From assembly GCA_022827885.1 (NCBI GenBank), contig JAJEIP010000122.1:1-32473 (forward strand): 32,473 bases of DNA, given 5' to 3'. This DNA is from Candidatus Poribacteria bacterium. GTDB lineage: Bacteria; Poribacteria; WGA-4E; WGA-3G. Positions 1-32,473 of the stretch are shown here, one piece after another. The stretch's first letter is position 1, and each line of letters begins with the position of its first letter. The notes under the pieces were generated by a model. It had not been told where the DNA came from and made no database searches. It was given only the letters and a program-made list of their open reading frames with translations. The translations under genes were made by a program, and so were the position numbers.

Positions 1-168
1 AGAGTTGACATCTTCCGTTTCGTAACCTTGCCGCCATTGATCTAAGACTTTATTGATTTGAAGGAGTTCTTCAGGCGGCACCTGACCGACCTTGTCAGCG
101 TCCCCACACCCCATAAAACCTATGAGTAAGATGAGTACGCCAATCCCTTTGGCAAAAATCCTGAACAT
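1..168 (-). CDS. Putative lipoprotein with NTF2/SnoaL-like start (partial)
   Basis: The 5' part of a gene that runs off the left edge. The ATG at 168 is preceded by a strong AAGGAGG ribosome site. The N-terminus is a signal peptide ending in a lipobox-like GFMGC, so the protein is probably a lipoprotein anchored in an envelope membrane. The following stretch LDQWRQGYETEDVNS resembles the first helix of NTF2/SnoaL-like domains, which often starts with a W..aYe..D pattern. Only 56 codons are visible, so the family call is weak. It lies 21 bp downstream of the next minus-strand gene and is probably cotranscribed with it. Confidence 0.6.
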   Translation of the reverse strand, partial: MFRIFAKGIGVLILLIGFMGCGDADKVGQVPPEELLQINKVLDQWRQGYETEDVNS

Positions 169-189
169 CGTTAAGTACCCTCCTTAATT

Positions 190-756
190 TTAAAAGGTTT
201 TAACAATACCGAAATAAAGACGTGATGGGGTTGCCCCGACCTCAATCCCCAATTTTTCAATATCCTGTGCATCCTGCTCAATAGATTGAATTAATGTAGT
301 CGCATTGTAAAAATTGGCACCAACATAAGAATCGATGAGACTGTAAACCCAGATACCGATACCCGTATACATAAAAAACGTCCGCAGTTTGTAACGTTGA
401 TTCGCAAATTCGTACTTCGCGAACACGCCTTGATCGTCATTAGGGTACAAACTGGCGTACTCGGCATAGGCATTGTAACGATTCATAAAGGATTGCTGCG
501 CCAACAAGGCACCCACAACAGAACCGCCTATTCCAAGAACAGTGAGACTGCCACGGATATAACCACGGCTATAAAATTGACCCCATCCCGGGAATATAGC
601 AGAGCGTATCATAGCCCCAATCGGTGAAACGAGTTCCTCCTCTTCCACCACGTTGGGGGATTGCTGTTCCGTATCTGTACCGTTTTCAGCCTCCTGTGCA
701 AAACTGGCCTGGAGGCTCAACAACAGGAGCAGGGATGTAATTAGCAAAAATCGCAT
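190..756 (-). CDS. DUF5683-like membrane protein
   Basis: 188 aa. It has a cleavable signal peptide (residues 1-20, ending SFAQ), then an acidic linker, then a segment starting SPIGAMIRSAIFPGWGQFYS followed by hydrophobic stretches at about 68-86 and 127-145. The P-G-x-G-Q-x-Y motif before a membrane helix is characteristic of DUF5683-type proteins of diderm bacteria. The biochemical role is unknown. It sits between the partial lipoprotein and the Ser/Arg-rich exported protein, all on one strand, which suggests an envelope-related group. The family call is from motif recognition only. Confidence 0.7.
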   Translation of the reverse strand: MRFLLITSLLLLLSLQASFAQEAENGTDTEQQSPNVVEEEELVSPIGAMIRSAIFPGWGQFYSRGYIRGSLTVLGIGGSVVGALLAQQSFMNRYNAYAEYASLYPNDDQGVFAKYEFANQRYKLRTFFMYTGIGIWVYSLIDSYVGANFYNATTLIQSIEQDAQDIEKLGIEVGATPSRLYFGIVKTF

Positions 757-821
757 CTGAATATCAAGGCTTTACACACCTAAAAAGCTGCGCAAAGCCT
801 CTGCTACCTCTAATAAACGTA

Positions 822-2444
822 TTAACGTCTCCGTTTCGTCCGTTCCGTCGTCCGACTCCGACTGTCATCGTCATCGCTTCTACTGCTTGAGCTACTACGC
901 GATGAACTCGAACTTGATGTTGTCGGGCGGGTTCGAGACTTTGTGGAAGAAGAAGAAGAGCGGCTTACACTTGAACGTGAGCGTGTCGAACTCGAACTTG
1001 ATGTCGAACTCGAACGACTGATACGAGACCTCTCAGTTGAGCGGCTTACACTTGAACGTGAGCGTGTCGAACTCGAACTTGATGTCGAACTCCTATACTT
1101 TGAACGTGAGTCATTACTCGTCCCAGATGAGAATGACCGGGTCGAAGAAGAGGTCGAACGTCTATAAAGGGGTGTCGTCCGCTGTCTCTCTACCGAACTT
1201 CTGTAACTGCTCACACCCTGTGCTGTCCCACCCGTATAACGTCGCTGCTTGCTAAGTTCGCCAGAGTATGTGCTGCGTCGGACACTACTCCGCTGGAGTG
1301 TTGGGGCAGCGGCACGCGAGCGTTGTTTCTCCGAAATAATTGATTGGCGCGTCATCCGTTCCGTTGTCGCCGGTGTCTGCCTCCGATGGTTTTCAAGCGT
1401 GGTGCGGATGTTTCTCCTAACTGTTGTCCGTTCACCTTGACGACTGTTCGCAGCTAATCGGCTACGACTGTACTGCCGACGCGCTGTTTCATGCTCTGTA
1501 CTCCACCGATTTAAACGCGTCCGTCGCTGATAGACCTTCGGTGTCCCACGATAACGACCATAGTGACCATGATAAGAACCATAATACGGCGAATAACCAC
1601 GGTAGTACGCCCCTGAATGATACCTACGGTAACGTCCAAGATACCCGCCATAATGCGAACGGATTGAAAGATAGTGGTGATCGTAGATCGGATAACTCCA
1701 TCGGAGATAGTAGTCGTAGTCCGTCGCGTAATAGATGGGACCATCGTAAAAATAGAGATAGGTGTAACGGTTCCACGGACGCCAACGGTAAGTCGGTGTA
1801 TACCGCTGAATCACTTTAACCTTCGGTTGTCTCCGATAAGTAGATACTTCGAGATGCTCTACGTCGATCTGTTCGCCACCCTCTGCGACGATATGCAGTT
1901 CCATCCAGCCGTTTTTGACGTGACCCGCCGCAGGAACCTTAATTAATTCAGAACGATTTTTTGCGCGTAGGACGAAGGTGTCCCCGTAGCGTGTCTCCTT
2001 AGCGTTCTCGTCATGATAGCCGCGACGCGTCGCCTCGCGCTGGGTATTACGAATCCAGACGCGTCCCGCGATCGGTTCTTCGTAGTCTTCAATCTCCAGG
2101 CGATGGGGTTCCCCCCGATACCGCACCAAAATTTCAATATACTGTGTCCCTGTTGGAATTTCAAAAAGGTATACCGCGCTGGCGATCGCGAATTCATAAT
2201 TGTTTGCGTCCTCGGCAGTGTTTGCCCAAGCCGTGAGCCGAACACCGTCTTCAAAACGCGGACTCGCAGTAATTGTCGCATTCCCACGTTCTATCCATTC
2301 ATCGACATCATTTGCAACACGGTGCTCCCGACTCAATCGATCCGCGTAATAATCGTAATTCGCAGCGGCAGGCACTAACAACCCAGCAATTGCAAAGCAA
2401 CCGATGAGGCAGACTGCACTTAAAATAGAAATACGGGTCTTCAT
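822..2444 (-). CDS. Exported Ser/Arg-rich repeat protein with Tyr-rich middle
   Basis: 540 aa from the ATG at 2444, chosen because a TAGGAGGAGG ribosome site lies just upstream and a clean signal peptide (about residues 1-28) follows. A longer frame reaches 2507 but has no signal at its start. Three zones are visible: an N-terminal globular part (about 30-215, beta-rich in appearance), a Tyr/Gly/Arg-rich segment (about 220-320, many YxGxY units), and a low-complexity Ser/Arg tail (about 340-540) with RSRSSVSRS blocks ending in a basic ERTKRRR. The tail looks like an RS domain of eukaryotic splicing factors, but the signal peptide places the protein outside the cytoplasm. The tail contains an exact 54-bp duplication at an 81-bp (27-codon) period. 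Function is unknown; an extracellular matrix or surface role is only a guess. Confidence 0.75.
   Translation of the reverse strand: MKTRISILSAVCLIGCFAIAGLLVPAAANYDYYADRLSREHRVANDVDEWIERGNATITASPRFEDGVRLTAWANTAEDANNYEFAIASAVYLFEIPTGTQYIEILVRYRGEPHRLEIEDYEEPIAGRVWIRNTQREATRRGYHDENAKETRYGDTFVLRAKNRSELIKVPAAGHVKNGWMELHIVAEGGEQIDVEHLEVSTYRRQPKVKVIQRYTPTYRWRPWNRYTYLYFYDGPIYYATDYDYYLRWSYPIYDHHYLSIRSHYGGYLGRYRRYHSGAYYRGYSPYYGSYHGHYGRYRGTPKVYQRRTRLNRWSTEHETARRQYSRSRLAANSRQGERTTVRRNIRTTLENHRRQTPATTERMTRQSIISEKQRSRAAAPTLQRSSVRRSTYSGELSKQRRYTGGTAQGVSSYRSSVERQRTTPLYRRSTSSSTRSFSSGTSNDSRSKYRSSTSSSSSTRSRSSVSRSTERSRISRSSSTSSSSSTRSRSSVSRSSSSSTKSRTRPTTSSSSSSRSSSSSRSDDDDSRSRTTERTKRRR
958..1092 (-). repeat. Tandem repeat inside the Ser/Arg-rich gene
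   Basis: Bases 958-1011 recur exactly at 1039-1092, a 54-bp identity at an 81-bp period (27 codons). The period is a multiple of three, so repeat gain or loss keeps the frame. It encodes the SSTSSSSSTRSRSSVSRS block twice. The identity at nucleotide level indicates a recent duplication. Confidence 0.9.
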
Positions 2445-2566
2445 GAGAATCCTCCTCCTATGTTCATGTCCTTGATTCGGCAGTGTCAATAGATTTCTAC
2501 TACCCACCGAGTGCGGTGACGCGTGCGTATCTAAAGTTAGACAGTCTTAGTCAAATTGCCATAAAA

Positions 2567-2596
2567 ATGATACAATTTTCTTTAAGATATTGTCAA
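2567..2596 (-). promoter_or_regulatory. Sigma-70-type promoter for the Ser/Arg-rich gene
   Basis: On the minus strand, TTGACA (2591-2596) is followed after 18 bp by TATCAT (2567-2572). It lies between the end of the flavoprotein-like gene (2614) and the ATG at 2444, so the Ser/Arg-rich gene likely has its own promoter and a leader of about 115 nt rather than depending on the BMC operon. Confidence 0.6.
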
Positions 2597-2613
2597 GCGT
2601 TAATCAACGCTTC

Positions 2614-3360
2614 TCAGCTTTTAGGTATCAGTTCAATACCTCTTTTTTTCGCATGTTCACGGGCAAGTGGTGTGATAATCACCGGGTTTGCATAAACTAA
2701 TTCTCGCACATTCGCATCCAGATTTGAAATAGTCGTTGCGCTAATTAAAGTTTTTTCCACAGTGACACGCGAACCACTCACGCGCGCTATGACCGACTCG
2801 GCAATTTGGGTCATTGGTACCAATTGAACGCCCAATTCGGACAAAGCGTTTACATAATCGTCTGCAAGTTTACTGAAAATAGGACCTATTTTTACGGAAA
2901 CTTCATTCTGATGAAGTGCATCAGCGGCTGCGATAACCTTTTTCCCTTTCGACAGCGCTTCAAATACCAGATAGGTACACGGCGTGTCCACTAACCTTAA
3001 CGCAAGTTTCGCAGCCATCGGATATGAGAAGACAGGGAGTACAATTTGCGGATACGTCTCCACGAAAGTTGTTATATCGCTGAGAGCATTCTCTTGCAAA
3101 ACGTTATCTTCACCAAATGCGGTATAAATCGGTTCGAGGTTTGCAACTTTGGTTGCAAGATCAGACAGAATTATTGTAATTTCCCATCCATTTTGCTGGC
3201 ACGTCTGAAGTTGCTGGATGGGTGCATCCAACGCAAGCTGTGTTGCACTAAAAATAGCGAGCAGTCGTTTTTCGTGTGTGGTTTGCGTAGCGCCTGATGT
3301 TTGCTCTTGCAGGATCCTCTCCACAATTCTCCGAATCTGGTCAATCAGTTCCTGATTCAT
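2614..3360 (-). CDS. BMC-associated flavoprotein-like protein
   Basis: 248 aa. Residues 1-20 form an amphipathic helix of the kind that targets cargo to microcompartments (encapsulation peptide). The central part (about 30-185) fits the Rossmann-like flavoprotein/decarboxylase fold (HFCD type) seen in proteins encoded beside BMC shell genes: an initial beta strand LLAIFSA, a long helix, a WEITIILSD strand, PVFSYPMAAKLALRLVDT, then GKKVIAAADAL. The C-terminus (about 215-248) carries the VITPLAREHAKKRGI pattern shared by several BMC-associated proteins. It lies 32 bp downstream of pduL and is the last gene of the BMC trio. The bound cofactor and reaction are not known from sequence. Confidence 0.65.
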   Translation of the reverse strand: MNQELIDQIRRIVERILQEQTSGATQTTHEKRLLAIFSATQLALDAPIQQLQTCQQNGWEITIILSDLATKVANLEPIYTAFGEDNVLQENALSDITTFVETYPQIVLPVFSYPMAAKLALRLVDTPCTYLVFEALSKGKKVIAAADALHQNEVSVKIGPIFSKLADDYVNALSELGVQLVPMTQIAESVIARVSGSRVTVEKTLISATTISNLDANVRELVYANPVIITPLAREHAKKRGIELIPKS

Positions 3361-3392
3361 ACTGCCTCAAAATATTAGGAACCCGATACGCC

Positions 3393-4106
3393 TCAACCGG
3401 CATCGCGCACGATTTCAACGGGTTCACCGCCTTTTAAACCTGCTGCATTGGAATCGTCGGTATCTAAGTGCATCTGAAGTACATAATCTTCATGAATTTT
3501 GGGACGGACGTTTTCAAAGGTGAGCGCACGCTCGCCACGGAAACGCACTTTTAAAAGGTCGTTCTCGTGAATTCCGAGTGCGTTCGCATCTCCGGGGGTC
3601 ATGTGGATGTGTCGCGTCGCACAAATTGCCCCTTCCTCCAAATAAATGCTTCCCGCGGGACCAACGAGGGTAATCGGATCGGCACCGACGAGGTCCCCTG
3701 AGTCTCGAATAGGCGGATTTAAGCCAAGTCGGATTGCTTCCGTTTGAGCAACTTCAACTTGGGAGTAATCTCGCACCGGACCAAGAATCCGAACCGCTTC
3801 AATAGCACGCATCCGTTTCCCAACGATCGTTAGTGTTTCATTGGCGGCGAAAGCTTCAGGTTGATAGAGGGGAGCGTAGACAGTCAGTTGGTGTCCAGCA
3901 CCGTATAGAATTTCAAGGTGCTCCTGCGTTACATGGGCATGCCGTGCTGAAACACCAACCGGAATTTGCTGCTGTTGTGAGACGATATCACAAGCACGGT
4001 TTCCTGCATCGCAGGTCCGCAAAGCGCAACCGCTACATGCTTGGTCTGTCGTGAGTCTATTAACAACACGCTGGGTAATCAACTCAACAAGGGCACGGTC
4101 TGGCAT
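3393..4106 (-). CDS. pduL: PduL-type phosphate acyltransferase
   Basis: 237 aa. It interconverts acyl-CoA and acyl-phosphate, recycling CoA inside a BMC. Two copies of the PduL beta-barrel half are visible, with the metal-ligand pattern intact: H56 and H58 (SARHAHV), E117 or a neighbour (QVEVAQTEA), H166 and H168 (ATRHIHMTP), and H213 (QMHLDTDD). Residues 1-18 form an amphipathic encapsulation-type helix. Between this helix and the barrel is an unusual Cys-rich linker with C24, C27, C32 and C39. It is encoded between the BMC-H shell gene (80 bp upstream) and the flavoprotein-like gene (32 bp downstream). The PduL call is secure; propionyl versus acetyl preference cannot be read. Confidence 0.93.
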   Translation of the reverse strand: MPDRALVELITQRVVNRLTTDQACSGCALRTCDAGNRACDIVSQQQQIPVGVSARHAHVTQEHLEILYGAGHQLTVYAPLYQPEAFAANETLTIVGKRMRAIEAVRILGPVRDYSQVEVAQTEAIRLGLNPPIRDSGDLVGADPITLVGPAGSIYLEEGAICATRHIHMTPGDANALGIHENDLLKVRFRGERALTFENVRPKIHEDYVLQMHLDTDDSNAAGLKGGEPVEIVRDAG

Positions 4107-4185
4107 CTATGTTCTGCCTTCTTGGTTAGGATATACTGAACGCCATAGAACAAGGCACGTCCAATGAATCCGCGGACTCCCTAAT

Positions 4186-4473
4186 TTAAGATTTTGGCAA
4201 CATAGTTTCGACTTCAGCGTGCGGTCGTGGGATCACATGAACTGAAACCACTTCACCGACGCGCGCCGCCGCCTCGGCACCAACATCCGTTGCAGCTTTT
4301 ACAGCACCAACATCGCCACGAACCATGACAGTCACGTAGCCAGCACCAATTTGCTGATAACCAATAAGATGAACATTTGCCGCTTTCACCATAGCATCGG
4401 CAGCTTCAATGCTCCCAACTAAGCCTCTCGTTTCAACTAAACCCAATGCCTCTCCGGTCATATTAATTCTCAT
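4186..4473 (-). CDS. BMC-H hexameric shell protein (PduA/EutM-like)
   Basis: 95 aa, a single-domain BMC-H protein very close to the PduA/EutM/CsoS1 consensus: [20 protein letters not shown], the edge lysine in AMVKAAN, the pore loop [23 protein letters not shown], and HVIPRPH near the C-terminus. The pore loop has Ala where PduA has Ser, which makes the central pore lining slightly more hydrophobic. The annotated ATG has TAGGAGG only 2 nt upstream, while the conserved family start would be Met5 (4461), 14 nt from the same site; neither spacing is ideal. It is the first gene of the trio. No BMC-P vertex protein or aldehyde dehydrogenase is present nearby. Confidence 0.95.
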
Positions 4474-4617
4474 CGCCTCCTATTGGAAATTAATTCAAGG
4501 ATAAAATCAAGTTTCAACGTGTGAGTCGGACAGTCGCAGTAATTTTCTAATCGCGAATCCGCGGGCAAAAAAAGGGAAGATCAGGCAGAATGCTAAAATT
4601 TTACCCTGACTCCACCC

Positions 4618-5514
4618 TTATAGTATATCACAATTTCTTACTTTTTTCAAGAAAAAACTAAAAATGCGTTCATACGTTTCATGGACATCTATTTCTGCCT
4701 TCTCAACTTCGCCTAATTTTTGGTGCGCGAAGGCACGCCAGAGGTAAACCTGTGTAAGCGCGTTCGGTTCACCTTGCCATGTGCGAATTGTTTCGGTGAA
4801 AAGGTCTACAGCGTTCCTATAATCAGCGTTTGCCGATACTTGGTCTCCCAAGCGGGCATGAATCTGCGCGCGCTTGATATACGCACCCGCGAAACGCTGC
4901 TCCAAACCGATAGCCTGATTCAGGTCTGACAAGGCGAGTCTTAAGCGATCTTCGGCACTTCCGGTGGAAAGCCGTAGGTAGGCATTACCACGGGCGTAAT
5001 AAGCCGCGGCACTCGGTTGCCGTTTAATGACAGTGTTGTAGTCGGCGAACGCGTCTGCAATAGTCCGCTGTTCAAAATAGGTGTGTGCCCGTCTTTGCAT
5101 AACACGAGCGTTCCACCTTTTTTCCAGCGAGGCTGAGTAATCCGCAATAGCCTGTTGCATATCGCCTAACGCTCGATACGCATCGCCGCGACTGGCATAC
5201 GCATCGGCGTGATACCGATTCAGGTCTAACGTTCGGGTGTAATCCGCGATCGCTGCTTTATATTCTCCCGCACGGTAATATGCCAGTCCGCGTTTCACGT
5301 AAGCTTCAGCGTATTTGGGTTCAGTCTCAATAGCACGTGTGAATGCCGCTATTGCGTGTGGAATCTTCCATGTCCTCAACGACACTGTCCCCTCCCGCAC
5401 CTCCGCTTGCGCCTGTGGGTTTGCCCCCTTTATTGCATCCCATGTTACAAAACGAGCCGCGAGAATCATCGTAAGGATCAACACTGGAATCATGATATAA
5501 AGGAGTGGTCGCAT
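4618..5514 (-). CDS. Membrane-anchored TPR protein
   Basis: 298 aa. One N-terminal membrane helix or uncleaved signal (about residues 3-24), then five to six tetratricopeptide repeats (about 38-250) with the usual pattern (AYVKRGLAYYRAGEYKAAIADYTRTL; ADAYASRGDAYRALGDMQQAIADY). TPRs form a helical scaffold for protein-protein contacts, here facing the periplasm. The partner is unknown. It lies downstream of a secreted phosphoesterase on the same strand (30 bp gap) and may be cotranscribed with it. Confidence 0.85.
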   Translation of the reverse strand: MRPLLYIMIPVLILTMILAARFVTWDAIKGANPQAQAEVREGTVSLRTWKIPHAIAAFTRAIETEPKYAEAYVKRGLAYYRAGEYKAAIADYTRTLDLNRYHADAYASRGDAYRALGDMQQAIADYSASLEKRWNARVMQRRAHTYFEQRTIADAFADYNTVIKRQPSAAAYYARGNAYLRLSTGSAEDRLRLALSDLNQAIGLEQRFAGAYIKRAQIHARLGDQVSANADYRNAVDLFTETIRTWQGEPNALTQVYLWRAFAHQKLGEVEKAEIDVHETYERIFSFFLKKVRNCDIL

Positions 5515-5544
5515 GGTGAGTGTCTTTCTGACGAAAATATCCGT

Positions 5545-6543
5545 TTAGTCAGATTTTGGCTTTCGGGTGCCGCTATAGAGGTGATGGATATTTGTACCTA
5601 ACTTCAGGGCATCTACAGACGGATACGTCTCTGCTAAATCAATTTCAATATACGCAGGAATTCCGGGGCGACCGCTGTAGCCTGTCGAAAAAATGAGTTG
5701 GTTTTCACCGAACGTCGCGATACCATCTCTGACATTCCGCCTTGGAAAATAGTGGATCGGGGTATGTCCGACGATAAGGATATTCCCGTGGATGGCTTCA
5801 AGGAAATTTTTAATATGCGTCAAGGTGTATCCACCCCTATAAGTAATCTCTGGACGATGCCAAAGAAGTTCCTCAAGGGTTTTGGGGTTCGGATTCGCCA
5901 GATCGGCAAGGTTCGTGACAAAACGCGCCGGACCCGCATGGATACCAACGAATCCGTTTTTTCCGACGACCACCGTCGGGAGGTTCATCAGAAATTCGTA
6001 ATGTGCGTCCGTCATTCTTTCGATAAAATTGAACTGCTCATAATAGGTACCGAGAGGACTGTCATATAAAGTGCGAATAAAATGTTTCCGGTTCTCTACT
6101 GTCATCCCTTGCCTTTTAAGCATTGCATAAGCGTCTGCAGCAGCGAATTCGTGATTTCCTCGGAGATAGATAAGCCTTTCACCCTTATCGCCGAGTTGTC
6201 TGTGGAGTTCCATAACCCGGTCAATGATAAGCGTATCCCCATACGGGGGGTGTCTCGGTTCATCGGGCTTATAATCAACCGCATCACCGAGTATCAATCC
6301 GTAAACATCTTCGTCCGCTTGAATGCGTTCCACCAGTTTCGTGAGTTGGAGCCATTGGTTAAAATCGTCCCAATGTGCATGTAGATCGGAAACGATATAG
6401 AGAGTGCCGTGATCGGGAAGAACAACGATGTGTCCATCGCGCGTCATTTGGTTAGGGTACTGCGCGAGGCGTTTGGGTTGGGCAGTCGCCGCGGAAGTGA
6501 AACAGATTAAGCAGAGTGCGAGGGCAATGAATGAAATGTTCAT
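5545..6543 (-). CDS. Secreted calcineurin-like metallophosphoesterase (PPP-type)
   Basis: 332 aa with a signal peptide (1-21, ending TAQ). All metal-binding motifs of the calcineurin-like superfamily are visible: D53-x-H55 (YIVSDLHAHW), G86-D87-x-x-D90 (LILGDAVD), G129-N-H-E132 (YLRGNHEF), a later GIHAG, and GHTPIHYF near the C-terminus. The spacing resembles PPP-type Ser/Thr protein phosphatases and bacterial Shewanella-like/ApaH relatives. It probably hydrolyses a phosphoester in the periplasm; the substrate is unknown. It is 10 bp downstream of the peptidase gene, so the two are likely one operon. Confidence 0.88.
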   Translation of the reverse strand: MNISFIALALCLICFTSAATAQPKRLAQYPNQMTRDGHIVVLPDHGTLYIVSDLHAHWDDFNQWLQLTKLVERIQADEDVYGLILGDAVDYKPDEPRHPPYGDTLIIDRVMELHRQLGDKGERLIYLRGNHEFAAADAYAMLKRQGMTVENRKHFIRTLYDSPLGTYYEQFNFIERMTDAHYEFLMNLPTVVVGKNGFVGIHAGPARFVTNLADLANPNPKTLEELLWHRPEITYRGGYTLTHIKNFLEAIHGNILIVGHTPIHYFPRRNVRDGIATFGENQLIFSTGYSGRPGIPAYIEIDLAETYPSVDALKLGTNIHHLYSGTRKPKSD

Positions 6544-6553
6544 AAAGGTAAAA

Positions 6554-7462
6554 TTAAGATCTGAAAAATGGGTCTATAGCGTCTTCTTGCTGCGCGAGTT
6601 TATTCAAGTGCCGGCGTCTCCGATTCCAGCAGACGAGATAGCCGATAAGGGCAAGTCCACCGAAACCGCCCCACAAGACGTAGGAATTAGAAAAAAGAGA
6701 TGCCCATTGATAACGTTCCGTCAGCGATTCACGCCAAAGTATATCATAAGTGGCAAGATCCCATCCAACGACAGTTTCAAAAGCAGTGTTAAAATTGCTG
6801 CCGGCGTGGAGTTCCGCGATGAGCGAAAACAGCACATCCCTCCCTTTAACTTCGACCAACCAACGGACGGTATCCTGGCTTTCGGCATACGCCAAATCCG
6901 CCCCGGCTTGCGTCCGTGGAAAACGCCGCTCCAGTTTTTGAAGCGGTATAATAGATTTAGAAAAAATATGTTTCAGCAATGTTTCGTGGCGACTCGGCAC
7001 CCACTCCTCAGCGAAATAAATTGCGATACCTTCTATGAACCACAGTGGGATTTCCTTGACGGCTTTACGGGTACACTGTCCAAAAAGGACATGTGCAATC
7101 TCGTGACGCAAAACTTGCACCAACTGCAACTTCGCAAGCGCAATATACTTCGGATTTTGGATAACGATACGTCGACTCAACGGGAAGGCGCATCCAACCG
7201 CCCAATCCTGAATCGGCGCGTGAACCGAATTTTGAAACTCCTTTTGCGTGTCGCACACCCAGATGTCGATCATTCCGGGTGACATGCGGCTGGTCAACTG
7301 CGGCAATTCAGCGTAAAAATCCTCCGCAACCTGAAGAATTGACACAGGATCCGCTGTTCCCTTTTGGTAGTAGACTCGGAAGTGCGGACTCTCTATGGAC
7401 TCCCAAGCTGCCGAAGCAGAAAATATAGGCAACAGGAATAGGAGGAAAATAAGATTTTTCAT
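6554..7462 (-). CDS. Membrane-bound gluzincin peptidase (peptidase MA-like)
   Basis: 302 aa from the ATG at 7462. The zinc motif is H120-E-I-A-H124 (LRHEIAHVLF), with a downstream glutamate at E144 in WFIEGIAIYFAE, the gluzincin arrangement typical of peptidase MA-like families. A signal peptide (1-18) is followed by the catalytic domain, and a C-terminal membrane helix (about 264-283) precedes a basic RRRR stretch, so the protease is probably periplasmic and anchored in the inner membrane. A GTG at 7489, directly after the serpin stop codon, would add nine residues before the signal; neither start has a strong ribosome site. The close link to a serpin gene is suggestive, but serpins inhibit serine or cysteine proteases, not zinc peptidases. 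Confidence 0.82.
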   Translation of the reverse strand: MKNLIFLLFLLPIFSASAAWESIESPHFRVYYQKGTADPVSILQVAEDFYAELPQLTSRMSPGMIDIWVCDTQKEFQNSVHAPIQDWAVGCAFPLSRRIVIQNPKYIALAKLQLVQVLRHEIAHVLFGQCTRKAVKEIPLWFIEGIAIYFAEEWVPSRHETLLKHIFSKSIIPLQKLERRFPRTQAGADLAYAESQDTVRWLVEVKGRDVLFSLIAELHAGSNFNTAFETVVGWDLATYDILWRESLTERYQWASLFSNSYVLWGGFGGLALIGYLVCWNRRRRHLNKLAQQEDAIDPFFRS

Positions 7463-7489
7463 ATATATCCAGCACCATACAGATCCCAC

Positions 7490-8764
7490 CTAAGGGGCGG
7501 GGTCTACGACAACACCGATAAATAGCACCGTTTTTGTCTGATTATCACGAATCGCAAGGAAAAAGGGGCGGTCTATAGTAAAAGGAATTGGTGGCGGTGG
7601 AGCACTGGTTATGCCAACTATCCCAACACTGGTTGCTGCTGCGGCTTCAGTCCCTTCTTCATTGACCTCAACGAAGGTTTTATGGCTAACTTCGTTAATA
7701 TACAAATTATCCCAAGGTAAAAGTTCTAAAGGTGCCATCCGGCTGAAATTTGCAAGTTCCGGATCAAACGCGACATCCATGCCGAGTGCTTGCAACGTGT
7801 CGTTAAGATTCCTTTCATACTTCAACTTAAATTTGGGCATAACAAGTGACACGTCTTGTCCATGAAACCGGGACAGCCAATTCTCCCAACGTTCGGCGTT
7901 CAAATTCTCTAAAAAGGTGTTGAGATCGGATTCGGGATCTGGGAGAAAGATATACATACGCATCCGACCATCCCCATAAGCGAGGCTGATCGCTTGAAAA
8001 TTTTCCCCTCGGTAGTATGGATACCGGCGCTGCTGTCTCATCATTGGTACCTGTTTTACATTACCATTTGCGAGATAGAAAGAATCATCTTGTGTCCTTG
8101 ATGGGTCAAACTCTCGCTGCCATGCGCCTTTGAAGTAGATGGCGTTGATGAGGAACAACACCGTATCTGGATCACTTGTATCTCCAACGATTTTTTGAAT
8201 TTTACCGTTTGTATTGGTATCTACCCACTGGTTAATTGTTTTGGAAGCACTCGGATCGTTAAAGTCGAGCATCGAAATTTCCGCCTCAAAAAAGTGGGCG
8301 TTTCGCTGGAGGAAACTCTGATGGAATGGGATACCTTGGCGTGCCCAAAGCGAGTTTGCAATCGTGAGTGTTACCTTCGGATCTGATGTTAAAAGCGTCT
8401 GGCGTAATCCAGCATAACCGACGTTAATCGCTTCGGCGTCTAATCCTTGGAGTTGCAATGTGTTGGTCATCGCTTGTTCAGTTTCTCCGGCTGCGCCGTT
8501 TAGCGTCATCGCTAAGGCAAGAGAAACACTGAGAGGCGAAATAAAAATATTCTTATCCTGCTCAGTTTTACGGATTTCATCGAACAACTTAAAACCAAAT
8601 TGCGTATTCGCTGTGACAACACTGTCATCAATGGGACCAATCTCGGGTCCAACTTCCTTCTTGTCGAGCATATCAAGCCGCATCTCATCACATCCGGCAA
8701 GTATTAGCAGAACTGAACATAAGAATCCAAGAAAGGTTTTTATGGGTGTCTGTTTTTTATTCAT
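7490..8764 (-). CDS. Lipoprotein serpin (serine protease inhibitor)
   Basis: 424 aa. The N-terminus is a lipoprotein signal with lipobox LILAGC. The serpin core follows: NIFISPLSVSLALAMTLNGA, the NAIYFKGAWQREFD strand, MPKFKLKYERNL, and the C-terminal RPFFLAIRDNQTKTVLFIG. The hinge EEGTEAAAAT (about 369-378) matches inhibitory serpins with small residues at P15-P9, so it is probably a true trap-type inhibitor. Counting from the hinge places P1-P1' at Ile385-Thr386, followed by a PPPP segment; this suggests a target cleaving after hydrophobic residues. It is upstream of and adjacent to the peptidase gene. As an outer-surface or periplasmic lipoprotein it may protect the cell from host or own proteases. 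Confidence 0.92.
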   Translation of the reverse strand: MNKKQTPIKTFLGFLCSVLLILAGCDEMRLDMLDKKEVGPEIGPIDDSVVTANTQFGFKLFDEIRKTEQDKNIFISPLSVSLALAMTLNGAAGETEQAMTNTLQLQGLDAEAINVGYAGLRQTLLTSDPKVTLTIANSLWARQGIPFHQSFLQRNAHFFEAEISMLDFNDPSASKTINQWVDTNTNGKIQKIVGDTSDPDTVLFLINAIYFKGAWQREFDPSRTQDDSFYLANGNVKQVPMMRQQRRYPYYRGENFQAISLAYGDGRMRMYIFLPDPESDLNTFLENLNAERWENWLSRFHGQDVSLVMPKFKLKYERNLNDTLQALGMDVAFDPELANFSRMAPLELLPWDNLYINEVSHKTFVEVNEEGTEAAAATSVGIVGITSAPPPPIPFTIDRPFFLAIRDNQTKTVLFIGVVVDPAP

Positions 8765-8949
8765 CTGTTTCCTACTGCCTCAAATAGTCGCCTGGCAACC
8801 TTGGTAGCATAGGGAACCGTTGGTCTCCTGTGCAAAAGACTGTGCGTAACCGAATAGGATACACTACAAAACCGGGCCGCCCAGCAACGGCTTTCAATGA
8901 AAACGGGACGCTGCATGCCTAAATCTCGTAGGTAGCAACTTGGCTTACT

Positions 8950-9909
8950 TTAGTAGAGGTGTGCGACGTAGCTACCATAACCGTTGTAAATCACCGTTCG
9001 GTGCCTCTCATTCGTTCCGATCATCCGTTCCTTGGCTTGCGACCAGCGTGGATGCGGCACATTGGGATTAACGTTTGCGTCAAAGCCGTATTCCCTCGGG
9101 GCGAGCGTATTCCAGAAAGTCCGCGGCTTCTGATCGGTCAACTCAATACTCACAATGGATTTAATACTTTTAAATCCATATTTCCAAGGCACGATCAGCC
9201 GAATGGGTGCCCCGTGCTGCGGCGGCATGATATGCCCATAGATACCCACAGTGAGTAGCGTCAAATCGTTCATTGCCTCGGCGAGTGTTAATCCTTCAAA
9301 GTAGGGCCACGGCATACGGAGATCGTTTTGTTCGGGTGCCATGTCGGCATCCAAAAATGTGAGCATCCGAACGTATTTGGCTTCAGCCTTCGGTTGAACT
9401 TTGTCAAGCAGTGCTTTCATTGGAAACCCGATCCAAGGCACCACCATTGCCCACGCTTCAACACACCGGAATCGGTAGATACGCTCTTCAAGCGGCATCT
9501 GTTTAATTAAATCGTCCACATCCAGTGTCATCGGCTTTTCGACCAATCCGGATATTTCGACTTCCCATGGACGTGTTCTGAATTTATCCACCTTCTTCCA
9601 AACAATGTCTTTTCTATTGGTAAATTCGTAATAATTGTTGTAAGTCGCAGCGATTATTTCATCCGTCATCTGTCGATTTACAGTAAAGTTCGCATTATTT
9701 TCGGCAGCAAGTTTTTGGGCACGGAAAGGCTCTAATTGCTTTTCAACGCCTTTGTTCTGCGCGCACGCATTTGAACTTGAAAAGAGCAGCGCACCCGCAC
9801 CTGCTATCCCCAAGTCTTTGATGAATTTTCTGCGATTGATATAATCTGACTCAGATGTCGCCTGATTTTCAGGGATTTCCCATCCCTTCGGAATCTTGAT
9901 ATACGTCAT
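8950..9909 (-). CDS. msrP: MsrP-type molybdoenzyme catalytic subunit (YedY)
   Basis: 319 aa. A Tat signal is visible (N-R26-R27-K-F-I-K, then AGAGALLF), as expected for a folded molybdopterin enzyme. The sulfite-oxidase-fold core contains the Mo-ligating Cys149 in YRFRCVEAW, PWIGFPMKALL, and the family-typical APIRLIVPWKYGFKSIKSI and NPNVPHPRWSQA. MsrP repairs periplasmic methionine sulfoxide, taking electrons from the heme membrane protein MsrQ. No msrQ is present beside it. The ribosome site is CGGAGG, 8 nt before the ATG. A perfect inverted repeat lies about 60 bp upstream and may be an operator. Confidence 0.93.
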   Translation of the reverse strand: MTYIKIPKGWEIPENQATSESDYINRRKFIKDLGIAGAGALLFSSSNACAQNKGVEKQLEPFRAQKLAAENNANFTVNRQMTDEIIAATYNNYYEFTNRKDIVWKKVDKFRTRPWEVEISGLVEKPMTLDVDDLIKQMPLEERIYRFRCVEAWAMVVPWIGFPMKALLDKVQPKAEAKYVRMLTFLDADMAPEQNDLRMPWPYFEGLTLAEAMNDLTLLTVGIYGHIMPPQHGAPIRLIVPWKYGFKSIKSIVSIELTDQKPRTFWNTLAPREYGFDANVNPNVPHPRWSQAKERMIGTNERHRTVIYNGYGSYVAHLY

Positions 9910-9969
9910 GATATTTTCCTCCGTGTTTTTGCGTCCGCCTTCGCTTCTACTATTTTTTTAAACTGGTGT

Positions 9970-9995
9970 AAAATGTTACGTTTTTATAACATTTT
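9970..9995. promoter_or_regulatory. Perfect inverted repeat upstream of msrP
   Basis: AAAATGTTA (9970-9978) and TAACATTTT (9987-9995) are perfect 9-bp arms separated by 8 bp. The site lies about 60 bp upstream of the msrP start, in the position of an operator. It has no T-run typical of a terminator on the msrP side. Which regulator would bind is unknown. Confidence 0.45.
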
Positions 9996-10441
9996 TAAAT
10001 TGGCATTTCCGTGCACGTTCCGGTTGAAAATCCACTGGTAGCGTGGGTTTCCTTGATGTTCCCCTGTTGCGATTCTCTGTTGGGGAAAAAATAATTTGGT
10101 GAAAAGTGTAACTTTTTTCATCCATTCTGTCTTCCCCAGCGTGTTTCCTTTTGTTTTTTTCTGTTCCCGTCGCCTCTATATAAAGGATAACATGCACCCA
10201 AAAGAAAATCAATTGAGAAAAAAAGAGAGGCTCTCCAAAGTATACGACGATGAGTCTGTCCAGTCTAAAATGCGGAGTATCCCCGTTTGTAGTAGGGAAA
10301 CCATTCATTGCCCGTTCTTGACCCCCGAACGTCCGATAAATCGCGCGACAAGGAGACACAGAATTTCGGAGGCGAAACTCGGTCAACGCGTTCAACCCGG
10401 CGCGAAAATCTCTCGGCATCGAGGTCACACTCAAAAATTAT
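9996..10441. other. Intergenic region without a supported gene
   Basis: Two overlapping opposite-strand open frames (9976-10434 minus, 10096-10464 plus) lack ribosome sites, domains and protein-like composition. I consider the stretch non-coding. It separates the divergent msrP and polysaccharide deacetylase genes. Confidence 0.5.
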
Positions 10442-10470
10442 TTGACAAAGATAAAAACATCTGATATAAT
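10442..10470 (+). promoter_or_regulatory. Consensus sigma-70 promoter for the deacetylase gene
   Basis: TTGACA (10442-10447), a 17-bp spacer and TATAAT (10465-10470): both hexamers match the consensus fully at optimal spacing. The ATG at 10504 is about 34 bp downstream, giving a leader of roughly 26 nt. It predicts strong constitutive transcription. Confidence 0.85.
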
Positions 10471-10503
10471 TTACACTGTAAAGTTAAATAACTCTGTGAA
10501 CTG

Positions 10504-11205
10504 ATGGGTAGAAACATGAAATTAATAATCGCTGCTGTGTCAGGGGTCGCAACGGTGGGATTGTTGTGGATTTTCTTCAGACCGCCCTTCGGAGAGAACA
10601 TTGTTCACCTGAACACACATCAACGGATCGTCGCGCTCACCTTTGATGATGGACCGAGTCCACCTTATACCGATCAGTTGCTGGATGTCCTCGCCAAACA
10701 TGATGTCAAAGCCACATTCTTTATGATCGGGAATCGGGTTGAACGGCATCCTGAAACGGTACGCCGCATTATCGCTGAAGGACACCAAGTCGGGAATCAT
10801 TCCTATAGCCATCCGGTACTGGGGTTGCTGCCGCCCTCCTCTGTCCGGCGGGAAATTGAACGGACGGATGCCCTGCTTCGTGACATCGGTGTAAAGGGTG
10901 ATATTGTGTTTCGGGCACCTATCTTAACACGGTTTTTGCCGGTGGCGTGGGTGCTCGCGAAGCGGGACCGCGCACATGTGAGTGGTAATGTATGGAGTTG
11001 GGATTGGACAACACAGAACCCGGACAAAATCACCAAAACGGTGTTGCAGAAGGTAAAGCCGGGTTCCATCATCATCTTACACGATGGAAAAGGCGTCTAT
11101 GGGAACGCTATCCGTCTCGGAACCATAGCGGCAACAGACAGGATCATTACTGCGCTCAAACGCGAGGGATACACGTTTGTGCGGGTATCGGACATCAGCC
11201 ATTAA
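10504..11205 (+). CDS. Polysaccharide deacetylase (NodB/CE4 family)
   Basis: 233 aa. An N-terminal membrane helix or signal (about 5-24) precedes a NodB homology domain with the catalytic motifs in order: TFDDGPS (catalytic base and metal Asp), HSYSH (metal histidines), FRAP, WSWDW, and ILHDG. It probably removes N- or O-acetyl groups from peptidoglycan or an exopolysaccharide outside the cytoplasm. Motif 3 reads RAPIL rather than the usual RxPxG. The start may be ATG 10504 or ATG 10516; neither has a strong ribosome site. A consensus promoter lies directly upstream. It is followed 12 bp later by a small membrane protein gene, possibly cotranscribed. Confidence 0.92.
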   Translation: MGRNMKLIIAAVSGVATVGLLWIFFRPPFGENIVHLNTHQRIVALTFDDGPSPPYTDQLLDVLAKHDVKATFFMIGNRVERHPETVRRIIAEGHQVGNHSYSHPVLGLLPPSSVRREIERTDALLRDIGVKGDIVFRAPILTRFLPVAWVLAKRDRAHVSGNVWSWDWTTQNPDKITKTVLQKVKPGSIIILHDGKGVYGNAIRLGTIAATDRIITALKREGYTFVRVSDISH

Positions 11206-11217
11206 AAGGGATTCGGT

Positions 11218-11787
11218 GTGGATATGACTCCTTTCTCCACCCAGAACTATCGTCGTTATTTGAAATCCTTACGATGTTTATGGTGTTTGTCAAGTATGTG
11301 GATTATTGCACTGACAAGCTGCGGTGCTAAACATCCTGCGCGGCTGCCACTTGCGGAGCAGGACTCGATACGTCTTCAGGCAAAAGCAGCAGCGGCGGCG
11401 GATGCCAAACGCGATGTGGAGGTGCTGGCTTCTTTTGGAGCGGGCATGGGTGTGACTTTCACCGCATCGATGTGTGGTCTGATGACGGGATTCATTGCTG
11501 ACGCAACGCTCGGGCAGGGGCAGGACGCTCTTTTTTACGGGACGGCTGCAATGAGCGCCGCGGGGGCCTTCAGTCTGCTGCTTCGATATCATATCCGTCC
11601 ATCGAATCCGCCACCTGAGAGATTGATCGGAAAATCGGCTGAGTATGTCAAATCTTACGCCGATGCCTATCAAGCGAGGATGCGATCGTCTCAAATGAGA
11701 TTAGTTGCTGCGGGTTCTATTTTCGGTTGTATGACCCTCACCGGGGGTATCGCCATTATTGCCTCTCATGTATCTGCGGAGCGGTGA
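11218..11787 (+). CDS. Small membrane protein or lipoprotein of unknown function
   Basis: 189 aa from a GTG at 11218 (an in-frame ATG lies at 11224). The N-terminus contains a hydrophobic stretch ending LTSCG, which could be a lipobox. A helical stretch rich in Ala, Lys and Asp (about 45-62) is followed by three hydrophobic segments (about 66-86, 100-116, 160-183). I do not recognise a family. It follows the deacetylase gene closely on the same strand and may share its promoter, which would place it in cell-envelope metabolism. Confidence 0.6.
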   Translation: MDMTPFSTQNYRRYLKSLRCLWCLSSMWIIALTSCGAKHPARLPLAEQDSIRLQAKAAAAADAKRDVEVLASFGAGMGVTFTASMCGLMTGFIADATLGQGQDALFYGTAAMSAAGAFSLLLRYHIRPSNPPPERLIGKSAEYVKSYADAYQARMRSSQMRLVAAGSIFGCMTLTGGIAIIASHVSAER

Positions 11788-11941
11788 GGCCTCCGAAAAT
11801 AGCATAGATTCCGTATCATCAGAAACGCCCACATTCGGCGTTAGGAAACCATTTGACACCTGTGGAATTTAAGCAATATTCAGAAATAAATTCCCATTTT
11901 TCCAAAGGTCGCGAACCCGTCTGACCGCTGATTGTTGTTCG

Positions 11942-12955
11942 CTAACGGATCCGATACCGCTCAACGGCATCCATATCAAGACTGATACCCAATCCCGACG
12001 CATCTGATAGGTTGATTGCACCATTTGAGAGATCCATACTGCCGCCAGAGAGATCGTCAACGCGGATGTGTGGAAGTTCATCAATGGGCATTGTGCAATT
12101 CGGCAGTGTGCATGCGATGTGTGCCGCGAACGTCGAAGCGACGCATGAACCGAACGCAAAGATCTGCACCCAGATCGGTAGATCAGCGGCTTCAGCAACG
12201 GCGGCACTTTTACGGAGTCCCGCGACGTTTCCACCCATATTGACTGCATCCACCGCACCTGCGAGGATATTCTCTAAGATCCCTGGTGGTGCTCCCAGAT
12301 GGCGGGCAACTGGGACTTCCACTACTTCGCGCATCTGACGATACCAGGACAAATCCTCAAATCGGATTGGGTCTTCGTAAACTTCGATGTTATACGGAAG
12401 CAACTCTTCCGCAAGTCGTAGTCCGGTCTCCAAATCTCCAAATTCCGTGTTTGGATCGACACGAATCTGGAAATCAGGTCCGCACGCTTCTTTGATGAGA
12501 CGCGCGGTTTCCACAATATTCGCTTTCCGAGCCTTGAGTTTATGTACCCGAAAACCCATGTTCACGGCGCGTTCCGCCTCTGCCGCTGTCGCTTCCGCGG
12601 GCATCGGTGGCGACCAATAGGCAAGTTCAACGCTATCCCGATATTTCTCACCGATTAACTTATGCGCAGGCACCCCTAATGCCTGTCCTGCCAAGTCGTA
12701 AAAGGCGCATTGAAAAACAAATGATTCCGAGGCGAGATCAATATCCCATAGATTTTTGCCGACATATCTTTCGGCAATCTGGTCAGCCTGATCTGTAATA
12801 TCGCTGTTCAGGGAATTACTCTCACCCAACCCTGTCAATCCTTCATCTGTATGCACCCAAACCAAGGTGGTCGGGTAATCCATACCGGAATGCTCCTGTA
12901 TCGCTGGAATGAATGGGATGGAGATGGTTCGGTATTCAAAACCTGTAATCTTCAT
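11942..12955 (-). CDS. Mandelate racemase/muconate lactonizing enzyme family protein
   Basis: 337 aa, enolase superfamily. The capping domain (about 1-120) and the barrel are complete. The catalytic pair K139-x-K141 (VHKLKARK) and metal ligands D167 (IRVDPNTEF) and E194 (VYEDPIRF) are present. At the third ligand position, where the family has Glu or Asp in a GE-like motif after the PVA strand, this protein has PVARHLGAPP (R218-H219). It would abstract a proton alpha to a carboxylate of a sugar acid or amino-acid derivative; the substrate cannot be told. A GGAGGG ribosome site precedes the ATG. It is a single-gene unit. Confidence 0.85.
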   Translation of the reverse strand: MKITGFEYRTISIPFIPAIQEHSGMDYPTTLVWVHTDEGLTGLGESNSLNSDITDQADQIAERYVGKNLWDIDLASESFVFQCAFYDLAGQALGVPAHKLIGEKYRDSVELAYWSPPMPAEATAAEAERAVNMGFRVHKLKARKANIVETARLIKEACGPDFQIRVDPNTEFGDLETGLRLAEELLPYNIEVYEDPIRFEDLSWYRQMREVVEVPVARHLGAPPGILENILAGAVDAVNMGGNVAGLRKSAAVAEAADLPIWVQIFAFGSCVASTFAAHIACTLPNCTMPIDELPHIRVDDLSGGSMDLSNGAINLSDASGLGISLDMDAVERYRIR

Positions 12956-13138
12956 TGATTTCCCTCCAATCTCTGGTTTCTGTAACTAAAATTTTATGCG
13001 ATTTATCGGCTTGGTGTCAAGCATATTATAGACACATTTTCAGTTATGTATGCTCTATTAGTATTAGGCTATTTAGGAGTCTCCAACGTGCTACTAACGA
13101 ATTCTATGCGTTTGAAGAACCCTTGTCAGCGCGTTCTT
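12956..13138. other. Intergenic stretch, no gene seen
   Basis: Between the start of the MR/MLE gene and the hairpin-pair repeat. The open frame running through it on the plus strand crosses the repeat and shows no domain or ribosome site. Confidence 0.4.
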
Positions 13139-13231
13139 CACCCCAAAGGGGTGATATGTCTATAGGAAATCGCGTATTTAATCTCGCACTCCAGCGGAGT
13201 GCTATGTGTATAAATAAGTGGCAACTTGGGT
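13139..13231 (+). repeat. Hairpin-pair repeat element, copy 1
   Basis: Two short perfect hairpins, each followed by a similar A/T-rich tail. The first is CACCCC-AAA-GGGGTG (13139-13153) then ATATGTCTATAGGAAA. The second is GCACTCC-AGC-GGAGTGC (13186-13202) then TATGTGTATAAATA and GGCAACTTGGGTTA. The same two-unit arrangement occurs in reverse orientation at 25059-25151. This is a dispersed repeat family, with REP- or MITE-like organisation. Confidence 0.8.
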
Positions 13232-13329
13232 TATTTGCGGGTCAGACGTTCGCGACCGCGATCAAAAAATCGAGACCCTTACCCGAGAAATTGAAACGCT
13301 CAAAGAACAGCGAACTGTCAATCCTTGAA
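13232..13329 (+). pseudogene. Orphan C-terminal tail of a coiled-coil protein
   Basis: In one frame the sequence reads DRDQKIETLTREIETLKEQ followed by a stop (TGA at about 13327), a heptad-type coiled coil with no start codon or N-terminal part. It begins right after the hairpin-pair repeat and ends just before a strong terminator. It looks like the 3' end of a gene whose front was lost when the repeat or a rearrangement arrived. The parent protein is not identifiable. Confidence 0.5.
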
Positions 13330-13346
13330 TCCCCCAAATGAAAGAA

Positions 13347-13380
13347 AAAGGCGGTAGGGAAACCTACCGCCTTTCGTTTT
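13347..13380 (+). terminator. Strong intrinsic terminator
   Basis: AAAGGCGGTAGG (13347-13358), GAAA tetraloop, CCTACCGCCTTT (13363-13374), then CGTTTTTT. A 12-bp perfect stem followed by a T-run, placed 20 bp after the orphan coiled-coil stop codon. Confidence 0.92.
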
Positions 13381-13476
13381 TTCCAATCCGCAGATTCCTA
13401 CTCCTTTATGGAGTGAAAAGCAACTGGTAAAATTACGAATTGTCCATCAGTTCATCATGCAAATCGTACACAAAAC

Positions 13477-13912
13477 TGTACTACCATCGGAAATTTAGAC
13501 CACTCTCTAAACCGAGGTTGTGCTACAATAACCATCACACTTGAAAGGAGTCTCCGATGGCGAAACGAAAACGAAGAAACTTCACCCCTGAGTTTAAAGC
13601 GCAAGTTGTTCTTGAGGTCCTCCGCGGTGAAAGTTCCCAAGCAGAACTATGTCGGCGACATAACCTCAGCGAAGAGCAACTTTCAAAATGGAAACGTCAA
13701 CTCCTTGAAAATGCCGCGTCCCTTTTTGAATCAAGCAGTAAGCCATCCAAGGAGGCTACAGAGCGGATCGCTCAACTGGAACAACACGTTGGGAGATTGG
13801 CTGTGGCACTTGACATCCAAAAGAAAGCCTTGGCGTTGTTGAATGAAATGGATCTGAAAGACGAGAAATAGTTGAGGTGTTGCGGGCGGAGTATGCCGTG
13901 CGACGGATTTAG
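13477..13912 (+). mobile_element. Truncated IS3-family element, copy 1
   Basis: The left end begins TGTACTACCATCGGAAATTT and is closely matched at 19303. It carries an intact orfA and only the first codons of orfB: after the orfA stop, the shifted frame reads VEVLRAEYAVRRI and then TAG at 13910. Everything else of orfB and the right end is missing. Immobile on its own. Confidence 0.85.
13557..13871 (+). CDS. IS3-family transposase OrfA (HTH protein)
   Basis: 104 aa. The N-terminal basic KRKRRNFTPEFKAQVVLEVLRG and helix-turn-helix (QAELCRRHNLSEEQLSKWKRQL) are diagnostic of IS3/IS911-type OrfA. The C-terminal half is a leucine-zipper-like helix (IAQLEQHVGRLAVALDIQKKAL). A GAAAGGAG ribosome site precedes the ATG. 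In intact elements a -1 frameshift fuses OrfA to the DDE integrase OrfB; here orfB is reduced to a stub, so at most this protein could bind IS ends. Confidence 0.93.
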   Translation: MAKRKRRNFTPEFKAQVVLEVLRGESSQAELCRRHNLSEEQLSKWKRQLLENAASLFESSSKPSKEATERIAQLEQHVGRLAVALDIQKKALALLNEMDLKDEK

Positions 13913-13936
13913 CCAAGACTGAAGCCATCTCTATCC

Positions 13937-14671
13937 GTGGAGATAGTTGACTGCATGAAAAAGAAATTTTATATGTCTGATTTGAAAAACACACTCACAC
14001 ATATTCTTGAACACGAACGACAGTTGGCAGACGCGAATGAAGCAACTACGCAACAGTATGTTGTGCTGCCGATACTCAGAGCATTAGGGTGGGACGATAC
14101 CCATTTAGCAGCTATGGAGGTTGTGCCAGAGTATCAGGTCGAAAGCAGAAGGGCGGATTACGCCCTGTATGTCAAACCTGATGAGAGTCCTGTAGTGCTC
14201 ATCGAGTGCAAACGGTGGAACGAGCCAATCGCAAGACACGAGGAACAGATCTGCTTCTACGCCTATAGCGGAAATATACCGCTCGCCATCATCACAAACG
14301 GCAGACACTGGCGGTTTTACCTTCCGCATTGGAGAGCCTCCAGTTTGGCGGATAGGATCTTTTGTGAAATCGATATTGCAGATCAATACAGTAAGGCTAT
14401 CCGAAAACAAAGGTTTCGGAGTCAATCTCTTTTTGTGTTGATAGCAACAACGATTAGCCAAAGACCCATTATTAATGTTTTCGTCAATATTCGATATGTT
14501 AAACGAGGTATCGCTCGTAGGCTCGCCAACACCGTTCTAAAGGTGGAGGACAGGATTTGGCGCGGGAAGCACCAAGTTAAAATTCCTGTCCACGAGCTTG
14601 GATATAGTATAGCAGAAAACAAAGGAGAGCTCAAGACGATTCATCGAGGGAGAATTGCCATCGGGATGTAA
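13937..14671 (+). CDS. Stand-alone PD-(D/E)xK protein, HsdR N-terminal-like
   Basis: 244 aa from GTG 13937; the likelier start is ATG 13955 or 13973 (MSDLKNTL). Residues 15-150 match the nuclease domain of type I restriction HsdR subunits: helix with QQYVVLPILRALGWD, E63, D74 (RRADYALYV), E90-C-K92 (VVLIECKRW), and the NGRHWRFYLPHW strand. After about residue 150 the sequence loses family character and is basic, without the usual helix that ends this domain. The gene may therefore be truncated, with the frame reading into unrelated DNA. No helicase, HsdM or HsdS is adjacent. It starts 25 bp after the IS3 remnant. Confidence 0.7.
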   Translation: MEIVDCMKKKFYMSDLKNTLTHILEHERQLADANEATTQQYVVLPILRALGWDDTHLAAMEVVPEYQVESRRADYALYVKPDESPVVLIECKRWNEPIARHEEQICFYAYSGNIPLAIITNGRHWRFYLPHWRASSLADRIFCEIDIADQYSKAIRKQRFRSQSLFVLIATTISQRPIINVFVNIRYVKRGIARRLANTVLKVEDRIWRGKHQVKIPVHELGYSIAENKGELKTIHRGRIAIGM

Positions 14672-14841
14672 AGAAAAAAGGATATTTTGCATAGCGAACC
14701 CGCCTATCCAAAGGACGAAGATCAACACTTCCGAATCCGTTTTGGCAGTGTCCCCATGCAATAATTTTGATAGCGAGTGTTTTTGCTTGGAATTTTCTCC
14801 AGCTCGCAATGCCCACATTGAAACTCAAACCCGAAAGGCTA

Positions 14842-15423
14842 CTACACTTCCTTAGTTTTTACCAATTTAAGTTTCATAAGAAAAGAAAGTACTTTTTTGA
14901 TGTCCTTCTCAGTGAAATCCCAGCCATATTCTTTAGCTGTCTGGCAAACCTCTTTTACACTCTTTTCTCCTTCCCAATCAACAATGTAATGCACTTTTGC
15001 TGCGATTGAGAGAAGATTAAAATTATTCGCAATTTTCCGATCGTTGATTTTCTTAAGTGCTCTGTCCCATTTATGGAAATCGTTTTTTTTCTGAGTGACC
15101 TGCCAGGCTCTGTTTCCTGCATCTGTGAGAAAATACGTATGTCGGCGCTTTTCACCTAAAGCATTCCGCTCGGTTGAGTCCGTGGTAAAAAATTCTGTAA
15201 CCTCTTTAAAGATACCATCCTCGACTAAGCCATTTAGGTGTTCTGCAACAAAAGCACTATAAGGCCCGTAGTAGTGAGCAGAAAATCCAAAATTTGCTTT
15301 TTGGAGTACCGATAAGAAGTAGAGTTTTTTTTGGAGGAGTGTTCTACCATGTAGACCATCTTTTCCTTCCCTCTCAACAACGAGTAACAAAACATCAGTA
15401 ATCCGCACATTATCTCCTTTCAT
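14842..15423 (-). CDS. YwgA-like winged-helix protein
   Basis: 193 aa. The pattern GRTLLQKKLYFLSVLQKANFGFSAHYYGPYSAFVAEHLNGLVEDGIF followed by YFLTDAG matches the YwgA/SocA-type winged-helix group (LQK-YF, YGPYS, then Y-LT-G). The ATG overlaps the stop of the upstream HD gene in an ATGA, so the pair is translationally coupled. An internal GTG (15408) has a much better ribosome site (AAAGGAG, 5 nt away) and may be the real start. In Bacillus subtilis, ywgA also sits beside ywfO, which encodes the same kind of HD protein, so the pairing seems conserved over large distances. It probably modulates the HD enzyme or its transcription; this is inference. Confidence 0.7.
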   Translation of the reverse strand: MKGDNVRITDVLLLVVEREGKDGLHGRTLLQKKLYFLSVLQKANFGFSAHYYGPYSAFVAEHLNGLVEDGIFKEVTEFFTTDSTERNALGEKRRHTYFLTDAGNRAWQVTQKKNDFHKWDRALKKINDRKIANNFNLLSIAAKVHYIVDWEGEKSVKEVCQTAKEYGWDFTEKDIKKVLSFLMKLKLVKTKEV

Positions 15424-16817
15424 GAAGAGCGTAAAATGTCTTGAATTTCACGCTTCTTTTTTTCTGATACTTGATATGGGGCATAGACTTGAACGATTTC
15501 TAAAGGAGAGGCACCCTCATAGCGTCTCGCGAGAAACAGTTCACCCGCGTAGTCACTTAGGGACTCTAATCCATCTTGTTCCTTGTTATTTTCGTCAAAA
15601 ATCATAACCGCCTCCGAACTCTGGAGTTTGGATTGACTGTCATAATTCAAATTCCGAACCGGAGGTTTGTTAACAATAATATAATCAGCATCGGCTTTGC
15701 GGCCTATACACTTCGCAATCTTTTTCTCACATTGGCGTTTTCGGTCCGGATCCGCTACCATTTCTCGAAGGCAATCACGGACTTCCACCTCTTCATATTT
15801 GAACCTGAGTCCAGCAATTGTATTGAAAAGGTCTCGATTGTAAAGTCGATTGAAAATTTTATTTGCTTTCTGCTGTTTACAATTCCTCAAAAGGTCAATT
15901 ACCTTTTCATCATGATAATCAAGATAGTTTTGAACGAAATCTTTACACTTTTTCTCATAGTCTTGATCGGTATCTTTCTTATTTCTTCTGGGGTATTTAT
16001 AAAGTTTGGCGATTTTTTTATTGCCATTCTCAATAGCAAGGGTAATCCCACGAATAACCATCTCATCGGAAATGAGACTGACTTCGTGCCAGTATACTTG
16101 CTGTTTCATATTATACCGAGCGAGCATAAATTGTTCGAGAGCATAAAGTCCTTCGCTGTTAAGAACAAGTTGTGTTTCGGGATGGTTAACGATCAAGCAA
16201 GATTCGATGAGCTTCTCCAGATCGTATGCTCCATACTTAACACCGGCAAAATAGGAATCACGCAGAAGGTAGTCCATCTTATCCGCGTCTAACTCACTCG
16301 AAATGATATCGCGTTTCCAGTCCCGTGTTGTTTTCCCTTGTATCATGTCAATTAAGGATTCACGTTCTTTATCATCCAGAATGTCTTTGATTTGCGAATC
16401 GTTACAAATAATATCTATTGTGATTTGCTCATGAATCTTTTCGCGGTCTATTCCCATATAAACTTGGGCAGGTGCAAATTTTTTCAAAAGACTTTCAGAA
16501 AGATGACTAAACGGGCCGTGCCCAACATCATGAAGCAACGCTGCGAAACGAACATTAGCAATGTCCTTATCACTAATTCTATCGGGGTTTAACTCGTGGA
16601 GACTGGTGCAAATTCGACCAGCGATGTGCATCACACCGATTGAATGCTCAAAGCGCGTATGTAGAGCACTCGGATAAATCAAAAACGCCATTGCCAATTG
16701 CCGAATCCGACGGAGCCGCTGAAAAACTCGGGTGTCGATCAACTGCTGTTCTCTCTCTGAAAAATCAATAAGCCCATGAATTGGGTCTCGTATTCTTCTA
16801 TAAGTTTGTTTCGCCAT
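15420..16817 (-). CDS. HD-domain dNTP triphosphohydrolase (SAMHD1/YwfO-like)
   Basis: 465 aa. Opening RRIRDPIHGLI, then VFQRLRRIRQLAMAF, H58 (RFEHSIGV), H96-D97 (LLHDVGHGPFSH) and the later SSELDADKMDYLLRD. These are the HD metal ligands and signature strings of SAMHD1 and of the bacterial YwfO/EF1143 dNTPases, which split dNTPs into nucleoside and triphosphate. Bacterial dNTPases of this type can act in dNTP-pool control and phage defence. The C-terminal half (about 300-440) is helical and basic. A promoter with -10 only 6 bp from the ATG implies a leaderless transcript. It is coupled to a YwgA-like gene. Confidence 0.88.
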   Translation of the reverse strand: MAKQTYRRIRDPIHGLIDFSEREQQLIDTRVFQRLRRIRQLAMAFLIYPSALHTRFEHSIGVMHIAGRICTSLHELNPDRISDKDIANVRFAALLHDVGHGPFSHLSESLLKKFAPAQVYMGIDREKIHEQITIDIICNDSQIKDILDDKERESLIDMIQGKTTRDWKRDIISSELDADKMDYLLRDSYFAGVKYGAYDLEKLIESCLIVNHPETQLVLNSEGLYALEQFMLARYNMKQQVYWHEVSLISDEMVIRGITLAIENGNKKIAKLYKYPRRNKKDTDQDYEKKCKDFVQNYLDYHDEKVIDLLRNCKQQKANKIFNRLYNRDLFNTIAGLRFKYEEVEVRDCLREMVADPDRKRQCEKKIAKCIGRKADADYIIVNKPPVRNLNYDSQSKLQSSEAVMIFDENNKEQDGLESLSDYAGELFLARRYEGASPLEIVQVYAPYQVSEKKKREIQDILRSS

Positions 16818-16823
16818 ATTAAA

Positions 16824-16852
16824 ATTATACCAAGTTATGTTAAGTGTTTCAA
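16824..16852 (-). promoter_or_regulatory. Promoter of the HD-YwgA operon, leaderless arrangement
   Basis: On the minus strand, TTGAAA (16847-16852), 17-bp spacer, TATAAT (16824-16829). The ATG of the HD gene starts only 6 bp after the -10 box, so transcription would begin at or next to the start codon and no ribosome site is present. Confidence 0.7.
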
Positions 16853-17100
16853 GTCAATTTGTGCGCTCATCGGAACCTCTTTTTGCGGGGCGGTATTTTC
16901 CAACTCTCCATATTCATAACGAACTTTTATACCAATCGGGTTTCAATTTAGATTTACCTTTCGTTCTTCTTACCCTTACCACAGTGGGAAGGTGGAAGAA
17001 ACGGTGTGCACCATTCGTGATAGGTGCTACCTAAACTGGTTAGAGTAGTGTATCAGAAAAGAAAGGAAATTGCAAATCGGTCTATGCCCCATCCTAATCG

Positions 17101-17247
17101 CAGTCACAGCGGGACTTTTCGCCACACCCGCCAGAGATCGCTAGCCTACTCAACACAACTGACCGCACCGTCCATCGCTGGGCGGAACGCAAAAAATGGA
17201 CGGAGGTCCTGCAGCCCCTTAACTATAAGGGCAAGCGGAATTTTTAG
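17101..17247 (+). pseudogene. Remnant of a terminase-type HTH protein
   Basis: One frame reads PPEIASLLNTTDRTVHRWAE then RKKWTEVLQPLNYKGKRNF and a stop (17245). This is the helix-turn-helix pattern of gpP-like small terminase subunits of phages. There is an in-frame stop just upstream (TAA about 17095), and no start codon or ribosome site. It is probably a trace of a former prophage or mobile element. The rest of 16853-17300 shows no other feature. Confidence 0.5.
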
Positions 17248-17314
17248 AGTCAAACTCGGACGAAGTTAACAAAAAACTGAAAGATAAATAGTTCTGCCGC
17301 TTTCTTTTTTAATT

Positions 17315-17344
17315 TTGACAAACTGCTGGATTTATGTTAACATA
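17315..17344 (+). promoter_or_regulatory. Promoter with overlapping palindrome for the two-gene module
   Basis: TTGACA (17315-17320), 17-bp spacer, TAACAT (17338-17343). The -10 is embedded in the perfect 12-bp palindrome TATGTTAACATA (17333-17344), a good place for a repressor to block RNA polymerase. The predicted leader to the ATG at 17443 is about 90 nt. Confidence 0.6.
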
Positions 17345-17401
17345 TTGTCTAAAATTTCGGTTCACCATATTTTCCTGATAAATTTGTAACTACAACAGAA
17401 G

Positions 17402-17432
17402 TTTACCTGAAACCTCAATTTTTTCAGGTAAA
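17402..17432 (+). promoter_or_regulatory. Inverted repeat just before the module's ribosome site
   Basis: TTTACCTGAAA (17402-17412) and TTTCAGGTAAA (17422-17432) are perfect 11-bp arms with a 9-nt loop. The right arm runs into the AAAAGG ribosome site of the gene starting at 17443. As RNA it could hide or present that site; as DNA it could be a second operator. Confidence 0.6.
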
Positions 17433-17442
17433 AGGTTGATTG

Positions 17443-18432
17443 ATGCTCATGTATAAGGTTAATCCAAATACACATCAAGATTACCGCTCACTCCTCCAAA
17501 AAGCCGTACGTCGTGGCAACGATGACCTTGTTGGTAAGGTCGTGGATCATCTTTATCAGGTCGATGATGCGGCATGGCTAAAGAGGCGAACCGGTGTAAT
17601 TATTGCTGAAGAATGCTGGCCTCTCATGGCAAAATGGGAACTGCCCAAAAAATTGGGGGAACAGCAAGCAGCAATAAAAGATATTCTTAGTCAGGTTGCT
17701 TCATCGAAGAAATTTAAGGATGCTGCTGGATTAGGGTCCTTGGCGTACGCACTTTCAGAAGGCGACAGTTCAGTACTAACTAGTTCTGACGAAGACTGTC
17801 ATATTAAGCTTATTAGTGCTGCTATTAAGGAACCTAAAAAATACTGGGGATGGGCAGTCTCTCAGTGCCGAAACGACTCTGTGACTAGGCTCGTTACGCA
17901 AGCAGAGAAAGCCTATCGAAAAGGTGGATGGCCCTGGGATCGGGCTTTTATACAAGCAACAGCATATTTAGCTATTAAGAATGGAATGCCTGAGATGCCT
18001 ATAGTTCATAATGTCAAAGCGAGATTCCCGTTTTGGGTCGCATTAGATAAACACACTCCACAAGGAAAAACTGCTCTTCGCGAAGCCGCAAAGAAGACTG
18101 GATTACCCTGGAGGCAGCTGAATTGGGTTAGTTTTTACTGTGAAAGTGGTCTCGTTGATGATTCGATATCCTCTCAATGGTGGAATCGGGAGATAGAATG
18201 GCGACTCGGCAAAATAGGTCTATCACTCGACACAGCAGAATCAATGTGGGCGGAAGCACGTCCGGAATTTATTAAAGCACTAAGGAATGAGCCAGCACGC
18301 CTTGAAGGTATTTTTGGAGATAGTACGCCTTATAGTATGGATGAGAGTGGACAACTTCACTTTTTAAGTCCTAAGGAACGACAATTCTATGATCACTGGC
18401 AGCCAGATTCAATCTTTAGTCGATCTGCTTGA
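17443..18432 (+). CDS. Unrecognised helical protein, first gene of a two-gene module
   Basis: 329 aa from ATG 17443, chosen because AAAAGG lies 7 nt upstream; a TTG at 17440 and an ATG at 17449 are in frame. No catalytic motif is evident. The stretch YRSLLQKAVRRGNDDLVGKV, then WLKRRTGVIIAEECWPL, resembles the helical C-terminal part of MgsA/RarA-type clamp-loader-like AAA proteins (LQK-RRG, then W-RR--VI-EE), but no Walker motifs exist here. The rest is Trp-rich and helical (GWAVSQC, GGWPWDRAF, LPWRQLNWVSF). The next gene starts inside its 3' end, so the products are probably made together. It could be a DNA-replication-protein mimic, an antitoxin or an immunity component. Confidence 0.7.
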   Translation: MLMYKVNPNTHQDYRSLLQKAVRRGNDDLVGKVVDHLYQVDDAAWLKRRTGVIIAEECWPLMAKWELPKKLGEQQAAIKDILSQVASSKKFKDAAGLGSLAYALSEGDSSVLTSSDEDCHIKLISAAIKEPKKYWGWAVSQCRNDSVTRLVTQAEKAYRKGGWPWDRAFIQATAYLAIKNGMPEMPIVHNVKARFPFWVALDKHTPQGKTALREAAKKTGLPWRQLNWVSFYCESGLVDDSISSQWWNREIEWRLGKIGLSLDTAESMWAEARPEFIKALRNEPARLEGIFGDSTPYSMDESGQLHFLSPKERQFYDHWQPDSIFSRSA

Positions 18433-19300
18433 GGAACGTCGGGTGTTTCTCCACCACGCGTGTCAGCTAATTGACTTTGAATCATATCTTAGTCTCGGTG
18501 GAATCCCTTCACGCGCTTTGCTTGAAAGTAAACAAGTGAAATTCACGGAATTTCAGACTGATGCCATTGATCGTAAAAATAGTGTATGGGATAAAGTGTT
18601 TGTAAACTTAGCGGACTTTGGTGAATCGTTTGCCCGCGGTGATAGGAGCGTACCGAACCCGTATGGACCCATACTTTTCCAAATCCTGCCTTCGGCTTTA
18701 TTGGAAACATCTGATGTAGCTGTATGTCTTCGGTCTGCTGGAGCGCAAGGATTTAACCGAGAAAGAGAATCACTTACGACAGTCAAGGAAATTGACCGCC
18801 TATTTTTACACCCAAATAATGTTCTTCCGTTCCCTAAGAGACGTATGATTAAGTTTGGAGATAGGCTACAAGCAGAATTTGAAAACCCAAATGCTCAAAC
18901 TCCAGAAGTTAGTTGTACAGTGTCAAGCGGCGTAGTGTCAATGCAAAGGGTCAAGTTTGTTAGGGTTGATCCATATGTTGTAAACAATCAAAGGCTGCGA
19001 AATTGGGCAGATAAAATCAAGCAAGAATATAGCGTTCAGTTTCCTATTTACGAGCGTAATCGTTTTCAAAATTCAAGAGGACTTCTTTATAACCAAATCG
19101 CGGAACGAATTGGTGAAGAACTTCCATCGTTGTCTGCTATTGTACAAGATAGCACGTGTAGTCCACTTTTACGGGAGTGGGCAGAACAAATCACTGGCCT
19201 AGAATGGCAGTTCCAACGGTACGCTAAATACTTACGTGATGGCACACTTGAACCGATGAGAGCAGGGATGATGTCTAGCGAACAACAAGTGAATGGGTAG
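18389..19300 (+). CDS. Unrecognised protein, second gene of the module (possible ADP-ribosyltransferase fold)
   Basis: 303 aa from ATG 18389 (44-bp overlap with the previous gene); a GTG at 18443 with GAGGA 7 nt upstream, just past the previous stop, is an alternative. The N-terminal pattern FLHHACQ, then YLSLGGIPSRALL, loosely recalls the His and Ser/Arg positions that open DarT-like NAD-using toxins. Conserved-looking strings follow: VWDKVFVNLADFG, NPYGPILFQILP, VAVCLRSAG. I cannot prove the ADP-ribosyltransferase relation. The stop codon is only 2 bp before the left end of IS3 copy 2, so the C-terminus (SSEQQVNG) may have been altered by the insertion. Confidence 0.65.
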   Translation: MITGSQIQSLVDLLEERRVFLHHACQLIDFESYLSLGGIPSRALLESKQVKFTEFQTDAIDRKNSVWDKVFVNLADFGESFARGDRSVPNPYGPILFQILPSALLETSDVAVCLRSAGAQGFNRERESLTTVKEIDRLFLHPNNVLPFPKRRMIKFGDRLQAEFENPNAQTPEVSCTVSSGVVSMQRVKFVRVDPYVVNNQRLRNWADKIKQEYSVQFPIYERNRFQNSRGLLYNQIAERIGEELPSLSAIVQDSTCSPLLREWAEQITGLEWQFQRYAKYLRDGTLEPMRAGMMSSEQQVNG

Positions 19301-19302
19301 AG

Positions 19303-19541
19303 TGTACTGCCACCGGAAATTCGGACCACCTTCTGGACCAAGATTGTGATACAATAACAATCTACTTGAAAGGAATTTCCGATGGCGAAACAAAAACGAA
19401 GAAACTTCACCCCTGAGTTTAAAGCCGAAGTTATTCTTGAGACACTTACGGGTGAAAATTCCCAAGCAGAACTATCTCACCGCTATAATCTCAGCGACAA
19501 CCAACTTTCAAAGTAGAAGCACCAGAGACTCGTGATGACTG
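19303..19541 (+). mobile_element. Truncated IS3-family element, copy 2
   Basis: The left end TGTACTGCCACCGGAAATTC is similar to copy 1 at 13477. It contains the first 44 codons of orfA and then a TAG where copy 1 has TGG (Trp), followed by about 25 bp of unrelated sequence. Nothing of the right end remains. Same orientation as copy 1. The right boundary is approximate. Confidence 0.8.
19382..19516 (+). pseudogene. IS3-family orfA, nonsense-mutated and truncated
   Basis: Encodes AKQKRRNFTPEFKAEVILET and the start of the HTH (SQAELSHRYNLSDNQLSK), then TAG at 19514. It aligns with the intact OrfA at 13557 throughout. Inactive. Confidence 0.88.
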
Positions 19542-19554
19542 AATTCTGATCCAT

Positions 19555-19571
19555 TGAAACTGGAAGTTTCA
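19555..19571. promoter_or_regulatory. Inverted repeat upstream of the DUF262 gene
   Basis: TGAAACT-GGA-AGTTTCA, perfect 7-bp arms, 38 bp before the ATG at 19609. No good sigma-70 hexamer pair was found; the site may be an operator or part of the IS scar. Confidence 0.35.
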
Positions 19572-19608
19572 TCACCATTGTAAAATTTTGTTAACTGGAG
19601 AGATAAAC

Positions 19609-21336
19609 ATGAGTACTTTTGATATTGGCCAACCTTTCCTTCAAGATTTGCTCAAAGAAATCGGAAGTGGTAAGATACAACTACCTGATTTCCAGCGGGG
19701 ATGGGTGTGGAACGATGACCGTATCCGAAGCCTTATCGCCAGCATATCTCGGGATTTTCCCATTGGTTCCGTGCTCACCCTCAAAGCCCGAGACACAGAT
19801 ATCTGTTTCAAAACAAGACTCGTTGCGGGGGTGAATGCTACGGATGTTCACAGGGAACCCGATACCCTTATACTTGATGGACAACAACGGCTCACCGCGC
19901 TGTTTCAAACCTTAATGTCGAAAAACGGGGTTTCTACGAGAAACGCTCAAGGGAGGACAAGGCGTTTATATTATTACTTGGACATGAAAGCGTGTCTTGG
20001 AAACGAAACAGAGCGCGAGGAGGCTGTCGTTTCTTGTGGAAAAGATCATCGTTTGCAAGTATTGACATCTAATGGAAAAGCAGAAACTATTGACCTTTCA
20101 TCAACTCAAGATCAGTATGAAAAACACATGTTTCCAGTGCACAAGATTTTCGACTCTTCCGATTGGAAGCAAGGATACATACAACATTGGAATCAGGACG
20201 CTGAGAAAATTACGTCGCTCTTCAAATTCGACACTGAGATAATTCAACGCTTTAATCAATACGAGGTTCCTATTATTGAGTTAAGTGGGGCCTCAAAAGA
20301 AGCCGTTTGCTTGGTATTTGAGAAAGTAAACACCGGAGGGATAACACTCACTGTATTTGAGCTTCTCACGGCATCCCTCGCTGCTGAAAACTTCCAATTG
20401 CGTGATGATTGGGAACTTAGAAAAAAATGTCTCAGAGAGCATAAGGGGCTAAGAAAACTGGATGGTATCAACTTTCTACAAGCACTTACACTGATCGATA
20501 CCAAAAATCTAAACGCGGCAGTGAGTTGCAAGCGTAAAGAAATCCTTGAGTTGGATCGAAAGCGTTATGAAGAGTGGGCAGATCAAATTGAGGTTGGATT
20601 TCTGAAGGCTGCTCGATTTTTGCATAGACAGAAAGTATTTAATGCGAAAGATGTTCCGTATTCAGCTCAACTTGTCCCGCTGGCAGCGATTCTAACGGAT
20701 TTGGGGAATAGAAGTGAAACAGAAGAAGTTCAGCAGAAGATTGCGCGTTGGTATTGGTGCGGTGTGCTTGGTGAGATGTATGCCGGTGCTACTGATACTC
20801 AGTCCGCTAGGGATTTCTCTGAAGTGACTACATGGATAAAAGAAGGTGGAAAGGAACCAACAACAATCCGGGAGGCAAATTTCCAAAAGAAGCGTTTATC
20901 TGAACTCCGGACCCGTGGTAGTGCCTTGTATAAGGGAATCCACGCGTTGATGATGCACGATGGAGGCGCATGCGATTTTCGCACTGGAATTCCTATTGAT
21001 GAGAAGGTATTTTTTGCGGACAGGATTGACATCCATCACATATTTCCAAGAGCCTGGTGCCAAAGAGAGGGCATCGACCGCAATATCTACAATAGTATTA
21101 TCAATAAAACAGCAATCTCAGCACGCACGAATCAAATGATCGGGGGGCGAGCCCCTTCAGAGTATTTACCACGAGTAGAAGGGACAGCTGGCATAGACGA
21201 AGACGAAATGGATAAGAGGCTTGCCGGTCACCTGATCTCTGCCGATGCTCTGCGAGATGATGATTTCTTGAGTTTCTTTGAAGCCCGCGAAGAAGCACTA
21301 TTTCGTGTAATCCAGAAAGCAATGGGGAAAATTTAG
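19609..21336 (+). CDS. DUF262/DUF1524-type protein (GmrSD-like)
   Basis: 575 aa from ATG 19609 (CTGGAGAG ribosome site, 7 nt). The N-terminal DUF262 domain is typical: LPDFQRGWVW (25-34), LIASISRDFPIGSVL, and the ParB-like nucleotide motif LILDGQQRLTALF (87-99). The C-terminus contains an HNH-type nuclease signature IDIHHIFPRAWC, then NSIINKTAIS, TNQMIGGRAPSEYL. This single-chain fusion of the two halves is the layout of GmrSD-type (type IV) modification-dependent restriction and related anti-phage proteins. It likely uses a nucleotide to license cleavage of modified DNA. It lies next to IS remnants and other nuclease genes. Target modification is unknown. Confidence 0.87.
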   Translation: MSTFDIGQPFLQDLLKEIGSGKIQLPDFQRGWVWNDDRIRSLIASISRDFPIGSVLTLKARDTDICFKTRLVAGVNATDVHREPDTLILDGQQRLTALFQTLMSKNGVSTRNAQGRTRRLYYYLDMKACLGNETEREEAVVSCGKDHRLQVLTSNGKAETIDLSSTQDQYEKHMFPVHKIFDSSDWKQGYIQHWNQDAEKITSLFKFDTEIIQRFNQYEVPIIELSGASKEAVCLVFEKVNTGGITLTVFELLTASLAAENFQLRDDWELRKKCLREHKGLRKLDGINFLQALTLIDTKNLNAAVSCKRKEILELDRKRYEEWADQIEVGFLKAARFLHRQKVFNAKDVPYSAQLVPLAAILTDLGNRSETEEVQQKIARWYWCGVLGEMYAGATDTQSARDFSEVTTWIKEGGKEPTTIREANFQKKRLSELRTRGSALYKGIHALMMHDGGACDFRTGIPIDEKVFFADRIDIHHIFPRAWCQREGIDRNIYNSIINKTAISARTNQMIGGRAPSEYLPRVEGTAGIDEDEMDKRLAGHLISADALRDDDFLSFFEAREEALFRVIQKAMGKI

Positions 21337-21434
21337 AATAGGAAGCACGCAACCGCGGACCCTTCATCTCTGGACAAGGATACGGAAATACTCTTGGCAT
21401 TGTTGCAACTCTAAAGTAAGACTGCTGAGGTAAG

Positions 21435-21761
21435 TCAGAGACAATTACCTTGGACTATTTGTCTTAAACGTCTTTCTCTAACAATATAAAACAAAAGACT
21501 CCCCTCTGCAATTTCGTAGAATCCAGAGTGTTGCTCAATACTATAAATTTGACGATGTTTATCTCTTAATTGATTCACGATACCACGAATAGCGGCATCC
21601 ATATCTCGTGCATTAGAGTGTTGTTGAATACGTTGACGCTGATTGTATAAATCGTTTAGGTGAAAACGATATACTCCTAAATTTCGGTTATCTGCGACAA
21701 CTTCAATTATTGTTTGAGCAACTTCCTTTTGTAATGGAGTCAAATCGTCTATATGATTCAT
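21435..21761 (-). CDS. Small hypothetical protein
   Basis: 108 aa, ribosome site GAGGAA 8 nt before the ATG. Charged and largely helical, with no Cys except near the C-terminus, no signal and no membrane segment. Pattern suggests a winged helix (LTPLQKEVAQTIIEVVADN, later HSGFYEIAEG), so it might be a DNA-binding protein, but no family is recognised. It is convergent with the DUF262 gene and stands alone between that gene and the methyltransferase remnant. Confidence 0.6.
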   Translation of the reverse strand: MNHIDDLTPLQKEVAQTIIEVVADNRNLGVYRFHLNDLYNQRQRIQQHSNARDMDAAIRGIVNQLRDKHRQIYSIEQHSGFYEIAEGSLLFYIVRERRLRQIVQGNCL

Positions 21762-21826
21762 ATTTTGTATTCCTCTGTGACGTATTAGATGTGATAGACC
21801 CCAGCTAACGTTTGAGTCTTGCTTGA

Positions 21827-22009
21827 CTACATTTTAATCCATAACTGATATTTATCAAAAGTTTGTAGGCGTGGGGCTTCCAGGTCTAAAAAGGGGTATC
21901 GGTATGTTCCAGCGCGGCTTGCTTCTGTTTGCATTCCACGAGTCGGTGGTGATGTAATGACGAAAACGCCTAACTCGGCTTCCTCTTGGTTTGTTAACTT
22001 CTCAATTTC
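21827..22009 (-). pseudogene. C-terminal remnant of a second DNA methyltransferase
   Basis: In a frame different from the neighbouring methyltransferase, the sequence reads EIEKLTNQEEAELGVFVITS, then PPTRGMQTEASRAGTYRYPF and ends LQTFDKYQLWIKM and TAG (21827). The string AELGVFI(V)T.-PPT..M..EA..AG.Y is the C-terminal tail of a class of N4/N6 DNA methyltransferases. It has no start codon and begins at the stop codon of the intact methyltransferase-HNH gene. It therefore looks like the leftover tail of another methyltransferase, joined by recombination. Confidence 0.55.
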
Positions 22010-23415
22010 GCTATAAGATATTCCTGACCGCGATTCCCTTTGATACGGTTACAGTGGCCGCAAAGGAGTTGAAGATTCTCAATATGGTCAGTCCCTCCAA
22101 CAGATTCCGCTATAATGTGATCTATTTCAAGATGTTGGGTTTGAAAATGCTCACCGCATCCGTTACAGTTCCCCGCCTGCTCTCCATAGAGTTGGGTTTT
22201 GTTTTTAGGAGCATTATAGCGGGGAATGTGTCCCAAATCCGTGCGGTTGGGTATGTCATCGCGTGCAATAATGTTTTCAAACATACCTTGATCGTCCCTG
22301 ATACGCTCGACAACCAATTGAGCGGCCTTCGCTGATATGTCAATACCGATCCAATCCCGTTGAAGTCTATCCGCTGCGACAAGGGTTGTGGCGCATCCAC
22401 AGAACGGATCGAAAACCGTATCGCCTTCGTGAGATGAGGCTTTGATGATTCTGTCGAGGAGGGCAAGAGGTTTTTGCGTTGGGTAACCAGTGCCTTCTTT
22501 TCCCTTTACAGGTGGAGTATCAAGAACCAAGTCACCTGCTACAATACCTGGCATCGCAGATAAATACTTCTTCCACCGCGGTCTGCCTATTTTACCTTTG
22601 GGCCAGTGCAGCAGTCCAGCATCATCAAGAACTTCACATTTTGCCAGTTGGTCGAGATCTTCATAATTATCTGGCAACAGTGCCTGTGCAGAAGCAGGAA
22701 ATTTGTTGCGAGCAGGTGGGGCCCATGCCCGACCCGGAGGAGGTTCAATGCCTCTCAATGGCATATAAGCTTTTCTACTGCCTGCTTTTCCACCCGATAA
22801 ATTTTCTGTTCCGTATTTACCATGTTTGTCCCGACCTCGAAAAGTCTTCTGTATATATTCATCGTCATAGGGAGTATATTGTTGATTCCAAGTTGCCCCG
22901 TTAGACTTGATATAGTAAAGAATTCGGTCGGTGTTTACCGCGTAGCGTTTCGCCAACGATTTCGTCGATGTTCGCTTCCAAACCACCTCATTCCGAAAGT
23001 TCGCCTTCCCAAACACCGCATCCATAATCAACTTCAGGTAATGACTCATTGTCGAGTCACAGTGTAGATAGATCGATCCGGTAGGCTTGAGAATACGAAA
23101 CATTTCCAGTAACCGGACTGCCATGTAAATCAGATAAGATTTATCACTGTTTGTCATTGCCGCGTGGATAACTCGGTTGAGTTGGGGGTATTTCGCTTCG
23201 ATGAGATCAAGCCAAGCAACGTCAACATCTCGGAGTGTCCATGTATCTTTGAACTCAGCACCGGCAGCTTCTGAACCTATGGGTGCTGCATAGTTGGCAT
23301 TGCTATTGAAAGGTGGGTCAAGGTAGATTAAATCCACGGATGCACTGTTCATCCCGCGCATTATGGGCAGATTATCACCCGTAAATATCGTCTTGTGCTT
23401 AATATTTGAAGTCAT
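21994..23415 (-). CDS. DNA methyltransferase fused to a C-terminal HNH domain
   Basis: 473 aa from ATG 23415; an in-frame GTG at 23457 would add 14 residues. Beta-class order of motifs: DPPF at 33-36 (LIYLDPPFNSN) comes first, then the target-recognition region, then the SAM-binding VFDPFCGCATTLVAADRLQR and WIGIDIS near residue 360. DPPF implies methylation of an exocyclic amine (N6-adenine or N4-cytosine). After a linker (RTDLGHIPRYNAPKNKTQLY) comes an HNH domain: CNGCG, HLEIDHIIAES, then LQLLCGHCNRIKG, with four zinc-type cysteines. The HNH may give a self-contained cut-and-modify enzyme, or help DNA recognition. No strong ribosome site was seen. Confidence 0.88.
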   Translation of the reverse strand: MTSNIKHKTIFTGDNLPIMRGMNSASVDLIYLDPPFNSNANYAAPIGSEAAGAEFKDTWTLRDVDVAWLDLIEAKYPQLNRVIHAAMTNSDKSYLIYMAVRLLEMFRILKPTGSIYLHCDSTMSHYLKLIMDAVFGKANFRNEVVWKRTSTKSLAKRYAVNTDRILYYIKSNGATWNQQYTPYDDEYIQKTFRGRDKHGKYGTENLSGGKAGSRKAYMPLRGIEPPPGRAWAPPARNKFPASAQALLPDNYEDLDQLAKCEVLDDAGLLHWPKGKIGRPRWKKYLSAMPGIVAGDLVLDTPPVKGKEGTGYPTQKPLALLDRIIKASSHEGDTVFDPFCGCATTLVAADRLQRDWIGIDISAKAAQLVVERIRDDQGMFENIIARDDIPNRTDLGHIPRYNAPKNKTQLYGEQAGNCNGCGEHFQTQHLEIDHIIAESVGGTDHIENLQLLCGHCNRIKGNRGQEYLIAKLRS

Positions 23416-23543
23416 GGCGATGTTCCGATTATCCCCTATCGAGTGGAAGGCAAACACGTGGTTTCCAAGCGGCTGCGCTTGATATGTCTGTCAATGTGAT
23501 AAGGAGAGTATAGCGGTTTATGTGCTTTTCTTCAAGGGAAATT

Positions 23544-23579
23544 AAAAAACAAAAAGACGTGGTCGTGATCACGAACCAC
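23544..23579 (-). terminator. Intrinsic terminator of the three-gene nuclease operon
   Basis: Read on the minus strand: GTGGTTCGTGATCACGACCAC (23559-23579 reversed; near-perfect hairpin with one bulged T) followed by a T-rich run (23544-23557). It lies 11 bp after the stop at 23590. Confidence 0.75.
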
Positions 23580-23589
23580 CTCTGAATTT

Positions 23590-24273
23590 TTACCTTGACT
23601 TTGCTGTTCTATGCGGGTCGCAAATCCCACAAGGGTCATAATTCTTTTCGGCTTCATCGAAATACATCGCAAATTTTTCCACACCGCGCTCCACCAAGAA
23701 CTCGCAAGTGTAGGTATGGTATTTTTTGCCTGTCCGCGTGATATAAACAATTGGCTCTGGCGGATCCGGCCACAGCAACAAAAGTGACGCGAGGCTAACA
23801 ATAAACAGAACGCCAAAAGTCAGAGCGATCCGTTTCCACCAGGGCGAAGTTCTATGCTTTGGTTGTCCGTCTATGTTTAAAGCCCCTGCCGGTACAGGCT
23901 TCCAGTTCTCAATGCCCCATTCAAAATCTTCCCTATTGATCTCAGCGAACCAATTGTTATATTTATTCTCGCAAAACTCCCAATTTCGGGAATCTGTCCC
24001 GACAGCCAACACACCATACCGCGTGTTAGTCGCACTCATATAACTTTTCAGTTGCGCTTTTGCTCGTCCTCGTAGGATGGGAAGGGGCCACTTCTTACAC
24101 TCTGCAATCGCGACAAAGTATCCTTTTTCATCCTTAATCGACTGATGCAGCACAACATCCGCGATACCCCCTTTCGTGCCGAAATAGATTTCACACTGCT
24201 GGGATACTGAAAATTGTGGAAATTTGTCGATAAAATAGGTTTTGACTGCCTGTTCTACTACGGCTTCTCTCAT
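23590..24273 (-). CDS. Membrane-anchored PD-(D/E)xK protein with Cys/His tail domain
   Basis: 227 aa in three parts. Residues 1-125: a restriction-endonuclease-like fold with D39 (GGIADVVLH) and E58-C-K60 (VAIAECKKW), then a basic helix RGRAKAQLKSYM. Residues 146-168: one membrane helix preceded by WWKR. Residues 176-220: VYITRTGKKYHTYTCEFL with H186 and C190, then PCGICDP with C215 and C218, the compact metal-binding domain that in other proteins reads YIT.TG.KYH...C..L...Y.PC..C. Inside-positive charge predicts the nuclease in the cytoplasm and the metal-binding tail outside. It is the last gene of a three-gene operon. Possibly a surveillance nuclease acting on DNA entering at the membrane. 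Confidence 0.75.
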   Translation of the reverse strand: MREAVVEQAVKTYFIDKFPQFSVSQQCEIYFGTKGGIADVVLHQSIKDEKGYFVAIAECKKWPLPILRGRAKAQLKSYMSATNTRYGVLAVGTDSRNWEFCENKYNNWFAEINREDFEWGIENWKPVPAGALNIDGQPKHRTSPWWKRIALTFGVLFIVSLASLLLLWPDPPEPIVYITRTGKKYHTYTCEFLVERGVEKFAMYFDEAEKNYDPCGICDPHRTAKSR

Positions 24274-24287
24274 TGTCCCTGTCCAAT

Positions 24288-24662
24288 CTACAAAGCGAGG
24301 CGCTTTGAAAGAATTATCCTATGTATAACTTTTTGAGCATCTTTCAAGAGTCTTCGGAATATAATATGCGGTCGCGTTAGATTCCGTTCAATGTCTGCAA
24401 GGGTTCGCCTTTTTTGGTTTTTGAACCGTGCTGCCTGCCTGAGATGATAATAGCGTGGGCAGTGCATGACATTGGGTCGGAGAATAGGGTAAAGCACGCG
24501 TTTGTTTCCCTTCTGCGGACCGAGTCGCGGGCATTTCGTATAGTCATGAAGTTGAAATAGGCGTGCGACAGCGTTCGGGGCAATAAAGACCCCAAGCCCC
24601 GGCACTGCCATTTGATGTTTCGGTCTGACGATGTCTCTATCAGATTCACTTCGAATCGACAT
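24288..24662 (-). CDS. Hypothetical basic protein, middle gene of the operon
   Basis: 124 aa. A GGAGG ribosome site lies in the last codons of the upstream gene and the ATG directly follows that gene's TAA, so the two are coupled. The protein is Arg/Lys-rich with no signal or membrane helix, and contains GLGVFIAPNAVARLFQL and a Tyr/Cys/His patch (NVMHCPRYYHLRQAARFKN). The composition suits nucleic-acid binding. Another frame (24377-24649) overlaps but lacks this signal. Family unknown. Confidence 0.6.
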   Translation of the reverse strand: MSIRSESDRDIVRPKHQMAVPGLGVFIAPNAVARLFQLHDYTKCPRLGPQKGNKRVLYPILRPNVMHCPRYYHLRQAARFKNQKRRTLADIERNLTRPHIIFRRLLKDAQKVIHRIILSKRLAL

Positions 24663-24908
24663 TTACGTTTCCTCCGTGAGTTCGAGCGTCAAAACGATGT
24701 TGCCCCAGTCGTAATGCTTAAGCGTCCCGTGGCGTAGCCAATACCCCTCGGCATACGGGATTGACCGATAGCCGAGATCGTGAAGCGTCTGCTGTGCCCA
24801 ACGTTCTGCAGAAGCCTCGAGTGCCTGTTGTGTTGCACCGGTGATTTCCGTGCTGGATAACAGTGTCCCACGGGATTGAGTCCTGAGGTGTGCTTGTGCT
24901 GTAAACAT
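24663..24908 (-). CDS. Small hypothetical protein, first gene of the operon
   Basis: 81 aa from ATG 24908; a TTG at 24971 would extend it by 21 residues. No strong ribosome site precedes either start. The body is soluble and mixed in charge (TEITGATQQALEASAERWAQ, then YRSIPYAEGYWLRHG, ending LELTEET). No family is recognised. Its end carries the ribosome site of the next gene, so expression is linked to the basic protein and probably to the membrane-anchored nuclease. Confidence 0.5.
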   Translation of the reverse strand: MFTAQAHLRTQSRGTLLSSTEITGATQQALEASAERWAQQTLHDLGYRSIPYAEGYWLRHGTLKHYDWGNIVLTLELTEET

Positions 24909-25058
24909 GTTTTTTTCTAAAGTTAGGGGACACTGTGAGTCGCGCCCTTTGGTGTATTCGTTTTGTGTCAACGTTAAAGAAAAATCTGAAGAGTTGTGAC
25001 GGTCGTAGCAACTACAATAAAGTCCGTCATAGTATCAAGGCAATTGCCATAATATAAC
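24909..25058. other. Intergenic stretch, no feature seen
   Basis: Upstream region of the three-gene operon. No convincing promoter pair was found on the minus strand. Confidence 0.35.
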
Positions 25059-25151
25059 GCAAGTTGCCACCTATCTATTCACATAGCACTCCGCTGGAGT
25101 GCAAGAGGTAAATATACCATTTTCTATAGACATAGCACTCCGCTGGAGTGC
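25059..25151 (-). repeat. Hairpin-pair repeat element, copy 2
   Basis: Reverse-orientation copy of the element at 13139. Hairpins GCACTCC-GCT-GGAGTGC lie at 25086-25102 and 25135-25151. Read on the minus strand, each is followed by TATGTsTATAGA-like or TATGTGAATAGA-like tails and the element ends GGCAACTTGC, matching copy 1. Unlike copy 1, both hairpins have the same sequence. Confidence 0.82.
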
Positions 25152-25388
25152 GAAAATACTTGAAAAGTGCTGTTGAAACGTCCAAAACTTGTTAAGTAGC
25201 AAGTTGGGTTAATATAGTTTGTTGGGTGCAAATCGAATGTTCATAGTCCTCTTGCAGACTGCAACATGAGAGTAAAGGAAACCCCTTTTCTCTCGCTCTA
25301 AGAAAAATGACAGGACTATAGGGGTGGGCGCGCGGATGGGCGCGTCAAGAGGTGATAGAAAGGTGTTCAGTAACCTTCCCTATAGGGT

Positions 25389-25590
25389 GCTGGTTTCTAT
25401 TAATCCTATACGTCAAACGCATGTTGTGATACAATAGAAACCAGCGCTGTCATACCTGTGCTATGGCAGTGCTGAAGCGTCGCGGGTGTCCTACCACCTG
25501 CGGCGCCCCTAACGAATTAGGAAGCTGCCCTGACGTGAACAACCCTTTATGAGAAAAGGTGCTTTCAAGCCTTGCGTTCACGTCAAATAT
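25389..25590 (+). ncRNA. Candidate structured RNA / orphan IS200-IS605-type end
   Basis: A chain of stem-loops on the plus strand. (a) 13-bp perfect arms 25389-25401 and 25433-25445. (b) A 12-bp stem 25442-25453 with 25463-25474, sharing CAGC with (a), so the two are alternatives. (c) A 12-bp stem 25477-25488 with 25495-25506, loop TCCTAC. (d) CCTAA-CGAA-TTAGG at 25508-25521. (e) 10-bp arms TGACGTGAAC (25531-25540) and GTTCACGTCA (25576-25585). Stems (b) and (c) together contain four G-T pairs, which are G-U in plus-strand RNA but A-C mismatches in the minus-strand transcript, so plus is favoured. The order of a GC-rich hairpin, a CCTAA/TTAGG hairpin and a terminal hairpin resembles the 3' ends of TnpB-carrying IS200/IS605 elements (omega RNA region), but no TnpB gene is adjacent. 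Confidence 0.5.
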
Positions 25591-25687
25591 ATTATAACAA
25601 AAAAGAATTTTTTTGTCACGGATTTTTTTTTGGGATTCCAGAGCAATTGGCATTCAGAAAGCGTTCCGATTGACTCTCTACTTTTTT

Positions 25688-25717
25688 TTGCAACTTTTTT
25701 AGATTTTGGTGTATAAT
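25688..25717 (+). promoter_or_regulatory. Promoter of the metal-efflux locus
   Basis: TTGCAA (25688-25693), 18-bp spacer, TATAAT (25712-25717), 60 bp before the GTG at 25777. No MerR-type dyad was seen in the spacer. Confidence 0.6.
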
Positions 25718-25776
25718 ACCCTAAAGGATTTTATTCGGTTTCCACTTTCTGACGAAACATCGGAGTTATTTCAACA

Positions 25777-26217
25777 GTGTTAGCAAAACATCGGCACATT
25801 CTCATTCTACTCGTAGGACTCTTGTATATCTATTCGGTGTGTCCATTTCTTTGTGCGACTTTAGAGCAAAAATCCTGCCACACCGTGCTTCCAGAAGTCC
25901 TGAGTGGAGATACCGAAACCCAATCAACCTGCTGCCAAAGCCCCAAAACAGACGCAGCGGGTGATGTCGATGCTCCATCAGAGAGCGGTGATCCGTGCTG
26001 TTCAAAAGGTTTAGAACTTGTTTTTCCAGACGATAGATACAACCCGCATGAATCCCGTGAGTCGCTTGAGCAGTCTCTCGTCTCAATTCTTCCTATCTCA
26101 GTAACTTTACCTGTTACACCGTGGGAATCGTTCAAGAATTCCCCCGCACCTTTAACCTCCACGTTTTTCCCCGACCACCCTCTATCCCATAGAGGTCCTC
26201 CGTTTACCCAGTGCTAA
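25777..26217 (+). CDS. Small exported Cys-rich protein at the head of the metal locus
   Basis: 146 aa from GTG 25777 with a GGAG about 11 nt upstream. A hydrophobic signal or membrane segment (about 8-27) is followed by an exported part with paired cysteines (CPFLC, SCHTVL, STCCQS, PCCSKG) and a Pro-rich C-terminus ending RGPPFTQC. Such a Cys pattern suits binding of soft metals or disulfide bonding. The gene opens a plus-strand locus of heavy-metal export genes, which supports a periplasmic metal-binding role. No named family is recognised. Confidence 0.6.
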   Translation: MLAKHRHILILLVGLLYIYSVCPFLCATLEQKSCHTVLPEVLSGDTETQSTCCQSPKTDAAGDVDAPSESGDPCCSKGLELVFPDDRYNPHESRESLEQSLVSILPISVTLPVTPWESFKNSPAPLTSTFFPDHPLSHRGPPFTQC

Positions 26218-26334
26218 GTGAATTCCACCAGGAATTCTTCCAGCACGCACCTATTCCTTGATCCCATTATTTTTCATAGCGTTTTCCGGAACTTTCCTGT
26301 CATGAAGGTTTGCAGGGAGAACCGTTAATAAACC

Positions 26335-26368
26335 TGTAGCGCGAGGTTTCATGTCTCGCCGCGCTACA
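26335..26368. repeat. Intergenic stem-loop
   Basis: TGTAGCGCGAG (26335-26345) pairs with CTCGCCGCGCTACA (26355-26368) with a small bulge; loop GTTTCATGT. No T-run follows on the plus strand, so it is not a plain terminator. It lies between the Cys-rich gene and the barrel gene and could stabilise mRNA ends or be a dispersed repeat. Confidence 0.5.
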
Positions 26369-26396
26369 CTACTTTTCAAATGAGAAAATTAAAATT

Positions 26397-27446
26397 ATGA
26401 AAATTCGTCTGTTTTTATGCGTGATGTTGTTCACTTGGATGTTTATCTCTTTCGGGTTCGCACAAGAAAGTTGTCCCGCTTGAAGTAATCCCGTCTTACC
26501 GCCCAGCGGTCTGATGAATGAAGTCAGTTTGGCTTCACAAGAGATAGATCAGTTTCGAGTAAATATCAATATGTTAATGTCCCCCGACGCACAAGGTGGA
26601 CACCTTGAATCAAGGGGACTTTCACCAACAGGAAAAATAATTGATGCCCCTTTACATAGACACCATGTCGCGTTGAGCACTTACCGAATGGATGTTGGAG
26701 TCCAATATTTGCTGAATGATCAGTGGACGTTGCAAGCAAACATCCCCTATACAGTCAGAAACCAAGAGGCAAGTATTGAGTGGATTGATCCAGTGAGTCC
26801 TGAAGACAAGCAGGCTATTCTACGGAGTCGGGATATCCATCACCGAGATGAAACCTACACTGGGCTTTCGGATTTGGATCTGTTTTTAGGTTATAAAATT
26901 CGTGGATTCTTTAAGGCGGATGACCTGCTGTTTCTTCGGTTGGGTTCAACGATTCCGACTGGCGAAACCGAAGAAAATCCGTGGAAACTCGGAGACGCAG
27001 GCATCGAACACCTCCATATCCAGTTTGGGACCGGCACCTTTAATCCGATTGCCAACTTGCAGTACAACCTACCGCTCTATCGAGGTATGGCTATCACTGC
27101 TTCCGCACGTGGAACATTTCCATTCTATGCGAACAACAAGACCTATCAAGGCTCAACAGAATTAACTTACACCGCTGGCTTTAGGTACCGCTTTTCCGAT
27201 TGGCTTTCATTTAACGGAAACTATCTCGGATTTTATCAAACCTCCGCCTCTTGGGCTGGAGAACGCGACATCAACACCGGACTGCGGTATAGCATGGCAG
27301 CACTGGGTATGTCTGTGACAGCACTGAACGGTATTTTCGTGTCTGTCAACGTCATGTTTCCACTAACCCAAGAAACCCTTTACGATGAAAGTGATGCGAT
27401 TGAATTTGGCAATTTGGTCTCTTTGACCACAACCTATTCGTTTTAA
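26397..27446 (+). CDS. Outer-membrane barrel-type protein with an in-frame TGA
   Basis: Read from ATG 26397 the frame gives a signal peptide (residues 1-22, ending FAQ), ESCPA, then TGA at codon 29 (26481-26483), then SNPVLPPSGL and a continuous 310-codon frame to 27446. The frame stays open except for this TGA, and the downstream Met (26514) has no ribosome site or signal peptide. The body consists of alternating beta strands with a C-terminal TTYSF, a typical outer-membrane barrel end. The Cys expected after CPA would complete a CPAC motif; TGA differs from TGC/TGT in one base. It is either a nonsense mutation, a sequencing error, or a selenocysteine (CxxU). By position in the efflux locus it is probably an outer-membrane transport or accessory protein. 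Confidence 0.7.
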
Positions 27447-27465
27447 TTTAGCAAAGGAGAAAAAG

Positions 27466-28098
27466 ATGAAAATGAAATTGACACGGCGAATTGTCGCCTC
27501 TTTCTCGGCAATTCTGGTTGTGCTACTGTTCTCTATCTTTTCGCTTAATGCGGAAGAGGCACACAAAGAGCATAAGGCACATAACCACGGCGGGCACGCA
27601 GCAGCCGATAATGAAAAAGTGCGTTGCGCAGTTGATGGCATGATGATGAAACCTGCAGCAATGGTCAAAGTCGAGCAGGACGGAAAAGCCTACTATTTCT
27701 GCAACGACATGCAGGCAGAGATGTTCAAGGCGAATCCTGATAAGTACCTCCAGACAATTTCAGTGGGAAATTTGACATTCGATCTCAACGTCATAACTGT
27801 AGATGCGTACAAGATGATGATGTCTCACATGGGAATGGGAGGCATGATAAAAACCGACGAGATTCAGGAAAAAACGCACTATTTCAGTATATACCCGACG
27901 CAAGATCATGGAGAAATTGCGTTAGGTGATGTTAAACTCGCCATTCAGGTTACCAATCCCGAAGGCGAAACGAGGATGGCATTACTGAAATATAGCAAGA
28001 TGGCGCGCACCTACCAAGGGTTCATTACTATGCCAAAAGGCACAGAACATGAGGTCCGCGTTCGCGTAACAAGTCCACCTGTCAAAATTTCGCTTTAA
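27466..28098 (+). CDS. Exported YHS/TRASH metal-binding protein
   Basis: 210 aa, ribosome site AAAGGAG 7 nt before the ATG. Signal peptide (1-29) followed by a His-rich stretch (33-44: HKEHKAHNHGGH) and a YHS/TRASH-type domain: C54 (VRCAVDGMMMKP), then YYFCNDMQAEMFKANPDKYL with C79. This domain binds copper or similar ions in many metal-resistance proteins. A Met-rich segment (KMMMSHMGMGGM) and a beta-rich C-terminal domain (135-210) follow. It is 19 bp downstream of the barrel gene and is probably a periplasmic Cu/Ag chaperone or sensor feeding the efflux pump. Confidence 0.85.
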   Translation: MKMKLTRRIVASFSAILVVLLFSIFSLNAEEAHKEHKAHNHGGHAAADNEKVRCAVDGMMMKPAAMVKVEQDGKAYYFCNDMQAEMFKANPDKYLQTISVGNLTFDLNVITVDAYKMMMSHMGMGGMIKTDEIQEKTHYFSIYPTQDHGEIALGDVKLAIQVTNPEGETRMALLKYSKMARTYQGFITMPKGTEHEVRVRVTSPPVKISL

Positions 28099-28107
28099 GG
28101 GTTGTCA

Positions 28108-28186
28108 ATTGTCGGTCATCAGTTATCGGTTAAAGAGGGGCTGATTTAATAAGCTCTCTCTTAACTGACGACTGACGACTGACAAT
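28108..28186 (+). repeat. Intra-operon hairpin repeat with GTC-GT units
   Basis: A 26-nt arm (28108-28133, ATTGTCGGTCATCAGTTATC...) pairs with 28161-28186 with only two A-C mismatches; three other differences are G-U pairs. The right arm contains the tandem CTGACGA-CTGACGA-CTGAC. The loop is 27 nt. It lies between the YHS gene and the first TolC-like gene, so it may stabilise mRNA or tune expression of the downstream part. Confidence 0.75.
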
Positions 28187-28205
28187 TATTAACAAGGAGA
28201 CAATT

Positions 28206-29558
28206 ATGCGTCCAGTCAGTTTACGCCATCAAGTGACGGCAATTGTTATCGGCAGCATGCTGGTGTTGGGTGTTCTGGTGCAAACAGAAGCACAAGGAAT
28301 GGCGCAGACAACACCAACGCCAGAACAAACCGATATGGCAACCCTATTTGCTGAAACCCTTGAACTGCCGAATTTAATTCAGGTCGCTGTTGATCGGAAT
28401 CCTAAAGTTAAAGCCGCAAAAGCACGGTGGCAGGCGACAATTGAACAGTATCCACAAGTGACAGCCTTGCCCGATCCGATGTTCATGTACGGCTACTTCT
28501 TGCGAAGTGTGGAGACGCGGGTCGGACCTCAACGCCATCGGATTAGTTTTTCACAAGCGTTTCCATACCCAGGAACCCTTGATGCAGCCGGAGAAGTCGT
28601 CAAAAAAGCGGTTGAGATTGAGCGTGTGAAGCATGAACAGGTGATACGGGATCTCATTGTTCAACTGAAACTGAGTTACCATGAGTTAGCGTATCTCCAG
28701 CGAGCGGTCGAACTGACACGACAAAACCATGAACTGATAGCCGCTATTCTCGCGATTGCCACGACACGTTATGCCGAAGGGAAAGCGATACTCAATGATG
28801 TATTGAAGGCACAGAGTCAACTCGCGCAGTTAGAATACGATCTCGTCCTGTTAGCGGAATTGCAGCGTGTTGAGCATGCGAACATCAATGGGATCCTGTC
28901 TGTTCCTTCAACAACGTCGCTTGGGGCAACGGTGCCTGTTGCCTACGAACCGCTCGATGTGACCTTAGCCGATATCGAAAAACAGGCACTCTCAAAGCGA
29001 CAGGAGTTGCGAATTGCAGCGTTAACCATCGAAAAAGCCACCAAAGGAATTGCGCTTGCTGAACTCCAAACCAAACCCATGCTTAAGTTTGACTTAATGA
29101 CAGTAGAAACCGGTGAAGCCTTGATGTTCGACGCACCCGGCAGTGGTAAAAACCCATTTAGCATCGGTTTCGGAGTAACAATTCCGTGGTCAAGTTTGAA
29201 GAACAGCAGCAAAGTTCGCCAGGCGCAACAAAATCGTGAGACTGTCACAGCGAGCAAGCGCGTCTTGGAGGACGAAACGAGGGTTGCCCTCCAGAAGATT
29301 TATTTTCGCCTTGAAAACGCACGGCGACTCGTCGAACTCTATGAGACTACGCTCATTCCGCAAGCCGGGGCTGCGATTGAAATTGCTGAGACGTGGCATC
29401 AGGAAGGTCCCAAAAGCATTGCAGGATTTCTGGAGACCCAGAGCGTTTGGTTGAATTTTAATCTCGCTCGCCTGCGTGCGATTGCGGATTACCAACAGAA
29501 CCTGGCTCGGTTGGAGAAACTCGTTGGAGGGAAGATCGATGATTCACAGAACCCTTAA
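28206..29558 (+). CDS. TolC-like outer-membrane efflux protein (CusC/CzcC type), first copy
   Basis: 450 aa, AAGGAG 7 nt before ATG. Signal peptide (1-31), then the two OEP repeats of TolC-type channels: LPNLIQVAVDRNPKVKAAKA opening the first, long helices with Q/A/L heptads, and LADIEKQALSKRQELRIAAL opening the second, ending FNLARLRAIADYQQNLARLEKL. TolC-type trimers form the outer-membrane exit duct of RND efflux pumps. No lipobox is visible. Its last 20 bp overlap the next TolC-like gene. Confidence 0.9.
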   Translation: MRPVSLRHQVTAIVIGSMLVLGVLVQTEAQGMAQTTPTPEQTDMATLFAETLELPNLIQVAVDRNPKVKAAKARWQATIEQYPQVTALPDPMFMYGYFLRSVETRVGPQRHRISFSQAFPYPGTLDAAGEVVKKAVEIERVKHEQVIRDLIVQLKLSYHELAYLQRAVELTRQNHELIAAILAIATTRYAEGKAILNDVLKAQSQLAQLEYDLVLLAELQRVEHANINGILSVPSTTSLGATVPVAYEPLDVTLADIEKQALSKRQELRIAALTIEKATKGIALAELQTKPMLKFDLMTVETGEALMFDAPGSGKNPFSIGFGVTIPWSSLKNSSKVRQAQQNRETVTASKRVLEDETRVALQKIYFRLENARRLVELYETTLIPQAGAAIEIAETWHQEGPKSIAGFLETQSVWLNFNLARLRAIADYQQNLARLEKLVGGKIDDSQNP

Positions 29559-31104
29559 AATCGGTCTCATCATCCTCACTGTTTTGGTAGGTGGGTGTGC
29601 CAGCCATCGGTTGGAGACGTATCAAGCGTTGCGGGACACTGAAATACAACAACCCGCATATTACTATACCGAAGTCGAGAAAAAGATTGCCGATACCGAA
29701 AGCGATCCGAAAGTGGAATCAGACCAATTTCTCAGCGAAGTTGAAGCGAAGGTGTTGAAGTACCAGAAACAGTGGAAAGCCCAATTGGAAAGTGAAACAC
29801 CGATGCCAAATCTGTTTTACGATCTTTCGACGGACACCATGAAGGCGCATCGGCAATTGGCAGCCTCACCTGAAGTCGCAAAAGACCTGCTTACCGAACC
29901 CGTTGCGTTGGAACTCCTTGTAGCACTCGGATATGAATGGAGCCCGGCGTTGAAATCTATCCGTGAAAAAATTCGGGCGATACTGGAGCAATATCCACAA
30001 GCCGTCTACTTAGATAATGTCTTACGTCAGTATAACGCTTTCACGAAACAACTTGACACGAAAGTTGGACCGATACGCCATAAAGAGATGATGGCAATGG
30101 AGTTCCCGTTCCCAGATACCTTAGCGTTGAAAGGGCAGGTTATTACGGAAGATGTGCTAATTGCCCAAAAGGAGTTTGAAATCGCCTTGCGGGACCTGGT
30201 GACCGACATCAAGTTAGCTTACTACGATTATCTTTTTGTCGTTGAGGCAATCCGTATTAACGAAGAAAATCAAAAATTACTGCAGCAGATGATTGCCATT
30301 GCGCAGACGAAGTTTCGCGTCGGACAGGGCAAGTATTCAAACGTTATTATGGCGCAGGTGGAGTTGTCAAAGTTAGCGAATGTGATTATTACGCTTGAAC
30401 AACAACGGGAAACCATCATTGCGCGTCTTAATACCTTATTGAACGTTTCAGCGGATGTGCCGTTAGGAGTTCCGGTGCCAGTGGCAGAGGAACGTGTTGT
30501 ATCTACTTTGCCTGAGTTGTATGCGTTAGCCGTTCAGAACCGTCAAGAAATACAAAAGCAGAAGTTGGCGATCAGTAAGATGGGGTTGGTTGTGGAAATG
30601 GCAAAACGGATGACCTATCCTGATCCGACCCTCGGTGCAAGTTACTTTGAAAACCGGAGCATGCCGGACTTGAAACACACACAAAAGATGCCGATGACTT
30701 TTATGACCCAACGCACATTAAATCCGACAAATACAGCGTGGTTCGGCCACCGGAACGCATACATCCATGAAGTGAATATAAAAATTGAGGCGATGGAGTA
30801 TCGGATTGAAGAACTTGAGAGCAAACTCCGTTTCGTTGTGAAGAAACATCATTTTGGAATGGAAACAGCAAATCGGAGTATTCGTCTCTATCGCCAGACG
30901 CTGCTTCCACAAGCACAGCAGGCGTTGGAGGCCGCCAATACAGCCTATCAAGCCGCCCGAATTGACTTTTTGAGTTTCCTTGATGCCCAACGCACTTTAT
31001 TAAATTTGAGGATTGAAGAGCAACGAGCATTGCGTGATTATTACCAACACCTCACACAATTAGAACAAGCAGTTGGCGTGATATTGCCCAAACACCCTCT
31101 ATAG
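29539..31104 (+). CDS. TolC-like outer-membrane efflux lipoprotein, second copy
   Basis: 521 aa from ATG 29539, chosen for the GGAGG ribosome site 8 nt upstream and the lipoprotein signal (lipobox VLVGGC). A frame start at 29476 exists but has neither. After a charged N-terminal extension (about 30-125), OEP domains follow: ELLVALGYEWSPALKSIREK, LAYYDYLFVVEAIRINEENQ, and TLPELYALAVQNRQEIQKQK, ending FLDAQRTLLNLRIEEQRALRDYYQHLTQLEQAVG. It is a diverged second duct protein; two in a row suggest a heteromeric or alternative channel. Overlap with the first gene implies translational coupling. Confidence 0.9.
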   Translation: MIHRTLKIGLIILTVLVGGCASHRLETYQALRDTEIQQPAYYYTEVEKKIADTESDPKVESDQFLSEVEAKVLKYQKQWKAQLESETPMPNLFYDLSTDTMKAHRQLAASPEVAKDLLTEPVALELLVALGYEWSPALKSIREKIRAILEQYPQAVYLDNVLRQYNAFTKQLDTKVGPIRHKEMMAMEFPFPDTLALKGQVITEDVLIAQKEFEIALRDLVTDIKLAYYDYLFVVEAIRINEENQKLLQQMIAIAQTKFRVGQGKYSNVIMAQVELSKLANVIITLEQQRETIIARLNTLLNVSADVPLGVPVPVAEERVVSTLPELYALAVQNRQEIQKQKLAISKMGLVVEMAKRMTYPDPTLGASYFENRSMPDLKHTQKMPMTFMTQRTLNPTNTAWFGHRNAYIHEVNIKIEAMEYRIEELESKLRFVVKKHHFGMETANRSIRLYRQTLLPQAQQALEAANTAYQAARIDFLSFLDAQRTLLNLRIEEQRALRDYYQHLTQLEQAVGVILPKHPL

Positions 31105-31232
31105 ACGTTTCACCCCTATGCGGTTCAAACGCCGTTGGAGTTCATCAGAAACCGCCATGAAATGTAATGGTGCCCAGAGACCCATAATTAAAAAATTCTC
31201 AGGAGCAATCCGTAAAAAAAGGAGTTCACAAA
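31105..31232. other. Short intergenic gap
   Basis: No terminator is seen, so the transcript probably continues into the adaptor gene. Confidence 0.4.
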
Positions 31233-32473
31233 ATGCCTAAAAATTTCTGCCTCCTTACCACACTAATGATGACTGCACTTTTCATATTCGGCTGTGGTCA
31301 GCAAGAGAAAGCTGAGATGGCGCATAATATGAGTGAAAAGCGTGAAACAACAGCAGCTGACACGTCAGGCATCGATGAACACGCCGATCATGCATCAACT
31401 GAAAATCATGAAACGATGTCGGAGGACACATCAGGCATTGATAAACATACCGACCAGACACCAATGGTAGCCATCTCAGATGAAGCAAAAACGATCCGTT
31501 ACTGGACGTGTGTTATGCACCCGACGGTCAAAATGCCAGAACCAGGCAGTTGCCCAGTTTGTAAGATGGACCTAATCCCTATTTACGAAGGTTCGGGACT
31601 GGAACTCACTGAGCAGCAGAAGGCACTGATTCCAGTGCGCACGGAGCCTGTTGTTTTCCGCCAAGTTTCGCGTGAAATCCGAACCGTCGGTGTTCTGGAT
31701 TATAATGAGACCCGTATGGCGTATGCTTCAACACGAATTTCAGGGTGGATTGAGGACTTACACATTGATTTCACGGGTATTAAAGTGCGTGAAGGCGATG
31801 AACTGCTGGCGATCTACAGCCCGGAATTGGTCACGGCACAAGAGGAGTATTTGACAGCACTTAAAAGCGTTGAGGAGCTTCAAAACACGGAATACGCCGA
31901 ACTGCGAAGATCGGTTGAACAGACCCTTACTGCTGCAAAATCCAAACTTGAATTGTATGGATTGACCTTAAGTCAGATTGAGGATATTCGCAACCGTGGA
32001 GAGGTCAGTACGACCTTACCGCTCTTCGCACCGAGGGCTGGAACTGTCGTTCACATGAACGTCACGCAAGGGCAACATGTGAACAAAGGTATGAATCTTT
32101 ACCATATTGCTGACCTCGATAGTTTATGGATTATGGCGGACGTTTACGAATATGAACTGCCGTGGATTTACATGGGACAGGCGGTTGAGATTACAACACA
32201 ATCGATGCCTGGGGTGGCGTTTTCTGGCAAAGTCACCTATATATATCCGTTCTTTGACACACAAACGCGGACGCAGAAAGTGCAAATAGAAGTCCCCAAT
32301 CCGACCGGACGGCTCCGCCCAGGGATGTATGTGACCCTTGAAATAAAACCGACGCTTGCAGAAATCTATACCCAAGGTGCCATCTCAAAAGCCCCGTATG
32401 CGTGCCCAATGCATCCATGGGTTACGTCTGAACATCCCACTGAATGTGAGATATGTGGCATGGATCTGGAACC
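31233..32473 (+). CDS. RND efflux adaptor with heavy-metal-binding domains, CusB-like (partial)
   Basis: 413 codons visible, open at the right edge; GGAG lies 8 nt before the ATG. Lipoprotein signal with lipobox IFGC (C21). A linker with two copies of DTSGIDxHxD (43-52, 65-74) leads to a heavy-metal-binding domain (about 90-116): C93, M95, H96, then C107, C110 and M112. Next come the adaptor parts: IRTVGVLDYNETRMAYASTR and IEDLHIDFTGIKVREGDELL, a helical hairpin (about 205-265), FAPRAGTVVHMNVTQGQHV, and a membrane-proximal segment ending RLRPGMYVTLEIK. A second metal-binding domain starts at 388 (YACPMHP, then ECEICGMDLE) and is cut by the edge. CusB-like adaptors hand Cu(I)/Ag(I) to the RND pump; the pump gene should lie to the right. 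Confidence 0.93.
   Translation, partial: MPKNFCLLTTLMMTALFIFGCGQQEKAEMAHNMSEKRETTAADTSGIDEHADHASTENHETMSEDTSGIDKHTDQTPMVAISDEAKTIRYWTCVMHPTVKMPEPGSCPVCKMDLIPIYEGSGLELTEQQKALIPVRTEPVVFRQVSREIRTVGVLDYNETRMAYASTRISGWIEDLHIDFTGIKVREGDELLAIYSPELVTAQEEYLTALKSVEELQNTEYAELRRSVEQTLTAAKSKLELYGLTLSQIEDIRNRGEVSTTLPLFAPRAGTVVHMNVTQGQHVNKGMNLYHIADLDSLWIMADVYEYELPWIYMGQAVEITTQSMPGVAFSGKVTYIYPFFDTQTRTQKVQIEVPNPTGRLRPGMYVTLEIKPTLAEIYTQGAISKAPYACPMHPWVTSEHPTECEICGMDLE

Follow-up and report, generated by a model that had tools for sequence, protein, structure and literature searches.

An apparently mobile gene pair of Poribacteria encoding a stand-alone RarA/MgsA C-terminal-like protein and a remotely DarT-like protein

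Among the described systems, the closest to the locus analyzed here are the DarT toxins and the RarA/MgsA (WRNIP1) proteins. DarT (PF14487, DUF4433) is encoded in a two-gene operon, DarTG, which is often inserted into other operons (PMC5179494), and its known partners are hydrolases, namely the macrodomain protein DarG (PMC5179494) and NADAR. In the Thermus enzyme, E160 is the catalytic residue and is essential for toxicity (PMC5179494). RarA/MgsA is an AAA+ ATPase with the MgsA_C domain (PF12002), and it acts at replication forks. The consensus for binding to the beta clamp is QL[S/D]LF or QxxLF (PMC12309361).

Poribacteria are sponge-associated bacteria. The window, that is, the whole stretch of 32,473 bp analyzed here, belongs to a poribacterial genome of 5.13 Mb (G000) and carries two genes, ORF1 and ORF2, which resemble parts of both systems.

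The gene pair and its leader

ORF1 (17443..18432, 329 aa) and ORF2 (18389..19300, 303 aa) lie on the forward strand and overlap by 44 nt (18389-18432). For ORF1 the ATG at 17443 was preferred over the TTG at 17440, because an ATG or GTG is found at that point in the relatives, 7 nt past AAAAGG. Pairwise dN/dS values of 0.14-0.26 indicate purifying selection on both reading frames, which are therefore genuine genes. When 85 Poribacteria genomes were searched separately with each protein, the same 10 were found both times (G000, G038, G041, G047, G058, G059, G060, G070, G073, and G075), with the genes adjacent and in one copy each, and the start of ORF2 located from -44 to +19 nt relative to the end of ORF1. 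The overlapping unit proposed by a previous sequence-only reading is thus borne out, and its homologues strictly co-occur instead of being found only separately; a coupled adjacent pair, as is typical of type II-like toxin-antitoxin systems, was seen in 10 of 10 carriers.

ORF1 is intact in all ten carriers and ORF2 is broken in two of them: in G060 the frame is lost past residue 201, approximately, and in G070 a deletion of approximately residues 32-232 removes the larger part of the gene. This asymmetry is what would be expected if ORF2 were a toxin and ORF1 its antitoxin, the cases being few (2 versus 0). Bacterial genomes were also scanned with short peptide patterns, and the named relatives of ORF2 were Candidatus Poribacteria MAGs, which places the window in a poribacterium; considering that the wider genomes were covered with such patterns, relatives may exist beyond Poribacteria. 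By tblastn of the window proteins against phages and plasmids, the sole match was in Salinivibrio (E=0.2). The family profiles are accordingly shallow, with 10 close sequences for ORF1 and 9 for ORF2.

Upstream of the pair there is a sigma-70-like promoter, TTGACA-17-TAACAT (17315..17343, forward strand), with 10 of 12 consensus matches. Its -10 is embedded in a 12-bp palindrome, TATGTTAACATA (17333..17344), just as the sequence-only reading had described, and the palindrome is a candidate operator. It is found a single time in the genome of 5.1 Mb (0 occurrences of the pattern written backwards). The promoter is kept in the other two free-standing loci, G075 and G058, where the palindrome is identical as compared with 81% identity over the whole leader. 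A second, 11-bp inverted repeat (17402-17412/17422-17432), 5′ of the ribosome-binding site, is indeed perfect, but it is not conserved in either G075 or G058 and its hairpin is unremarkable (z -2.0, 12 of 200 shuffles folding equally well); it is probably not functional and was discarded as an operator. The proposal of autoregulation-style operators would apply only to the three free-standing copies, whereas the seven copies located in an ATP synthase operon do not have such a promoter.

Relationships of the two proteins

Residues 7-57 of ORF1 (17461..17613, forward strand) form an MgsA_C-like helical segment, which was aligned by hhalign to the C-terminal domains of RarA with P=5e-4, and with P=5e-6 once the phage protein gp084 was added. 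All of 150 column shuffles and the reversed profile had lower scores, and the cross-comparison with DarT was null. A search of the PDB with the ORF1 family profile (E<=10) gave three RarA/MgsA structures (E 0.3-1) and nothing else. The AlphaFold model was moderate (pLDDT 65), and 2r9g and E. coli MgsA were among its weak Foldseek matches. ORF1 and RarA/MgsA have in common the helical segment H-x-D-x-x-S-x-x-Q-K-(A/S)-(V/I)-R, as well as R-R-x-x-x-I-x-x-E-(D/E). In contrast to RarA/MgsA, ORF1 has no AAA+ domain, no Walker A is seen on inspection of the alignment, and its C-terminal half is different and bears D-x-H-T-x-x-G-K. Judging from these profile comparisons, ORF1 is related to the C-terminal domain of RarA/MgsA, stands alone, and lacks the ATPase; on this point hhalign, Foldseek, and the phage proteins that bridge both families agree with the MgsA/RarA-like string without ATPase motifs noticed at first.

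Single-sequence scans of ORF1 and ORF2 against Pfam, NCBIfam, PADLOC, and PHROG gave nothing convincing, and the matches to Viral_helicase1 (E=0.04) and PRK10875 (E=0.0024) were dismissed as isolated and far under the cut-off. Neither a macrodomain nor a NADAR antitoxin domain could be recognised in the module; ORF1 thus has no ADP-ribosylglycohydrolase domain like that of the DarTG antitoxin, and the neighbours of the seven ATP-operon copies were atp or DJC28 genes. Since ORF1 is neither macrodomain nor NADAR, the antidote, if ORF2 modifies DNA, would not be of the known enzymatic kind, and inhibition would have to be by binding. Descent of ORF1 from a local RarA by decay was discarded, taking into account that none of 58 genomes of the window's family has an MgsA_C match, as against 9 of 14 control genomes, and that the relatives of ORF1 are viral.

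The viral fold search with ORF1 gave proteins of phage DLP5 and of giant viruses. The ORF1 profile matched DLP5 gp084 with E=1.5e-9, collinearly across both halves, and gp084 itself matched RarA structures (2r9g, E=5e-4). A further member is found in Vibrio phage KarBoss, and 30 loci of this type were recovered from IMG/VR; 29 nonredundant viral members were analyzed. Members are located in the viral contigs L137-L167, L135 (7890-8948), and L136 (3504-4625). The family motif D-x-H-T-x-x-G-K/R, which in ORF1 is DKHTPQGK (residues 202-209, 18046..18069, forward strand), is common to gp084 and KarBoss, and HTxxG[KR] is present in 24 of 29 viral members and in 0 of 195 control ORFs. The viral proteins have no Walker A, leaving aside one spurious match in a tail. 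Some of these bridging sequences pass the Pfam cut-off of MgsA_C (PF12002), which together with the profile comparison supports the homology of ORF1 to this domain. Many match phrog_16866, for which ORF1 itself gave no direct match in the PHROG scan. The phrog_16866/gp084-type proteins share with ORF1 the stand-alone MgsA_C-like domain, the D-x-H-T-x-x-G-K/R motif, and, in many members, a clamp-like tail; they differ in being viral and in having no ADP-ribosyltransferase neighbour, given that no DarT-like or ORF2-like gene was found beside 31 viral loci. Going by these features, the viral family looks like a replisome-associated phage protein.

The tail is Q-x-x-L/M-F (QxxLF or QxxMF) in 7 of 29 viral members versus 0 of 195 controls (Fisher p=3e-7). 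Seven of the ten poribacterial ORF1, all of them the ATP-operon copies, end in QLSLF, QLNLF, QFSLF, or QLQLF past a variable linker, and they are alone in this among the 154 ORFs of these loci. In the other three copies (window, G075, and G058) the motif is degenerate; the window counterpart of Q[LF]xLF is QLHFL (residues 304-308, 18352..18366, forward strand), of which Q304 is invariant. Since this is the tail of the window copy, binding to the clamp may be proposed for the ORF1 family and is doubtful for the window protein.

For ORF2, the profile that included the Salinivibrio and viral relatives was compared by hhalign with a DarT alignment made of diverse Poribacteria DarTs and two solved DarT-type proteins. 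The result was P=2e-5 in local mode (probability 77%) and 7e-7 in global mode, and 1.5e-4 when those relatives were left out. The alignment begins in the strand-helix segment near the N-terminus and continues, in order, over the central part to the E-x-C-x-V-P segment of the catalytic Glu; none of 150 shuffles was as good, and reversed and cross comparisons were null. The loose N-terminal DarT-like pattern pointed out from the letters alone is therefore upheld as remote homology. Both proteins share, in the same order, an N-terminal H...L/F..I/YL..G..S and a C-terminal E-x-C-x-V-P-x-x-V-x-x-x-Y/H-I. Unlike DarT, ORF2 is missed by every DarT model, since PF14487 did not match it or 9 family members at E<=5, it passes no curated family threshold, and its partner has no macrodomain or NADAR. 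The AlphaFold model, obtained with nine sequences, failed (pLDDT 42), so that the PDB fold search was uninformative. Considering the PF14487 result and this poor model, we term ORF2 DarT-like and not DarT. True DarTs have genes of their own in 42 of 83 Poribacteria genomes, that of the window among them.

His23 of ORF2 (codon 18455..18457, forward strand) is aligned to the H of the DarT-like Y-H-[IF]-T / H-F-T segment; this residue and Y92-G93-P94 are invariant in the family and are also present in the distant Salinivibrio protein. The candidate counterpart of the catalytic Glu in the E-x-L-V segment of DarT (E160 in Thermus) is Glu173 (codon 18905..18907, forward strand) in PE(V/I)SCTV, invariant in 9 of 9 poribacterial copies and not conserved in the Salinivibrio relative. 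From these alignments ORF2 is probably a divergent ADP-ribosyltransferase of the DarT-like kind, and its activity is a prediction. The hypothetical protein of the Salinivibrio plasmid NZ_CP114585 (P0001), found at E=0.2 only, and a relative in viral contig L050 share the N-terminal half of ORF2 with H-H-A, V-W-x-x-V-F, and Y-G-P, but the candidate catalytic Glu is missing from them; no ORF1 partner was found in the Salinivibrio record or in the viral contig. In L050 (3402-5711) an HD dGTPase-like gene is directly 5′ of the ORF2-like relative, and these two genes are possibly another two-gene system.

Location and neighbourhood

In seven carriers the pair is inside the F1Fo ATP synthase operon, on the same strand, between atpG and atpD. 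It sits 3′ of atpG, or 3′ of a DJC28-domain gene (PF09350) that follows atpG, and 5′ of atpD; both flanks were seen in G047, G041, G073, G060, and G070, and one flank, at a contig end, in G059 and G038. This location is no binning artefact, because G047 is a single-contig chromosome (OY282386.1). The slot is without the module in about 44 family genomes, including G000, G058, and G075, where atpG(-DJC28)-atpD is contiguous or has other content; the empty spacer is typically of about 50 nt in genus g4. Other cargo is found there as well: in G028, a DUF4258 gene and a second, small one separate the DJC28 gene from atpD (L120, 4251-4925, reverse strand), and in G062 there is a transposase-like gene. 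The slot is a minor hot spot for insertions, and it houses further cargo of the toxin-antitoxin-like kind. In our literature search nothing relevant was found on a DarT-MgsA pair or on toxin-antitoxin insertion in an ATP synthase operon.

The free-standing copies, which carry the promoter and palindrome, are those of the window, G075, and G058, the last two in a common other locus. In the window, an IS orfA copy (HTH_Tnp_1, PF01527; 13539..13693, forward strand) is to the left of the segment that bears the module and a second orfA fragment (19364..19518, forward strand) is directly to the right of ORF2; they form a direct repeat of 155 nt, 84% identical and 5.8 kb apart, with the module between. 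The relatedness of the two genes is discordant: ORF2 is 90% and ORF1 81% identical between G041 and G047, while between G041 and G038 the values are 90% for ORF1 and 68% for ORF2. In the case of G058, AtpD groups with G073/G070 but ORF1 groups with G000/G075. This discordance, together with the differing sites and empty slots, indicates that the module moves and recombines between copies, as far as can be read from the genomes compared.

Around the window copy there are HSDR_N-like genes (13937-14671 and 23590-24273), an HD dGTPase-like gene (15420-16817, reverse strand), a GmrSD_N/HEC-05-like protein of the restriction type, which matches HNH weakly and is encoded immediately downstream of the module (19588-21336, forward strand), and a fusion of an N6/N4 adenine methylase with an HNH nuclease domain at its C-terminus (21994-23457, reverse strand). 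The defence island of nucleases, methylase, and dNTPase that had been proposed is thus present, but it belongs to the locus of the window and not to the module. The HD gene overlaps a gene for a 193-aa protein like the DarG C-terminus (14842-16817, reverse strand; PADLOC E=8e-9, NCBIfam E=1.6e-5), and the two may be a further candidate defence pair beside the module; as a part of the module it was rejected, being absent from the nine other module loci. The window also has a full-length serpin (7490-8764, reverse strand; Pfam E=7e-124).

What the pair may do

We consider it somewhat probable (about 55%) that the pair is a mobile toxin-antitoxin or immunity module in which ORF1 restrains the DarT-like ORF2. 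ORF1 would be made first and be coupled to ORF2 by the gene overlap; being RarA-collar-like and ATPase-less, it would bind and restrain ORF2, the putative ADP-ribosylating and toxic effector. The C-terminal tail of ORF1 would, in most copies, dock on the sliding clamp of the DNA polymerase, and ORF2 would in this way be held, or released, at replication forks. Such a module may defend against phages, stabilize the locus that carries it, or do both. That ORF2 is exchanged among modules speaks against a pairing of narrow specificity, and it also counts against this reading that the window ORF1 is without a canonical clamp motif, that the viral relatives of ORF1 are without an ORF2-like neighbour, and that ORF2 has no curated family, a model of pLDDT 42, and a Salinivibrio relative lacking Glu173.

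Taking into account that RarA acts at forks and that most ORF1 have a clamp-type tail, the version of the proposal with most interest is that in which ORF2 would be tethered to the replisome. In it, a virus-type collar of RarA without ATPase would carry or restrain a DarT-like enzyme at the sliding clamp, where DNA of the fork, perhaps that of a phage, would be ADP-ribosylated, and the module would spread inside the ATP synthase operon, driven by an essential promoter. We advance this complete picture tentatively, as less likely than not.

It is rather unlikely, though the viral relatives of ORF1 and the defence genes adjoining the window copy fit the idea, that the pair is a defence of the guard type, with ORF1 acting not as a classical constitutive antitoxin but as a sensor or decoy that resembles a clamp-associated RarA-like protein of the phage replisome, and ORF2 being freed only on infection. 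The patchy distribution and the exchange of ORF2 would suit an arms race and an anti-phage role, but seven copies are in a housekeeping operon and not in a defence island.

A nontoxic role in replication or repair, in which ORF1 would substitute for RarA at stalled forks and ORF2 would regulate ORF1 or modify DNA during repair, would agree with the lack of MgsA_C matches in the 58 family genomes, with the clamp-like tail, and with the constitutive operon that houses 7 of the 10 copies. We regard it as unlikely, because the pair is confined to 10 of 85 genomes and most RarA-less genomes of the family therefore do without it, and because two carriers have lost ORF2 by mutation. It is very unlikely that ORF2 is no ADP-ribosyltransferase, its likeness to DarT being coincidental, and that the pair does something else. 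This view would agree with the lack of any significant Pfam, NCBIfam, PADLOC, or PHROG assignment and with the failed structure model; against it, the profile-profile comparison scored higher than every shuffled, reversed, or cross control, the segments follow each other as in DarT, and a Glu is conserved.

If the reading of a module in which ORF1 restrains ORF2 is true, DarT-like toxins, so far paired with macrodomain or NADAR hydrolases, would have a new type of partner, a fragment of a replication-fork protein of viral kind. It also suggests a function, association with the clamp, for the broad viral family phrog_16866. For the Poribacteria, a toxin-like module lodged between the genes for the gamma and beta subunits of the ATP synthase is an unusual case, and the empty sites of close relatives allow its cost and benefit to be studied.
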